Shown here one piece after another: positions 1 through 64,000 of a stretch of DNA of 64,000 bases (the first letter of the stretch is position 1; every line of letters starts with the position of its first letter). The notes below the pieces were generated by a model. That model was not told the DNA's origin and ran no database searches. It saw only the letters and a list, made by a program, of their open reading frames with translations. Source of the stretch: a bacterium (GTDB lineage Bacteria > Patescibacteriota > Saccharimonadia > Saccharimonadales > UBA4665); NCBI GenBank assembly GCA_021803105.1, contig JAJZMC010000009.1, forward strand, positions 1 through 64,000, read 5' to 3'. The position numbers and the translations under genes are program-made.

Positions 1-3000
1 CCATAGCTACTACATCACCTGCTGTGATAGATGGGTCTGAGGCTGTTATTTCTTCAGCATAGTCTGGAGAACTTACTCCACCTGTGATAGTACCTGTGGC
101 TGCTATGTTACCTGAGACACCGAGGGAATTGGAACAAGAAGTTAATCTAACACATACATTACCACCCGTATAGACATTCCCGTTATAATCTACTCTTAAT
201 CTAACATTATTGGCATATTGTAAGTTCAAAAGATCAGCTTCATTAGCGTAGCCATCAAGTGTACTTGGGGCATTAATTCCTATATATGTACCAAAGCTAC
301 TACCAGAGGCATAGTTATCACCTCCTAATTGAAGAAGACCATAGTAATAACTTCCTGTTGCTGCATACTCAGCACTAGAACCACCATATGGGCCACCAGA
401 TAAAATCATGGCTGGGGTATTAGAATTAGAATAACCATATACAGGGTTATAGTTAACCGTTACATTACCTGTGTCAGTAGTACTACCACCAACACTAGTG
501 TTACTTGCTACTGTTAAAGTACCATTAATAGCGGTAGTACTAGCTACTGTTAAAGTACCATTTAAGCTAGCGGCACTAGAGATAGTCTCACCGTTAATGG
601 TACTTGAAGTAGTTAAGGTAGTTACCCCAGATAAAGGACCATTCATAGTTAATTGTCCTCCTAACGTCATATTCCCGTTATAATCTACTCTTAATCTAAC
701 ATTATTGGCATATTGTAAGTTCAAAAGATCAGCTTCATTAGCGTAGCCATCAAGTGTACTTGGGGCATTAATTCCTATATATGTACCAAAGCTACTACCA
801 GAGGCATAGTTATCACCTCCTAATTGAAGAAGACCATAGTAATAACTTCCTGTTGCTGCATACTCAGCACTAGAACCACCATATGGGCCACCAGATAAAA
901 TCATGGCTGGGGTATTAGAATTAGAATAACCATATACAGGGTTATAAGAAGAATTAATTGGGTAAGCAGTATTAAGAGTAGTATTAATAGCTACGTTAGC
1001 AAGGTTATTTAATGAAGTGCTAGCTCCAGTTCCACCACTACCACCAGCACATCCACTAGATGTACACATAGATACACCATTAATATATAAAGTTCCAGTT
1101 AAATTTACATTACCGGTAACATCTAGGTTATATGCTGGTGCTAACATATCAACACCGACATAACCATTAGACTGATTAAGACTTAAAGCAGTAGTTTGAG
1201 TAACAGAACAAGAAGGAGTTGACGTAGTAAAAAAACCAAAATAAGCTTCATTTCCACCAGGACAACCACCATTAGAGGTAGCAATATAAAAACTGTATGG
1301 TGTAGAACCATTACCAGTATAATTATTCAAAATTGAAAATCCTGCCACTCCACCACCACCAGTTTCTACTTGTAAATTAGTAGCGGGCATAGTAGTTCCT
1401 ATACCAACATAACCACTAGGATTTACTGTTAGACGGTAAGCTCCTGCAGTTTCATCATATATGCCAAACGCACCTACACCAATTCCATTAGCAGCGCCTC
1501 CAGATAAAAGTGCATAATTATGACCACCTGAAGATGTATTTTCAATCGACATACCAACACCACCACTACTATTACCATTTAACTCTAAGCCACTATTATA
1601 ATTTTGTACTCCAAATATACTTAAATTATCTTGTGGATTAGTGGTACCAATACCAACATTAGTATTAGAAGTAGCTCCATTAACTCCACTTATTGATCCT
1701 AAAACTAGAGAGTTAGACGAACCAACAGCTGCATTAGCACCAATAGCTATAGCATTAGTTAAATTATTAGATAAAACATTAGCATTATAACCTAATCCTA
1801 CATTGTTAGAACCAATAGTATTAGATTGAAGAGCATTCATACCAAGAGCAGTGTTATTAAAACCAGTAGTGTTGTAATATGAAGATTGAAGTCCTAGAGA
1901 AGTATTATTATAGCCTGTGGTGTTAGAGTAAAGTGAAGCATATCCTAAAGAAGTACTATTAGAGCCAGTGATGTTAGCTTGAAGTGCCTGAAAACCAATA
2001 CCAATATTATAATTGCCTGTAGTATTACCCACCAAAGCACTAACACCTAAAGCTGTATTCCAAGATCCTGTTGTATTTTGTTGTAAAGACAAATAACCAG
2101 TAGCTGTATTATCGTAACCAGTTGTATTGTAATACAAAGAATTTACACCGGAAGCTGTATTCTGGTAACCAGTGGTGTTAGTTAATAGCGCACTTGCTCC
2201 AAGAGCAGCATTATTACCACCAGTAGTATTATATAGTAAGGCACCATTACCTAAAGCTGTATTCCAAGATCCTGTTGTATTGGCTTGCAAGGCATTTGTT
2301 CCTACGGCAGTGTTGTAGTTACCGGTAGAATTAGCATTAAGTGCCTGAAAACCAGTAGCAGTATTCTGAACACCAGTGGTGTTATAATAAAGTGCTGAAT
2401 CTCCAGTAGCAGTATTCTGAACACCAGTGGTGTTAGACTGTAAAGCCCACATTCCCACACCGCTATCACCAGAACCAGTGGAGTTAGCATAAAGAGCACC
2501 ATCACCTAAAGCGATATTATAACTACCAGTTGTATTGTTAGCTAATGCATTAACTCCGTCAGCAGTATTATAGTAACCCGTACTATTATCTAACAAGGCT
2601 CCAGAACCAGTAGCAGTGTTGTAGTTACCAGTCGTATTATACATAAGTGCATTAACACCAATAGCAGTGTTATAAGTACCACTCGTATTATCTTGTAAGG
2701 CATAGTCTCCAACAGCAACATTGTAAGAACCACTAGTATTACCTAGTAAGGCTTCATTACCAACAGCGGTGTTAGAATAACCTGTGCTATTATCTTTTAA
2801 CACATTAAGTCCTACTCCAGTGTTGTAGTTGTTAGGATCAATAATAAGGACTGAACTACCATTAACTTGAAAGTTAGCTGTATTATTAATATCACTACCA
2901 GCTGTTCCTAGTGAACTATCTGCTATATTGTCTATGTATATTTGGTTGGTATTAGATAGTGGAGTTGAGTTAACTAAATAGAATGGTCCAGAGTTAGTAG

Positions 3001-6000
3001 CTCCAGCTATAGTCCGATAGATATTAATACCAGTTACTAGGTTGTTAGTTGAAGCAGAGACAGTAACGTTAACTTGTTGAGAGACTGGAGCTACACTAGA
3101 AGAAACTGGAGAATAGTTAGTAATACCACTTGGTGTTATATAAGCATAGACATAGTAATAAGTAGAGTTAAGGTTACCAGCAGTAGTATTAATAGCGACT
3201 GTTGGAGCAGTAGTAGGAGCCGATACTTGGTTAAGATTTAGGTTACCGTTTAGGTTAATAGTATTAGTTGTAGTATCAGCAGTTAATATGTCGCTTGAGT
3301 TAGCGTTTTGAATAGTAAAGGCAGTAGTAGAGTTAGTTAGATCTTTAAGTAGTGTAGTAGAGTTAGCTATTAGTGGACCAGAAAGAGTGGAGGTACCATT
3401 AACGTTTAAGTTACTACTTAGTAGTGAGTTACCGCTAACAGTTAATGTTCCTGAGAGTGTAGAGTTACCACTAACACTAAGTGTTCCAGCATTAATAGTA
3501 GTAGTAGTAGATATGTTGTTAGTAGTAGAGATACTACCAAAACCAGAAGCAATAGAACCAGAAGATAAGACTCCTACTCCAGTGATGTTAGTATAGCTAC
3601 CAGCTGTTAGGTTAGTGTTAGTAATTAATGTATTAATATAGGCAGAACCATTGTAGGCTAGGACTTGTCCAGTTGATGGAGTAGATAGTGTTAGAGTAGT
3701 TCCTTGGAGTTTAGCTATAGTAGGACTTGGGTAGTTGCCTATTAGATCTCCACCAGCTGAACCAATAGCAGTACAGTTAGCTAGCTTAGCTAGACAGAAT
3801 GTATCAGTAGTATTACTATCAGCTGGTATAGACAAAGCTAGGTTATTAGCTTGTAGAGCTGATGAAATAGCTGTGGTGTAAGTTGAACTACCTGAGTTAG
3901 TAAAGACTAATGATCCAGTAGTTGTTCCAGCCAGTCCTAGAGTGGTGGTTCCTTGGATGTTTAGGGGACCACTAAGATTAGTAGCTCCACCATTAACTGT
4001 TAACCCAGCAAAGGTAGGACTAGCTGATGTATTAATGTTTTGAATAGTATTAATTAAACCAGCACCATTGTCAGTAAAGTTAGTGGAGTTAAAGGTAGCT
4101 ATACCTAGAGTAGAGTTATTAGCTTTAGCAGAGTTTAGAGTAATAGTAGAACCTGAAGCAGTAGAGTTAGCTAAAGTAAGGATACCAGTTAGACTATTTA
4201 GACTAGATACTCCTCCAGCAGCTCCACCAGTACAACTAGCAAAGGATAGTACTCCACTACCATTGGTTTCTAGACAGTAACCACTAGAACCAGTAGTAGT
4301 TGGTAGAGTTAGAGTAATAGAACTAGTGGGAACACCAGAATTAATAGTAGTAGTGTAGGCATTGGTATTGTTATTAAAGATAATGGAACCATTGTTAGTA
4401 GAAGCACTACCTAGTGTTACAGAATTAGAACCATTTATAGCTAGAGTACTAGTGATTGTTTCACTACCATTTAGGGAAATAGTGGAAGTAGTTGGTTGGG
4501 AGAGAATAGAGTTAATAAGTGAGGTTGAGGTACTAAAGAGTGGTAGGTAGTTAGCTGTACCAGTAGAACTAACTGCACCTGTTCCAGTACCAGTACAAGA
4601 AGTCCAAGTTGGAGCAGTTCCTACTCCTCCACTTACTAAACATGAACCAGTAGCAACATCTTGAAGAGTACTTAGAGTAGTAGTACCTGAAGCATAGAGT
4701 AGATCACCGGTTGTATAGCTAGTTATTCCTGTTCCTCCTCTACTTGGAGATAAGCTACCAGCAAAGGACAATGTTAATATGTTGTTAGTTAGTGATCCTT
4801 GGATATTAGTATCATTAACAATAGATGTGACAGCAGATGAATTAATGATGTTACCAGTTTGACTTAGTCCTGTTCCAGCAACTGTATTGTTATTGTTAAT
4901 AGTCCAGTTAGTACCGTTAAAGACAAAGGAATCTGTAGTAGATGGTCTTATGGTATTACCTAGGATAATAAAGGAAGCTGTTCCAGTGTTAGAGATATAG
5001 ATGATTCTACCAGCAGTAGTTATAGTAGGATTAGGAATAGTTAGTGTTTGTCCGGTTGTTATTTGATCAATGTTAATAGTAGTAGCTATGTCTACTGTCG
5101 AGCTAGCGCTACCAATAGATCCACCAGTACTTAGATTAGCTATAGTTAGAGCAGAGTTAAGAGTAGAACCGTTATTAGTAAGTCCGGTAGTATTATTAAC
5201 CGTTAATCCAGCAAAGGTAGGACTAGCTGATGTATTAATGTTTTGAATAGTATTAATTAAACCAGCACCATTGTCAGTAAAGTTAGTGGAGTTAAAGGTA
5301 GCTATACCTAGAGTAGAGTTATTAGCTTTAGCAGAGTTTAGAGTAATAGTAGAACCTGAAGCAGTAGAGTTAGCTAAAGTAAGGATACCAGTTAGACTAT
5401 TTAGACTAGATACTCCTCCAGCAGCTCCACCAGTACAACTAGCAAAGGATAGTACTCCACTACCATTGGTTTCTAGACAGTAACCACTAGAACCAGTAGT
5501 AGTTGGTAGAGTTAGAGTAATAGAACTAGTGGGAACACCAGAATTAATAGTAGTAGTGTAGGCATTGGTATTGTTATTAAAGATAATGGAACCATTGTTA
5601 GTAGAAGCACTACCTAGTGTTACAGAATTAGAACCATTTATAGCTAGAGTACTAGTGATTGTTTCACTACCATTTAGGGAAATAGTGGAAGTAGTTGGTT
5701 GGGAGAGAATAGAGTTAATAAGTGAGGTTGAGGTACTAAAGAGTGGTAGGTAGTTAGCTGTACCAGTAGAACTAACTGCACCTGTTCCAGTACCAGTACA
5801 AGAAGTCCAAGTTGGAGCAGTTCCTACTCCTCCACTTACTAAACATGAACCAGTAGCAACATCTTGAAGAGTACTTAGAGTAGTAGTACCTGAAGCATAG
5901 AGTAGATCACCGGTTGTATAGCTAGTTATTCCTGTTCCTCCTCTACTTGGAGATAAGCTACCAGCAAAGGACAATGTTAATATGTTGTTAGTTAGTGATC

Positions 6001-8077
6001 CTTGGATATTAGTATCATTAACAATAGATGTGACAGCAGATGAATTAATGATGTTACCAGTTTGACTTAGTCCTGTTCCAGCAACTGTATTGTTATTGTT
6101 AATAGTCCAGTTAGTACCGTTAAAGACAAAGGAATCTGTAGTAGATGGTCTTATGGTATTACCTAGGATAATAAAGGAAGCTGTTCCAGTGTTAGAGATA
6201 TAGATGATTCTACCAGCAGTAGTTATAGTAGGATTAGGAATAGTTAGTGTTTGTCCGGTTGTTATTTGATCAATGTTAATAGTAGTAGCTATGTCTACTG
6301 TCGAGCTAGCGCTACCAATAGATCCACCAGTACTTAGATTAGCTATAGTTAGAGCAGAGTTAAGAGTAGATGAGTTATTAGTGAAGGTTGAACCAGATTG
6401 TATAGTTAATCCAGAACTAGCTGTCACTAAACCAGAAAAGGTAGGATTGTTGATTACTCCAACTGTTAGTGATGAACCTAGAGAAACAGTTGTTCCACCT
6501 GTTATGTTAGTACCATTGTTAATAGTGATTGATGAGTTCTGTAAAGCAGCATTAGCTAGAGTAGTAGTTCCAGCTGAAGTTAGTTGTCCTTGTCCGTTAA
6601 CACTAAAGGTTGGAACAAGTGATGAGGAACCATAAGAGCCAGCAGTAACATTAGTACTGTTAATACTAAGTATAGCTGAATTACCTAAAGCAATAACCCC
6701 TCCTCCAGTTAGTCCAGTTCCTGGACTAATGGTAATAGTGTTATTAGCTAGATCAATATTAGTTACCTTACCAGCTCCAATAGTAGTTACTCCACTACCA
6801 TTAATAGTAACGTCTCCTGAGATTGTTTGGTTTAGATAGTTAGTACCGTTATACATTAGTAGTTGTCCAGTTGATGGAGTAGACAATGTTAGAGTAGTTC
6901 CTTGGAGTTTAGCGATAGTTGGGTTAGGATAAGTACCTGTTAGGTCTCCACCAGCTGTACCAGAAGCACCACAATTAAGTAATGTCTTTAAACAAACAGT
7001 ATCAGTTGAGTTACCAGGTATAGAAGGTAGAAGATAAGTGACTGTACCAGCAGATGAAGGATTAGAGACTGTTAGGTTAGATAGATTAGTTGAGTTAGTT
7101 TGAGTAAAAGATAAGGAACCAGGAGTAATACCTGGATTACCTAGTACTAGACTACCACTAACTACTTTTAGGACACCTCCTACAAAACCATCATTAAAGA
7201 TAGTTAGTCCTGAGAAGGTATTGTTAGGATTAGTAAAGTTAGTTGGTCCAGAAAAGGTAGAACTATTAGTGAAGGTATTATTACCAGTTAAGTTATTATT
7301 ACCTGAGAGTGTATTATTACCAGTAAAGTTATTGTTGTTAGTAGTGATAGCTACATTTGTGTTCAATAGTTTGTCTGATACTGTGCCTGAGTTTAGGTTA
7401 GAGGCATTAAGGTTAGTTAAGTTAATAGCATTAAGAGCTGGTAAACTACCAACCTGATTTAATTGAACTAGGTTATTAGGTCCATTAAAGGTATTACCTT
7501 GAATAGTAACAAGTAATGGTAGTAGAGTTTCTTTAAGTGTACCTGAGTTTAGGTTAGAGGCATTAAGGTTAGTTAGACTAGAACCATTACCATGAAAGTT
7601 AGCAGCTGAGATGTTACCCTTAAAGGTACCATTCTTTAAAACATTTAAAGTACCAGTAATAGTTACGTTACCTTGTAAGGTAACTAATCCAGTAACATTT
7701 AGAGTACCTTGAAGAGCAGTATTAGCATTAACCTTTAAGTTAGAGTTAACTACTAAGACTTGTTGTTTAGGTGGTAGTAATCCATTAGTAGATTGAGATA
7801 GTGTAGGATTAATATTGTTTTTAATAGATACTGGTGTATTAGCTTTAGTATTAGCTGTTAGTCTGTAGATGGCATAAGAACCAGATAATAGAAATATAAC
7901 TAATATTACTATTAGAGATATTAATAGTTTCTTATGAGAGCTATAGGCTAATGAGTACCATTTAGGTTTAGTGTAGTTAGAAGTAATAGTGATAGGATCA
8001 AGTGAAGAGATATTAGGAGAGTCTTCTAGAGTTTCTAGCTCTACGTTATTATTAATACCAGTGTTAGGAGGTTGCAT
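1..8077 (-). CDS. Giant repetitive membrane-anchored surface fibre/adhesin-like protein (C-terminus outside window)
   Basis: One frame stays open from an ATG at 8077 to the left window edge, about 2,692 codons. Frame was checked at 8077, 2636 and 446, and most of it was translated without meeting a stop. The N-terminus is a ~47-residue cytoplasmic-type head, then one transmembrane segment (residues ~51-71, LLISLIVILVIFLLSGSYAI), with everything after it presumably outside. The exported part is rich in N, T, S and G, with short beta-strand-like units. Recognisable pieces are two GDLxGxYPxPTIAKLQG motifs, a possible fibronectin-like stretch (YYYVYAYITPSGITNYSP), ~21 copies of a 17-residue NTTGxxNTAxGxxALxx repeat, and a DYAEE motif near the left edge. 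Such repeats are known from phage tail-fibre and endosialidase-chaperone type proteins and CPR giant surface proteins. A role in host-cell attachment is inferred. No Shine-Dalgarno precedes the start. Confidence 0.85.
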   Translation of the reverse strand, partial: MQPPNTGINNNVELETLEDSPNISSLDPITITSNYTKPKWYSLAYSSHKKLLISLIVILVIFLLSGSYAIYRLTANTKANTPVSIKNNINPTLSQSTNGLLPPKQQVLVVNSNLKVNANTALQGTLNVTGLVTLQGNVTITGTLNVLKNGTFKGNISAANFHGNGSSLTNLNASNLNSGTLKETLLPLLVTIQGNTFNGPNNLVQLNQVGSLPALNAINLTNLNASNLNSGTVSDKLLNTNVAITTNNNNFTGNNTLSGNNNLTGNNTFTNSSTFSGPTNFTNPNNTFSGLTIFNDGFVGGVLKVVSGSLVLGNPGITPGSLSFTQTNSTNLSNLTVSNPSSAGTVTYLLPSIPGNSTDTVCLKTLLNCGASGTAGGDLTGTYPNPTIAKLQGTTLTLSTPSTGQLLMYNGTNYLNQTISGDVTINGSGVTTIGAGKVTNIDLANNTITISPGTGLTGGGVIALGNSAILSINSTNVTAGSYGSSSLVPTFSVNGQGQLTSAGTTTLANAALQNSSITINNGTNITGGTTVSLGSSLTVGVINNPTFSGLVTASSGLTIQSGSTFTNNSSTLNSALTIANLSTGGSIGSASSTVDIATTINIDQITTGQTLTIPNPTITTAGRIIYISNTGTASFIILGNTIRPSTTDSFVFNGTNWTINNNNTVAGTGLSQTGNIINSSAVTSIVNDTNIQGSLTNNILTLSFAGSLSPSRGGTGITSYTTGDLLYASGTTTLSTLQDVATGSCLVSGGVGTAPTWTSCTGTGTGAVSSTGTANYLPLFSTSTSLINSILSQPTTSTISLNGSETITSTLAINGSNSVTLGSASTNNGSIIFNNNTNAYTTTINSGVPTSSITLTLPTTTGSSGYCLETNGSGVLSFASCTGGAAGGVSSLNSLTGILTLANSTASGSTITLNSAKANNSTLGIATFNSTNFTDNGAGLINTIQNINTSASPTFAGLTVNNTTGLTNNGSTLNSALTIANLSTGGSIGSASSTVDIATTINIDQITTGQTLTIPNPTITTAGRIIYISNTGTASFIILGNTIRPSTTDSFVFNGTNWTINNNNTVAGTGLSQTGNIINSSAVTSIVNDTNIQGSLTNNILTLSFAGSLSPSRGGTGITSYTTGDLLYASGTTTLSTLQDVATGSCLVSGGVGTAPTWTSCTGTGTGAVSSTGTANYLPLFSTSTSLINSILSQPTTSTISLNGSETITSTLAINGSNSVTLGSASTNNGSIIFNNNTNAYTTTINSGVPTSSITLTLPTTTGSSGYCLETNGSGVLSFASCTGGAAGGVSSLNSLTGILTLANSTASGSTITLNSAKANNSTLGIATFNSTNFTDNGAGLINTIQNINTSASPTFAGLTVNGGATNLSGPLNIQGTTTLGLAGTTTGSLVFTNSGSSTYTTAISSALQANNLALSIPADSNTTDTFCLAKLANCTAIGSAGGDLIGNYPSPTIAKLQGTTLTLSTPSTGQVLAYNGSAYINTLITNTNLTAGSYTNITGVGVLSSGSIASGFGSISTTNNISTTTTINAGTLSVSGNSTLSGTLTVSGNSLLSSNLNVNGTSTLSGPLIANSTTLLKDLTNSTTAFTIQNANSSDILTADTTTNTINLNGNLNLNQVSAPTTAPTVAINTTAGNLNSTYYYVYAYITPSGITNYSPVSSSVAPVSQQVNVTVSASTNNLVTGINIYRTIAGATNSGPFYLVNSTPLSNTNQIYIDNIADSSLGTAGSDINNTANFQVNGSSVLIIDPNNYNTGVGLNVLKDNSTGYSNTAVGNEALLGNTSGSYNVAVGDYALQDNTSGTYNTAIGVNALMYNTTGNYNTATGSGALLDNSTGYYNTADGVNALANNTTGSYNIALGDGALYANSTGSGDSGVGMWALQSNTTGVQNTATGDSALYYNTTGVQNTATGFQALNANSTGNYNTAVGTNALQANTTGSWNTALGNGALLYNTTGGNNAALGASALLTNTTGYQNTASGVNSLYYNTTGYDNTATGYLSLQQNTTGSWNTALGVSALVGNTTGNYNIGIGFQALQANITGSNSTSLGYASLYSNTTGYNNTSLGLQSSYYNTTGFNNTALGMNALQSNTIGSNNVGLGYNANVLSNNLTNAIAIGANAAVGSSNSLVLGSISGVNGATSNTNVGIGTTNPQDNLSIFGVQNYNSGLELNGNSSGGVGMSIENTSSGGHNYALLSGGAANGIGVGAFGIYDETAGAYRLTVNPSGYVGIGTTMPATNLQVETGGGGVAGFSILNNYTGNGSTPYSFYIATSNGGCPGGNEAYFGFFTTSTPSCSVTQTTALSLNQSNGYVGVDMLAPAYNLDVTGNVNLTGTLYINGVSMCTSSGCAGGSGGTGASTSLNNLANVAINTTLNTAYPINSSYNPVYGYSNSNTPAMILSGGPYGGSSAEYAATGSYYYGLLQLGGDNYASGSSFGTYIGINAPSTLDGYANEADLLNLQYANNVRLRVDYNGNMTLGGQLTMNGPLSGVTTLTTSSTINGETISSAASLNGTLTVASTTAINGTLTVASNTSVGGSTTDTGNVTVNYNPVYGYSNSNTPAMILSGGPYGGSSAEYAATGSYYYGLLQLGGDNYASGSSFGTYIGINAPSTLDGYANEADLLNLQYANNVRLRVDYNGNVYTGGNVCVRLTSCSNSLGVSGNIAATGTITGGVSSPDYAEEITASDPSITAGDVVAM
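176..451. repeat. 276-bp direct repeat, copy A (inside the giant gene)
   Basis: Identical to 671-946 with a 495-bp offset (165 codons), so in frame. It encodes a 92-residue module ending in VRLRVDYNGN, containing GGPYGGSSAEYAATGSYYYG and a SFGTYIGINAPSTLDGY stretch. It is bounded by mismatches at 175/670 and 452/947. Confidence 0.9.
671..946. repeat. 276-bp direct repeat, copy B (inside the giant gene)
   Basis: Second identical copy of the 92-residue module at 176-451. The ~220 bp between the copies encodes a different, low-complexity linker of TSSTINGETISSAASLNGTL type. Confidence 0.9.
1760..2830 (-). repeat. Array of ~21 imperfect 51-bp units encoding 17-residue repeats
   Basis: On the minus strand the unit reads NTTGxxNTAxGxxALxx with a 51-bp period; for example the step between the two CGTATTAT anchors near 2631 and 2682 is exactly 51 bp. 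I count about 21 units, all degenerate at DNA level, so older than the two long identical duplications. The unit is the one seen in endosialidase-chaperone-associated and phage-fibre proteins, thought to form a regular beta-structured stalk. Confidence 0.85.
4005..5167. repeat. 1,163-bp direct repeat, copy A (inside the giant gene)
   Basis: Line-by-line comparison shows this stretch identical to 5208-6370, with a 1,203-bp period (exactly 401 codons) and a 40-bp spacer, so the reading frame is kept. Identity stops sharply: mismatch at 4004 versus 5207 on one side, and at 5168 versus 6371 on the other. It corresponds to residues ~971-1357 of the giant protein. Confidence 0.92.
5208..6370. repeat. 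1,163-bp direct repeat, copy B (inside the giant gene)
   Basis: Partner of 4005-5167, corresponding to residues ~570-956 of the giant protein. Identity at synonymous sites as well as in protein suggests recent duplication or ongoing gene conversion rather than selection on protein sequence alone. An assembly artefact is the alternative. Confidence 0.92.
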
Positions 8078-8574
8078 TTTATATTTATTTTTATTACTTA
8101 TTTACTCTATACATTTTAGTATTATTACTACCCTTTTAACAAGATAAAAACACTTAAGAAATTAGTCAGTTTAATTAAATAAATTAATAAAGCTAATGTT
8201 TGTTTATATTAGAACAACAATATTAACTTAAATAACTTATTATTTATTCAATACTAGATTAACTAATTTATATTATTTATTACTACATAAGAAGTAATAA
8301 ATTACTTCATTGTAGAAATAACTTAAATTATTAATTAATATTTTATTTAATTAACATTAAATAATTAATTAAATGTTATTAATAACAGTTATACACAGGT
8401 GTGAATAATACTACAAAAAGCACTATAAATGAACAACTTAATGTTTAAAAACCTGAGAGTAATTAATTAACACCTTAGAGTATTAAAATAACTTGAACTA
8501 ATGTTATAATATATACAACATATTATAATAATCACTCTTAAACTGTGATCTGTTATTACTAAAATAACTTTAAA
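8078..8574. other. 497-bp AT-rich intergenic region between gyrA and the giant gene
   Basis: No credible ORF or RNA gene seen. It is nearly all A/T and includes a 9-bp-stem inverted repeat (8504-8512 with 8520-8528), an ATTAATTAA-rich segment around 8320-8375, and the DnaA-box-like pair at 8389-8408. It must hold the 3' end of the gyrBA transcript and the promoter of the giant gene, but I could not fix either. Confidence 0.6.
8389..8408. other. Pair of facing DnaA-box-like 9-mers
   Basis: TTATACACA at 8389-8397 and TGTGAATAA at 8400-8408 (reverse complement TTATTCACA) both fit the TTWTNCACA form of the DnaA box, are in inverted orientation and are 2 bp apart. They lie in an AT-rich gap next to gyrA. 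Either an origin element or a DnaA-controlled regulatory site is possible; two boxes alone do not define an origin. Confidence 0.4.
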
Positions 8575-11112
8575 CTATTCTGTTTCTTCTTCGTTCTCTA
8601 AAATAATGTCAGATTTTTCAACAAGAGCAAGTGATACCACTTCATCATTATCATTTAATCTCATTATACGAACACCCTGAGTAGCTCGTCCAAGTGCTGG
8701 AATATCCTTTAAACCAAGTCTGATAGTTTGTCCTTGTGAAGAAATAATGATTACTTCTTGATCATCATTCTGCAGAGTTTTAACACCCATTAGCTCACCT
8801 GTTTTAGAGTTAACTATAGCTGATCTAATACCAACACCTCCTCGACTATGTGGTGTAAATTGAGAGACTTTAGTTCTTTTACCGTAACCAAATTTAGAAA
8901 TTACAAATATAAATGATCCTTCTTCAACAATATCCATACCAATAACATGATCATTCGATCTAAGTCTGATACCTCTAACACCTCTAGATACCCGGCCCAT
9001 CGGTCTAACATCTCTCTCATGAAACCTAATAGCTTGTCCCATTGAAGTAGATATAACAACTTCATTGTTCCCATTAGTCATCCGAATCCACTTAAGCTCA
9101 TCACCACTATCTAAATTAATAGCAATCAGTCCACTATTTCGTACATTCTGATATTGAACAAATGGAGTCTTTTTAACTACCCCTCGAACTGTACACATTA
9201 TTAGATTATCTACTTTATCTGATTTAGATATATTAATCATAGAACTAACAGTTTCTTCTGGTTGTAACTGTAAAAGATTAACAATAGCAATTCCTTTAGC
9301 GTTTAGCCCAACAGCTGGTACTTCATAAGTTTTAAGCCTAAAGACTCTACCTCGATTAGTAAAGAACAATAAATAATCATGAGTCGAAGCATTAACAACA
9401 TGCTCAATTACATCTTCTTCTCTTGTTGTCATACCCCGACGTCCTTTACCACCTCGTCCTTGTTTTTTATAATCAGCTAGAGGACTACGTTTAATGTAAT
9501 TAGCAGCAGTTAGAGTAATAGCAACTTGTTCATCAGCAATTAAATCTTCATCACTCATCTTACCGAGTTCGTTATCGACAACCTTGGTTTTGCGTTCATC
9601 TCCATATTGTTTTTTAAGCTCAGCTAATTCATCTTTAATAATTGCTAAAATCTTACTTTCGTCCGATAAAATATCTAACAATCTCAAAATTAATTCTTTA
9701 AGCTCAGCTAATTCATCCTCGATTTTCTGTCTTTCAAGTCCTGCTAATGTTCGAAGTTGCATGGCAAGAATCGCTTTAGCTTGAAGTTCACTTAATTTAA
9801 ATCTCTTAATTAAGTTAACTTGGGCTTCATCAGTTGTTTGAGACTTTCGAATCGTAGTAATAACCTCATCAATGTTATCCAAAGCAATCTTAAGCCCTTC
9901 TAATATGTGAGCTCTATCCTGAGCTTTTTTAAGCTCAAAATTAGTTCTTCTTCGAACTACAACCTGTCGATGTTTAATATGTTCCTGCAAAATATCAACT
10001 AAACCTAAAACTCTTGGTTGAATACCATCAACTAATGCCATCATATTAAAATGAAAAGTAGTCTGTAATGGAGTCAACTTATATAATTGATTTAAGATTT
10101 TTTTAGGATAAGCATCCTTTTTAAGATAAAGTACAATTTTTACTTCACCTCTAGCAGTTTCGTCTCTTAAGTCATTAACCCCAACAATTCTTTTATCTTT
10201 AATAAGTTCTGCTATTTTTAAAACTAATGTTTCTTTATTAAGACCATAGGGAATTTCTGAAATAATAATTTGATGACGGCCTTTGGCTGATGCTTCTTTA
10301 ATTTCTGCAATACCACGAGTCACAACACCACCCCGCCCAGTCGCATAAGCAGTCTTGATTGAATCTTTACCATAAATTACTCCACCGGTTGGAAAATCAG
10401 GTCCCTTAACAAACTCTAACAAATCATCGAGTGTTGCATTACCATTTTTAATTAAATATATCTCGGCATCAATAATTTCACTTAAATTATGTGGTGGAAT
10501 ATTGGTTGCCATACCAACAGCAATACCTAATTGTCCATTAAGTAGCAAAACCGGTAATTTTGCTGGTAAAACTAATGGTTCTTTCGTAGTACCATCATAA
10601 TTATCTTTAAAATCAACAGTATCTTTATCTATATCTGACAAAATTTCATCAGCTAAACGAGCCATTTTAGCTTCAGTGTAACGCATAGCGGCTGGTGGAT
10701 CTCCATCCATTGATCCAAAGTTACCTTGTCCATTTATTAAGGTATACCGCATAGCCCAAGATTGAGCCATTCTAACCATCGCATCATAAATTGAAGCATC
10801 ACCATGAGGGTGATACTTACCCATTACCGCACCAACAACGTTAGCACTTTTTCTATGCCTTGATCCACTCCTAAGACCTTCTTCATTCATACTGTATAAA
10901 ATTCGACGATGAACCGGTTTCATACCATCTCTAACATCTGGTAAAGCTCGATCAATAATAACGCTCATGGAATATCTTAAATAATTGTCTTCCATGACAT
11001 TTTCAACTGTCCGAAGTTCTACTGATTTAGAGTACTGATTAATTATCTCGCCCTCTACTTGCTCATTATCAGGTGAAGTAATTAATTCTTTATCTTTATT
11101 ATCGTCATCCAT
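8575..11112 (-). CDS. gyrA: DNA gyrase subunit A
   Basis: 845 residues, normal length. GyrA is the DNA-breaking and rejoining subunit of the A2B2 gyrase that introduces negative supercoils. The N-terminal breakage domain shows RALPDVRDGMKPVHRRILYSM and the catalytic tyrosine in AAMRYTEAKM. The C-terminal pinwheel domain carries the GyrA-box-like QGRGGKGRRG, which supports gyrase rather than topoisomerase IV ParC. The start is ATG at 11112 with AAGGAT just upstream. The gene lies 9 bp after gyrB, so the two are co-transcribed. The C-terminus ends in an acidic tail (ENEEETE). Confidence 0.97.
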   Translation of the reverse strand: MDDDNKDKELITSPDNEQVEGEIINQYSKSVELRTVENVMEDNYLRYSMSVIIDRALPDVRDGMKPVHRRILYSMNEEGLRSGSRHRKSANVVGAVMGKYHPHGDASIYDAMVRMAQSWAMRYTLINGQGNFGSMDGDPPAAMRYTEAKMARLADEILSDIDKDTVDFKDNYDGTTKEPLVLPAKLPVLLLNGQLGIAVGMATNIPPHNLSEIIDAEIYLIKNGNATLDDLLEFVKGPDFPTGGVIYGKDSIKTAYATGRGGVVTRGIAEIKEASAKGRHQIIISEIPYGLNKETLVLKIAELIKDKRIVGVNDLRDETARGEVKIVLYLKKDAYPKKILNQLYKLTPLQTTFHFNMMALVDGIQPRVLGLVDILQEHIKHRQVVVRRRTNFELKKAQDRAHILEGLKIALDNIDEVITTIRKSQTTDEAQVNLIKRFKLSELQAKAILAMQLRTLAGLERQKIEDELAELKELILRLLDILSDESKILAIIKDELAELKKQYGDERKTKVVDNELGKMSDEDLIADEQVAITLTAANYIKRSPLADYKKQGRGGKGRRGMTTREEDVIEHVVNASTHDYLLFFTNRGRVFRLKTYEVPAVGLNAKGIAIVNLLQLQPEETVSSMINISKSDKVDNLIMCTVRGVVKKTPFVQYQNVRNSGLIAINLDSGDELKWIRMTNGNNEVVISTSMGQAIRFHERDVRPMGRVSRGVRGIRLRSNDHVIGMDIVEEGSFIFVISKFGYGKRTKVSQFTPHSRGGVGIRSAIVNSKTGELMGVKTLQNDDQEVIIISSQGQTIRLGLKDIPALGRATQGVRIMRLNDNDEVVSLALVEKSDIILENEEETE

Positions 11113-11121
11113 AATTTATCC

Positions 11122-13089
<1,968 letters not shown>

Positions 13090-13136
13090 CTAATTTACCT
13101 TTTTGCTATTTATTATTTCCTACCACTATATCTATT

Positions 13137-13165
13137 AGTATATACCAACTAGGTATAATCCTCAA
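13137..13165 (-). promoter_or_regulatory. Promoter of gyrB-gyrA
   Basis: On the minus strand, TTGAGG (13165-13160), a 17-bp spacer, then TATACT (13142-13137), ~50 nt ahead of the GTG start. Spacing and hexamers fit a vegetative promoter. Confidence 0.5.
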
Positions 13166-13175
13166 TAAACAAATA

Positions 13176-13556
13176 TTATAAAACTTTAACGTCAATGAAT
13201 TGGCTATATTCTTGGGCGAGTTTTTTGTCAAAAGTAACAAATGTTTGACAATCTTGCATAACAGCACAAGCCACTTGAAGTGCGTCTTCAAAATCATCAT
13301 CTTGATAGTTCTTAGTAGCCCACATTACTTCTTCGATACCAAAATTTGTAAATCGATGTTTAATTAACATATCAAGTAACAAATTAAGTTCTAGCCCATC
13401 TCTCAGACCAAAATAAACAAATAAATGAGCTGACAATGGTGAAATAATAATATCATGTGAACTGACATAATCCTGTGCTTTTATAATATTCTTTCTACCT
13501 TTTAAAATAGTCTCAAGTAAAACATTAGCATCAATAAAAATAACTTCACGATTCAT
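13176..13556 (-). CDS. PIN-domain ribonuclease toxin, possibly degenerate
   Basis: 126 residues with the PIN-domain layout: first acidic residue D9 in IFIDANVLLE, D91 in DFEDALQVACAV, D110 in FVTFDKKLA. PIN toxins are Mg2+-dependent RNases that cleave tRNA or other RNA. The glutamate normally found near the middle (ISxxxxxE) is not evident; the matching stretch reads ISPLSAHLF, with H44. Activity may therefore be reduced or lost. The gene overlaps the upstream antitoxin by 11 bp, typical of co-translated TA pairs, and sits 89 bp before gyrB on the same strand. Confidence 0.85.
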   Translation of the reverse strand: MNREVIFIDANVLLETILKGRKNIIKAQDYVSSHDIIISPLSAHLFVYFGLRDGLELNLLLDMLIKHRFTNFGIEEVMWATKNYQDDDFEDALQVACAVMQDCQTFVTFDKKLAQEYSQFIDVKVL

Positions 13557-13854
13557 AATTACTCTTATATTTTAGATCATCACGAAGCATATCGTGGTAA
13601 TTTTCTTTAATAGACTTATTAGGATTAAGTTTTGATCTACGAGGGATTTTATTAATGGCCCGTACTTGAGAAATATATTCTGTCATAGCCGCCCTACTAC
13701 CAGGTTTTGCTAAATTATTATCTAAAGAATCATCAGGTTGTAAAATAAAAGCTGATTTAGAACGATAAGTTACTCTAATTGATTCACCTCGTCCAACTCG
13801 CTTAACAACCCTATCAAGATTATCTCGAAGCTCTTTTGCTGTAATTGTATTCAT
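13546..13854 (-). CDS. Phd/YefM-family antitoxin
   Basis: 102 residues. The N-terminus MNTITAKELRDNLDRVVKRV with ESIRVTYRSKSAFILQP matches the DNA-binding fold of Phd/YefM antitoxins, which neutralise the partner toxin and repress their own operon. The longer, charged C-terminal half is the expected toxin-binding part. It is the first gene of the TA operon, directly downstream of an array of AGTTTA hexamers that may be its operator or promoter. Confidence 0.87.
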   Translation of the reverse strand: MNTITAKELRDNLDRVVKRVGRGESIRVTYRSKSAFILQPDDSLDNNLAKPGSRAAMTEYISQVRAINKIPRRSKLNPNKSIKENYHDMLRDDLKYKSNYES

Positions 13855-13881
13855 AGTTTAAGTTTAAGTTTAAGTTTAAGT
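13855..13881. repeat. AGTTTA hexamer array (4.5 copies) touching the antitoxin start codon
   Basis: Four full AGTTTA units (13855-13878) plus AGT lie between the antitoxin ATG and a TTGACA element. Read on the minus strand, each unit is TAAACT, a tolerable -10 box. Confidence 0.85.
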
Positions 13882-13889
13882 ATTGTCAA
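13861..13889 (-). promoter_or_regulatory. Putative promoter of the TA operon inside the hexamer array
   Basis: TTGACA (minus, 13889-13884), a 17-bp spacer, then TAAACT (13866-13861), placing transcription start at or next to the antitoxin ATG (13854), so the mRNA would be leaderless. The -10 hexamer is itself a repeat unit. Confidence 0.5.
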
Positions 13890-13959
13890 CTGTTTGATTA
13901 TTATTGTTGCTCGCCAATAGAAATGTCCGGTTTTGCGTTCAATAGAAATGTCCGGTTTT

Positions 13960-13968
13960 TGGTATGAT
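13960..13968 (+). promoter_or_regulatory. Extended -10 promoter of the transposase
   Basis: TGGTATGAT (TG-N-TATGAT) lies just inside the inner left terminal repeat, 25 bp before the transposase ATG. No good -35 is present. A strong AGGAGG ribosome-binding site follows at 13983-13988. Confidence 0.45.
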
Positions 13969-13993
13969 CCTATTTAAAAAATAGGAGGATTTA

Positions 13994-15307
13994 ATGCCAG
14001 AAATAATAAGGTTATCTCAAAAAGAACTGAACCAAGTTAGTGTCATAAAACAAGTAGCTGAAGGTAAACTCAAGCAAATAGAAGCAGCTGAAAGTTTAAA
14101 TATAACAGACAGACAAATAAGAAGGCTACTCAATAAATATAGAGATGAAGGTAATAAAAGTTTTGCTAGTAAATTAAGAGGCAGACCTAGTAATCACCAA
14201 CTGGATAAAAGTTTTAAAGATAAAGTAATTAAGTTAGTTAAAGACAAATACCCAGACTTTGGTCCAACCTTTGCAGCCGAGAAACTTAAGGAATTGGACG
14301 GTATTAGTATATCTGTATCTACTTTAAGACGCATAATGGTAGATAATGACGTTTGGAGAGAAAAAAAGCATAAGAAACCTATTCACAGAACCAGGAGACC
14401 TAGGCGTTCATGCTATGGGGATATGGAACAATTTGACGGCTCAAGCCATGACTGGTTTGAGGGTAGATATAACCATGGTGAATATACTACATTACTAGCT
14501 AGTATTGATGATGCTACGTCTATAGTTAATGCTTGGTTTAGTGACTATGAAGGGACTGTGCCTGTTATGAAGTTCTGGTGGGGGTATTTTGAGAAATATG
14601 GTAAACCTCACAGTATTTATCTAGATCGTCACAGCACATACAAAATTAACTCTAAAAATGCACTAGATAATGACAGCATCGTATCTGAATTTACTAGAGC
14701 CATGAAAGAATTAGGTGTACAGGTTATTAATGCAAATAGTCCTCAGGCTAAAGGAAGAATAGAAAGATTATTTGGAACCCTGCAAGACAGATTAGTAAAA
14801 GAGCTCCGCCTCGCAGGTATTAATAATCCTAATGACGCCAATAAATTTTTGCAAGCTTATTTACCTAGATTTAATGCCAGGTTTAACGTTGAGGCTACCA
14901 GTAGCACAGATACTCACGTTATGTTATCTAAGCAGTACGATCTTAACTCAATCCTATCTGTTCAGTCTGTACGCATTGTTAGTCGTGACTTTGTGGTTAG
15001 CTTTAAGAACCATTGGTATCAACTATCTAAAGATCAGCCTACTACAGTTTATCCTAATAATAAGGTAATCATTGAAGAGAGGTTAAATGGTAATTTATTG
15101 ATACGTCTCAATAGCAAGTATCTAGACTACACTAAGCTAAACATTAAACCACGAAAACCTAAAATACTAGCCCCAGCTTTAGCCCCTAATCCTGCTAAAA
15201 GATCCTATAAGCCACCAGCTACTCATCCGTGGAGAAGTATTAGGTTATTACCCTACAATATTAGTAATAGACCAAATCAAACACCACCATCAAAGAAAAT
15301 TACTTAA
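13994..15307 (+). CDS. ISNCY-family DDE transposase
   Basis: 437 residues. The N-terminal helix-turn-helix region (QIEAAESLNITDRQIRRLL) recognises the element ends. The rve/RNase-H-like core shows the family hallmark QFDGSSHDWFEGR. The catalytic triad is readable as D148 (QFDGS), D211 (YLDRHS) and E257 (KGRIERLFG), and NSPQAKGR precedes the glutamate as in relatives. The reading frame is complete with an ideal AGGAGG ribosome-binding site, so the enzyme may be active. The basic C-terminus (RKPKILAPALAPNPAKRSYK) is typical. It is one of the few plus-strand genes in the left third of the window. Confidence 0.93.
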   Translation: MPEIIRLSQKELNQVSVIKQVAEGKLKQIEAAESLNITDRQIRRLLNKYRDEGNKSFASKLRGRPSNHQLDKSFKDKVIKLVKDKYPDFGPTFAAEKLKELDGISISVSTLRRIMVDNDVWREKKHKKPIHRTRRPRRSCYGDMEQFDGSSHDWFEGRYNHGEYTTLLASIDDATSIVNAWFSDYEGTVPVMKFWWGYFEKYGKPHSIYLDRHSTYKINSKNALDNDSIVSEFTRAMKELGVQVINANSPQAKGRIERLFGTLQDRLVKELRLAGINNPNDANKFLQAYLPRFNARFNVEATSSTDTHVMLSKQYDLNSILSVQSVRIVSRDFVVSFKNHWYQLSKDQPTTVYPNNKVIIEERLNGNLLIRLNSKYLDYTKLNIKPRKPKILAPALAPNPAKRSYKPPATHPWRSIRLLPYNISNRPNQTPPSKKIT

Positions 15308-15349
15308 AAACAAATCCGGACATTTCTAAAAATTTAAATCCGGACATTT

Positions 15350-17599
15350 CTACTGAATTTCAACATTGGTTGAATTAGGGGATTTTGTAGATATTAATTT
15401 TTCTCTTTTAGTTTTGGTAACTAAATACATACTTTCACTGACTATTGGATGTACTTCAGAGATTTTCTGATACATTGTAGGAATTATTTCTTGAAAATTT
15501 AATCTCTCTTTAGATAATTTTGAAAATAAGTTAGTATCTAAAATGTTTGTCGCATTGTAACTAAACCTAAATCTATTTTTATGCCCAATTAAAGTGATAT
15601 ACTGTGCTTCTGTATTATACTTATTCTCAGTTAATAAACTATGTAATTTTAAACTATCGTAAAAGTTTTGTTCATATAAAGATGTTAAGCCTGCATCTTC
15701 GATATTTTTGTCTATTTTAAAACCGTATCTTGGAGTTAGATTTTGCCAAGATAAATTATTTAATATATTTAACTCTTGCATTGTTCTTAGTACTTGAAAG
15801 TCGCAAAGAAGATCCCAATTATAACTAATCTTTTTTAATGTTTGTTTGTTAATTAATTTATTTGTTAGGTATTGTTTTAAGGTATTACTTTTTACATCAT
15901 AATCCCAATTATTAACTACATTTTTAAGTCTTTTCATGTCGATTGAGGCATTAGTATACAAAAGATCTGGTACAATATCTAATTCATTCTTAGGATAGTA
16001 TTCCACTAGATTAAGTTCAGTGTCGTTATTGTCTAATGATTTTTCATTTGATAATTTATTTATAACTTCGGTCATGTATTGATTTGTATTAGGGTCTGTT
16101 AACTTTAATTTATTATCAGTAAAGAGGGTTTCGTCTTTTAAGTAAGAGTCATCGTATTCTTTCAGTTCTTCTAAAAGATTAAATCCAAATTGCTTTATTT
16201 CAGCTATAGGGTCATTTAAAAATGATGCTACTATATTTTTTATCGCACCAATAGGTATAACAATGAAAATAGTTGTTTTGGTTGCAATTGGTAGCATATT
16301 TTTAGTTATATGATAGCTAGTTTCCTGTAACTGCTCACTACTCAACTTTTTCGGATTATAGGTAGTTAGATATTTGAATAGTTTATCATTGACATCTTCA
16401 TACTGATTATATATACCGTCCATTATTTTTATATACTGTTTCTTAATCTCAGGTTTTAGTATTTCTGGGATAAAATATGGATAAGAATTTTTAGGTATAG
16501 AGTTGTTGAAAGGAAATTTTTCTTTAGTTGATTGTTCGTAATAAAAATCATTATTATTTAGTTCTAATTCTATTTTCTGTTTTAATAAATACGATGCATT
16601 ATCCACTATGGCGTATAGGTGTGATATTTCCTTAATTGGTTTATTGGTGAATATCTGATTATTTTTGTTTAATTTAGTCAACGTATCTAGCAATATTATT
16701 TTAAAATTATCAGAGCTTTGATTAATTTTAGAAATCGACGGTGTAATGATACTTGAATTAATATTCTTTTTAAATAAATATAAGTTACTTTTGTTATTTA
16801 TAAATAACTTATCTAAAAGTTGTTTGCCGTGGTTAGTTATATGTTTATCTCCTGAACTTGTTTTATCGATTAACGGTTTATGGTTTACTAGATTATTTTC
16901 TCTAATAAGTGGTGGACTTGAGGGTGGAATAATAGATGTTATTAAGTTTTCATGTGTATTTGAGCTATAGTTTTTATCAAATACAGGCACTATTTTCTGC
17001 CAGATTTGATGAGTAGTTAAATCAATATCGCTAGTAGCAAAAATTATTGGGTAATTGCGTTGATGAGCTTCCCATAAATATCCTGCTCTTATTCTTTCGA
17101 TAATAACATCATCTGCTAAGTTATTTTTTAAACGTTCCTTTAATGTATTGGTTGGTGCATCTAAAATAATACATATGTCTGGTTCAAAATTATTATTTGA
17201 ATAATTTATGATTTGATTCATTGTATTGTAATCTATGAAATCAGTAGTTTTAGCATAGTATAAATTTATTAGAGTTGTTAAAAAATTTCCATCAACTAAA
17301 CAATTAATTCCTAGGTCGATATTTTGTTTTATTATTTGGAGTGTTTGAGATCTAGCAGCGTTGTATAACAAAAACTCAGTTCTTGAATTCATTTTATAGT
17401 TCGGGTCTTTAATTATACGTTGAATTGTTCTAGCGGTTAAATTAATTTGGCTATCAGGTTCAGTAAATATTTTAACAGGTAATCCGATGGATAATAGCTT
17501 ACTATATAAAGCTTGTAATTGAGTTGTTTTTCCTACACCATGTGGGCCTTCTATTACAATATAACGGCCTTGTGATTTATTATCATAATCTTTAGTCAT
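15350..17599 (-). CDS. Thymidylate kinase fused to a two-module ThyX-like region, 3' end cut by the IS
   Basis: 749 residues from the ATG at 17599, which overlaps the dcd stop by 8 bp; the longer ATG at 17641 would sit inside dcd. Residues ~10-210 are a dTMP kinase (P-loop EGPHGVGKTT at 17-26; later LIDGNF- and RIRAGYLW-like elements). After an unstructured linker (~215-280), residues ~290-749 resemble flavin-dependent thymidylate synthase in two modules. The first has DFYYEQSTKEKF, YFIPEILKPEI and NMLPIATKTTIFIV; the second has CDFQVLRTMQELN and LTPRYGFKIDKNIEDAGL. The RHR flavin/dUMP signature of ThyX is not intact in either module, so synthase activity is uncertain. The TAG stop is formed by the first three bases of the IS end. 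The kinase assignment is firm; the ThyX assignment is by eye. Confidence 0.72.
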   Translation of the reverse strand: MTKDYDNKSQGRYIVIEGPHGVGKTTQLQALYSKLLSIGLPVKIFTEPDSQINLTARTIQRIIKDPNYKMNSRTEFLLYNAARSQTLQIIKQNIDLGINCLVDGNFLTTLINLYYAKTTDFIDYNTMNQIINYSNNNFEPDICIILDAPTNTLKERLKNNLADDVIIERIRAGYLWEAHQRNYPIIFATSDIDLTTHQIWQKIVPVFDKNYSSNTHENLITSIIPPSSPPLIRENNLVNHKPLIDKTSSGDKHITNHGKQLLDKLFINNKSNLYLFKKNINSSIITPSISKINQSSDNFKIILLDTLTKLNKNNQIFTNKPIKEISHLYAIVDNASYLLKQKIELELNNNDFYYEQSTKEKFPFNNSIPKNSYPYFIPEILKPEIKKQYIKIMDGIYNQYEDVNDKLFKYLTTYNPKKLSSEQLQETSYHITKNMLPIATKTTIFIVIPIGAIKNIVASFLNDPIAEIKQFGFNLLEELKEYDDSYLKDETLFTDNKLKLTDPNTNQYMTEVINKLSNEKSLDNNDTELNLVEYYPKNELDIVPDLLYTNASIDMKRLKNVVNNWDYDVKSNTLKQYLTNKLINKQTLKKISYNWDLLCDFQVLRTMQELNILNNLSWQNLTPRYGFKIDKNIEDAGLTSLYEQNFYDSLKLHSLLTENKYNTEAQYITLIGHKNRFRFSYNATNILDTNLFSKLSKERLNFQEIIPTMYQKISEVHPIVSESMYLVTKTKREKLISTKSPNSTNVEIQ

Positions 17600-18305
17600 A
17601 AAGTAATCCTGGTATTTTAATCGGTAAGCTACGTTTATCATTATATGCCATGGGTAGCATTTTATCTGGAGACCATGTTTTAATAATTTGATTAATCTCG
17701 GTTCCTTGCTGGTATTTACCGGAGAAATTATTATCCCGTCCTAGACCATAATTACCCTCAACTGTTCCTGTTTCGTGAAAAATAATTTGAGCAATACGTT
17801 CACCAATCGGTATTAAAATAGTTTCTCGTTCATTTAAATTAAAAATTTCTAGTGTTAAGCGATTAATATAACCTGGATCAATCCAACCTGCATCAAAACA
17901 CACAGCTATACCATTTCTCCCCCAACTTGATCGTGAACGCACTTCACATGCTCCTGGTGGTATGATACCAAAAAACTCATGAGTATGAGCTAATATTCGT
18001 TCTTTCGGTTTAAGACTGATAACTGGATGCTTTAAAGGAATATTTGTAACAGGCTTAAATCTATTCAAATCACTCCATTCTTCGTGAGATATAGCTTTAT
18101 ATGGACCATCAAAATATCGTTCAACATCGTCTTGATCAAAAGGATTATATATTGTTCTTTCATCAAGTTTTTCAATACGATAATAATAATTTCCGAGAGT
18201 AACATCTAAACTAGCATGAGAAACATGCTTACTAATATAAGGACGACATATAATATGTCCACTTTCAATAGCTTCAATTATTTGTTTATTTGAATAAACT
18301 CCCAT
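17592..18305 (-). CDS. dcd: dCTP deaminase (Dcd/DUT family)
   Basis: 237 residues, slightly longer than the usual ~190 because of a C-terminal extension (INQIIKTWSPDKM...). The family core is clear: YISKHVSHASLDVTLG, PPGACEVRSRSSWGRNGI, FDAGWIDPGYINRLTLEIFN and PIGERIAQIIF. The enzyme converts dCTP to dUTP (bifunctional members go on to dUMP), feeding dTMP synthesis. It is the first gene of a unit with the tmk/ThyX-like fusion, whose ATG lies inside the end of dcd, implying translational coupling. That makes a compact dCTP-to-dTDP module. Confidence 0.9.
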   Translation of the reverse strand: MGVYSNKQIIEAIESGHIICRPYISKHVSHASLDVTLGNYYYRIEKLDERTIYNPFDQDDVERYFDGPYKAISHEEWSDLNRFKPVTNIPLKHPVISLKPKERILAHTHEFFGIIPPGACEVRSRSSWGRNGIAVCFDAGWIDPGYINRLTLEIFNLNERETILIPIGERIAQIIFHETGTVEGNYGLGRDNNFSGKYQQGTEINQIIKTWSPDKMLPMAYNDKRSLPIKIPGLLYD

Positions 18306-18346
18306 TATAATCCCCTACATAGATTTTAATTCATCCAACATAATTT

Positions 18347-18376
18347 TTGCAAGAAAATAACTTAAATGCATATAAT
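18347..18376 (+). promoter_or_regulatory. Putative promoter for the MprF-like gene
   Basis: TTGCAA (18347-18352), an 18-bp spacer and TATAAT (18371-18376). A second TATAAT lies at 18429-18434, closer to the gene. The interval is shared with the divergent dcd unit. Confidence 0.45.
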
Positions 18377-18461
18377 GCAAGAATATTTTATTTTATCTTT
18401 AGCTTTAGCGTTTTATATTTATTAATTGTATAATGCTTAACATAGTTAGTTCTGCATACAT

Positions 18462-20054
18462 ATGAATATATCAGAAAATTTTAAAATTAAATTCTTAGCT
18501 ATTGTTGTAGCTTTAAACGGCCTTTTATTACTTGATAGCTCATTAAAAATTAATATACATTCTATCAATCACTTAGTAATATCTAGATTATATTTTAGTT
18601 TGCCAATTTTAATTGGAATTAGTCTAGTTTATCTAAGTATTCAACTACTAAGAGCCAAAAAAACTGCCTGGTTTACAAGTATTACTTTTTATTTAATTTA
18701 TTTAGTAATATCGTTACATAATTTAATATTACATAGATTAATTCATGAAAATTTGCCGATATTTTGGATTAAGTCTATTTTTATACCAGCTCTAATTATT
18801 AGTTTACTTATTATCTGGAGACAGAATTATCGTGTAAAAAGTGATATTACTGGTATTAAAATAAGCTTAATTATGTCTTTCACAGTTATATTTGTTACTT
18901 TAATATACGGTATTAGCGGATTTTTATTAATGGATAAATCTGCTTTTCATAGGCAACTGTCTTTTTTTAATGCTTTTCATTATACTGTCGATCAATTTAA
19001 TTTAACTACAGATACCCCTTTAATAGCATACACACAGAGAGCAAAACTTTTTTTGGATTCATTATCGATTATTAGTTTAACTTCTTTAATATATGTTATT
19101 CTAGCTCTTTTTCAACCTTTAAAATCAAGACTATCGGATCAAAGTAGTAAAAGGCAGGAGATGATAACTTTGCTTAATAATTATCCATCAGAAAGCGAAG
19201 ATTTTTTTAAACTTTGGCCATATGATAAACATTATTTTTTAAATGCAGATAAGTCTGCTGGACTGGCTTATAAAGTAAGTCATGGTATAGCCCTAGTTTT
19301 AGGTGAACCATCTGGAAGACCAGAATCGTTTCAAAAACTTATTAAAGATTTTAAAGATGTTTGTTATATAAACGATTGGTCAATATCATTTATTCACATT
19401 AAAAACAATTACCATATAATTTTTACAGATTTAGACTTTAAATTACAAAAAATTGGCCAAGAAGCTTTAGTCGATTTGTCACATTTTTCTAATAACGTAA
19501 AAACAAACAAATATTTTAGAAATATTATTAATAAATTTGAAAAACAAGGATTTAGTAGCGAAATTTTGTTACCTCCGTTTCATCCGGCTATTATAAATCG
19601 ATTAAAAAAAATATCGGATGAATGGTTGTCGATACCCGGCAGAAACGAACGAGGTTTTGCTATGGGATATTTTGATGAAAAATATATTAATATATGTCAA
19701 ATATTCGTGGTAAGAGATGCGGCCAATACTATCCAGGCTTTTTTAAATATGGTACCAGCTGATTTTGATCATAAAGAAGCCACATATGATCTTTTGAGAC
19801 ACTCTAAAGATAATATTAGTAATATAAATGACTATTTATTAATAGGATTTTGTGATTATTTATTAAACAAAAATTATTTAACACTTAATATGGGTTTATG
19901 TCCATTAGTTGGCCTAAAAACAGATACTAGAGCTGATAAAGGACTAATAACAAACGTTTTAAATTTTGCTTATTCTAACGGTAATAGGATCTACTCGTTT
20001 AGCGGACTTTATAGGTTTAAAGTAAAATATGAACCAGTATGGCGAGACAGGTAG
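18462..20054 (+). CDS. MprF-like phosphatidylglycerol lysyltransferase (DUF2156), interrupted by TAG near its end
   Basis: 530 residues to the first stop. The N-terminal ~220 residues hold about six hydrophobic segments (e.g. FLAIVVALNGLLLLDSS; IFIPALIISLLIIW). The C-terminal cytosolic GNAT-fold domain shows family motifs: FKLWPYDKHYFLN, ALVLGEPSGR, WLSIPGRNERGFAMGYFDE, LNMGLCPLVGL. These enzymes transfer an amino acid from aminoacyl-tRNA to phosphatidylglycerol, lowering surface charge and giving resistance to cationic peptides. The stop is a TAG at 20052-20054 after KYEPVWRDR. The same frame then runs 24 sense codons to TAG at 20127-20129, including IADQGN and TMNALVRVMKVK, which looks like the family's normal C-terminus. 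The tail region converges on rplA. Confidence 0.82.
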   Translation: MNISENFKIKFLAIVVALNGLLLLDSSLKINIHSINHLVISRLYFSLPILIGISLVYLSIQLLRAKKTAWFTSITFYLIYLVISLHNLILHRLIHENLPIFWIKSIFIPALIISLLIIWRQNYRVKSDITGIKISLIMSFTVIFVTLIYGISGFLLMDKSAFHRQLSFFNAFHYTVDQFNLTTDTPLIAYTQRAKLFLDSLSIISLTSLIYVILALFQPLKSRLSDQSSKRQEMITLLNNYPSESEDFFKLWPYDKHYFLNADKSAGLAYKVSHGIALVLGEPSGRPESFQKLIKDFKDVCYINDWSISFIHIKNNYHIIFTDLDFKLQKIGQEALVDLSHFSNNVKTNKYFRNIINKFEKQGFSSEILLPPFHPAIINRLKKISDEWLSIPGRNERGFAMGYFDEKYINICQIFVVRDAANTIQAFLNMVPADFDHKEATYDLLRHSKDNISNINDYLLIGFCDYLLNKNYLTLNMGLCPLVGLKTDTRADKGLITNVLNFAYSNGNRIYSFSGLYRFKVKYEPVWRDR

Positions 20055-20129
20055 ATCGCTGATCAGGGTAATGTTGGCAGTTTTATTAAAACAATGAATG
20101 CTTTAGTCAGAGTTATGAAAGTTAAATAG
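20055..20129 (+). pseudogene. In-frame 24-codon continuation of the MprF-like gene beyond the TAG
   Basis: Directly after the TAG at 20052-20054 the frame encodes a further 24 residues (starting IADQGN, ending RVMKVK) before TAG at 20127-20129. It overlaps the 3' end of the convergent rplA by 8 bp. The content looks like protein sequence, not random AT-rich DNA. A single base change from a Tyr codon (TAT/TAC) would explain the stop. Confidence 0.65.
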
Positions 20130-21039
20130 AATTTATGTCTACTTTAACAGATGGACCCATTGTACTTGTTATATAAACTGTTTTAAAATAATTTGATTTT
20201 ACGGACTGTGGCTTATTATTTTTTATACTGGTATATATAGTTTCTATATTTTTAAGTAATGCATCAGTTTTAAAACTTATTTTTCCTGACATCACATGGA
20301 TAATACCGTAACTGTCAACTCTGTATTCAATTTTTCCAGTTTTAGCTTCAGCAACTGCTTGAGCTATGTTTGTAGTTACGGTGCCACTTTTTAAATTAGG
20401 CATTAAACCTCGTGGACCTAAAATTTTTGCATATTTTGATAATTTTGGCATTAATGATGGTGTTGTTATTAAGATATCAAAGTTTAATTTACCTTTTTCG
20501 AAATTTGCGATTAAGTTTTCATTGCCACTTATATTAACTCCGATATTTTTGACTGACTCTTCGTCTTCAGTGAAAACTGCAATAATAACTTTTTTTCCCG
20601 TACCAAATGGTAAGACTACTGTATCTCTAACGTTTTGATCAGCGTGTTTTGGGTCAACGTTTAGTTGGATATGAAGCTCAACAGTGGCATTGAATTTAGT
20701 AAAACTAGTTTTTTTTACTAATTCTATCGCTTCTTTTAAATCATAAATCTTGTTTTTATCGATTAGTTTATATACAGTTTGATACTTCTTGCCTTTTCTT
20801 TCTAGAATTGAGCGGGTATTTTTTTTATTAATTTTTAATTCATCTTTTGCTGTATTATTTTTTTCTTGTTTTTTGAGTTCTTTATCAATTTTAAGTTTTT
20901 GTTCTTCTAATGATTTAGCACTTCTCTTACCTGCTTTGGCGGAGCTGACAGCTTTTTTTGAAGCTGAATCATTTAATTGGATAGTTTTTAATGTATTTTT
21001 TTTAATATCATCATCATTCTTAATATTTTTCTCAACCAT
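20122..21039 (-). CDS. rplA: 50S ribosomal protein L1 with a long Lys-rich N-terminal extension
   Basis: 305 residues against ~230 usual. The L1 core starts near residue 80 (RKGKKYQTVYKLIDKNKIYDLKEAIELVKKT) and contains GPRGLMPNLKSGTVT and the end SNYFKTVYITSTMGPSVKVD. The extra N-terminal ~80 residues are mostly K, E, S, A and N and look disordered. L1 forms the mobile stalk at the ribosomal E site and in many bacteria represses its own operon. An AAGGAG ribosome-binding site precedes the ATG. Last gene of secE-nusG-rplK-rplA. Confidence 0.95.
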   Translation of the reverse strand: MVEKNIKNDDDIKKNTLKTIQLNDSASKKAVSSAKAGKRSAKSLEEQKLKIDKELKKQEKNNTAKDELKINKKNTRSILERKGKKYQTVYKLIDKNKIYDLKEAIELVKKTSFTKFNATVELHIQLNVDPKHADQNVRDTVVLPFGTGKKVIIAVFTEDEESVKNIGVNISGNENLIANFEKGKLNFDILITTPSLMPKLSKYAKILGPRGLMPNLKSGTVTTNIAQAVAEAKTGKIEYRVDSYGIIHVMSGKISFKTDALLKNIETIYTSIKNNKPQSVKSNYFKTVYITSTMGPSVKVDINSI

Positions 21040-21093
21040 AGTTTACTCCTTATGTGGTCATAGCGATATGTAAGTATCTTCCACTATATTTTA

Positions 21094-21522
21094 TTAATCA
21101 ATAAGTACACCCATTGATCTAGCTGTACCAGCTACCATTTTCTTTATAGCTTCAATATCATCTGTATTCATATCAACTGCTTTTATTTTAGCTATATCTG
21201 TTAAATCTTCAGCAGATAATTTTTTTTGAATTTTATCACTATTTGGTTTACCCGAACCTTTTTCTATATTAAGTTTTCCTCTAATTAGGTCATCGGTTGG
21301 TGTACCAACAATTCTGAAACTCATTGTTCTATCTTCATATATCGCAATATGAACAGTTAGTAACGCACCTTGTAGATCTTTTGTTTGCTCGTTAAATGGA
21401 TTAATAAAATCCATCATATTAACTCCGTATTGACCTAATGTTGAACCAATAGGTGGAGCTGCAGATGCTTGACCTGCTTTTATTTTCATTTTTAAATTAG
21501 CTTTTATGATCTTATCTGCCAT
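21094..21522 (-). CDS. rplK: 50S ribosomal protein L11
   Basis: 142 residues, standard length. The Pro-rich N-terminus is diagnostic (IKAGQASAAPPIGSTLGQYGVN), as is the C-terminal rRNA-binding domain ending in VAGTARSMGVLID. L11 binds the GTPase-associated centre of 23S rRNA. It lies between nusG (105 bp) and rplA (54 bp) in the classical secE-nusG-rplK-rplA order. Confidence 0.97.
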   Translation of the reverse strand: MADKIIKANLKMKIKAGQASAAPPIGSTLGQYGVNMMDFINPFNEQTKDLQGALLTVHIAIYEDRTMSFRIVGTPTDDLIRGKLNIEKGSGKPNSDKIQKKLSAEDLTDIAKIKAVDMNTDDIEAIKKMVAGTARSMGVLID

Positions 21523-21627
21523 AATATTTCCTTAAATTCTGAAATTAATAATGAATTCATCAATATAACTTATTTATTTCAAATCGTTATGTCATTGTAT
21601 TATTTTCGCTTAAAAAAGTCTAGCATT

Positions 21628-22182
21628 TTAAACTTTTTTTACCTGTAGGCTATCAAGTTCGACCGGAGTTTCTCTACCAAACATATTAACTAGTACTTTT
21701 AATTTACCTTTTTGAGAATCAATTTCAGATATACTTCCGTCAAAACTTTTAAAAGGTCCGTCAATAATATTAACTACATCACTTACTTTAAAATCAATTT
21801 TGTGCTTTGGTTGTTCAAGGCCCATTCTTTTTTTAATTTTTTCAATTTCATTGGCTTCAACCGGTGTTGGTTCAGTGCCTGTACCTACAAATCCTGTAAC
21901 GCCAGGAGTATTTCTAATAGTATACCAAGCATCTTCGCTTAACTTCATATTAACTAGTACATATCCTTGAAAAATTTTTTTCTCAACAATCCGTCTTTTG
22001 CCATTTTTTATTTCTATCATTTTTTCTTTAGGTACTAAGACGTCGAAAATTTTATCTGCCATGTCTAATGATTCGGTTCGTTGTTTAATACTATCGGTTA
22101 CTTTTTCTTCGTAGCCTGAATATGTATGAATCGCATACCATTGTTTTGTTGTATCTTCATACCTTTTATTATTTGTTATCAT
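21628..22182 (-). CDS. nusG: Transcription termination/antitermination factor NusG
   Basis: 184 residues. The N-terminal NGN domain (WYAIHTYSGYEEKV; GYVLVNMKLSEDAWYTIRNTPGVTGFVG) binds the RNA polymerase clamp. The C-terminal KOW domain (VNIIDGPFKSFDGSISEID) contacts S10 or Rho. It sits 13 bp after secE, with a GGAG-type ribosome-binding site. Normal length. Confidence 0.96.
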   Translation of the reverse strand: MITNNKRYEDTTKQWYAIHTYSGYEEKVTDSIKQRTESLDMADKIFDVLVPKEKMIEIKNGKRRIVEKKIFQGYVLVNMKLSEDAWYTIRNTPGVTGFVGTGTEPTPVEANEIEKIKKRMGLEQPKHKIDFKVSDVVNIIDGPFKSFDGSISEIDSQKGKLKVLVNMFGRETPVELDSLQVKKV

Positions 22183-22195
22183 ACTAAACTCCTTA

Positions 22196-22612
22196 TTATT
22201 TCAATAATATTACTTTAAATATCTTTGATAATTCACTATCTAGTCCAGTTACGGAAGCACCTATAAAAATAGCAAACACAATCACTGCAAATGTTAATTG
22301 TCTACTTAATTTAAAATTAGGCCAAGTTACTTGTTTTAATTCAACCCAACTATTTCTTAGATATCTTGGTAATATAATGAGGCTTAATAATTTTAATAAT
22401 TTTAATAATAACTTTATTATTAAAATATTTCTAAACTTTGAAAGTACTTTTTTAAGTTTACTAAAGATTAATAACTTAATTTTTTTGGATAACAAATTAA
22501 AAATAGATAATTTGTGATTATTTTTATTTTTAATTTGATTTGTAGATTTAATTCTTTCGTTAAGAGTCTCTTTAACTTTTTTCCTACGACGAATTTTATT
22601 TTCATCTGTCAT
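22196..22612 (-). CDS. secE: Preprotein translocase subunit SecE with a long basic N-terminal region
   Basis: 138 residues. The SecE core is the last ~55 residues: amphipathic RNSWVELKQVTWPNFKLSRQ, then one transmembrane helix (LTFAVIVFAIFIGASVTGL). The preceding ~80 residues are Lys/Leu/Ile-rich (KIKLLIFSKLKKVLSKF), unlike the short N-termini of single-span SecE proteins. SecE clamps SecY in the translocon. Gene order (secE-nusG-rplK-rplA) supports the call. GGAG lies upstream of the ATG, and a hairpin with a T-run precedes the gene. Confidence 0.9.
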   Translation of the reverse strand: MTDENKIRRRKKVKETLNERIKSTNQIKNKNNHKLSIFNLLSKKIKLLIFSKLKKVLSKFRNILIIKLLLKLLKLLSLIILPRYLRNSWVELKQVTWPNFKLSRQLTFAVIVFAIFIGASVTGLDSELSKIFKVILLK

Positions 22613-22635
22613 ATTGTGTCTCCAAAATAAAAAAA

Positions 22636-22652
22636 CCTACACTATTTGTAGG
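22636..22652 (-). terminator. Leader hairpin with T-run upstream of secE (possible attenuator)
   Basis: On the minus strand, CCTACA (22652-22647), a 5-nt loop, TGTAGG (22641-22636), then seven T residues (22635-22629). It lies between the promoter and the ATG, starting about 6 nt after the predicted transcription start, so it is in the operon's own leader. Confidence 0.6.
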
Positions 22653-22663
22653 AATTACTGTCA

Positions 22664-22692
22664 ATCATAACAAGATATATTGATTTAGTCAA
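22664..22692 (-). promoter_or_regulatory. Promoter of secE-nusG-rplK-rplA
   Basis: TTGACT (22692-22687), a 17-bp spacer and TATGAT (22669-22664), giving a predicted start near 22657. A TTGACA on the opposite strand (22701-22706) may belong to the divergent glycosyltransferase gene. Confidence 0.65.
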
Positions 22693-22763
22693 TTTTTATT
22701 TTGACATATTTACTATGAATTAATTGAGCAATTCATTTAAAAGATTTATATTTAGTAGGAACT

Positions 22764-24275
22764 ATGTTTAATCAAAGTCCTGTTATAGCATATTTAATAA
22801 TACTAATTATTGAATTTGTCTTATTAAGAATTAAAATTAAACCAGTAAGATACTTTATTTACACTTTAATGGTTTTCATAATTCTTAGTTCTTTGTGGTT
22901 AGTTGTAACGATCGGATGGCTTAGCTATTTAATTTTATTTTTGATTGTTTATCGGATTATTAATTTATTTCGGAAAATAAGAGATAGTTCAAAAAATAAT
23001 TATTTTGATAAATTAATAATCACTTCCAATAACAGATTAATCATACTTCAATTTTTTTTGTTAGCTTGTTTATATGTAATAAATATTAACCATATAAGCT
23101 TTAATTATATTATTAGTTTTTTATCGATTATAACTCTAATTATCGTCGTTTTTATTAATATTATTACAGGCAAGAACATCAGGTCAACCAAACAAACTAA
23201 CGTTAATGTTCACTATTATGATCGCGAGTTACCGACTGTAAGTGTTCTAATTCCAGCTAGAAATGAAACAGATGATTTAGAAGAATGTTTATTGTCATTA
23301 ATAGAATCTGATTATCCTAAATTAGAAATATTAGTTTTAGATGATTGTTCGCAAAACAAAAAAACGTCCGATATTATAAAAAATTATGCAAACAATGGTG
23401 TCCGGTTTTTGCAAGGTAAAATTCCTCCTGATGATTGGTTAGCTAAAAACTATGCTTATCAACAATTATATGAGGAAGCTAACGGTGATATTTTATTATT
23501 TTGTGGTGTAGACGTTAGATTTTCTAAATATAGCATTAGGTCGATGATCGAAATTATGTTAGATCAAAAGTTTAATATGATTAGTTTGATACCTAGAAAT
23601 ATTTATAAAAATCATATGTCAATTAAATCGTTAATCTATCAACCATCTCGATACGCTTTTGAAGTATCATTACCACGTTCTTATTTTAATAAGCCACCAG
23701 TTTTAAGTACCTGTTGGCTAATATATCATAAAGAATTATCTAGTTGCGGTCAGTTTATGGCTGTAAAACATAAAGTAACACCAGAAAGCTATTTTGCTAA
23801 GAAAGTTTGGAAAAAAGACCATAAATACAAACTAATTCGCTCTAATGAAACCATTGGTCTTAGTAGTTTTAAGCCCCCTGAAGAACAATTTTTAACAGCT
23901 ACTAGGACATACTACTCCAAATTGCACCGCAAAATTGATTTAATAGGGTTTGTTACATTAGGTTATTTTTTAATTTTTTTATCACCTTTAATATTTTGTT
24001 TATATAGCTTAATAATGTTTAACATATTAATTTTTGTGATTAGTTTAACTACTATACTGTTATTGATAATACTTTATAACCAACTAATTTATCTAACTTT
24101 TGATAAATTTATTACTAAAGCTATAGGATTAATTTTTGTGACGGTTGTTTTTGATATGATTATTTACAATTTATCAATGTTTAAGTATGAATTCGGTAGT
24201 GTATATTGGAAAGAACGAAACATTTGTCTACCTGTTATGCATATTGAAGCTACTTTACCTAAGATTGATCGCTAA
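22764..24275 (+). CDS. Membrane-bound family 2 glycosyltransferase
   Basis: 503 residues. Hydrophobic segments at the N-terminus (~4, residues ~8-130) and C-terminus (~3, ~380-480) flank a cytosolic GT-A domain. That domain shows VSVLIPARNETDDLEECLLSL (~150), the DXD-like LVLDDCSQ, and a second acidic motif LLFCGVDVRFS. Such enzymes add sugars to lipids or carotenoids, or build surface glycans; the acceptor here is unknown. Topology resembles CruC-like glucosyltransferases. The gene is divergent from secE and overlaps the convergent histidine kinase by 4 bp. Confidence 0.8.
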   Translation: MFNQSPVIAYLIILIIEFVLLRIKIKPVRYFIYTLMVFIILSSLWLVVTIGWLSYLILFLIVYRIINLFRKIRDSSKNNYFDKLIITSNNRLIILQFFLLACLYVININHISFNYIISFLSIITLIIVVFINIITGKNIRSTKQTNVNVHYYDRELPTVSVLIPARNETDDLEECLLSLIESDYPKLEILVLDDCSQNKKTSDIIKNYANNGVRFLQGKIPPDDWLAKNYAYQQLYEEANGDILLFCGVDVRFSKYSIRSMIEIMLDQKFNMISLIPRNIYKNHMSIKSLIYQPSRYAFEVSLPRSYFNKPPVLSTCWLIYHKELSSCGQFMAVKHKVTPESYFAKKVWKKDHKYKLIRSNETIGLSSFKPPEEQFLTATRTYYSKLHRKIDLIGFVTLGYFLIFLSPLIFCLYSLIMFNILIFVISLTTILLLIILYNQLIYLTFDKFITKAIGLIFVTVVFDMIIYNLSMFKYEFGSVYWKERNICLPVMHIEATLPKIDR

Positions 24276-25357
24276 GCTAATAAATCTGGAACATCAATAA
24301 TGAAAGTTGATCCGGAATTTAGTTTACTATGTAATTCGATTTTCGCTTTAATTAAAGTAGCTAATTTAGCTGTAACGTATAGTCCTAAACCGGTTCCACT
24401 AGCTTGTCTAGTCCTAAAATCTTCAGAACGAAAAAATTTATCAAACACTTTCTTTTGGTCAGATTTAGATATGCCGATGCCGTTATCTTTAACGGAAAAT
24501 TTTATACCTATATCGGATTTTTCAGCTGTTATTAATATAGTCCCTTTATGACTATATTTGATGGCATTAGTAACGAAATTTTGTAAAATTTCCTTTAAAT
24601 AAAGTGGATTGTTCATTAGTGATTTATCTTTTGTTATTATTTTTATTTTTATTTTAAGTCCTTTTTGACGTACTTGTGATGAATAATTTTGTAAAATTTC
24701 TCGTAGTAATTTACTCACATTAATTTTTTCTAAATTTGATTTTAATATTCCACGTTCAGCTCTAGATAATGTCGATAAATCATTAACTAAATCAGCTAGA
24801 TATAGTACTTGTTTATGAGCTTGATCTAGGGATTCGCTAACTATCTTCATATCAAGCATATTGTTAGCAGTAATTATGGCATTTGAGATACTACCTTCTG
24901 CAATTGCAATTGGAGTTCTTAGTTCGTGAGATACGACTGATACAAATTCATCACGTTCTTCTTCTAATGATTTTTCTTTAGTGATATCCTTCAAAATAAT
25001 CACGTAGCCCTGAGAACTATCCTTACCATAACTTTCATGAACTGGTGTAATTGACATATATAAATTAATTACACTGCCGTCATTATAATTAAGTAATAAA
25101 TCCTGGTATATTTTTAATGTCGATACATGCTTAAATATATTAATAAGATCAACGAATTGTTTTTTGTTGTTAATAGGGTGAAATATTTCGGTTAGTTTCG
25201 TTTTTAATCCAATACTGTTCATGTCTAATAAATTTAAAGCCGAAGAATTATAAAGTTCAACGTTTAAATCTTTGTCAACAGCTATAACAGCCTCTGACAT
25301 GCTGTTTATTAAAGAATTAATCCTACTACTGTTTATTAGTTGATTATCGTTTGACAT
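24272..25357 (-). CDS. Soluble PAS-domain sensor histidine kinase (orphan)
   Basis: 361 residues. N-terminal PAS domain (~12-125, AVIAVDKDLNVELYNSSALNLL). HisKA dimerisation domain with phospho-acceptor H144 in SVVSHELRTPI. HATPase_c domain with N box (LQNFVTNAIKYSHKG), G1 (VKDNGIGIS) and G2 (ASGTGLGLYVTAKL). No transmembrane segment or signal peptide, so it probably senses an internal cue. No response regulator is adjacent, and none occurs elsewhere in the window, so its partner is unknown. Confidence 0.92.
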   Translation of the reverse strand: MSNDNQLINSSRINSLINSMSEAVIAVDKDLNVELYNSSALNLLDMNSIGLKTKLTEIFHPINNKKQFVDLINIFKHVSTLKIYQDLLLNYNDGSVINLYMSITPVHESYGKDSSQGYVIILKDITKEKSLEEERDEFVSVVSHELRTPIAIAEGSISNAIITANNMLDMKIVSESLDQAHKQVLYLADLVNDLSTLSRAERGILKSNLEKINVSKLLREILQNYSSQVRQKGLKIKIKIITKDKSLMNNPLYLKEILQNFVTNAIKYSHKGTILITAEKSDIGIKFSVKDNGIGISKSDQKKVFDKFFRSEDFRTRQASGTGLGLYVTAKLATLIKAKIELHSKLNSGSTFIIDVPDLLA

Positions 25358-25408
25358 AAGACATTAATCTTTATTGTATAGGACATCTTTTTAAAATAAA
25401 AGCATCTT

Positions 25409-26107
25409 TTATCCAAATGTTGGCTGAAATAATTTAATCTCATTTTTAAGCGATTTGACATTGGGTAAAATCTTACTCATTAATAACCAAAAATTTTTAT
25501 CATGTTTTAAAATTTGTGTATGAGATAATTCATGTATGAGAACGTAATCTATTAAATTGTCCGGTAAAGACATCAAAAATAAATTCAGTGTAATATTTTT
25601 ATTTGTATCACAACTTCCCCAGCGACTTTTTAACTGTCTTATTTTAACAGAATTAAAACTAAAATTTAGTGATAACGATAATTCTTTCAATCTTTTTGGA
25701 AGATATTCATTAGCTTCTTTTCTTAAAACTTTTATTGCTATTTGTTTAGTATAATTTTGCACTATATCATCTTTGATTGTATGAAAAATCGGTAAATAAA
25801 TTATAATTCTATTACTTAATACTCTACTAGTGATATTATTAGAACCTAATTTATTAATAAAATTTATTTTATGCTGTTTACCAATTATTTGGTTATCACT
25901 AATTATGGTAGCTTTAGTATAATGTTTTTCAATAAAATCGATCCGGTGGTTTAAAAAGGCTTCTCCATATTTATAACTAACCCAATATGGCATAGATAAA
26001 CGAACTCCATTTATTGGCGAAACTGTTAATCTAAGTGATTTTAATCCACGTTTTTTGTAAATAGTAGCATCATACTTATTGATTAAAATAATCTTTTTAA
26101 CAGACAT
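25409..26107 (-). CDS. YgjP/DUF45-type zinc metallopeptidase
   Basis: 232 residues. The C-terminal third carries the zincin motif HELSH in VLIHELSHTQILKHDKNFW, followed by a third histidine, matching the YgjP-like (DUF45, SprT-related) family. IRQLKSRWGSCDTNKNITLNL is the family's other signature. The N-terminal half is a beta-rich domain. The biological role of the family is poorly defined. It lies 6 bp after the P-loop kinase gene on the same strand, so the two form a small unit. Confidence 0.88.
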   Translation of the reverse strand: MSVKKIILINKYDATIYKKRGLKSLRLTVSPINGVRLSMPYWVSYKYGEAFLNHRIDFIEKHYTKATIISDNQIIGKQHKINFINKLGSNNITSRVLSNRIIIYLPIFHTIKDDIVQNYTKQIAIKVLRKEANEYLPKRLKELSLSLNFSFNSVKIRQLKSRWGSCDTNKNITLNLFLMSLPDNLIDYVLIHELSHTQILKHDKNFWLLMSKILPNVKSLKNEIKLFQPTFG

Positions 26108-26113
26108 TAAAAA

Positions 26114-26776
26114 TTATCGTATTACTATATTTCGTCTTGTTAAATCCACCCTGCCATTGTTAGCCTGAGGTATTAAGTTTACCATTCCAGGCATAGCTAA
26201 GTGATTAGTTGTGTCACCTGAGTATATGACTGACATTTCTCGCAATTTGTTTAAGATTGCATTTTTTTGAGTTTGAAATGAATGTTTTCCACTAATAACT
26301 AGGTAATTCTCTAAGTTAGTTGGGTTTTGCATGTGAGATATTAATTCTTTAAAGGAATTCTTATCCCAACTAGCTGAATATTTGTCGTCAGCTCGACGAT
26401 GGTCTCTTTTTTTGTTTCTAATGTAGGCTGTTTCAGTATCCATCTGAAACCAGATCAGTAAATTTTCAGCATGAGATTTTTTAGCCAATTCTCGAAGAGT
26501 AAATCTTTGACCAATTCTACTAGCATTTATGTCATAAACAACACTAACTCCAGCGTTTAGGAATTCTTCTGCCATATAATTCATTAATTGGTTAATAATA
26601 GTATCTTCCTTTTTATCATATTGAGGACTTTCAAATAATTCTGCTCTGATCCGGTCAGCTTGTAAATGAGCCGATAGCAGTGTTTCATTTAGCTGTCTAG
26701 CAGTATATGTTTTACCTGAGCCAGGATAACCATACAATATAATTAAAATTGGTTTTTGGGGTATTATTTTGCTCAT
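26114..26776 (-). CDS. P-loop kinase-like ATPase (AAA_33/zeta-toxin-like)
   Basis: 220 residues. Walker A is LYGYPGSGKTYTARQL (~14-29), followed by ADRIRAELFESPQYDKKED as in AAA_33 kinases that phosphorylate small molecules or nucleic-acid ends, and a lid-like RNKKRDHRRADDKYS. The substrate cannot be told. The C-terminal ~45 residues are unrelated to the kinase fold. A TATAAT lies ~11 nt before the ATG. Confidence 0.75.
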   Translation of the reverse strand: MSKIIPQKPILIILYGYPGSGKTYTARQLNETLLSAHLQADRIRAELFESPQYDKKEDTIINQLMNYMAEEFLNAGVSVVYDINASRIGQRFTLRELAKKSHAENLLIWFQMDTETAYIRNKKRDHRRADDKYSASWDKNSFKELISHMQNPTNLENYLVISGKHSFQTQKNAILNKLREMSVIYSGDTTNHLAMPGMVNLIPQANNGRVDLTRRNIVIR

Positions 26777-26874
26777 AGCTGATAATTATTATATTACATT
26801 ATATTTATTTTAAAAGGATATTTATAGATTTGTTTCTAGTTTGATTAAATAGTAAAATTGTAAGGTAATTATTT

Positions 26875-26950
26875 AGGGGTGTAGCTCAGTTGGTAGAGCG
26901 CCGGTCTCCAAAACCGGAAGTCGCAGGTTCAAGTCCTGTCTCCCCTGCCA
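26875..26950 (+). tRNA. trnW: tRNA-Trp (CCA)
   Basis: 76 nt including an encoded CCA. Anticodon stem CCGGT/ACCGG with loop CTCCAAA (anticodon CCA). T arm GCAGG-TTCAAGT-CCTGT. Acceptor AGGGGTG/CTCCCCT has one U-U mismatch at pair 6. The CCA anticodon reads only UGG, consistent with TGA being a stop here. Confidence 0.95.
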
Positions 26951-26973
26951 AATATGATATGTTTAAAATATTT

Positions 26974-29118
26974 TCAGGTTTTAAAATATATCCAATTAAA
27001 TTTTCCTAATATTTTCATTAAAGCCGGTACGATAATTATTCGAATAAAAAAAGCATCTAAAATAACAGCTAGTCCCATACCTAGACCTATTTGTTGAAGA
27101 ACGGCTATTTTGGAGCTCGTAAATGCTATTACAACAATAAAAAATAATGTTGCAGCCTCAGTAATTACTGGTCCTGTAACTGCTAAACCTCGTTCTATGG
27201 CCAGTATATTATTCTTATTTTGTTTAATTGATTCATGAATACGACTGTAAAGAAAAACTGAATAGTCCATACTAAGACCGAATGAAATTCCAAATATAAC
27301 AATCAAAGTTGTAATGTCTAATCCGTTTGTTCTTGTAAAAAATATAATATGACCTTCTTGAAATATCCATACTAAAATTCCTAAGGATGCTAATAATGAT
27401 AAGCTGTTTATGACGATAGCTTGGAGTGGTAACGTAAAGCTTTTTAGTAAAAATCCTAAAATTAAAATTATTGATAATGATATAGTAATAATCACATAAG
27501 GTAAGTAGTGTAATATCGTATTCATTAAATCATACTGCACGGCTGGAAGACCACCAATTAGTATATTATTCTTATTTTTTGTTATAGTATGAATCTTGTT
27601 AACTAAATTTTGAGCTAAACTACTTGTAGGATTACCCGATTTGTAATCCACAACTAACTGAATTGTGTTTCCGTTTATGTATGGTGACTTTATAATTTTT
27701 GATATTTCATTAGAATAAATTAGCTTGTTTATATTATTTTTAATAGTATTAAAACTAATAATACGTGATACATTTGGCAATTTTGCTATTGAATTTTCAA
27801 ATTGTATAAAATGACTTAAACTAGTTTTAGTTAGTATAGTTTTTGACGTATACATAATTATAATTGGATTATTATAGGATTTAGAAAAGTTAGTTGACTC
27901 TGCTTTAGCCACTACTCTTCCTTGACTGTTTTTTGCTAAATCTCGATAATTTTGTGAAGTTAGATTAATGTTACCTAGTGGCCAAATTAATATAAATATA
28001 ACAAATAAAGCTAGGCAAATGATTTTATATGGTTGTTTTAGCACATAATGTGCAATCTTATAAAATACATTGAAATTTGTTGAGTTATGATCTTTTTGTT
28101 TCATAAACGAAAATTTGTTAATGTTATCACCCAGTAGATATAAAATAGACGGTACTATAAACAATGCTCCAAATAGAGCTATTATAATCGCTGATGCTCC
28201 GCCGAGGCTTACACTTCTTAAAAGAATTATCGGAAAAAAAGATAAAGCTAGTAAACTAATTATAACTGTCATGCCACTAAATAAAATTGTTTTACCAGCA
28301 GTTGATAGAGTAATCATAATTGCTGATTTAGTTGTTTGATTTTTATTTAATTCTTCTCTAAATCTACTGACAATAAGTAAAGAATAATCTACCGATAAAC
28401 CCAATCCTAGAAGTGTAATAATATCTACTGAATATTGATCTATTTTAAAAAATAGAGTTAATGCCCGTAGTACACTAAGTCCACCAAAAATTGAAAATAT
28501 TCCTAACAGAAGAGGAATAAAAGCCGCTATTAGGCTTCTAAAAACAAATACTAAAAGAATAGCTAAAATGGGTAATGAAATTTTTTCAGCCAGTATAAGA
28601 TCTTTCTTAACTTGTGCAGTAGCTTCATTTTTTATTACAAGGGATCCACCAAGTTGAAGATTAAAATTTGGATTTTTTATTATATTTTGGTAGTGTAACA
28701 AATTATAATACTGAGATTGAGGTGACCCCTTTAGGTTAAGATAAACAACAGTTTGTTTTTTATTATTTGAGACTAAACGAGTCATTCCGGTTGAATAAAC
28801 GCTAACGTAATTCTTTATTCCATGTAATTTTTTTAAAGAACTTACAATGCTCTTTTTAACACTACTTGAATAGATGGTTTTATTTTTATTTGTTACAGAA
28901 AATAGTAATGTTACATTATAGTTTATGTTTGCAAATTTTTGTTTCTCTATATTGTTAACTGTATTAGATTGTGTATTATTAATAAAACTAGATTGATCTG
29001 ATGATAATTTATTAAGAACATTATTGCTATAAGTTATATTAAAAACAAAAATTACCGTACTAATTAGTATTATTATGATTGCTAAGAATTTGAAATAATT
29101 AGTTTTTGTTGTTGTCAT
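26974..29118 (-). CDS. MMPL/RND-family membrane transporter
   Basis: 714 residues with an N-terminal anchor (FLAIIIILISTVIFVFNI) and two repeats, each an extracytoplasmic domain followed by ~5-6 membrane helices. Signature stretches are TLLGLGLSVDYSLLIVSRFREEL in the first half and VIFGISFGLSMDYSVFLYSRIHESI in the second, holding the intramembrane Asp residues used for proton coupling. MMPL proteins export lipids or drugs. Relatively short for the family. Convergent with tRNA-Trp and divergent from the P-type ATPase. Confidence 0.9.
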   Translation of the reverse strand: MTTTKTNYFKFLAIIIILISTVIFVFNITYSNNVLNKLSSDQSSFINNTQSNTVNNIEKQKFANINYNVTLLFSVTNKNKTIYSSSVKKSIVSSLKKLHGIKNYVSVYSTGMTRLVSNNKKQTVVYLNLKGSPQSQYYNLLHYQNIIKNPNFNLQLGGSLVIKNEATAQVKKDLILAEKISLPILAILLVFVFRSLIAAFIPLLLGIFSIFGGLSVLRALTLFFKIDQYSVDIITLLGLGLSVDYSLLIVSRFREELNKNQTTKSAIMITLSTAGKTILFSGMTVIISLLALSFFPIILLRSVSLGGASAIIIALFGALFIVPSILYLLGDNINKFSFMKQKDHNSTNFNVFYKIAHYVLKQPYKIICLALFVIFILIWPLGNINLTSQNYRDLAKNSQGRVVAKAESTNFSKSYNNPIIIMYTSKTILTKTSLSHFIQFENSIAKLPNVSRIISFNTIKNNINKLIYSNEISKIIKSPYINGNTIQLVVDYKSGNPTSSLAQNLVNKIHTITKNKNNILIGGLPAVQYDLMNTILHYLPYVIITISLSIILILGFLLKSFTLPLQAIVINSLSLLASLGILVWIFQEGHIIFFTRTNGLDITTLIVIFGISFGLSMDYSVFLYSRIHESIKQNKNNILAIERGLAVTGPVITEAATLFFIVVIAFTSSKIAVLQQIGLGMGLAVILDAFFIRIIIVPALMKILGKFNWIYFKT

Positions 29119-29127
29119 TTAATATCT

Positions 29128-29164
29128 ATTATACTTTTATCTAATATTAAAATAAGTCTATAAT
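29128..29164. promoter_or_regulatory. Back-to-back promoters for the MMPL and P-type ATPase genes
   Basis: TATAAT on the minus strand (29133-29128) lies 9 nt before the MMPL ATG (29118). TATAAT on the plus strand (29159-29164) lies 9 nt before an ATG at 29174, which is the third codon of the longest frame. The -35 elements are weak. Both mRNAs would be almost leaderless. Confidence 0.5.
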
Positions 29165-29167
29165 AAA

Positions 29168-31492
29168 ATGATTATGGTTGAAAGAAAAAATCTAGGCTTA
29201 AGTTCAGAAGATGTCAAGGCACTCTTAAGTAAATATGGTAATAATGAAGTAAAAGCAAAACAAATAAACCCAATTATCATTTATTTAAAAAGTTTTTATG
29301 GTCCATTACCTTTAGCACTAGAAGTAACTGCCGTAATAAGTTATATTTTTGGTGATCATATTGAAACAATTTTAATTTTTGTGTTAGTCATAATTAATAG
29401 TTTCATAGCACTAGTTCAAAGAGTTAGAACAAATAAAAGCTTGGAAGAATTAAGTTCTAAATTAGTTATATCTGTTCGGGTAAATAGAGATAATCTTTGG
29501 CAGGTAATTCCGTCAACACAACTTGTACCTGGTGATTTAATTAGAATTAGAACGGGTGATATTGTAAGTGCAGATTTAATTTTATTAAATGGATCAATAG
29601 AAGTTGATCAGTCAACACTAACAGGTGAATCTTTGTCACAAGCTAAGCAAAAAAATGACCTAGTATATTCAGGAAGTATTGTAGTAAGAGGAGAAGCAAC
29701 CGCCATTGTAGATAAAACGGGAATGTCAACAAAGTATGGTCAATTAGCTACTATGATAGAACGTTCACATCCACCAACAAACTTAGAAAAAATAGTTTTT
29801 AAGATAATAAAATATCAATTTATTATTAATAGTTTTTTGATTATTTTAATAATTATTTTTAACTTTTATATTAAGCTTAATTTACAAGAATTTGTTTCAA
29901 TTACAATTGTTCTGATATTAGCGTCAATCCCCGCAGCCTTTCCTACTATGTTCATTATTGCACAGACATTTGGTGCCTTAAAAATGTCTAAACTAAACGA
30001 CCATAAAGGAGTATTAGTAAGACGGTTAACTGCGGTCCAAGATGCTGCATCAATGAATGTATTGTGTTTAGATAAAACCGGTACTTTAACCATTAATCAT
30101 CCGACTGTTACAGAAATTGTTAGCTACGTAGATATTGATAGTAAGACATTGTCGGGTTTAATTGCATCTGCAAGTAATATAGCAGATAATGATCCAATTG
30201 ATCTAGCATTAATTAAATATGCTAATGATCAAAATGTTAGCCTTTATAATCAAATTGATTTTTCACCTTTTAATATAAAAACAAAATCTACAATTGCTAA
30301 AGTAGAATATAATGGTCAAGTTACATCAATCACTAAAGGTCTTCCTAGTGCATTATTAAAACAAGGTTTCCTTTTTCCTGATAATTCTAAAAAAGATCAA
30401 GATAGATTTAGTGAGTATGGTTATAGAGTTATTGCGATCGGAATAGAATCCGATAAATCAAAAAAAATAATTGGATTAGTAGGTCTATCTGATCCTCTAA
30501 AAGAAGATGCTAAACAATTACTTGAAGAACTTAAAAATTTATCAATTAACGTAAAAATAATTACCGGAGATAATTTACAGACTGCACGTTATATTGCCAA
30601 ACAACTAGGCCTTGAGGGTAAATGTACTACCATTAATGAAATAGCTGACGATCCCGGACTAATTTTTAAAAATCAGATATTTGCTGAAGCATTTCCTCAT
30701 GATAAATTAACAATTATCGAAACCTTACAAAGAGCGTCTTTTATAGTTGGTATGACTGGAGATGGTGTAAATGATGCGCCCGCGCTAGCTCAAGCTGAAG
30801 TTGGAATCGCGGTCAATAATGCTAGTGATATTGCAAAAAATTCTGCTAGCTTGATACTATCAGATAATGGCTTAAAAGACGTTATTAGTGCTGTAAAAAT
30901 AAGTCGTGAAGTAGATACTAGAGTTAAAACATGGGCAATAAATAAATCAACAAAAAGTTTCCAGATAGCACTTTTAATCTTTTTTTATCTTTTTTTTGAA
31001 AGATTTATAATACTAACTCCGTTATTAATTATCTTAGTTTTTTTTGCTAATGATTTTGTTACAATATCAATTGCTAGCGACAACACAGTATTATCTAATA
31101 TTCCTACAAAATGGAACATTAATAAGATGATAATAGCAGCTTCTATGCTAGGTAGTGTTTTTTTTGTAATACTTATATCTGGGTTATATTTAATAGGCTT
31201 AAAGACAGGATTAAACGCAGCGCAAATAAGAACAGCTGTTCTATTACTGTTAGTTTTTCAAGGTCAAGCTAGTTTATATGTATTAAGATCTAAACCTCAT
31301 TTTTGGAGCGTCAAACCCAGTAGGACACTTATTACAAGTACGCTATTTGTTAGCACTATATTAATTATTTTAGCTACTAGCGGATTTATTATTAATGAAC
31401 TACCAATCATTACCATCTGCTACATTGTTATTATCTCACTGTTAAGTCTATTTATAGGTGATATTATTAAAGAAAAACTTAATATCGGATAA
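29168..31492 (+). CDS. P-type cation ATPase, probably plasma-membrane H+-exporting (P3A) type
   Basis: 774 residues. Actuator motif TLTGES, phosphorylated Asp at residue 302 in CLDKTGTLT, hinge MTGDGVNDAPALAQAEVGIAV, and ~10 membrane helices. The short N-terminus without heavy-metal domains and the AINKSTKSFQIALLIFFYLFF segment after the P-domain resemble the fungal/plant Pma1-like class, which pumps protons. A Ca2+ or other cation specificity cannot be excluded by eye. ATG 29168 or 29174 could be the start; 29174 fits the -10 box better. Confidence 0.85.
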   Translation: MIMVERKNLGLSSEDVKALLSKYGNNEVKAKQINPIIIYLKSFYGPLPLALEVTAVISYIFGDHIETILIFVLVIINSFIALVQRVRTNKSLEELSSKLVISVRVNRDNLWQVIPSTQLVPGDLIRIRTGDIVSADLILLNGSIEVDQSTLTGESLSQAKQKNDLVYSGSIVVRGEATAIVDKTGMSTKYGQLATMIERSHPPTNLEKIVFKIIKYQFIINSFLIILIIIFNFYIKLNLQEFVSITIVLILASIPAAFPTMFIIAQTFGALKMSKLNDHKGVLVRRLTAVQDAASMNVLCLDKTGTLTINHPTVTEIVSYVDIDSKTLSGLIASASNIADNDPIDLALIKYANDQNVSLYNQIDFSPFNIKTKSTIAKVEYNGQVTSITKGLPSALLKQGFLFPDNSKKDQDRFSEYGYRVIAIGIESDKSKKIIGLVGLSDPLKEDAKQLLEELKNLSINVKIITGDNLQTARYIAKQLGLEGKCTTINEIADDPGLIFKNQIFAEAFPHDKLTIIETLQRASFIVGMTGDGVNDAPALAQAEVGIAVNNASDIAKNSASLILSDNGLKDVISAVKISREVDTRVKTWAINKSTKSFQIALLIFFYLFFERFIILTPLLIILVFFANDFVTISIASDNTVLSNIPTKWNINKMIIAASMLGSVFFVILISGLYLIGLKTGLNAAQIRTAVLLLLVFQGQASLYVLRSKPHFWSVKPSRTLITSTLFVSTILIILATSGFIINELPIITICYIVIISLLSLFIGDIIKEKLNIG

Positions 31493-31522
31493 TAAACTCA
31501 AAAATTGTTATAATAGTAATTA

Positions 31523-33001
31523 ATGCAACTTTCAAAATCCGATTACATGTTATTTCTAAAACACCCAGCTTGGTTATGGTTAAAAAAACATGATAAAAAT
31601 AAACTACCACCAGTTGATGCTAATACTCAAGCAATCTTCGATGCTGGACATACGTTCGAAAACATGGCTGAACAATTATTTACTACTCATCATAAGTTAG
31701 GTTTTAATAATTATGATGAGTACTTATCTTTACCCCATAAAACATTAGAAGCTATTTCCGACGGACATAAAACTATCCTACAAGGACGATTTGAAGCAGA
31801 ATCTATTACTTGTATTTGTGATGTTATTGAGTTTGTCGATACTAAAACGATTGATTTATATGAAATAAAATCATCTACTAAAGTTAAAATCGAACATTAT
31901 TATGATTTATCATTTCAAAAAACTGTTCTTGAAAAACTTGGGTATATCGTTAGGAATATTTCAGTTATTCATGTTAATAACAAATTTATTAAAAATGGAC
32001 CAATTAAAATTGAGGAACTAACAACCATCACTGATGTAACTGAAGAAGTAAAAAAATTATCACATACAACCGATGGTTACATTAAAAAAGCTTTAGAAGT
32101 AATGAAATCTCTAAAAAGACCAGACATATCGCCAATCTATTGTAGACTAGGTTCATTAAACGAATGGATTGCAATATACAAAACTTTAACAGATGTAGGC
32201 GAAAACAGTATTTACGATTTATATTTAATCAATGTACCATTAATCTCGAAGCTACTATCTAGCAATGTTAATAAACTAATCGAAATACCTGATAATTTCC
32301 AGCTTCAAGAAAAACAAAAAAGACAACTGCAGGCACTAAAGGCTCAAAAACCAATTATTGATCTTACTAAAATTCAAAAATATTTATCTAATTTAGAATA
32401 CCCTTTATATTTTCTAGATTATGAAACACTAGCTAGTGTTATCCCCTACTTTGATGGCCTAAAACCATATCAACAATTACCCTTTCAATATTCACTACAC
32501 ATTATTGATAAACCAAATGGAAAATTAAAACATTATGAATATCTTCATCAAACTAATGATAATCCAGCCGTTCCTCTATTAAATTCTTTAATAGACCAAA
32601 TAGGAACACATGGAACAATCTTAACCTGGAATATGTCATTTGAAAAAAAATGCAACATATTATTAGGTAAATATAATCCTGATTATAATAAAGTTATAGA
32701 CAACATTAACTCTAGAATAGACGATCTAATGATCCCTTTTAGTGAAGGTTACTATATTGATTCACGATTTAGAGGAAGTGCTTCATTAAAAAATGTTCTA
32801 CCAGTTTTAATTCCAAGCTTATCTTACAAAGATTTAACTATTTCTGAAGGTGGAAGTGCACAACGAGTTTGGATGGAAATAATTCTCGAAAATAAAAAAA
32901 TTAATCAAAAAGAACAAATTCTTCAAGATCTACTGACATATTGTAAACTAGATACTTTAGCTATGGTAGAAATACATAAATATTTAGTAAACCTGATTTA
33001 G
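31523..33001 (+). CDS. DUF2779 nuclease: PD-(D/E)XK-like N-terminus plus DEDD-exonuclease-like C-terminus
   Basis: 492 residues. The N-terminal ~200 residues have the layout of a Cas4/RecB-like nuclease (FDAGHTFENMAEQLF; EAESITCICDVIEF; DLYEIKSSTKVKIEHYYDLSFQKTVL), with D, E-x-K and a final Q. The C-terminal ~220 residues look like a DnaQ-fold exonuclease (YFLDYETLASVIPYF; ILTWNMSFEKKC; DLLTYCKLDTLAM), as in DUF2779 proteins. A DNA-repair or foreign-DNA role is inferred. TATAAT at 31509-31514 sits 8 nt before the ATG. The next gene follows 11 bp later. Confidence 0.78.
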   Translation: MQLSKSDYMLFLKHPAWLWLKKHDKNKLPPVDANTQAIFDAGHTFENMAEQLFTTHHKLGFNNYDEYLSLPHKTLEAISDGHKTILQGRFEAESITCICDVIEFVDTKTIDLYEIKSSTKVKIEHYYDLSFQKTVLEKLGYIVRNISVIHVNNKFIKNGPIKIEELTTITDVTEEVKKLSHTTDGYIKKALEVMKSLKRPDISPIYCRLGSLNEWIAIYKTLTDVGENSIYDLYLINVPLISKLLSSNVNKLIEIPDNFQLQEKQKRQLQALKAQKPIIDLTKIQKYLSNLEYPLYFLDYETLASVIPYFDGLKPYQQLPFQYSLHIIDKPNGKLKHYEYLHQTNDNPAVPLLNSLIDQIGTHGTILTWNMSFEKKCNILLGKYNPDYNKVIDNINSRIDDLMIPFSEGYYIDSRFRGSASLKNVLPVLIPSLSYKDLTISEGGSAQRVWMEIILENKKINQKEQILQDLLTYCKLDTLAMVEIHKYLVNLI

Positions 33002-33012
33002 AGCATATTATT

Positions 33013-33447
33013 ATGAAAGAGTTTAGTGAATTGTCGTTACCAGAAATTGTGAGTATTAATCAGGTGTTAATTTTAAATGGTCTTAATGATTTTAAATCAG
33101 ATCTAATAAAAACTTTATTTGAAATACAAGACTTTAATTATCATCGTACACCAAATCCAAAATACGGTAAAGTCTCATCATTATATGCAAGTAAAGTGAT
33201 AAGTACTAGCAACAATATTTTAAACTTTGTAAATTCTTCAAACCCAATTATATCAATTCACTCTCAAAATGATGATACTAGGCATCACTTAGTTACAGTT
33301 AGTGATAATCTCAATTTATCGTACGGGTTATATGTTGTTAAAGAAAATAATAATGCTCCGTTATTTTTAATATTAAATAAACCATATAAATTATTGACGG
33401 AAAGAATTGTTAGATTATCAGTGTCTGTTAAAGTCAAAAATATCTAA
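33013..33447 (+). CDS. Hypothetical protein downstream of the DUF2779 nuclease
   Basis: 144 residues, no family recognised. It follows the nuclease gene by 11 bp with no intervening promoter, so the two are probably co-transcribed. No transmembrane segment or Cys pairs. The N-terminus is helical (LPEIVSINQVLILNGLNDFKSDLIKTLFEIQ), then a mixed polar region. Its 3' end overlaps the convergent gene at 33418-33801 by 30 bp, so one of the two ends may be different in reality. Confidence 0.6.
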   Translation: MKEFSELSLPEIVSINQVLILNGLNDFKSDLIKTLFEIQDFNYHRTPNPKYGKVSSLYASKVISTSNNILNFVNSSNPIISIHSQNDDTRHHLVTVSDNLNLSYGLYVVKENNNAPLFLILNKPYKLLTERIVRLSVSVKVKNI

Positions 33448-33801
33448 AGCTGGGCAGTTGGTATTAGAAGCACAATGTGATGATAACTCGTCATACTTAT
33501 TTAATAAATCATTTTTTTGGTTAGTTAAACGATTAATGCGCTTACCAGAGTACATGTGTTGCAGATTTAACTTTTGATATCCAGTAAATAATTTTACGAA
33601 AACACAGGACCAAAATGGTGATGGAACTGAATCCATGGTCTCTTCATATTCAGTTAAAGTTTTTTCATATTCCATATCTTTTAACACTAAATCATCTTTA
33701 ATATCCATAATTTGATCATTAATATGACTTACAATTCCTAATAGCTCTAACTTATTAAAACAATTATAACAACTAATATTATCTTCAGTTTTATTCTCCA
33801 T
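33418..33801 (-). CDS. Hypothetical coiled-coil protein with paired cysteines
   Basis: 127 residues, family not recognised. The N-terminus has CYNCFNKLELLG (CxxC). The middle is a predicted coiled coil (NDQIMDIKDDLVLKDMEYEK). The C-terminus has CASNTNC. A metal or disulfide site is possible. A TATATT lies 7 nt before the ATG, suggesting a leaderless transcript. It converges on, and overlaps, the 33013-33447 gene by 30 bp. Confidence 0.6.
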   Translation of the reverse strand: MENKTEDNISCYNCFNKLELLGIVSHINDQIMDIKDDLVLKDMEYEKTLTEYEETMDSVPSPFWSCVFVKLFTGYQKLNLQHMYSGKRINRLTNQKNDLLNKYDELSSHCASNTNCPALDIFDFNRH

Positions 33802-33915
33802 TTTAATAAATATATCACATTCTTAACCTAAATCAAGCTATATGAGATAAAGCTATTATAATAAATTATAAATTTGTTAATTTAATAAAATTAGGTACTA
33901 TTATTATAGTTAGCT

Positions 33916-34608
33916 ATGGAAAACAAAGTTATTTTATCACCTCATCTTGATGACGCTATTTTTAGTTGTTGGTCGATAATACAAAATAAAAATACAACTG
34001 TAATAACTATTTTTGCTGGACAACCAACTAAAAAAACTAGAACAATTTGGGATGCATTTTGTGGAGAAATAAACTCTTATAAAATGATGCAAAAAAGAAA
34101 AATCGAAAATAAAACTATAATGGATTCGCTATACATTAACTCAATAGTTTTAAACTATTTAGATAATCAATATGATAAGAATAGGCCTACAATTAATCAA
34201 ATAATGAATGAGATTTTAAGCTTTTGCTCTTCTGATTGCATTTTTTATGTTCCACTTGCTATTAGTTTATTATATCGACATCCGGATCATGTTATAACAA
34301 GAAATGTCGGTTTAGCTCTTTTAGAACGTAATAGGAAAGTAATATTCTATGCAGATCAGCCATATATGTTATTACCGACAAGTTTATTACTAAATAATGA
34401 AAAGCTTTTAACGACTAAAATTAAGAAAGATTTAAAGATTACAGGTAATATTCTAGTTAATAAGCTAAAGACGGATTCTCAACAAAGAAAATTAGATTGT
34501 ATGAAAAAATACGAAAGTCAATTTAAGATGACTAATCTGTTAGCATTTAATAAATTATCTAAGAAGAAAAACCTATCAGCAGAATTTTTCTTTGTACCAA
34601 AAGCATGA
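33916..34608 (+). CDS. PIG-L/LmbE-family deacetylase-like protein
   Basis: 230 residues. The N-terminus VILSPHLDDAIFSCWSII is the zinc-binding PHxDD motif of PIG-L deacetylases, which remove N-acetyl groups from sugar conjugates. The third ligand is probably in LLYRHPDHVITRN (HPDH). The substrate is unknown. A TATTAT at 33902-33907 lies 8 nt before the ATG. The TGA stop overlaps the ATG of the Tag gene (ATGA), showing coupling and standard use of TGA as stop. Confidence 0.85.
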   Translation: MENKVILSPHLDDAIFSCWSIIQNKNTTVITIFAGQPTKKTRTIWDAFCGEINSYKMMQKRKIENKTIMDSLYINSIVLNYLDNQYDKNRPTINQIMNEILSFCSSDCIFYVPLAISLLYRHPDHVITRNVGLALLERNRKVIFYADQPYMLLPTSLLLNNEKLLTTKIKKDLKITGNILVNKLKTDSQQRKLDCMKKYESQFKMTNLLAFNKLSKKKNLSAEFFFVPKA

Positions 34609-35171
34609 ATATAATTGATAGCTCAAAAATACGGTGTCTTTGGTGTAATAAAAATGACGTTTATATTAATTATCATGATAACGAATGGGGACAACCGGAA
34701 TATAAAGATAATAAACTATTTGAAATATTGTCTTTAGAAATATTTCAAGCCGGATTAAATTTTTTAATGGTTCTAAATAAAAGAGATGAGTATAGGAAAG
34801 CCTTTTCTAACTTTAATATTAATTTAGTAGCTAATTATAATGAAACTAAAATAAATCATATTTTAACTACATCAAAAATTATAAAGAATAAATTAAAAAT
34901 TAGAGCTACTATTAATAATGCTAACAAAATTAAGTTGATTCAGTCGGAATGGGGTAGTTTTAGCAATTATTTATGGAATTATGTAAACAATAAGCCCGTT
35001 ACACCAAACACTAATAATCCACTCCAAGATGAATTATCAAACAAAATTTATAATGACATGAAAAAAAATGATTTTAAATTTATTGGTCCAAAAATTTGCT
35101 ATTCTTTTCTAGAAGCAACCGGAATTTATCAAAATCACAAACCTTATTGTTTTTTGTATGTCATTAATTAA
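34605..35171 (+). CDS. tag: DNA-3-methyladenine glycosylase I
   Basis: 188 residues. This base-excision enzyme removes 3-methyladenine from alkylated DNA. Family zinc ligands are visible: a Cys in IRCLWCN (residues 11/14), H24 in YHDNEWGQP, and the final His and Cys in NHKPYCF. Core FEILSLEIFQAGLNFLMVLNKR carries the catalytic-site Glu; GPKICYSFLEATG is the family's C-terminal signature. Normal length. It overlaps the PIG-L gene by 4 bp and precedes the GDPD gene by 17 bp. Confidence 0.93.
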   Translation: MNIIDSSKIRCLWCNKNDVYINYHDNEWGQPEYKDNKLFEILSLEIFQAGLNFLMVLNKRDEYRKAFSNFNINLVANYNETKINHILTTSKIIKNKLKIRATINNANKIKLIQSEWGSFSNYLWNYVNNKPVTPNTNNPLQDELSNKIYNDMKKNDFKFIGPKICYSFLEATGIYQNHKPYCFLYVIN

Positions 35172-35188
35172 ATTATTAAATGTGAATA

Positions 35189-35887
35189 ATGAATAATAAT
35201 AAACTATTAATTTTTGCTCATAGAGCTAACAATAATTATTTGCCAGAAAATTCATTACTAGCTATAAAATCTGCTATAAATATAAAGATTAATGCTATTG
35301 AAATCGATGTAAGGCTAACTAAAGATAAAATTCCGTTAATAATTCATAATAACAACTTAAAAAATATAATTAATAAATCTGTTAGAGTATCACGCGTAAC
35401 TCATAATCAAATTGATAAATTAACTGCTCCATTTAATATAAAGATACCTACCTTAGAAGAAATACTATTAGTTATGAATAATTCAATAATTTTAAATTTA
35501 GAATTAAAAAATAATAATATGGCAAAAATTGTTTATTCTATCATAAAATCATCTGATAAATCATGGTATGAAGATAAAATAATAATTTCGTCGTCTCATG
35601 TAAAAGAATTAAGAACAATTAAGAAATTAAATCCTAAAATCAAAACAGCATTAGTTACTAAATTTACAATATTTTTAGGTATGATTAAATCCAATAATAA
35701 TTTTAATATAATTGTTGTTAATCAAAACTATTTAAAAAAATATTTCATAAAACTAGCTCATAAGAAAAATCTACTTGTCTATTGTTATACTATTAATACA
35801 TCAAAACAACTAAACAAAATGTTAAAACTCGGAGCTGATGGAATCTTCACTGATAATTATGATGATTTAGATTTTTTATCACGTTAA
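35189..35887 (+). CDS. Glycerophosphodiester phosphodiesterase
   Basis: 232 residues with the GDPD TIM-barrel motifs: FAHRANNNYLPENSLLAIKSA (HR and E), NAIEIDVRLTKDKIPLIIHNN (ExD and catalytic H) and the end GADGIFTDNYDDL. The enzyme hydrolyses glycerophosphodiesters to an alcohol and glycerol 3-phosphate. No signal peptide, so cytosolic. Third gene of the PIG-L/tag/GDPD run. The usual GT motif after HR..N is replaced (HRANNN), a mild deviation. Confidence 0.9.
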   Translation: MNNNKLLIFAHRANNNYLPENSLLAIKSAINIKINAIEIDVRLTKDKIPLIIHNNNLKNIINKSVRVSRVTHNQIDKLTAPFNIKIPTLEEILLVMNNSIILNLELKNNNMAKIVYSIIKSSDKSWYEDKIIISSSHVKELRTIKKLNPKIKTALVTKFTIFLGMIKSNNNFNIIVVNQNYLKKYFIKLAHKKNLLVYCYTINTSKQLNKMLKLGADGIFTDNYDDLDFLSR

Positions 35888-35958
35888 GACGCTTGTGTTT
35901 AGGTCTAAAGAGTCTTAAAATTATATTAATAACAATAAAAAAAGAGAAAGATTATCCG

Positions 35959-37164
35959 GTGAAAGTGTTAATGCTTGGGTGGGAATTACCACCACATAAC
36001 AGTGGTGGACTAGGTGTTGCATCCTACAATATATGTAGGTCTCTTTCTAAATCAAATATTGATATTGAATTTATAGTACCATATGACTCACCTCATAATA
36101 TCGATTTTATGAAAGTTACACCTGCCACACCTATTGACGTAACTTCAATTACTAGATCGTCAATAGCATATGATAGTTATAAATATATTAATTCTGATGG
36201 TAGTGAACAATTACTTAATATATACGATCAACAATCAATCTATGAATTATCTGTTATAAAACTGGTTGAAGATAAAGACTTTGATATACTACACGCCCAT
36301 GATTGGTTAACATTTAGAGCCGCCATTAGAATAAAAGAACTAAAAAAAATTCCTATTATATTACACGTACATTCTGTTGAATCCGATAGAGCCGGCAGTA
36401 AAAATGGTAACCCTCTTGTGCAAGAAATTGAATATTTAGCACTCAGCATGGCTGATCATATTGTGGCAGTTTCAAATCGAACAAAAGATAAAATTATCGA
36501 AGATTACAATATTCCAGCAGATAAAATCGAAGTAATCCATAACAGCATTAATTTTGACGATATCGAGCCAATCTCTAATCAAACAGCTCATACGTATCTA
36601 GCCTGTTTAAAACAAAATGGTTATAAAATTATTACTAGTATTGGTAGAATTACTATTCAAAAAGGTTTACCTAATTTACTTCATGCTTTGCAAGAAGTAA
36701 TTCGTCGTAACCCAAAAACAATTTTACTTATACAAGGTAGTGGCGAGCAGTACAATGAACTACTGGGATTATCTGCTGACCTAGGTATTGGAGCAAATGT
36801 ATTGTTTACTGAATTTCAACGTGGTAAGAATTTACGAGACTCACTTGCTATAGGTAATTTATTTGTCATGCCTTCTATATCAGAACCATTTGGTTTAACG
36901 GCTTTAGAAGCAATTGGATACGGAACTCCGGTTTTAATTTCAAAACAATCAGGGGTTAGTGAGATTATAAATCACTGTTTAAAAATAAACTTTTGGGATA
37001 TTAAAGAAATGATAAATCAAATTCATGGTTTAATTAATAATCCAGCTCTCGAAGTTGAATTATTGAACAATTCAAAACAAGAACTTGTAAATTTATCTTG
37101 GGATAGTTCGGCCGATAAAATAAAAAACTTATATCATAAAAAATTACTAGAGGTAAGTACATGA
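35959..37164 (+). CDS. Family 4 glycosyltransferase (glycogen-synthase-like)
   Basis: 401 residues from a GTG at 35959 with GAGAAAG upstream. The frame is open back to a TTG at 35893, but the GT4 fold begins at VLMLGWELPPHNSGGLG, so the later start is preferred. The C-terminal half shows the nucleotide-sugar site: IGRITIQKGLPNLLHAL, then MPSISEPFGLTALEAIGYGTPVLIS (the EPFGLxxLE motif). It opens a tight GT4-GH57-GH15 set with a 4-bp overlap (ATGA), so alpha-glucan synthesis is the likely role. Another sugar polymer is possible. Confidence 0.85.
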   Translation: MKVLMLGWELPPHNSGGLGVASYNICRSLSKSNIDIEFIVPYDSPHNIDFMKVTPATPIDVTSITRSSIAYDSYKYINSDGSEQLLNIYDQQSIYELSVIKLVEDKDFDILHAHDWLTFRAAIRIKELKKIPIILHVHSVESDRAGSKNGNPLVQEIEYLALSMADHIVAVSNRTKDKIIEDYNIPADKIEVIHNSINFDDIEPISNQTAHTYLACLKQNGYKIITSIGRITIQKGLPNLLHALQEVIRRNPKTILLIQGSGEQYNELLGLSADLGIGANVLFTEFQRGKNLRDSLAIGNLFVMPSISEPFGLTALEAIGYGTPVLISKQSGVSEIINHCLKINFWDIKEMINQIHGLINNPALEVELLNNSKQELVNLSWDSSADKIKNLYHKKLLEVST

Positions 37165-38372
37165 GTCAAAAATCAATTGTCTTATACCTACATCTTCATC
37201 AACCATATAGAATAAAGCACTACACAGTGTTTGATACTGGAGTTGACCATAGTTATTTTAATTCAAATCAAGATGATAACACTAACAATGAAAAAATAAT
37301 TCATAAAATTACTGAAAAATCATATCTACCAACTAATCAGTTATTACTAGAACTATTAAACAAGAACAAGAACTTTAAATTAAATTTATCTATTAGTGGG
37401 ACAATTCTCGAACAATTCCAAATGTGGGCTCCAGAAGTTTTAGTCTCATTTCAAGAACTAATTAAAACCAACCAAGTGGAAATATTAGCTGAAACTTATT
37501 ATCATTCCTTAGCCTTTTTTTATTCTAAAAACGAATTTGAAACCCAAGTTAAAATTCATCGAGACAAAATCCAAGAATTATTTAATTATATTCCCCAAGT
37601 TTTTCGAAATACAGAATTAGCTTACAATAATGATTTAGCCATATGGGCTGAACAAGCTGGTTACAAGGGTATATTATCAGAAGGTTGGGATCCGATTCTG
37701 GATTGGCGTAGTCCTAATTTTGTCTATCAACCGGTCAATACATCTAAAATTAAACTATTAACAAAGAATTATAAATTATCAGACGACATTGCTTTTAGAT
37801 TCGGTGATAGAAACTGGTCAGAATGGCCATTAACGGCAGATAAGTTCTCGCATTGGCTATCAGAAGATAAAAATGCCACTAATTTTAACTTATTCATGGA
37901 TTATGAAACTTTTGGAGAACACCAATGGGATGAATCAGGTATTTTTAATTTTCTGAAACATCTCCTTAAAGAATGGCTAAAAAATCCCGTACATGATTTT
38001 AAAACTATGTCAGAACTAATTGATCAAAATGAACCAGTTGATAAACTTGATATGCCTTATACCGTAACCTGGGCCGATACTGAAAGAGACCTATCTGCCT
38101 GGCTTGGTAATAATATGCAAACTAATGCTATTAACGCATTATACTCTTTAGAACCTTTTATTTTAAGTAGTAACAATCCTGAGTTAGTTAATGATTGGCG
38201 CAAATTACAGACATCTGATCATTTTTATTATATGTGTACCAAATGGTTTAACGACGGTGATATACATGCCTATTTCAGTCCTTATAATTCGCCTTATGAA
38301 GCATATATTAACTTTATGAATACATTCCAAGATTTAAAGTTTCGTTTAATTAATCAAGGAATTATTGTTTAA
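37161..38372 (+). CDS. Glycoside hydrolase family 57 (alpha-amylase/glucanotransferase type)
   Basis: 403 residues. GH57 motifs in order: LYLHLHQPYR at the N-terminus, the nucleophile E152 in RNTELAYNND, and acid/base D247 in FMDYETFGEHQW. Another family motif, ILSEGWDPILDWRSPNFVYQ, follows the nucleophile. Members cleave or transfer alpha-1,4-glucan chains. It shares ATGA with the upstream GT4 and ends 1 bp before the preferred start of the GH15 gene, so the three act as a unit for alpha-glucan turnover. Confidence 0.92.
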   Translation: MSQKSIVLYLHLHQPYRIKHYTVFDTGVDHSYFNSNQDDNTNNEKIIHKITEKSYLPTNQLLLELLNKNKNFKLNLSISGTILEQFQMWAPEVLVSFQELIKTNQVEILAETYYHSLAFFYSKNEFETQVKIHRDKIQELFNYIPQVFRNTELAYNNDLAIWAEQAGYKGILSEGWDPILDWRSPNFVYQPVNTSKIKLLTKNYKLSDDIAFRFGDRNWSEWPLTADKFSHWLSEDKNATNFNLFMDYETFGEHQWDESGIFNFLKHLLKEWLKNPVHDFKTMSELIDQNEPVDKLDMPYTVTWADTERDLSAWLGNNMQTNAINALYSLEPFILSSNNPELVNDWRKLQTSDHFYYMCTKWFNDGDIHAYFSPYNSPYEAYINFMNTFQDLKFRLINQGIIV

Positions 38373-38373
38373 C

Positions 38374-40299
38374 ATGGCGAGACCAATAGTACTCAGCAAT
38401 AATCAAATCTTCGTTGGTTTAGATAAATATGGCCTAGTTAATGATTTTTATTTTCCTTTCGTTGGACAAGAAAATTTAACTACAGCTAGAGATTGTCATC
38501 ATAAAATCGGCATCTACGTTGATGGTATTTTTAGTTGGATAAATGATGGTAGTTGGATTATAAATTTAAATTATGAAACTAATTGTTTAATAAGTTCTAT
38601 CACAATGGAAAACAAATCATTACACATAAAATTAGAATTTAATGATTATATTGATCCAGATTTTGATTCTTTTATACGTCGGATTAAAATTATCAACCAA
38701 GAAAATAAACAACGAGAAATACGTATATTTATGCATCAAGTTTTTATAATTTCGGCTGATGGTAGAGCTGATACTGTTTTATATGTTCCAGACAAGCACT
38801 ATGTTTATAACTATAAAGGTAAAACTTCATTAATCATTAACGGTAAATTTTCCAATGGTACATCCTTCGATCAATATGCTATGGGTAATTATCATGTTGA
38901 GGGTAAAATAGGTACTTACAAAGACGCAGAAGATGGCAAACTATCAAATAATCCAGTTGAACATTCCTCGGTTGATAGTACTATAAGATTTACAAATAAA
39001 TTTGATGCTAATCAATCATTATATTTAGATTATTGGATTATAGCTGCGACTAACCAGCTTGATGCTCGCGATTTAAACGAACAATATATGAATAATCCTA
39101 TGGATAGCCGTTTGTCTTATGCTAAACAACATTGGCAAACATGGAGCAGATACAATTATTATCCTGATTTTAAATATAAAGACGAATCAATTAAAAGTGC
39201 CCTCATAATCAAAGCTCATATTGATAATCGTGGCTCTATTATAGCTAGTGGTGATTCTAGTATATTTAATTATGGTAGAGATTATTATGCCTACTGTTGG
39301 CCCAGAGATGCTTGTTTTGCTTTATGGCCTTTAATAAGACTGAGTCATTTCGATGAAGCTAAAAATTTTTTTGAATTTTGTAAGTCTATAATTCATCCTG
39401 ATGGGTATCTACTGCATAAGTATCAACCCGATCGATCTATCGGTAGTACATGGTTACCTTTAATTATTAACGGTAAACCAGATTTAGCAATTCAAGAAGA
39501 TGAAACTGCTATTGTACTGTTCATGTTAGAAGAGTATTTAAATACATCTAATGATATTAATTTTGTTGAAAGTTGTTATGATAAATTAATTGCACCAATA
39601 GGTAATTTCATATCTTCATATATTGACGATCAAACTGGATTACCTCATGCCAGCTACGACTTATGGGAAGAAAAGTTTTTAACATCAACCTATACTGTGT
39701 CGACTGTTATTGCTGGTTTAACTTCAGCTATAAATTTATCATACCATCTTAATAAAACAGAATTTATTTCTGTTTGGAAGATAACTCTAGATAAAATTAA
39801 ATCAAACTTTGATAAGTTATATGATGATTCTAGCGGCTATTATATCAAAGGATTTTTATTAAAACCTGACGGTTCAACTATTAAAGACTCGACTATTGAT
39901 ATGTCCAGTCTCTATGGAGCTTTTATGTTTGCCAAACTGAAAAGTTCTGACCAAAAACTTTTGTCGACTGCTAAAACTATTGAAGATAATTTATTTAATG
40001 TAACCCCTAGTAGTGGAGTGATACGGTATAAAAACGACTCATACTTTAGACGCAATAATAAATACTCAGGAAATCCTTGGATTGTTACTACGTTATGGTT
40101 AATACAGTTTTATATAATGCAGAATAATATCCAAACAGCTAATAATTTACTAGAATGGGTTATAAATAAACAAACCATTACAGGATCACTAGGTGAACAA
40201 TACGAGGCAGAATCAGGTTATAGTATCTCTGTTGAACCACTAGTCTGGAGTCAGGCTGAACTGATTAATACTATACTAGATATAAATTTAAATATTTAA
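38374..40299 (+). CDS. Glycoside hydrolase family 15 (glucoamylase-like)
   Basis: 641 residues from the ATG at 38374; a TTG three codons earlier is less likely. N-terminal beta-sandwich (MARPIVLSNNQIFVGLDKYGLVNDFYFPFVG), then the (alpha/alpha)6 barrel with YYAYCWPRDACFALWPL, a carboxylate motif QEDETAIVLF and YDLWEEKFLTSTYT. GH15 enzymes release glucose from alpha-glucan ends. No signal peptide, so it works inside the cell. With GT4 and GH57 it completes a storage-glucan build-and-break module. Convergent with the L33 gene. Confidence 0.93.
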   Translation: MARPIVLSNNQIFVGLDKYGLVNDFYFPFVGQENLTTARDCHHKIGIYVDGIFSWINDGSWIINLNYETNCLISSITMENKSLHIKLEFNDYIDPDFDSFIRRIKIINQENKQREIRIFMHQVFIISADGRADTVLYVPDKHYVYNYKGKTSLIINGKFSNGTSFDQYAMGNYHVEGKIGTYKDAEDGKLSNNPVEHSSVDSTIRFTNKFDANQSLYLDYWIIAATNQLDARDLNEQYMNNPMDSRLSYAKQHWQTWSRYNYYPDFKYKDESIKSALIIKAHIDNRGSIIASGDSSIFNYGRDYYAYCWPRDACFALWPLIRLSHFDEAKNFFEFCKSIIHPDGYLLHKYQPDRSIGSTWLPLIINGKPDLAIQEDETAIVLFMLEEYLNTSNDINFVESCYDKLIAPIGNFISSYIDDQTGLPHASYDLWEEKFLTSTYTVSTVIAGLTSAINLSYHLNKTEFISVWKITLDKIKSNFDKLYDDSSGYYIKGFLLKPDGSTIKDSTIDMSSLYGAFMFAKLKSSDQKLLSTAKTIEDNLFNVTPSSGVIRYKNDSYFRRNNKYSGNPWIVTTLWLIQFYIMQNNIQTANNLLEWVINKQTITGSLGEQYEAESGYSISVEPLVWSQAELINTILDINLNI

Positions 40300-40306
40300 G
40301 TTAGTT

Positions 40307-40510
40307 TTATTTCTTGGGTTTTACTTCGTTACGACCTAGTGATTTTTTTGTTTCAGTAAATAAAACGTGTTTACGTAATTTTGGACTATATTTTTTTAAT
40401 GATAATTTAGCTTGCGTGTTGGTAGAATTTTTAGACGTATAATATATACGCTCTCCACTCTCTTCACTTACTAAACCAATTATTTTACGCTTATCGCCTT
40501 TTTTTGCCAT
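40307..40510 (-). CDS. rpmG: 50S ribosomal protein L33, cysteine-free
   Basis: 67 residues. [47 protein letters not shown] matches L33. The zinc-binding CxxC pairs of C+ L33 are absent. The C-terminal ~12 residues ([10 protein letters not shown]) extend beyond the usual ~55. A TATAAA lies 11 nt before the ATG. Confidence 0.9.
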
Positions 40511-40611
40511 CTATTACTCTTTTTATAATTAAATATTCTTCTTACTATATTAACAGATTAAGACAAAATGTAAACTATAAAATAAAATAATATTAAATTA
40601 ATACGCTATCA

Positions 40612-40686
<75 letters not shown>

Positions 40687-40687
40687 T

Positions 40688-40772
40688 TGGTGCAGGGAGA
40701 GGGATTCGAACCCCCGAAGGCATAGCCAATAGATTTACAGTCTACCGTGTTTAACCACTTCACTATCCCTGC
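40688..40772 (-). tRNA. trnY: tRNA-Tyr (GTA), copy 1
   Basis: 85 nt with a long variable arm (class II) and encoded CCA. Anticodon loop CTGTAAA (GTA). Identical to the copy at 40838-40922. Confidence 0.94.
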
Positions 40773-40837
40773 AAATTTCATACATAAATCACGATAATAC
40801 AAAATAACATTCATAAACAAATGCTAGTTAAATTTAT

Positions 40838-40922
40838 TGGTGCAGGGAGAGGGATTCGAACCCCCGAAGGCATAGCCAATAGATTTACAGTCTACCGTGT
40901 TTAACCACTTCACTATCCCTGC
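40838..40922 (-). tRNA. trnY: tRNA-Tyr (GTA), copy 2
   Basis: Same sequence as the copy at 40688-40772. The identity extends a little beyond the tRNA. Confidence 0.94.
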
Positions 40923-40943
40923 AAATTTCATACATATTATTAT

Positions 40944-41019
40944 TGGAGCCGACAGAGGGATTTGAACCCACGACCCGCTGTTTACAAAACAGCCGCTCTG
41001 GCCACTGAGCTATGTCGGC
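40944..41019 (-). tRNA. trnT: tRNA-Thr (TGT)
   Basis: 76 nt with encoded CCA. Acceptor GCCGACA/TGTCGGC, anticodon stem GCTGT/ACAGC, loop TTTGTAA (anticodon TGT). Together with the GGT gene it covers most Thr codons. Confidence 0.93.
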
Positions 41020-41052
41020 AACAATTATACAGGTAGTTTATCAGATAAAATT

Positions 41053-41706
41053 TTAAACTACAACTCGTTTTGGACGTTTTAAGACTCTCAGTTTATTTGG
41101 TATTTTTTTAAACTTTTTAAGTTTATAAGCGACTTGATCAGCTTCCTTGACATACCCATGATCTTTATATACTTTATGTAACAAACCAAGAGTTTGTTTT
41201 GATGGTTCCAATTTAGCAGCTATATTGAGCTCTTCTATCATTAGTTTTATATTCCCTATTTTTTCTTGTACTTTAGCGTACGCAACATGTCTAGCTGCCA
41301 AATTATATTCTAATTTTATAGCTTGTTCGAAAGCTATAGCAGCTTTATCATAATTCTCTGTTTCAAAATATATCAGACCTAAATTATGTAAACTTGATGG
41401 TGTTGAATCTATACTAGACGCTATTTCAAAACAATCAATAGCATCTTTAAATTCTTTTCGTTTAGCATATAATATACCTAACCTATTATAGGCAGCTGCG
41501 TTTTTTTCATCAATTTTAAGAATTGTTAGCAATGCTTTTTCAGCTCTTAAAAAGCGATTGTCCCTCATACTTAAATGAGCTATATCCCAAAGCTTATTTA
41601 ACCTTTCACTAACTTTTCTAGAAACATTTGCATATTCATCATCTTTAATTATACCGTGTAAATAGGCCATTAAGGCAAATGCTACAATAATTAATAATCC
41701 GTACAT
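41053..41706 (-). CDS. Membrane-anchored TPR-repeat protein
   Basis: 217 residues. One N-terminal transmembrane segment (MYGLLIIVAFALMAYLHGII), then a basic stretch and about three tetratricopeptide repeats (AAAYNRLGILYAKRKEFKDA; SSLHNLGLIYFETENYDKA). Ends with a basic tail (LRVLKRPKRVVV). TPRs mediate protein-protein contacts; the partner is unknown. It follows the holB-like gene by 17 bp. TATAAT boxes lie right before the ATG, so it may also have its own leaderless transcript. Confidence 0.85.
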   Translation of the reverse strand: MYGLLIIVAFALMAYLHGIIKDDEYANVSRKVSERLNKLWDIAHLSMRDNRFLRAEKALLTILKIDEKNAAAYNRLGILYAKRKEFKDAIDCFEIASSIDSTPSSLHNLGLIYFETENYDKAAIAFEQAIKLEYNLAARHVAYAKVQEKIGNIKLMIEELNIAAKLEPSKQTLGLLHKVYKDHGYVKEADQVAYKLKKFKKIPNKLRVLKRPKRVVV

Positions 41707-41723
41707 TTATTATATTATAACAC

Positions 41724-42587
41724 CTATACTATCATACTAACTATTAAATTTAACATTACTAACCTGGGTTGGGTATTGTTATTAATTTGATCTAAAGCTT
41801 CATAAATTTTTTTGTTTATATTAATCCAACTATCATTAATTTTATTTTGCATTAAATTCAGTTGAGACATCTGTTGAATAATTTTTAATATATAATATGT
41901 CATTTGTTTATCTTTTGAGAACTGATTAATTAGAACTATTCTTTGGTAATTGTTAGCTGTTAAAAATTTACGAGCATAGTCTGTTGCAAGGTTTAAGTCT
42001 TGACGATTATTATTTAATATATCATACATTAATCCAGGTAATCCGTTTGATACAAAATAAGCATGTAGTACTTCGTTTTTATCTGACATTTCAGTTTGAA
42101 AGAAGTTTATCAATTCTTCTTTAGGTGGCTTTATAATCTCAATGATTTGAACGCGAGAAATAATAGTATTTAAGATGTTAGATTTATTTTTAGACAACAG
42201 AATAATTAAACTACCTTGGGGTGGTTCTTCTAGTAGTTTTAATAATGAATTACTGGCTTCAATTGATAATAAATCTGCCTTGTCTATTAATACTATTCTG
42301 TTAATTACACCTTTATAATTTGTTTTATATCCTAAAAAATCTTTAATTACTTTAATTCTTTCCATACCCGGTGTGTTAATTTCATCGACAGAAATCAGGA
42401 AATTTGCTGAACCATTTATTTTTTTAATATCGAGATTTAATAATGAAGCTGCTAGATTACTTGCTAAATAGGTCTTACCAACCCCAGTTTGTCCCGTAAT
42501 TAATAGAGCATGAAATGGATTTTTAATAAAATTCGATATTTTTTTATTCACAATATCATGTAAAATAATCTTATCCATCTTTTTCAT
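41724..42587 (-). CDS. holB: DNA polymerase III delta-prime-like clamp-loader subunit
   Basis: 287 residues. AAA+ fold with Walker A LLITGQTGVGKTYLASNLA, then IVLIDKADLLSIEASNSLLKLLEEPPQGSLIILLSK, which matches the delta-prime/gamma family, and a sensor-1-like TIISRVQIIE. The four-Cys zinc module typical of DnaX and HolB is absent. Delta-prime is the rigid stator of the clamp loader that opens the sliding clamp. It overlaps the RluA-type gene by 17 bp, a strong sign of co-translation. Confidence 0.85.
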   Translation of the reverse strand: MKKMDKIILHDIVNKKISNFIKNPFHALLITGQTGVGKTYLASNLAASLLNLDIKKINGSANFLISVDEINTPGMERIKVIKDFLGYKTNYKGVINRIVLIDKADLLSIEASNSLLKLLEEPPQGSLIILLSKNKSNILNTIISRVQIIEIIKPPKEELINFFQTEMSDKNEVLHAYFVSNGLPGLMYDILNNNRQDLNLATDYARKFLTANNYQRIVLINQFSKDKQMTYYILKIIQQMSQLNLMQNKINDSWININKKIYEALDQINNNTQPRLVMLNLIVSMIV

Positions 42588-43455
42588 TCATTATACTATT
42601 AAATTCATCGGGTAGCTTTGCAACAAATTTTTTACGTTTTAGATTATTAGGTATATTAATTTCTAGACTATAAGCATGTAAGTACATTCTGCTTACAGCA
42701 GACTTTTCATTTTTATTATATAAAGTATCACCTAATATTGGTAAATTTAAGTAGCTTAAGTGTACGCGTAGTTGATGTGTTCTACCAGTAAAAGGCATTA
42801 ACCTTAATAGGGTTAATTGTTTAGTGTGATTTGTTTTAATGACTTTATATTTAGTTTGGGCCGTTTTTCCATTTTTTGAAACAATAAAACTCTTGGGATT
42901 AGTAATATTACGAGCAATAGGAATATCGATGATTGCCTCTAATTCTTTTGGTATACCATGAACAATTGCATAATAGACTTTCTTTGCTTTTCGAGTTGAA
43001 AATTGTTTTTGTAGAAAATTGAGAGCATTTATATTTTTAGCCAAAATCATTACACCACTAGTTGGTCGGTCTAAACGATGCACTATTCCTGCTCTATTTC
43101 CCGTCAAACAGGTTAACTTTTCTAGTGCCCAGGAGCTAACAGTACTTTCTTCAAGTATAGGACCTTTACTATGGCTTAGGATACCTGTTGGTTTATTAAC
43201 TACAATCACGTCCTCATTTTCGAAAATTATAGGTATATCAATAAGTTGAACACTGTCTTTAATAACATTAATTTGAATAATGTCAGATAAATGAATCTTA
43301 TATCCAGCTTTTAAAACAACTTTTCCGTTAACTTTAACTCTTCCACTGACAATATTTTTTTTAATGTAGGATCGATTATATTTATCAGATAATTGCTTTA
43401 ATAAATATACATCTAATCTTATATCGTCTACTGTTTTAACGCGTAAGATCATCAA
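42571..43455 (-). CDS. RluA-family 23S rRNA pseudouridine synthase
   Basis: 294 residues. N-terminal S4 RNA-binding domain (YIKKNIVSGRVKVNGKVVLKAGYKI), then the RluA/RluD catalytic domain with the conserved Asp in GIVHRLDRPTSGVMILAKN and TGRTHQLRVHLSYLNLPILGD. It converts specific uridines in rRNA (or tRNA) to pseudouridine; RluD-like specificity is possible. It overlaps trpS by 4 bp. Confidence 0.94.
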   Translation of the reverse strand: MMILRVKTVDDIRLDVYLLKQLSDKYNRSYIKKNIVSGRVKVNGKVVLKAGYKIHLSDIIQINVIKDSVQLIDIPIIFENEDVIVVNKPTGILSHSKGPILEESTVSSWALEKLTCLTGNRAGIVHRLDRPTSGVMILAKNINALNFLQKQFSTRKAKKVYYAIVHGIPKELEAIIDIPIARNITNPKSFIVSKNGKTAQTKYKVIKTNHTKQLTLLRLMPFTGRTHQLRVHLSYLNLPILGDTLYNKNEKSAVSRMYLHAYSLEINIPNNLKRKKFVAKLPDEFNSIMNEKDG

Positions 43456-44489
43456 GGTCTAAGACCAACAACCTGTTGGATTTTATATAATCTTTGAGTA
43501 GCTACATCTCTCATTAAATATTCACTGGATTCAAGTTTTCTCATTAGTGAAGTTTCATCAATTTCTAATAATTTCTTTTGGAAATTAGTAAGAAAGATTT
43601 TTACTTCATCTGCCACAGCTTTTTTTAATTCTATATAACTTTTTTTACCTTGCCAATTTTTAATAATCTTTTCTAACGGTTCATCAATTAATAATGCCAA
43701 GATGTCTAGTAGGTTAGTAATACCTGGTTGGTTTTCAATATTATAATTAATAATACCAACCGAATCAGTTGTGGCATTAATAATCTTTGTGGCAGCATTT
43801 TCTGGGTTATCTGTAAGTAATATCGTACCATTTGGATCAGATAATGATTTGCTCATTTTATTATTAGGATTTTTTAAACTCATGATTCTTGCACCATTAT
43901 TTCGTCCAATAAATTCCTGTTGTTTTTCCCAAGTATTAGGCACAACAAATAGCCTCTGATTAAATTTATTATTAAACCTGATTGATAAGTTCCTCGCTAA
44001 TTCTAAGTGTTGCCTTTGGTCATCACCAACTGGTACCCATAAAGCACCATATAATAATATATCGGCTGCCATTAATACCGGATAATCGAATAATCCGGCT
44101 GATATGAAATTATCTTTGAGTTGATCAGATTTTTCTTTAAACTGAGTCATTCGTAATAACTCACCATAACTTGTAAAGTTATTTAATATACAAGTCAGTT
44201 CACTATGTGCAGATATGAAACTTTGTCGATAGATATAGACATTATCTAGATTAAGATCAATCCCAGCTGCAACATAAAATTTTAGACTATCAATAATTTT
44301 TAAATATAGGTCATTATGATTAATGGGAGTTGTAAAACTGTGAAGATCTGGAACGAACATATTTATTTGATGAGAGTTAGCATACTTATTCTGTAGCTTG
44401 ACCATTGGAACAATAGCACCTAGATAATTTCCTAATGTTAATTCACCATTAGCTCTTATGCCTGTTAAAATAATATCCTTATTTTCCAT
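43452..44489 (-). CDS. trpS: Tryptophanyl-tRNA synthetase
   Basis: 345 residues. Class I synthetase with a HIGH-like motif in LTGIRANGELTLGNYLGAI and KMSKS in NNKMSKSLSDPNG; VGDDQRQHLELARNLSIRFN is diagnostic for TrpS. It charges tRNA-Trp (gene at 26875-26950). TATAAT lies ~14 nt before the ATG, so this may be a separate transcription start after rpsI. Confidence 0.96.
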   Translation of the reverse strand: MENKDIILTGIRANGELTLGNYLGAIVPMVKLQNKYANSHQINMFVPDLHSFTTPINHNDLYLKIIDSLKFYVAAGIDLNLDNVYIYRQSFISAHSELTCILNNFTSYGELLRMTQFKEKSDQLKDNFISAGLFDYPVLMAADILLYGALWVPVGDDQRQHLELARNLSIRFNNKFNQRLFVVPNTWEKQQEFIGRNNGARIMSLKNPNNKMSKSLSDPNGTILLTDNPENAATKIINATTDSVGIINYNIENQPGITNLLDILALLIDEPLEKIIKNWQGKKSYIELKKAVADEVKIFLTNFQKKLLEIDETSLMRKLESSEYLMRDVATQRLYKIQQVVGLRP

Positions 44490-44557
44490 AATTCTTTATA
44501 TTAATTATACATTAACTTAAGGAATACTTTTATTAATTTAAAATAAAATTTTGTAAG

Positions 44558-44956
44558 TTAACGTTTAGTAAATTGTCTTTGTTTTCTAGCGCCTTTGAGA
44601 CCAAATTTTTTGCGTTCCTTATCTCTTGAATCACGACTCAATAGATTAGATTTTTTAAGCGTACCCTTATAGTCATCATTCATTGTGACTATAGCCTTAG
44701 ATATAGCTAACCGGATAGCCTCTGCTTGACCATCCTGTCCGCCACCCGAGGCTAGAACGCTGACATCATATTTATTAAAAATGTCTAAAAGAATAAATGG
44801 TTCAAGTATCTTATTTATAATACTTTTTGATGCCGAAAAATAATCATTAATAGGTTTAGAATTAATAATTATATTACCATTACCTTTTTGTATCCTAACA
44901 CGTGCAGTAGATCTTTTACGACGTCCTAATGCATAATAGTAATTATTCTGTGCCAT
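44558..44956 (-). CDS. rpsI: 30S ribosomal protein S9
   Basis: 132 residues. YYYALGRRKRSTARVRIQKGNG and the C-terminal KKFGLKGARKQRQFTKR, whose tail reaches the P-site tRNA, are diagnostic. Its ATG overlaps the rplM stop by one base. Confidence 0.97.
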   Translation of the reverse strand: MAQNNYYYALGRRKRSTARVRIQKGNGNIIINSKPINDYFSASKSIINKILEPFILLDIFNKYDVSVLASGGGQDGQAEAIRLAISKAIVTMNDDYKGTLKKSNLLSRDSRDKERKKFGLKGARKQRQFTKR

Positions 44957-45396
44957 TATTTAAGATCCTTAAGTGAAATTATTGTTGGTTGTTGTGCTTG
45001 ATGTAAATGATTATCGTCCTTGAATATTTTAAGTCTATTTAACCTATCTGCTCGTAATTTGTTAACTGGTAGCATACCACGTACAGCTTGAAAAATAACA
45101 TTTCTAGAATCTTTTATTATCATATCCTTCAAAGCTGTCTCCTTTAATCCACCAGGATAATTACTGTGTTTGTAGTATATTTTATCGGTGTATTTATTAC
45201 CAGTCATAACTAATTTGTCCGAGTTAATAACAATTACATAATCACCACAATCAATGTGTTTTGTAAACTGAACTTTATCTTTACCAATTAACGTTTTGGC
45301 TATCTTTGTAGACATTTTACCTAGCGGTAATTCACTAGCATCAAATAGATACCACATTCTTTTTACATCAGTTGGTTTTGCGCTGTAAGTTTTCAT
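44956..45396 (-). CDS. rplM: 50S ribosomal protein L13
   Basis: 146 residues. RMWYLFDASELPLGKMSTKIAK, CGDYVIVINSDKLVMTGNK and VRGMLPVNKLRADRL match L13. A 4-bp overlap with rplQ. Joining of rplM-rpsI to the alpha operon is common in compact genomes. Confidence 0.97.
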   Translation of the reverse strand: MKTYSAKPTDVKRMWYLFDASELPLGKMSTKIAKTLIGKDKVQFTKHIDCGDYVIVINSDKLVMTGNKYTDKIYYKHSNYPGGLKETALKDMIIKDSRNVIFQAVRGMLPVNKLRADRLNRLKIFKDDNHLHQAQQPTIISLKDLK

Positions 45397-45842
45397 TTTT
45401 TAGCTTCCTCTACTTTGTTAGAAGGTGTTTTAATTGTCGTTTTTGTAGCTGCAACATTATCGGGTACAATCTCTTGATTCTTTAAATCATCAACAAATGA
45501 AATTTTAGCAAGTTGCGTATTATCCCCTTGTCTCATTTTAGTTTTAACAATTCTAAGATGACCACTTTGACGAGAAGTTAATTTAGGAGCAATCTCATCA
45601 ACTAGCTTATGAGCACTTGAAACTGTTTGTAGTTTTGCTATAACCTGCCTACGATTGTGTAAGGAGTTATTTTTAGCTTTAGTTATTAATTTTTCAACAT
45701 AAGGTAAAACCTCTTTGGCTTTAGGTAAAGTTGTCTCAATAGATTCATATTTTATTAAAGAGTCAGCTAAACCCTTAATAAGAGCGTTCCTCTGATCTTT
45801 TTCTCTGTGAAATTTTCTTCCTTTATATCCATGACGATGCAT
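45393..45842 (-). CDS. rplQ: 50S ribosomal protein L17
   Basis: 149 residues. MHRHGYKGRKFHREKDQRNALIKGLADSL identifies L17. The last ~35 residues (VPDNVAATKTTIKTPSNKVEE...) extend beyond the ~115-residue core. 1 bp after rpoA. Confidence 0.96.
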   Translation of the reverse strand: MHRHGYKGRKFHREKDQRNALIKGLADSLIKYESIETTLPKAKEVLPYVEKLITKAKNNSLHNRRQVIAKLQTVSSAHKLVDEIAPKLTSRQSGHLRIVKTKMRQGDNTQLAKISFVDDLKNQEIVPDNVAATKTTIKTPSNKVEEAKK

Positions 45843-45843
45843 A

Positions 45844-46803
45844 TTAAAGCTCCAATTCTGCTAACTTTTCTTTTACTTCATCGAGAGCACGGCTACCAAA
45901 TCCTTTTAAATCTTTTAGTTCAGCATCATTTAAAGCAAACAGATCTTTAATAGTATGAATATCATTGTTAACAAGTGCATTAGTAGTACGAGCTGATAAG
46001 TTTAAATCCTCAATTGAAGTGTTAAGTAAAGAATTCTCATCTTCTGGGTTCAATGAATCTGAATTAGCAGCATCAATATCATTATTAAATTCATCTTCTT
46101 CTACTTTTGGAACTATTCTTGTCTTGCCCGCTAAAGCGGTGTATTGATTAATCAAAATAGCTGCTGCTTCTTCAAATGCATCACGTGGCGTAATTGAACC
46201 ATCTGTATCAATAGTAATTAATAATTTATCTAAATCTGTTGCTTGCCCGACACGAGTGTTTTCAACCTTATATCTAACTCTAAGAACGGGACTATAAATA
46301 GCATCGACTGCGATCATGTCGCTTGGTTTTTTTATTGTACTTTCCTCAATAGTTCTATATCCCCTACCTATCTCTACTACTAAATCAATAACAAGTTCTG
46401 CCTTATCGTCATCAATATTAGCGATAACATGATCATGATTAACTATTTCAACATCAGCATCAGATGTTATATCTTTACAAGTTACAACGCCCTTACCCTT
46501 TTTACTCAATCTAAGAACATGTTTTTCATCACCATACACTCGGAAACGGATTCCTTTAATATTCTGCATTATGTCTACAATATCTTCTTTTACACCAGGA
46601 ATATCGGTAAATTCATGTGTAACACCTTCTACCTTAAAAGCCGTAACTGCAGCTCCAGAAATACTTGATAACAAAACTCTCCTAAGGGAATTACCAAGGG
46701 TGTTACCATAACCGCTATGAAGGGGTTCAATAATAAAAGTAGCACTTGTATCGGTATGATCACTTACATCGATTATATTTGGTGTGTATATATTATTTGA
46801 CAT
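45844..46803 (-). CDS. rpoA: DNA-directed RNA polymerase subunit alpha
   Basis: 319 residues with both domains. The NTD (SGYGNTLGNSLRRVLLSSISGAAVTAFKVEGV) drives dimerisation and beta/beta-prime binding. The CTD (IEDLNLSARTTNALVNNDIHTIKDLF; GFGSRALDEVKEKL) binds UP elements and activators. An acidic linker (residues ~230-255) joins them. It lies in the standard rpsK-rpsD-rpoA-rplQ order. Confidence 0.97.
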   Translation of the reverse strand: MSNNIYTPNIIDVSDHTDTSATFIIEPLHSGYGNTLGNSLRRVLLSSISGAAVTAFKVEGVTHEFTDIPGVKEDIVDIMQNIKGIRFRVYGDEKHVLRLSKKGKGVVTCKDITSDADVEIVNHDHVIANIDDDKAELVIDLVVEIGRGYRTIEESTIKKPSDMIAVDAIYSPVLRVRYKVENTRVGQATDLDKLLITIDTDGSITPRDAFEEAAAILINQYTALAGKTRIVPKVEEDEFNNDIDAANSDSLNPEDENSLLNTSIEDLNLSARTTNALVNNDIHTIKDLFALNDAELKDLKGFGSRALDEVKEKLAELEL

Positions 46804-46819
46804 TTAACTCTTTCCTCTC

Positions 46820-47443
46820 TTATCGTGAGTAATATTCTACTATTAATTGTTCATTTATATCGACTTCGGCATCGTCTCGACTCGGAATACCGACAACAGA
46901 AATTTCGAATTTTTTTCGGTTAATTTTTAACCAGCTAGGGATTTCAGCAGGAGCAGGACTATTATCATCAATGTGTGTAAAATAACTAGACTTAACTGAT
47001 TTTGGTCGTAATGTAATCTTATCACCGACCTTTAATCGAATAGATGGAATATCTACTCTTATGCCATTAAGTAGGAAATGACCATGAGTAGCTAATTGTC
47101 TAGAAGAACGTCTGGATGGAGCAAAACCAGCCCGATAAATAACGTTGTCTAATCTTTGTTCTAATAATTGTAATAATATTAATCCAGATTGTCCACTAGT
47201 TCGATTAGCTAATTTCATCAAATTTGAAAATTGTTTTTCAAGTAAACCATAAATTCTTTTAACTTTTTGTTTTTCTCGTAATTGAAGAGAGTATTGACTT
47301 CCTCTACCTCCCGATCTTCCTCTAGAATTTGTATTAAATCCAGGCAACACAGATCGTTTGACAAGTGCCTTGTGTGCTTTAGGGTGAAGTGCATAACCTT
47401 CACGTCGACTCATTTTAACAATTGATTGACGTTCTACTGCCAT
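46820..47443 (-). CDS. rpsD: 30S ribosomal protein S4
   Basis: 207 residues. S4 RNA-binding domain near the C-terminal half (EQRLDNVIYRAGFAPSRRSSRQLATHGHFLLNG). The N-terminus lacks the CxxC zinc site found in some S4 proteins. Assembly initiator for the 30S body. 4 bp after rpsK. Confidence 0.96.
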   Translation of the reverse strand: MAVERQSIVKMSRREGYALHPKAHKALVKRSVLPGFNTNSRGRSGGRGSQYSLQLREKQKVKRIYGLLEKQFSNLMKLANRTSGQSGLILLQLLEQRLDNVIYRAGFAPSRRSSRQLATHGHFLLNGIRVDIPSIRLKVGDKITLRPKSVKSSYFTHIDDNSPAPAEIPSWLKINRKKFEISVVGIPSRDDAEVDINEQLIVEYYSR

Positions 47444-47447
47444 AAGA

Positions 47448-47837
47448 TTAAACCCTTCTTGCCTTTCTAGGCCTTACACCACCATGTGCTACACCCGTTT
47501 TATCTGTAATCGATTCAACAACTATATCCAATGTGTTTAACGCTCTAACAGCCGCATCTCTACCCAAGCCAATCCCTTTAATAAAAACGTCTGATTTAAT
47601 AAAACCATACTGTTGTTTTGCGAGTTGACCGGCTTTTTCAGCTGCTACTTGGGCAGCATATGCTGTGCCTTTTTTAGATCCACGAAACCCACAAGCACCA
47701 GAACTCGATGTTGTTAGTACATTCCCGGAATTATCAGTAAAAGTTACTATTGTATTATTAAATGTAGCAAGGACATGAACTTGTCCGCTATTTACAACTT
47801 TTTTTGATTTCTTCTTTTTAACAACTGTATCAGCCAT
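47448..47837 (-). CDS. rpsK: 30S ribosomal protein S11
   Basis: 129 residues. GQVHVLATFNNTIVTFTDNSGNVLTTSSSGACGFRGSKKGTAYA (broken here into family motifs NNTIVTFTD and GFRGSKKGT) and the end GVRPRKARRV are diagnostic. 22 bp after rpsM. Confidence 0.97.
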   Translation of the reverse strand: MADTVVKKKKSKKVVNSGQVHVLATFNNTIVTFTDNSGNVLTTSSSGACGFRGSKKGTAYAAQVAAEKAGQLAKQQYGFIKSDVFIKGIGLGRDAAVRALNTLDIVVESITDKTGVAHGGVRPRKARRV

Positions 47838-47859
47838 ATATAATCCTTACAATCACCTC

Positions 47860-48246
47860 TTAAGTTTTTGATGCTACTTTCTTTGCAGTTCCACCGACGG
47901 TAGTCTTTTTACCTCTTCTAGTTCTAGCATTTGTTTTCGTTCTTTGTCCTCTAGATGGAAGATTAGCACTGTGTCTTAGACCCCGATATGATTTAATGTC
48001 TTTAAGTCGTTTAATATTAGTGGTTATTATACGCTGTAATTCACCTTCAACGATTAAACTTTCATTAATGACGTCTTGTATCTTAGTAATATCATTATCT
48101 GTGAGGTCTTTAACGCGAATTGTTTCATCAATTCCTGTCTTTTTTAGAATATCTCGACTAATCTTTGGTCCAATACCATAAACATAGGTCAACGAAACCC
48201 AAATTTGTTTATCGTTAGGTATTGTAATACCAGAAATTCTAGCCAT
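47860..48246 (-). CDS. rpsM: 30S ribosomal protein S13
   Basis: 128 residues. MARISGITIPNDKQIWVSLTYVYGIG and the basic tail RGQRTKTNARTRRGKKTT, which contacts the P-site tRNA, identify it. Starts 2 bp after the rpmJ stop. Confidence 0.97.
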   Translation of the reverse strand: MARISGITIPNDKQIWVSLTYVYGIGPKISRDILKKTGIDETIRVKDLTDNDITKIQDVINESLIVEGELQRIITTNIKRLKDIKSYRGLRHSANLPSRGQRTKTNARTRRGKKTTVGGTAKKVASKT

Positions 48247-48248
48247 AT

Positions 48249-48365
48249 TTAACCTTGCCTCTGCTTATGCTTAGGCTTTAATTTATTAATAACATAAATT
48301 CGTCCTTTGCGACGGACTATTTTATCATCAGGACTAATTTTTTTAACACTTGCACGCACTTTCAT
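48249..48365 (-). CDS. rpmJ: 50S ribosomal protein L36, cysteine-free
   Basis: 38 residues starting [21 protein letters not shown] and ending KPKHKQRQG, the L36 signature. Cys/His zinc ligands of C+ L36 are replaced (VKKIS.., no Cys). Position between infA and rpsM is canonical. Confidence 0.95.
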
Positions 48366-48410
48366 GCGGATCATCATCCTTTCTCGAATTTATGACACAC
48401 TGCTTTATTA

Positions 48411-48632
48411 TTAAGATTTGCGATAGGTTATCCGACCCTTAGTTAGATCGTAAGGTGTCAACTCAACCGTTACGCTGTCACCTGGTACAATACGAATGTA
48501 ATGTTTACGCATCTTACCAGCAACGTGAGCTATAATCTTATGACCATTTTCAAGTTCTACTCTGAATTGAGTACCAGGTAATGTCTCAACGATAGTACCA
48601 TTTAACTCAATTACTTCTTTATTATTAGCCAT
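48411..48632 (-). CDS. infA: Translation initiation factor IF-1
   Basis: 73 residues from the ATG at 48632. A frame extension to 48647 exists, but family alignment starts at [16 protein letters not shown] and the promoter -10 lies just above. OB-fold motifs [31 protein letters not shown] match IF-1. It binds the ribosomal A site during initiation. 45 bp before rpmJ. Confidence 0.96.
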
Positions 48633-48650
48633 AAATATAACAACCATCTA

Positions 48651-48678
48651 ATTATAGCAGTTAATATTTTTTTGTAAA
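48651..48678 (-). promoter_or_regulatory. Promoter of infA and the alpha operon
   Basis: TTTACA (48678-48673), a 16-bp spacer and TATAAT (48656-48651), giving a start near 48644, 12 nt before the infA ATG. An 8-bp-stem inverted repeat AAACTAAC/GTTAGTTT lies just upstream (48693-48700 with 48710-48717). Confidence 0.65.
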
Positions 48679-48803
48679 GTATACTAACCACCAAACTAAC
48701 TTTAATCTAGTTAGTTTATTACTATACTTTGAGTGTACATCAAATAATCTATGTTTCCAAATCTATTATTACTAATTTTAGATCGTTCAGTAATAATTAT
48801 ATC

Positions 48804-50285
48804 TTACGACTGAGCTTTCTTAAATAACAAACTTTTAAGTCGTTTAGTTTTTTTATCTGGTGATTTCTCATCATGAAAAAAATCAGCTTCAGTATAATTA
48901 TCATAAGTTACCATATAAGCACGGGATTCAATTGCACGCAAAGTTTGTAATGCAACTGAAACCAAAATTAAAATTGATGTCCCACCGACCGTTATACTGA
49001 CTGTGACAAATAATTGAGCTAAAATAGGCATCAAAGCTAGTATCCCTAAACTCAAAGCACCAAAAAGGGTTAATCGATTAACTATCTTAGATAGATATTT
49101 TTCAGTCTGGACACCAGATCGTACATTTTCGATAAATCCGCCCTGTTTATGTAAGTTCTCGGCAATTTCCTGAGCATTGAACGTAATCGAAGTATAAAAA
49201 TATGTAAAAACAAAGACTAATAAAAAGTATGCCGCAGGATATATGTAAGCAATTAAACCCTCAGTTTTAAAGCTAGTCGCGGATGGAGCAGAAAACCAAG
49301 TAACTAATTTAAGACCAATAGCCGCCCAATTAGAACCATGTACTCCTTCTAACAATTGACCAACGAAACTTGGTACACTTAAAAAGGCAACAGCAAAAAT
49401 GATTGGTATAACACCCGCAGTTATAAGTTTAATTGGTAGTACGGTTGTAACACCACCATAAGCTCTATTACCCTGAACACGTTTCGCGTAATTTACTGTC
49501 AGATTTCGTGAAGCTTCATTTAACATCACTACCAGGTAAGTAACTAGCAAAATTGAGCCGATAACTATAACGGCGTAATAAAAGGTAGTTCTAGAAAAAG
49601 GTAATAAAATATTAAATATATGCCAGTCCGGACGTTTACCGACCGAATTTATAATATTTGATATATTAGCCGGTAAGCTACTAACAATTCCGACTGTAAT
49701 AATAAGAGATATTCCATTACCGATACTTTGTTCTGTAATTAACTCACCTAGCCACATTAATAACATTGAGCCTCCGGTTAAAGCACTGACCATTAACACC
49801 CACTGCATTAATGAAGCATTAGCAGTAATATTGCTAATACCGCCAATACTTTGAGCGGCTTGTTTAATTAAAAAGATTGATCCAATTGATTGAATAATAG
49901 CTAACGGAAAAGTTAAAATTCGGGTGTACTGATTAATTTTCTTTTGACCGAATTCACCATCCTTATGAAGAGCTTCTAGTTTAGGAATAGCTTTTGTCAG
50001 TAATTGCATAATAATTGAAGCATTAATATACGGACCAAGTCCAGCAATCATAATAGAAAAATTAGCAAGTGCACCCCCAGACAAAACGTTAATAAAATTT
50101 AGTAATTGTGGAGCGTGTGAAGAACTAAAAAGATTTTGTAATACCTGATGTAAAGTTTGTGCATTAGCAATTGGAACTGGTATTTGAGCTAAAACTCGAA
50201 AAACAATAATAATACCAGCGACAGCCAAGATACGATTTCTCATATCTTTCTCTTTTAATGAGCGCCAAATTACTTTCCAATTCAT
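48804..50285 (-). CDS. secY: Preprotein translocase subunit SecY
   Basis: 493 residues, with ten membrane segments and the family signatures PIPIANAQTL, GLGPYINASIIMQLL and YTSITFNAQEIAENLHKQGGFI. It forms the protein-conducting channel with SecE (22196-22612). The C-terminal ~35 residues (YTEADFFHDEKSPDKKTKRLK) are a charged extension. No adk or map follows it, unlike the classical spc-alpha junction. 54 bp after rplO. Confidence 0.97.
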   Translation of the reverse strand: MNWKVIWRSLKEKDMRNRILAVAGIIIVFRVLAQIPVPIANAQTLHQVLQNLFSSSHAPQLLNFINVLSGGALANFSIMIAGLGPYINASIIMQLLTKAIPKLEALHKDGEFGQKKINQYTRILTFPLAIIQSIGSIFLIKQAAQSIGGISNITANASLMQWVLMVSALTGGSMLLMWLGELITEQSIGNGISLIITVGIVSSLPANISNIINSVGKRPDWHIFNILLPFSRTTFYYAVIVIGSILLVTYLVVMLNEASRNLTVNYAKRVQGNRAYGGVTTVLPIKLITAGVIPIIFAVAFLSVPSFVGQLLEGVHGSNWAAIGLKLVTWFSAPSATSFKTEGLIAYIYPAAYFLLVFVFTYFYTSITFNAQEIAENLHKQGGFIENVRSGVQTEKYLSKIVNRLTLFGALSLGILALMPILAQLFVTVSITVGGTSILILVSVALQTLRAIESRAYMVTYDNYTEADFFHDEKSPDKKTKRLKSLLFKKAQS

Positions 50286-50339
50286 CTATAACAATTCTTA
50301 TTTTACTATTAATATTCTACGATAATTAAAATATAAAAA

Positions 50340-50801
50340 CTATTTAGTTTTCTTTAATCGAGCAATTCTGTCAACTTTTTCAAATGATCCACCTAATTCT
50401 TCAATACTATCAATAGCTTTCTGACTAGCCCCGGTAAGTTTTACTATTAATTTTTTCTTAACAGGTAAATCAAATAATAATTTAACTTTAACATGAGGAT
50501 TTGGTAATAGACCTGATTCAAATAGAGAATTAGCATCAATTACAGAATTTTTTAAAGTAGATAATTGACTTGTGCTGACAATTATAGGTTTAATGATATG
50601 ACTTCTAAAACCCGGTAACTTAGGTAATTGTTGCATTAGAGGATTTTGACCACCACTAAATCCTGGTTTACTATTCGAACCAGTTCGGGATTTTTGACCT
50701 TTCGTGCCACGGCCAGCTGTCTTGCCTTGACCTGCACTAATGCCACGTCCTAATCTACGCTTATTTTTAACCTTATTTACTTTAAGTTCATTAAACTTCA
50801 T
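50340..50801 (-). CDS. rplO: 50S ribosomal protein L15
   Basis: 153 residues. KRRLGRGISAGQGKTAGRGTKGQKSR plus FSGGQNPLMQQLPKLPGF is the L15 signature. It follows rpsE directly (4-bp overlap) with no rpmD in between. Confidence 0.96.
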   Translation of the reverse strand: MKFNELKVNKVKNKRRLGRGISAGQGKTAGRGTKGQKSRTGSNSKPGFSGGQNPLMQQLPKLPGFRSHIIKPIIVSTSQLSTLKNSVIDANSLFESGLLPNPHVKVKLLFDLPVKKKLIVKLTGASQKAIDSIEELGGSFEKVDRIARLKKTK

Positions 50802-51331
50802 ACTCTACCTCTTTTTTTATTAGTAACCTCTTTACTCTGTGAAGTAATCCATTGATCAGCAGGTACTAATAACTTTAAAGCTGCAATTGTAGCATAAGCT
50901 GTATTGACTTTATTTGATGAACCAAGTGATTTACTAAGAACGTTATGCAAACCACCAACTTCTAAAATAGTTCTAACTACACCTCCAGCGATTAGCCCAG
51001 TACCTGCAGTCGCAGGCTTTAGTAAAATATTAGAGCCACCAGTTTTAGCCTGAACATCATGCGGTAAAGTTCCTTTATGTATTGGAATAATTATTAGGTT
51101 TTTCTTCGCTACTTCAGCAGCCTTAGTAACTGCTGACGTAACATCAGCTCCTTTTGCAATACCAATGCCAACTTGACTTTTATTATCACCAACAACAACC
51201 AAGGCTCGAAATCTAAAACGACGACCACCTTTAACAACTCGAGCTACACGACCAATTTCAAGTGTTCTTTCTTCAAATATTTTTTCTTGAACGACATTAT
51301 CGTTTTTTTTAGACATTTTACTTTCTACCAT
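50798..51331 (-). CDS. rpsE: 30S ribosomal protein S5
   Basis: 177 residues. RVARVVKGGRRFRFRALVVVGD with GIGIAKGADVTSAVTKA and LLKPATAGTGLIAGGVVRTILE identify S5, which acts in decoding accuracy. Starts directly after the rplR stop. Confidence 0.97.
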   Translation of the reverse strand: MVESKMSKKNDNVVQEKIFEERTLEIGRVARVVKGGRRFRFRALVVVGDNKSQVGIGIAKGADVTSAVTKAAEVAKKNLIIIPIHKGTLPHDVQAKTGGSNILLKPATAGTGLIAGGVVRTILEVGGLHNVLSKSLGSSNKVNTAYATIAALKLLVPADQWITSQSKEVTNKKRGRV

Positions 51332-51688
51332 TTAAAACTCCAATCCAGTAGTTCTAGCCGCATCAGCTAGAATCTTAATTCTACCATGATAATTTTTACC
51401 GTTTCTATCAAATACAACTTTTTTATAACCAGCCTTAAGAGCTTTTTTAGCTATTTCTTGACCAACATATTCAGCTTTTTTTGATAAATTATTAACTAAT
51501 TTTGTTTTACCGACTGTTGTTGCATAGACCAAAGTTATATTATTATCATCATTAATCAATTGAGCACTTACATGCTTAATTGATATATGAACAGACAATC
51601 TCGGTCGTTGGTCGGTACCATGAATAATACTACGAATTCGTTTTTTACGTAATAATTGATGCTTTAATTTAACAGTTAGTTTACTCAT
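51332..51688 (-). CDS. rplR: 50S ribosomal protein L18
   Basis: 118 residues. RPRLSVHISIKHVSAQLIND, YVGQEIAKKALKAGYKKVVFDRNG and HGRIKILADAARTTGLEF are L18; binds 5S rRNA. 2 bp after rplF. Confidence 0.96.
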   Translation of the reverse strand: MSKLTVKLKHQLLRKKRIRSIIHGTDQRPRLSVHISIKHVSAQLINDDNNITLVYATTVGKTKLVNNLSKKAEYVGQEIAKKALKAGYKKVVFDRNGKNYHGRIKILADAARTTGLEF

Positions 51689-51690
51689 AC

Positions 51691-52230
51691 TTATTTATCC
51701 TTACCGCTTTTACCGCTTTTACGTATAATATGTTCACCGACATATTTTATACCTTTACCCTTATAAGGTTCAGGTTTTTTCAGTTTTCTAATATCAGCTG
51801 CCACTTGTCCGACTTTTTGCTTAGATATACCATTAACTGTTATAACGTTTTGTTCTGTGGTGATTTGTATATCTTTAGGCACTTTATATAAAACATCGTG
51901 AGATAAACCAATGCTTAAATTTAAATCAGTACCTTTCATAGCAATTTTATAACCAACACCATTAATCTCTAATTTTTTTTCAAAACCTTCTGTAACACCA
52001 ATTACCATATTATTAATTAGTGCTCTCATTAATCCATGCTTAGCTCTGATTTTTGGTAAATCAGAATTACGTTTAACTGTTAGTAAATTATCCTTTATGT
52101 CAACAGATATATCTAGCAAAGTAGCTGTTGATAATTGACCTTTTTTCCCGACTACCAAAATCGTATCAGGATCGACAGTTATTGTCACACCTTCTGGTAT
52201 TTTGATAGGTAGTTTTCCTATTCGACTCAT
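51691..52230 (-). CDS. rplF: 50S ribosomal protein L6
   Basis: 179 residues. MSRIGKLPIKIPEGVTITV, MVIGVTEGFEKKLEINGVGYK and the end PEPYKGKGIKYVGEHIIRKSGK mark L6. Two duplicated RNA-binding domains. 24 bp after rpsH. Confidence 0.97.
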   Translation of the reverse strand: MSRIGKLPIKIPEGVTITVDPDTILVVGKKGQLSTATLLDISVDIKDNLLTVKRNSDLPKIRAKHGLMRALINNMVIGVTEGFEKKLEINGVGYKIAMKGTDLNLSIGLSHDVLYKVPKDIQITTEQNVITVNGISKQKVGQVAADIRKLKKPEPYKGKGIKYVGEHIIRKSGKSGKDK

Positions 52231-52254
52231 AATACTTTCCTTACTATTCTTATA

Positions 52255-52662
52255 TTAATAAACCTGACAAATAATCTCACCACCCAAATTACGTGACTTA
52301 GCAATGTCGCCAGTCATAATACCTTGTGAAGTAGAAATAATTATTATCCCTCTACCTTTTTTAACTAACGGGATTTCCTTAGAGGAAACATAAACTCTTC
52401 GACCCGGTTTAGACACTCTCTTAATATCTGTAATTACTGAATTAGCAGAAACATCGTTAATTTTAATTTTTAATAATTGACCAACAGACGGTAATTTGAC
52501 AACCTCAACGTTATTTAAAAAGTTACTATCCTTCAAAAGTTTCGCGATTGATTCTTTAATTTTGCTATGAGGTAGTATCACTTCGTTTTTACTAACTAAA
52601 ATAGCATTGCGAATACGAGTCAACATATCAGCGATCGGATCAGTAGTAGTTTTACTCATCAT
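52255..52662 (-). CDS. rpsH: 30S ribosomal protein S8
   Basis: 135 residues. DPIADMLTRIRNAI and the end GIIIISTSQGIMTGDIAKSRNLGGEIICQVY are diagnostic. In E. coli S8 represses its operon. An internal start 3 nt later (MSKTTTD) is equally possible. 10 bp after rpsN. Confidence 0.96.
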   Translation of the reverse strand: MMSKTTTDPIADMLTRIRNAILVSKNEVILPHSKIKESIAKLLKDSNFLNNVEVVKLPSVGQLLKIKINDVSANSVITDIKRVSKPGRRVYVSSKEIPLVKKGRGIIIISTSQGIMTGDIAKSRNLGGEIICQVY

Positions 52663-52672
52663 TTACTCCTTA

Positions 52673-52942
52673 TTACCAACTAGCCTTAGTTATACCAGGG
52701 ATTTCACCTTTAGAAGCATGTTCTCTAAATGAAATTCTAGATAAACCAAATTGCCTCATATATCCCCTAGGACGACCTGTTTCTATGCAACGATTAGTTA
52801 ACCGAGTTCTTGAAGAATTTCTAGGCAATAAGGCTAATCCTTCCAAATCACCGATTTTTTTAAGTTCAACTCGTTTAGCAGCATACTTTGCAATCATCAT
52901 TTTACGTTTTTCATCTCGAGCAATTATTGATTTTTTAGCCAT
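52673..52942 (-). CDS. rpsN: 30S ribosomal protein S14, cysteine-free
   Basis: 89 residues. [20 protein letters not shown] with [25 protein letters not shown] is S14. It lacks the four-Cys zinc knuckle. A GGAGATAAAGTA module precedes the ATG, and the ATG overlaps the rplE stop. Confidence 0.96.
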
Positions 52943-53523
52943 TACTTTATCTCCTTTTCAAAAGGCATACCAAATTTTTTTAATAATATTAAATTATGTT
53001 CAGGATTTTTTGCCTTAAATACAAAATTTACTTGCAAACCATGAGCTACGATTGTTTCATCAAATGTTAATTCTGGAAAAACAGATTGGTCTACTAAACC
53101 TAAGCTATAATTACCTTGTTTATCAAAGGCTTTAACGCTTACACCATGAAAATCTCTTAGACGAGGAAGTACAATGTTGATCAAACGATCCAAAAAATCA
53201 TACATGCGATCTTTTCTTAAAGTAACTTTAATACCTATTTGATTGCCTTCTCGTAATTTAAAACTGGCGATTGATTTTTTAGCCATCGTAGGCACCGGTG
53301 CTTGTCCAGTAATTTTCGTAAGTGTATTAACAGCTGCGTCTATAACTTTTTTATCATCTTTAGATTTACCGAGCCCAGAGTTAATAACAATCTTGTCAAG
53401 TTTTGGAACTTCAAAAAGATTAGAAACTTTAAGTTCAGTCATTAATTCTGGTACTATAACTGTCATATATAATTGGTATAAACGAGAACGAGTAGTTAAC
53501 ATTTTATCAGCTTTTTTAACCAT
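52942..53523 (-). CDS. rplE: 50S ribosomal protein L5
   Basis: 193 residues. [46 protein letters not shown] and [20 protein letters not shown] are L5; 5S rRNA and P-site tRNA contact. Same GGAGATAAAGTA start module. 1-base overlap with rplX. Confidence 0.97.
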
Positions 53524-53855
53524 TACTTTATCTCCTTAGACGAGATTTTATAAACACGAATTTTCTTAGTACCATCATCAGATATTTTATAACCAATACG
53601 GCTTGGTTTCTTAGTCTCAGGGTCTAAAATACTAACTTTAGAAACATATATCGGTTTTATAACTTCTAATATTGTACCTTGAGGGTAGGCTTTGTTGGGT
53701 TTAATATGCTTTTTAACTATATTAATGCCATCAACCGTTACCTTATTTTCTCTGGGATGAACAGATAAAATTTTACCAGTTTTTCCTTTATCTTTACCAG
53801 CTCGAATAATGACTAAATCATCTTTCTTTAAACGAATTTTATATTGTCCTAACAT
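53523..53855 (-). CDS. rplX: 50S ribosomal protein L24
   Basis: 110 residues. KOW motif in DDLVIIRAGKDKGKTGKILSVHP, then VDGINIVKKHIKP. Assembly initiator of the 50S. 1-base overlap with rplN. Confidence 0.96.
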   Translation of the reverse strand: MLGQYKIRLKKDDLVIIRAGKDKGKTGKILSVHPRENKVTVDGINIVKKHIKPNKAYPQGTILEVIKPIYVSKVSILDPETKKPSRIGYKISDDGTKKIRVYKISSKEIK

Positions 53856-54223
53856 TACAAAACCTCCGGTGCTAAACTAATAATTTTAGCATAGCCTAAT
53901 TCTCTTAATTCTCTCGGTACAGGCCCAAAAATTCTAGTGGCTTTAGGTAATTTATCGTCTCCGATAATAACAGCTGCATTATCGTCAAATTTAATAGTTG
54001 AACCATCAGATCGCCTAATCTGATCTTTAGTTCTAACTACTACCGCTCGGACAACAGTCTTTCTCTTAACAACACCACTTGGATTAGCCTGTTTAACAGT
54101 AGCAACTATCATATCACCAACTCTGGCATATCTCTTTCTTGTTCCGCCTAGGACTCTAATACATAAGATTTCTTTGGCTCCAGAATTATCACAAACTGTT
54201 AATCTTGATTCTTGTTGGATCAT
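53855..54223 (-). CDS. rplN: 50S ribosomal protein L14
   Basis: 122 residues. [27 protein letters not shown] and the end [24 protein letters not shown] are diagnostic. 4-bp overlap with rpsQ. Confidence 0.97.
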
Positions 54224-54531
54224 GACTTTTCTCCAGCTTCTTCGGTTTTTGTATCATCATTTTTAAGAATACTTAAATCATCAGATCTAAGCGTTGGTTT
54301 AGCAATAATTTTATCTAAAACGTGTCGTTTCTTAGCGCTTAATGGTCTAGATTCACTAATAATTACCCTATCACCAATCTGTGCTTCATTCTTTTCATCA
54401 TGAGCCATAAACTTTGTACTGACTTTATATTGTTTGCGATACAAAGGATGAATTTTTTTTGATAATACTGTGACGACAATTGTTTTATCACTTTTATTAG
54501 AAGAGACGATACCGGTTATTGTTTTAGCCAT
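54220..54531 (-). CDS. rpsQ: 30S ribosomal protein S17
   Basis: 103 residues. [25 protein letters not shown] and [23 protein letters not shown] are S17. The last ~18 residues are an acidic extension. 1-base overlap with rpmC; same GGAGATAAAGTA start module. Confidence 0.96.
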
Positions 54532-54731
54532 TACTTTATCTCCTTTAATAATTGCTCTGAAAGAACAGTTAATACTCTAGCAAGCTCTTTCCTTTTTAAC
54601 TTAATACTTCTTAGGTTAGTTAATTGACCAACTCTAAGTTGATGCTTCAGATTGTATATTTCTTCTCTTAATTTAACACTTTCCTGAGATAATTCTGGTG
54701 TAGATAATTTTCGAATATCAGCTATTTTCAT
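54531..54731 (-). CDS. rpmC: 50S ribosomal protein L29
   Basis: 66 residues. MKIADIRKLSTPELSQESVKLREEIYNLKHQL with a helical hairpin matches L29, near the polypeptide exit. 1 bp after rplP. Confidence 0.96.
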   Translation of the reverse strand: MKIADIRKLSTPELSQESVKLREEIYNLKHQLRVGQLTNLRSIKLKRKELARVLTVLSEQLLKEIK

Positions 54732-54732
54732 T

Positions 54733-55146
54733 TTAGAGTTCTCCTCTAATCAAAAACTTAGTTTTAATAGGTAATTTATGAGCCGCTAATCGCATAGCTT
54801 CACGGGCCACTACTTCATCAACACCTTGCATTTCAAATAATATTGTACCTGGTTTAACTTTAGCAACAAAAAATTCTGGATTACCTTTACCACTACCCAT
54901 TTTAGTATCAAGTGGTTTTCTAGTTACAGGTATGTGAGGGAATATTCGTATCCATATTTTACCGCCTCTTTTAATATAACGAGTCATAGCCTGTCTAGAA
55001 GCTTCGATCTGACGAGAAGTTATTCTTTCGTGTTCCATTGCCATTAAACCAAAGTCTCCAAAAGCAACATAGTTACCAGTACTGGCAACACCATTAATTC
55101 TGCCTTTTCTAACTTTTCTAAATTTAGTTTTCTTAGGAAGTAACAT
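54733..55146 (-). CDS. rplP: 50S ribosomal protein L16
   Basis: 137 residues from the ATG at 55146. An upstream extension to 55224 lies inside rpsC and encodes non-family sequence, so it is not used. [46 protein letters not shown] and [23 protein letters not shown] identify L16. Confidence 0.97.
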
Positions 55147-55147
55147 C

Positions 55148-55777
55148 TTAAATAACCTCACCTTTATATATCCACACCTTAACACCAATAAGACCTGCAA
55201 CAGTTTTAGCATCAACTTCAGCAAAATCTATATTCGCTCTTATTGTATGAAGAGGTACTGAACCAGCAACTTCTTTTTCACGACGTGACATTTCAGCGCC
55301 ATTTAATCGTCCAGCAACTTCAACTCGAACACCAAGTGCACCAGCTCTCATGGTGTTAGCTGAAGCTGATTTTATAGCACGTCTAAAATTCATACGTTTT
55401 TCTAATTGATGAGCAATATTTTCAGCAACTAGTTTAGCATACAAATCGGGTTTCTTAATTTCTTCTATGTTCACACGAGTTGGGGTTAAATAAATCTTTT
55501 CAATAGCTTCTTTAAGCTCAGTAGCACCCGTACCACCTCGTCCGATAACTACACCTGCTTTTGCTGTTGAGATTGTTACTGTGACTAAATTAGGAGTACG
55601 ATTAATTTCAACACGATTAATAGCTGCTCTGCTACCTAATTTTGTATTAATTAGTCTTCTAACTAATAGGTCATCTTTCAAAAATTTAGCATATTCTTTT
55701 TTAGAAGAAAACCATTTACTAGACCAATCTTTATTGGTTTGTAATCGCATTGATATAGGATTAACTTTTTGGCCCAT
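55148..55777 (-). CDS. rpsC: 30S ribosomal protein S3
   Basis: 209 residues. [25 protein letters not shown] domain [23 protein letters not shown] and the C-terminal [12 protein letters not shown] mark S3, part of the mRNA entry helicase. 1-base overlap with rplV. Confidence 0.97.
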
Positions 55778-56157
55778 TATTTAGTCTCCTTTTTAATAGC
55801 TTCTTTAGTTTTTGTAGATGGTCTAAGATCTCCATCAACTACTACTCTAATATGAGCTGTTCTTAACATAAAAGCATTAGCGGAACCTCTGGCAACTGGT
55901 CGAAATCTTTTTGTCCGAGGACCATGAGTAACAGAAATTTCTGAAATTACCAAACTGTCAGATTTATAGCCATGATTATGTATGGCATTAGCTTGAGCAC
56001 TTTTAATGGCTTTTGATACAGCAGTCGAACTTCGACGCTGCGTATAGTTTAAAATAGTTAGTGCATCATCAACTGTTCTACCTCGAACTAAGGTAGCTAC
56101 CATAGCAACTTTACGTGGACTAATTTTAACGCCTTTTGCGATTGAAAGTACTGACAT
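55777..56157 (-). CDS. rplV: 50S ribosomal protein L22
   Basis: 126 residues. KGVKISPRKVAMVATLVRGRTVDDAL and GPRTKRFRPVARGSANAFMLRTAHI match L22, whose loop lines the exit tunnel. 8 bp after rpsS. Confidence 0.97.
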   Translation of the reverse strand: MSVLSIAKGVKISPRKVAMVATLVRGRTVDDALTILNYTQRRSSTAVSKAIKSAQANAIHNHGYKSDSLVISEISVTHGPRTKRFRPVARGSANAFMLRTAHIRVVVDGDLRPSTKTKEAIKKETK

Positions 56158-56165
56158 AATATTTC

Positions 56166-56438
56166 CTATTTACCCTTTGCTAACTTTCCACCATGTGATC
56201 TAAATTTCCGAGTTGGAGAAAATTCACCAAGTTTATGACCAACCATATTTTCGCTTATAAAGACTGGTACATGAACTTTACCATTATGAACAGCAATTGT
56301 CTTACCTACAAAATCTGGTGATATGACACTATATCTAGCCCAAGTTTTGATAATAGTACGATCCTCATTACCAAGCGCCTTGATTTTTTTGGCTAGTTTA
56401 AAGTCTATGTATGGTCCTTTTTTCAGTGATCTTGACAT
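56166..56438 (-). CDS. rpsS: 30S ribosomal protein S19
   Basis: 90 residues. [19 protein letters not shown] and [20 protein letters not shown] are diagnostic. 2 bp after rplB. Confidence 0.97.
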
Positions 56439-56440
56439 TA

Positions 56441-57295
56441 TTATTTCCTTTTCGCTACGTGACGATTTCTTAATATAAATTTAGAAGAAGTCTTATTACG
56501 TCTTGTTTTATAACCAAGAGTTTTTTGACCCCATGGGGTTTTAGGAGCAGCACCATGATCTTTTCCACCACCAATACCATGTCGTCCACCATCACCACCA
56601 CCATGAGGGTGATCCACAGCATTCATAACAACGCCTCTAACAGAAGGCCTGATACCACGATGACGAGATGAACCGGCTTTTCCTAATTTAACATTTTGGT
56701 GTTGATCATTACCTATAACACCAATTGATGCTGTGCACGATTCATTAATAAAACGAACTTCACCACTAGGTAATCTAACTTGAGCATATCCGTTATCCCG
56801 ACCCATTAACTGGGCACCATTTCCGGCAGATCTAACTAATTGACCACCCCGACCAGGATAAATTTCAATATTATGAATAGTACTACCGATTGGCATATCT
56901 TTTAGAACAAATCGGCTACCATCTTCAACTGCAATATCATTACCAGATCTAATAACATGACCAATTTTCATACCAGATGACGCTAATACATAATAATATT
57001 TTCCATTATCTTGTTTTACTCGAGCGATTCTAGCACTACGATTTGGATCATATTCTATGTGTTCAACGGTTCCAATAAACACATCTGGTAATCTAAAACT
57101 AACTTTGCGGTAAAAAGTTTTGGCACCACCACCTTGATGTCTAGTAGTAATCCGACCCTGATTATTTCGACCACTATTTTTTTTGACTTTAACAATCAAA
57201 GACTTTAATGGTTTTCTAGTTGTAATATCTGAAAAATCTTGAGTAGTTTTACCTCGTTGACCAGGAGTAGTTGGTTTATAAGCTTTAATAGCCAT
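56441..57295 (-). CDS. rplB: 50S ribosomal protein L2
   Basis: 284 residues. [20 protein letters not shown], and near the peptidyl-transferase centre [21 protein letters not shown], identify L2. 1-base overlap with rplW. Confidence 0.97.
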
Positions 57296-57723
57296 TACTT
57301 TTTCTCCTCTTTTTTATTCTTTGACAATAGACGTCTAGGCTTTTTAGTGCTTTTAGATTCTTCTTTTTTTGCTATCTCATCAAATTTTTCTTGTGTTTTG
57401 GTTTCTTTTTCATTTTCTTCTTCTAAAGCATCAAATATAGGTAAAGAAAAACCTTCTTTTAAATACACATACGCCTTTTTAATAGTCGATCTACTACCTT
57501 CAGAATTTAGATATCGTTTGCCGGTTATAGAAATAACTTTTTTAGTTTTTCCTTTTATAGTAGTTACGTTCACGCTGGCAACTTTTACATCAAACTGTTC
57601 TTCAATTTGTTTTGCAATTGATATTTTATTAATCGATCTTGGAACAGAAAAAACATAAAAACGTTTCTTGGAAATAGCATAACTTTTTTCACTTAAAATA
57701 GGGAGAATATCATTGGTAGCCAT
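57295..57723 (-). CDS. rplW: 50S ribosomal protein L23 with a charged C-terminal extension
   Basis: 142 residues against ~95-100 usual. The core is ILPILSEKSYAISKKRFYVFSV and VNVTTIKGKTKKVISITGKRY. The last ~45 residues are a Lys/Glu-rich tail (EEENEKETKTQEKFDEIAKK). L23 sits at the exit tunnel and docks SRP and trigger factor, so the tail could alter these contacts. Confidence 0.95.
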   Translation of the reverse strand: MATNDILPILSEKSYAISKKRFYVFSVPRSINKISIAKQIEEQFDVKVASVNVTTIKGKTKKVISITGKRYLNSEGSRSTIKKAYVYLKEGFSLPIFDALEEENEKETKTQEKFDEIAKKEESKSTKKPRRLLSKNKKEEKK

Positions 57724-58364
57724 TATTTAATCCCCGCGTTAAGCCATTTTTCAATATCCGGTACAATAGTAGCATCAATAATAATCTTATCGGCATTTAA
57801 AATATCCCAAACATTTAAATAATTAAACGAAACCAATTTAATATTCGAAATATTACGAGTTGATAAAACTAAGTTATCTGTCTTTTCTTTAACAACCAAT
57901 AAAACACTACTTTCACCGACTAATTTTTTAATAGAAGTGGCCAAGATTTTTGTTTTAGTAGATTTTAAATCAGAATCTTTAATAAATAATACTGTTTTAT
58001 TAGCTAATTTAACTGATAAAGCGTGTTTGATGGCTGTTCGTTTACTTTTAACATTAATTTTTCGACTATAGTTTTCTAGACCAGTTGGACCAAAGGCAAT
58101 ACCACCCCCACGCCAAATCGGATTACGACTTGAACCAAATCTAGCACGTCCAGTTCCCTTTTGTCGCCATGGTTTTTTACCACCACCAGAAACTAAACCA
58201 CGGGTTTTAGTTACAGCATTATTAGTACGTCCATTTGCTAAGTAACTCTGATAAGCATCACGTAATAAATTGTGATTAACTTCTTTGATACCAAAAACTG
58301 TGCTTGGAAGAGTTATTTTACTAGAAGTTTTAGTACCGTTGATTTGATAAATAATATTATCCAT
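57723..58364 (-). CDS. rplD: 50S ribosomal protein L4
   Basis: 213 residues. GRTNNAVTKTRGLVSGGGKK followed by PWRQKGTGRARFGSSRNPIWRGGG is the tunnel-loop signature of L4. In E. coli L4 also represses the S10 operon via its leader. 1-base overlap with rplC. Confidence 0.97.
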   Translation of the reverse strand: MDNIIYQINGTKTSSKITLPSTVFGIKEVNHNLLRDAYQSYLANGRTNNAVTKTRGLVSGGGKKPWRQKGTGRARFGSSRNPIWRGGGIAFGPTGLENYSRKINVKSKRTAIKHALSVKLANKTVLFIKDSDLKSTKTKILATSIKKLVGESSVLLVVKEKTDNLVLSTRNISNIKLVSFNYLNVWDILNADKIIIDATIVPDIEKWLNAGIK

Positions 58365-58975
58365 TATTTAACACCTTTTAATAAAACAATTGCTTTTCGT
58401 GGGCCAGGTACAGCACCGGTTACGCCAATGACGTTTTTTTCATTATCAATAAAATCAATGGTTAGATTCTTAACAGTAACTTGATCATGCCCCATACGTC
58501 CAGCCATTTTCTTACCTTTGAAAATACGTTGAGGATACATTGATCCGATTGAGCCAGGGCGTCGATAACTACGTCCACCATGAGTTTTACGTCCTCGATG
58601 GAAATTGTGTCTCTTAATAGTTCCGGCAAATCCTTTACCCTTTGAAACTGCCGTAACATTGATTTTATCTCCGACACTAAAAATGTCGAGATTTAATTCA
58701 TCACCGACATTAATTTCATTGTTATTTTCTATAATCCGATATTCTCTAATAATCTTTGGCAAAAATTTAGCTTTTTTAACATGACCCATAAGTGGCTTTG
58801 ACGCCTTTTTAGTTTCCTGTCCACCGACTTGTACTGCGTTATAACCATCCTTGTCAATTGTCTTGATTTGAGTAACAACCTGTTTCGGTACTGAAAGCAT
58901 AGTCACAGCAGTAACAACACCATTTTCTGCAATAGTGCTACTCATACCTATTTTTCTTGTAATTAATTGTTTCAC
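58364..58975 (-). CDS. rplC: 50S ribosomal protein L3
   Basis: 203 residues. ITRKIGMSSTIAENGVVTAVTML, VSKGKGFAGTIKRHNF and GSIGSMYPQRIFKGKKMAGRMG identify L3. It is separated from rpsJ by 174 bp holding a promoter and structured leader, so it starts the main ribosomal-protein operon. Confidence 0.97.
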   Translation of the reverse strand: MKQLITRKIGMSSTIAENGVVTAVTMLSVPKQVVTQIKTIDKDGYNAVQVGGQETKKASKPLMGHVKKAKFLPKIIREYRIIENNNEINVGDELNLDIFSVGDKINVTAVSKGKGFAGTIKRHNFHRGRKTHGGRSYRRPGSIGSMYPQRIFKGKKMAGRMGHDQVTVKNLTIDFIDNEKNVIGVTGAVPGPRKAIVLLKGVK

Positions 58976-59028
58976 TTATAAAAACTCTTTTATATATTTT
59001 AAAAACTAATAAATAATTTAGCTAAAGT

Positions 59029-59087
59029 CGGTATCATCAGACATAGACGACCTAACCTTAAAGCTAAAATTTATTTAACAGATACCG
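59029..59087 (-). promoter_or_regulatory. Structured leader upstream of rplC
   Basis: A 7-bp inverted repeat CGGTATC (59029-59035) and GATACCG (59081-59087) encloses a GC-richer segment in the otherwise AT-rich rplC leader, downstream of the promoter at 59094-59121. A ribosomal-protein autoregulatory site is a candidate explanation. Nothing here matches a known leader by eye. Confidence 0.4.
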
Positions 59088-59093
59088 TAATAG

Positions 59094-59121
59094 ATTATCA
59101 TAAACATGTATTATCTGTCAA
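59094..59121 (-). promoter_or_regulatory. Promoter of the rplC operon (between rpsJ and rplC)
   Basis: TTGACA (59121-59116), a 16-bp spacer and GATAAT (59099-59094). It gives a leader of ~110 nt. Confidence 0.6.
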
Positions 59122-59149
59122 TTCGTTGAAAAAAATACGGCACCGTTCG

Positions 59150-59482
59150 TTACATTTTTATTTCGACGTCACAACCAGCAGGCAAAGATAAACTCATTAA
59201 AGAGTCTACAGTCTTCGATGTTGGTTCTAGAACATCAATAAGTCTTTTATGAATCCTCATCTCAAATTGTTCTCGACTCTTTTTATAAACATGAGGACTT
59301 TTGATAACCGTAAAAGTATTCTTCCTAGTTGGTAGAGGTATTGGTCCAGCAAGTGAAGCGCCAGTTCTAAGAGCCGTGTCAATAATTTGCTTTGCTGCTT
59401 GATCTATTACCTTATGATCATAAGCTTTTAGCCTAATTCGAATCCGTTGCTTTTGATCCGGTTTTTTTGTATTATCTGCCAT
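59150..59482 (-). CDS. rpsJ: 30S ribosomal protein S10 (NusE)
   Basis: 110 residues. [43 protein letters not shown] (family blocks [10 protein letters not shown] and GPIPLPTRK) and [21 protein letters not shown] identify S10, also an antitermination partner of NusG. It has its own promoter. A small stem (CAACTT/AAGTTG at 59496-59514) abuts its AAGGAA ribosome-binding site. Confidence 0.97.
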
Positions 59483-59586
59483 TTTTAGTTCCTTTCAACT
59501 TTTACTATAAGTTGGTACTGTAACATCTCTTATAAAAATATTTAGTAAGCGACTTTTAATCAGTACATTTAGATTTATATCTTAAA

Positions 59587-59614
59587 ATATTACCATAACT
59601 TCTATATTTGTCAA
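59587..59614 (-). promoter_or_regulatory. Promoter of rpsJ
   Basis: TTGACA (59614-59609), a 16-bp spacer and TAATAT (59592-59587), ~105 nt before the rpsJ ATG. Confidence 0.6.
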
Positions 59615-59630
59615 AATATGAAAATATCTA

Positions 59631-60011
59631 CTAAAAAGGTAACTTACCTGATATATGACCACCCATCATAGCTTGCAGAATAATTAGTGATTCCGTTAAT
59701 CTCTTTTTTTCAAATTCTTCGTTTGTTTGTTGAATTTTATAAGAATAATCAATATATATATCTCTGTCAGTTATATTCTGATTAGATTGTCTAAGATATT
59801 TAACATTTGATACTACATCTCTAATAACATCTAAGCTGATTTCTTCTAACCAAATACTGCCTTCGTATTTATTGACTGTACTTAATACTACTAGTTCTAC
59901 TTCCTGATCAGTTACTTCTATCCTATCCTGTTTAATAGCGGGGTTGGCATACTTTAAATATGATAATCGAATTTGTCCTTCAGAAAAACTGGGTTTATAT
60001 AAATTTCTCAT
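59631..60011 (-). CDS. Hypothetical protein, second gene of an unrecognised pair
   Basis: 126 residues; no family recognised. No membrane segment, no Cys. Mixed alpha/beta composition with a helical C-terminal half (KIQQTNEEFEKKRLTESLIIL) and a Gly-containing end (MMGGHISGKLPF). It follows the 589-codon gene by 16 bp, so the two are co-transcribed. Located between tuf and rpsJ, a place normally without extra genes in str-S10 clusters. Confidence 0.65.
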   Translation of the reverse strand: MRNLYKPSFSEGQIRLSYLKYANPAIKQDRIEVTDQEVELVVLSTVNKYEGSIWLEEISLDVIRDVVSNVKYLRQSNQNITDRDIYIDYSYKIQQTNEEFEKKRLTESLIILQAMMGGHISGKLPF

Positions 60012-60027
60012 TTAATAATACTTTTTA

Positions 60028-61779
60028 CTATTTAAATAAATCAAGTATTGCTAAAATATCTTTAGCTCTATCCTGACTAGCTTTTTCCGAATAACCCATC
60101 AATTTAAACAGTGGCAATTTAGTATCAAAGTTAAGTCTTAAAGCTTCAATTGGTTCAACATCTACCATAGCCAGTGGTAGTGTACTGATTACTAAACTAT
60201 AAAAAGTATCCTTAGGATTCTCAAGTCTCACATCTACTCTAGCATTCGCTGTTGTATTTATAAGATTAATATTATTAATTTGTCCGGTATAATTACTTTT
60301 TTTAGAAAACATTTTAAAAAATTTATTAATAATTAGTTCCTCAGATTTAGTAGTTGATCCAATAGCAGTTTCAAACTGCTTGGAAACTTCTAATTCCTGG
60401 CAAATCTGTTCAGAAAAATTAATTAAATTACTTTTAATATTTTTGACATAACGATCGACAATATAACCCAGAAAATTTTTTTCATTTTTTAGACTATTAC
60501 TGCCATCAAAATTATCTAAAAGTTCATCTAACTCTTCCCTTATCCTACTACTTATTTCTGGAGTAGTTCTTTTTCGATATGATCTTTCGGTTTTATATTC
60601 CATGTTCCTTACAGTCAAATTTATTAAACCAAGTCGTTGAAGATATTGAACTCCAGTCAAACATTCAATACTGTTGGTAGTAGCTTTTGGTGATATCTCT
60701 AAATTCCCATGATACATTTCAACGTCACCATAATTATGAAAATACTTATTATCTACATCTACAGATACATCCTTCACTTCTTCGTCAGCTAAAATTATTA
60801 ACTTTGTTAAATTATCAACTATTTTCTGTTTATTAATATAAGCTGAATCATTTGAAACCACTACTTCACCAGTTTCTTTATCAAAAATAATCAGTGGTAA
60901 GGCGATATTGTCTCGAGTTAGTGCTAAAAGATGTAATTTATTTTTATCACCCCTATCACTTATGATTAAATTTACTTTTCGGTTATCTTCTAAAGAAAAA
61001 CTTAGTGGGAATCTTAATATATGTCCAAAATTTAGTTTTTCGTTATTAAAATCACCAGTTTCTTTATCAATCACAAACATGGTTTTATTTTTTTTCAATT
61101 CTACAAATTCGAACATTTGTCTAACTAAAACCGCTTCTTTTGCTTTAAGCATTTCATCTTCGTTAGATAAATTATTTAATTCGTGATTTAGAAGAACTTT
61201 TAATAATTCTGGGTTCTTTTCCGTTTTATTCCCGATAATTCCTCTTATTTTTTCAATAATAGACATTCTTGGTGTTGTCTCGTCAACAGTTGTGGTAAAT
61301 AAATTATCTTTTTTAATCTCATCACCAATTTGAACATAATTACATGCTTCACCCTCACGACGAGCAAAAGTAGCTAGTGGCACATAAACATCAGAGTTTT
61401 TTAATATGGCTACTAACATTGGTTCGTTATCGCCCCCACCAACTTCTTCATAATCAATATGTGATAACAAAAGTTTTCGTTTTCTAACAGCAATAAATTC
61501 GGGAACAGGTAATGCAAGAGCAAGTGCAAAATAATCTTGATCTTCACTAATAACATAGTTGTTTAGATATTTTACTTTATAATCTTTACCACTAATATTA
61601 TCTTTACCAATTTGATATAATTTTTCTACTACTAAATCGTCGTTAAAACTATCTACTACCTGTTTATTTAATTCGGCAGCTGCAAGTGAACATTCATTAA
61701 ATGAAATCCCTAATGCAAAACTAATTAATTCAAAATTACAACGATTAGATTCAGGTAAAGGTTGATTTTCACTAGACAT
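60028..61779 (-). CDS. Large hypothetical protein between tuf and rpsJ
   Basis: 583 residues from the ATG at 61779. The frame is open to an ATG at 61797, but that codon overlaps the promoter -10 box, so MSSENQPLPESN is the better start. No family recognised. Soluble, acidic, no signal peptide or membrane helix. The N-terminal part holds FELISFALGISFNECSLAAAELNKQ. The middle is beta-rich, with repeated FDKETGE/IDKETGDFN stretches (~240 and ~310). The C-terminal part is helical, RTTPEISSRIREELDELLDNF. Transcribed with the 126-residue gene downstream. Confidence 0.7.
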   Translation of the reverse strand: MSSENQPLPESNRCNFELISFALGISFNECSLAAAELNKQVVDSFNDDLVVEKLYQIGKDNISGKDYKVKYLNNYVISEDQDYFALALALPVPEFIAVRKRKLLLSHIDYEEVGGGDNEPMLVAILKNSDVYVPLATFARREGEACNYVQIGDEIKKDNLFTTTVDETTPRMSIIEKIRGIIGNKTEKNPELLKVLLNHELNNLSNEDEMLKAKEAVLVRQMFEFVELKKNKTMFVIDKETGDFNNEKLNFGHILRFPLSFSLEDNRKVNLIISDRGDKNKLHLLALTRDNIALPLIIFDKETGEVVVSNDSAYINKQKIVDNLTKLIILADEEVKDVSVDVDNKYFHNYGDVEMYHGNLEISPKATTNSIECLTGVQYLQRLGLINLTVRNMEYKTERSYRKRTTPEISSRIREELDELLDNFDGSNSLKNEKNFLGYIVDRYVKNIKSNLINFSEQICQELEVSKQFETAIGSTTKSEELIINKFFKMFSKKSNYTGQINNINLINTTANARVDVRLENPKDTFYSLVISTLPLAMVDVEPIEALRLNFDTKLPLFKLMGYSEKASQDRAKDILAILDLFK

Positions 61780-61787
61780 ACCTATAA

Positions 61788-61816
61788 ATAATATCATCTG
61801 ACTTTACAAAAGTCAA
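61788..61816 (-). promoter_or_regulatory. Promoter of the unrecognised two-gene unit
   Basis: TTGACT (61816-61811), a 17-bp spacer and TATTAT (61793-61788). The expected start near 61781 is 2-3 nt before the ATG at 61779, so the mRNA would be leaderless. Confidence 0.6.
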
Positions 61817-61840
61817 TAACATTATATAACTATCTTTGTA

Positions 61841-61872
61841 TAAAATTAGGATGATTGATTAAATCACCCTAA
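61841..61872 (-). terminator. Rho-independent terminator after tuf
   Basis: An 11-bp stem (61872-61862 with 61856-61846, one G-U pair) and a 5-nt loop, followed on the minus strand by TTTTA. It lies 18 bp after the tuf stop and separates tuf from the next unit. Confidence 0.75.
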
Positions 61873-61890
61873 TAATATCTAAGATCTAAA

Positions 61891-63075
61891 TTATTTTACA
61901 ACCTTAGTAACAACACCAGCACCTACGGTTCGTCCGCCTTCACGAATCGCAAACCTTAAACCTTGATCCATAGCAATTGGAGCAAGTAATTTAACTTTAA
62001 AAGTAACTGTATCGCCTGGCATAACCATTTCTTTGTCAGCTGGTAATTCAACTTCACCAGTTACATCAGTTGTTCTAAAGTAAAACTGAGGCTTATATCC
62101 CTTAAAGAATGGTGTGTGTCTTCCACCTTCTTCTTTAGTTAAAATATAAACTTCTGAATCAAATTCAGTGTGAGGAGTTATAGATCCAGGTTTAGCTAAA
62201 ACTTGTCCTCGCTCAATGTCATCTCGTTCTATTCCACGAAGTAATACTCCAGCATTATCTCCGGCTTGACCTTGATCTAAGCTTTTTTTGAAAGCTTCGA
62301 TTCCAGTTACAACAGATTTTTTGCTTGGTCTAATTCCAATAATTTCAACCTCATCGTTAATTTTAACGATACCAGTTTCAATACGACCGGTGGCAACTGT
62401 TCCACGTCCTTTAATCGAGAAAACGTCTTCTATTGGCATTAGAAATGGCTTATCTAACTCTCTTTTTGGCTCTGGAATATAGTCGTCCATAGCTTTAACA
62501 AGTTCCATAATTGCGTCTTCATTTGGACCGTCACCTTCTAGAGCTTTAGTAGCTGATCCTCTAACAATTGGGGCTTCTCTATCGAAACCATTCTTTTCAA
62601 GTAAGTCTCTAATTTCTTCTTCTACTAAATCAACTAACTCAGCATCAGCAAGATCCATCTTATTCATAAAGACTAAGATTTTAGGTACACCAACCTGACG
62701 AGCAAGTAATACGTGTTCTCTTGTTTGAGGCATTGGACCATCGGCAGCAGATACAACCAAAATTGCACCATCAATTTGGGCTGCACCAGTAATCATGTTC
62801 TTAACGTAATCAGCATGACCTGGCATATCAACATGCGCATAGTGTCTCTTTTCACTTTCATATTCTTGATGAGAAGTTGCGATTGTTATACCGCGCTGTT
62901 TTTCTTCCGGCGCATTATCTATCTGATCATAAGCAACTGGTTTATTAATTTTACTTGGTAATTTTTTAGCTAAAACTGAAGTAATTGCAGCTGTTAAAGT
63001 CGTCTTACCGTGGTCAACATGACCCATTGTACCAACGTTAACATGTGGTTTAGATCGATCAAATTGATCTGCCAT
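61891..63075 (-). CDS. tuf: Elongation factor Tu
   Basis: 394 residues, normal length. GTPase motifs [14 protein letters not shown] (G1), [13 protein letters not shown] (G2), [15 protein letters not shown] (G3), NKMDLAD (G4) and GSATKAL (G5) are intact. Domains 2 and 3 end in [20 protein letters not shown]. It delivers aminoacyl-tRNA to the ribosome. It has its own promoter after fusA and a terminator downstream, so high independent expression is expected. Confidence 0.98.
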
Positions 63076-63158
63076 AGTTGTCTCCTTAATTAATTATTTA
63101 TTGATTTTCTAAAACTTTTGCATTATTAACAATAACACTCACGCAAAGTGACCCTTTA

Positions 63159-63188
63159 ATTATAAGATGAAATCCTAGTGTTTGTAAA
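63159..63188 (-). promoter_or_regulatory. Promoter of tuf
   Basis: TTTACA (63188-63183), an 18-bp spacer and TATAAT (63164-63159) in the fusA-tuf gap, with a leader of ~75 nt. Confidence 0.6.
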
Positions 63189-63201
63189 GTAATTTATTTG
63201 T

Positions 63202-64000
63202 TTATTTAGAATTTTTAGCAATTATAGCATCTGTCACATTACTAGGGACATCAGAATAATGATCAAGTTCCATTGTAGAACTAGCTCTACCTTGAGTCAT
63301 TGAACGAAGATTGGTAGTATAACCAAACATTTCACCAAGAGGAACAAAAGCTGTTATTTCTTTAATGCCACCACTAAGATCTTCCATTGATTCAATTTGG
63401 CCCCGTTTTGAATTTAAATCACCAATTACATCACCCATAAATGATTCTGGCGTGACAACAACTACTTTCATAATCGGTTCAAGTAAAACTGGACTAGCTT
63501 TTTTGACACCTTCCTGAAGAGCCATTGATCCAGCGATTTTAAATGCTAACTCGGACGAATCTACATCATGATAACTACCGTCATAAAGTTCAGCAATAAT
63601 ATCAACAACTGGATAACCTGCCAAAACACCATTACTCATAGCTTCTGTAATACCCTGTTCTACTGGCTTAATATATTCAGCCGGAACAACTCCACCTTTA
63701 ATTGAATTAACAAATTTAAAGCCCTGACCAGATTCATTTTGAGATAATCTAAGCCAAACATCACCATATTGTCCTCGTCCACCTGATTGTCTAATAAACT
63801 TACCTTGAACTTCAACATTAGATTTTCTAATCGTTTCACGATAGGCTACTTGAGGTTGACCGATATTAGCCTCAACGGTAAATTCACGCTTCATTCTATC
63901 TACTAATATCTCTAGATGTAGTTCTCCCATACCAGAAATAATAGTTTGACCAGTTTCATCATCAACTCTAATTCGGAAAGTAGGATCTTCTTCAGCCAAA
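63202..64000 (-). CDS. fusA: Elongation factor G, C-terminal part (5' end beyond window)
   Basis: The last ~265 codons, open through the right edge. Domain III-V motifs are visible: [52 protein letters not shown], and the end [22 protein letters not shown] drives translocation. Its place upstream of tuf is the classic str-operon order, so rpsG and rpsL may lie beyond the edge. Confidence 0.96.

Follow-up and report, generated by a model that had tools for sequence, protein, structure and literature searches.

A synthase-dead thymidylate kinase-ThyX fusion overlapping dcd in a Saccharimonadales genome: a candidate pseudoenzyme of the dTTP-supply operon

Introduction

Why would a bacterium with a genome of 810 kb keep, overlapping its dCTP deaminase gene, a long thymidylate kinase-ThyX fusion whose synthase half has lost its catalytic residues? 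The question is raised by a locus in a Saccharimonadales genome of the UBA4665 lineage (GCA_021803105.1), which we studied in a window of 64,000 nucleotides (contig JAJZMC010000009.1, positions 1 to 64,000, forward strand). An earlier note on this window had described Dcd overlapping a fusion of dTMP kinase with a double ThyX, and had proposed either a new catalytic variant or a degenerate synthase linked to the kinase for another purpose.

Results

Both minus-strand genes are present as described. The dCTP deaminase gene dcd (17592..18305, minus strand) encodes 237 aa with preserved motif regions; it matches the Pfam DCD profile at 1.9e-32, scores 94.6 bits against the TIGR02274 equivalog profile (cut-off 92.8) and aligns at 68-83% identity with the Dcd of 15 relatives, and nothing notable sets it apart from TIGR02274 dCTP deaminases. 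The open reading frame behind it was called at 15350-17641 (minus strand, 763 aa). The overlap between the two genes is real, but its length depends on the start codon: the first methionine gives 50 nt, whereas Met15 (17599) gives 8 nt, ATGACTAA (17592..17599, minus strand), in which the start of the fusion overlaps the stop of dcd. Met15 is the likely start because relatives most often have the identical 8-nt spacing, seen in 39 intact copies and in the degenerate copies of genomes G001, G003 and G005; the fusion gene thus probably occupies 15350..17599 (minus strand).

An insertion sequence with terminal inverted repeats in tandem pairs (13915-15357), carrying a transposase gene (13994-15307, plus strand; HTH_32 and rve_3 matches), provides with its right end the final codons and stop of the fusion gene. 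Truncation by this element is ruled out as the cause of degeneration, since it touches just the last few codons. Adjoining it is a toxin-antitoxin-like pair (13176-13854, minus strand) of a PIN domain and a Phd/YefM-type antitoxin, the latter below the Pfam cut-off. Anti-phage defence was also considered for Dcd and the kinase and rejected: Dcd has no PADLOC match, and the matches of the fusion are weak and confined to the P-loop kinase part.

The fusion begins with a thymidylate-kinase domain (16979..17569, minus strand; ORF residues 25-221), identified by Pfam, fold and motif table. It matches Thymidylate_kin (PF02223) over residues 30-211 (2.7e-16; 60.2 bits, cut-off 27) and is predicted to adopt the TMK fold (TMt mostly 0.82-0.91), and Foldseek lists for the fusion are dominated by thymidylate kinases. 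Its P-loop, GPHGVGKTT (pattern GxxGxGK[ST]; residues 32-40, 17522-17548), is retained. Alike in P-loop and fold, the domain nevertheless differs from known thymidylate kinases in falling below the TIGR00041 cut-off (63.7 bits, cut-off 83.25) and in lacking two arginines. The DR motif reads DGN at residues 117-119, with arginine replaced by glycine at residue 118 (17288-17290), a position that aligns with Arg90 of Aquifex TMK, the residue changed to alanine in the solved structure 5xb5 (R90A); the LID arginine is lost as well, its alignment column holding a gap. Of 27 kinase positions invariant in intact fusions, 22 are kept. Judging from these residues, the kinase of the window fusion is probably impaired.

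The C-terminal half consists of two degenerate ThyX modules on the minus strand, module 1 at 16049..16840 (residues 268-531) and module 2 at 15407..16015 (residues 543-745). This half escapes a plain profile search because its Pfam ThyX score lies under the cut-off (Thy1, PF02511: 14.3 bits, 0.035; cut-off 24.8), and no match of the long ORF to TIGR02170 was reported at E up to 1. The profile check proposed for the ThyX assignment thus fell short with PF02511, but full-length homology was found through the tandem form: residues ~268-745 are homologous to the genome's own intact tandem ThyX (BLAST 4e-54, 25% identity over 517 columns), and a profile of degenerate copies matches the tandem ThyX of Patescibacteria with probability 100 and E 3.5e-42. 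Homology therefore spans the whole C-terminal 490 residues. The AlphaFold model of the fusion is confident (mean pLDDT 80.6, many ThyX blocks above 90), with a ThyX half that is predicted to be ordered. Direct hhalign comparison of module 1 with module 2 yielded nothing useful.

What distinguishes this half from ThyX as defined by PF02511 and TIGR02170, besides having two modules in one kinase-fused chain, is the loss of RHR and of other conserved dUMP/FAD residues. Neither module keeps RHR, as the earlier note had seen; residues 623-625 (15767-15775) read ELN. On the dUMP/FAD side, module 1 has EQSTKE for EQSTRY and K447 for the arginine of R-x2-LP, NAR has become NAT, and the LR...GH site of module 2 carries S707 for R and R713 for H. 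In all, 79 of 229 ThyX residues invariant in intact fusions are kept. Such retention is bimodal, at least 93% in intact full-length fusions and at most 34% in degenerate ones, and among the degenerate copies that of the window ranks highest.

The architecture itself is not exotic. The window query matches 56 of 60 relatives, most of them with a full-length TMK::ThyX-ThyX of about 740-815 aa behind dcd, and an order-wide survey of Saccharibacteria-type MAGs agrees: this is the order's usual dTTP-supply operon, and the oddity is the window copy. (A contig scan with the degenerate protein as query found no relatives; alignment of Dcd did find them.) The relatives' fusions (for example G006, G011 and MAG loci L100-L175) share gene and domain order with the window fusion, are mostly 32-42% identical to it and in many cases have the identical 8-nt overlap, whereas they usually retain RHR, EQSTRY and the DR arginine, in genomes with no other synthase. 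The two-module ThyX is likewise present as claimed, but it is not special to this locus. Standalone tandem ThyX (open frames of about 460-605 aa) is the commonest ThyX form in our phylum sample, where fusion to a kinase occurs only in members of the order. Standalone copies (P0003, G000:C2) have the same two-module layout as the window fusion; unlike it, they have no kinase and keep the catalytic motifs, and they are without the fusions' P-R-x-G motif. Where the tandem form is intact, module 1 holds the R-x2-LP arginine and, found only there, the dUMP-type motif EQSTRY, while module 2 holds N-x-R, the LR..GH residues and, again only there, RHR; judged by conservation, the modules look complementary. 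Among intact fusions, the same tandem ThyX is joined to either of two very different kinase types, REPDSQSDLTARA/DRN in L046 and L047 and FDFPQY/NRFTGSNMAHQG in L048 and L082; both types are mixed within one family, and a kinase swap is possible. A literature search, with subscription journals mostly outside its scope, found no paper on the TMK::ThyX-ThyX fusion or its decay.

The genome holds, apart from the fusion, a complete standalone tandem ThyX with RHR and all motifs (G000:C2:65 kb) and a separate standalone tmk (G000:C5:40 kb); no thyA was found in it. The fusion is thereby ruled out as the sole functional synthase, and the search for another thyA or thyX, which the earlier note had proposed, counts against reading it as a functional synthase at all. 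Together with the motif loss, these genes support a degenerate synthase linked to the kinase for another purpose, and they speak against the suggested channelling of dTMP within the window protein; as a hypothesis, such channelling is still reasonable for the relatives' intact fusions.

With SH-aLRT support of 100, the standalone ThyX of this genome clusters with the standalone tandem copies of G169 and G186, which belong to another family of the order and both also have a degenerate fusion. The simplest reading of this grouping would be that the standalone tandem ThyX spread horizontally. In G169 (L186:3503-8080), three genes lie in succession: a standalone tandem ThyX that is intact, dcd, and a degenerate fusion of kinase and ThyX. 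Within the window's genus, G001 and G002 carry a phage-type ThyX (phrog_85, 2.4e-66) directly upstream of tmk and overlapping it, a replacement cassette for dTMP supply (L038:2813-4404 and L039:356-1946). In G010, G034 and G037 thyA is present, and horizontal gain of thyA has been reported for groundwater Patescibacteria (PMC12455944). No ThyX, ThyA or above-cut-off thymidine kinase was detected in G003, G004 and G005 (84-94% completeness), which retain tmk and the degenerate fusion (L040, L042, L044) and, in G003 and G005, whose contigs cover it, dcd; either dTMP is imported in these species or the synthase lies in unbinned DNA. The P-loop of the standalone tmk reads GAGTTT, with Lys replaced by Thr, in G000 (L036:5946-6578), G001 (L038:3745-4404) and G002 (L039:356-1012), and GAGKTT in the related tmk of G003-G005; GAGTTT would be an unusual P-loop, if the enzyme is active.

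Decay of the fusion recurs in several related lineages. Of the 24 genomes with a degenerate fusion, 19 have another synthase, against 4 of the 72 whose fusion is intact (Fisher 5e-12, an optimistic value that treats genomes as independent, on counts tallied by hand, genome by genome); in the remaining five of the 24 none was seen. On the Dcd tree the degenerate label takes 7 changes, at least 3 of them forced by starred branches. Within the window's genus, the window Dcd is sister (92/89) to that of G006, whose fusion is intact, but a single degenerate clade there is not rejected (p 0.56). Degenerate copies are frequently shorter, about 500-690 aa, and about 20 of them have an open ORF. Dcd is the only partner still intact and adjacent for most of them, the exceptions being G010, G034, G146 and G207, with G037 and G159 at contig ends. 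In two congeneric genomes, G180 (L197:4582-6264) and G205 (L198:4457-5975), only dcd and the kinase are left; the ThyX half has been dropped entirely and so is dispensable there. The recurrence of decaying copies across several related lineages suggests a job other than catalysis.

Selection was measured on the sister-species copies of G003, G004 and G005, the window copy having no close relative in the sample. Between G003 and G005, whose copies are already without the ThyX and P-loop residues, dN/dS of the fusion comes to 0.17 along the full chain, with similar values in its three thirds; between G003 and G004 it is 0.04 over the C-terminal 232 aa. In the same test Dcd gives 0.04 and tmk 0.18-0.26. 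The doubly dead chain is thus under purifying selection in these species.

To ask which residues persist, we scored 232 invariant ThyX positions as retained in the window's genus (at least 3 of 4 copies) and in the other degenerate copies (at least 13 of 18). Forty positions are retained in the former and 31 in the latter, and 24 are common to both (hypergeometric 3e-16). The shared positions lie nearly all in module 2. On the minus strand of the window they include P-x-N-E (residues 550-553, 15983..15994), Q-x3-P-R-x-G (residues 633-640, 15722..15745), Y-x2-L-x-G-H-x2-R (residues 681-690, 15572..15601; shared form Y-x2-L-x-G-x3-R) and H-P (residues 731-732, 15446..15451), together with K584, Y607, F660, S663, L666 and S668. 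Arg638 is invariant in intact fusions and present in 90% of degenerate ones and 4% of standalone tandem ThyX. When residues were picked independently of the degenerate copies, fusion-specific positions showed no excess retention overall (p 0.55-0.89), with a trend to retention in module 2 alone (p 0.03-0.07); preferential keeping of fusion-specific residues is therefore unsupported overall and serves as a lead only. The retained set is likewise a lead to a second site rather than proof of one, and fold constraint explains part of it.

Discussion

Our best explanation, which we regard as somewhat probable, is that the window fusion is a pseudoenzyme that persists as a non-catalytic partner in the dTTP operon. 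Its ancestor would have been the order's normal bifunctional TMK::ThyX-ThyX, of which the window copy would be the synthase-dead descendant. Catalysis would have passed to a standalone tmk and to a standalone tandem ThyX whose type also occurs in a distant family of the order, and the dUMP/FAD site of the fusion would have been lost afterwards. The fusion, overlapping dcd, may then have been kept because one part, chiefly the core of module 2, does a non-catalytic job; the likeliest is that of a structural or regulatory partner to dTTP-supply enzymes (Dcd and/or the kinase), with a second nucleotide pocket possibly involved. While we infer the order of events and the non-catalytic role from the comparisons above, we can only guess at partner and ligand. 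The missing ThyX half of G180 and G205 and the five genomes that combine a degenerate fusion with no other synthase count against this reading, and a further counter-point is that the retained residues may be a fold core only.

That counter-point leads to the alternative that survives best: a redundant enzyme may be slowly decaying after replacement genes came, with conservation reflecting the old fold only. The replacement ThyX and tmk in the genome, the kinase arginines already gone, the missing ThyX half of G180 and G205, the shortened degenerate copies and the lack of overall excess retention of fusion-specific residues would all fit such decay. But if the chain were merely redundant, one might not expect open frames in some 20 degenerate copies, low dN/dS between sister species whose copies were degenerate already, or the 8-nt coupling to dcd kept in the window and in G001, G003 and G005, and we consider slow decay rather unlikely. 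A second alternative is that what has been retained is the kinase activity, with the ThyX half serving only as a structural scaffold, such as a dimerisation platform. Many degenerate copies (G010, L171, L177, L178 and others) do keep 25-26 of the 27 kinase positions, and the window domain has its P-loop and modelled TMK fold, yet the window DR arginine is glycine, the P-loop and DR motif are both gone in the degenerate copies of G001, G003, G005 and G037 while the G003/G005 chain remains under purifying selection, and the kinase persists without any ThyX half in G180 and G205; this makes the scaffold idea doubtful, and more so than slow decay. A new ThyX variant making dTMP without RHR, the earlier note's other reading, could draw on the retained fold and on G003-G005, yet it is very improbable, because an intact tandem ThyX and a separate tmk are both encoded elsewhere in the genome, degenerate copies occur together with another synthase, and, of the catalytic-type residues that the fusion and standalone tandem ThyX have in common, nearly all are gone and no replacement is shared.

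Returning to the pseudoenzyme reading, we tentatively speculate that Saccharibacteria may repeatedly have turned TMK-ThyX into a pseudoenzyme subunit that regulates or scaffolds Dcd and dTTP supply through a second site in module 2, a site older than the loss of the synthase and maybe nucleotide-sensing. One order of ultra-small bacteria spans intact, synthase-dead, doubly dead and ThyX-less forms, and so offers several apparent natural replicates of the conversion of an enzyme into a pseudoenzyme in an essential pathway. For such genomes this is a warning that domain layout alone cannot tell whether a thymidylate synthase is present. More broadly, the decay hints that an essential bifunctional enzyme harbours a further, non-catalytic function, for which the residues retained in module 2 supply candidates.
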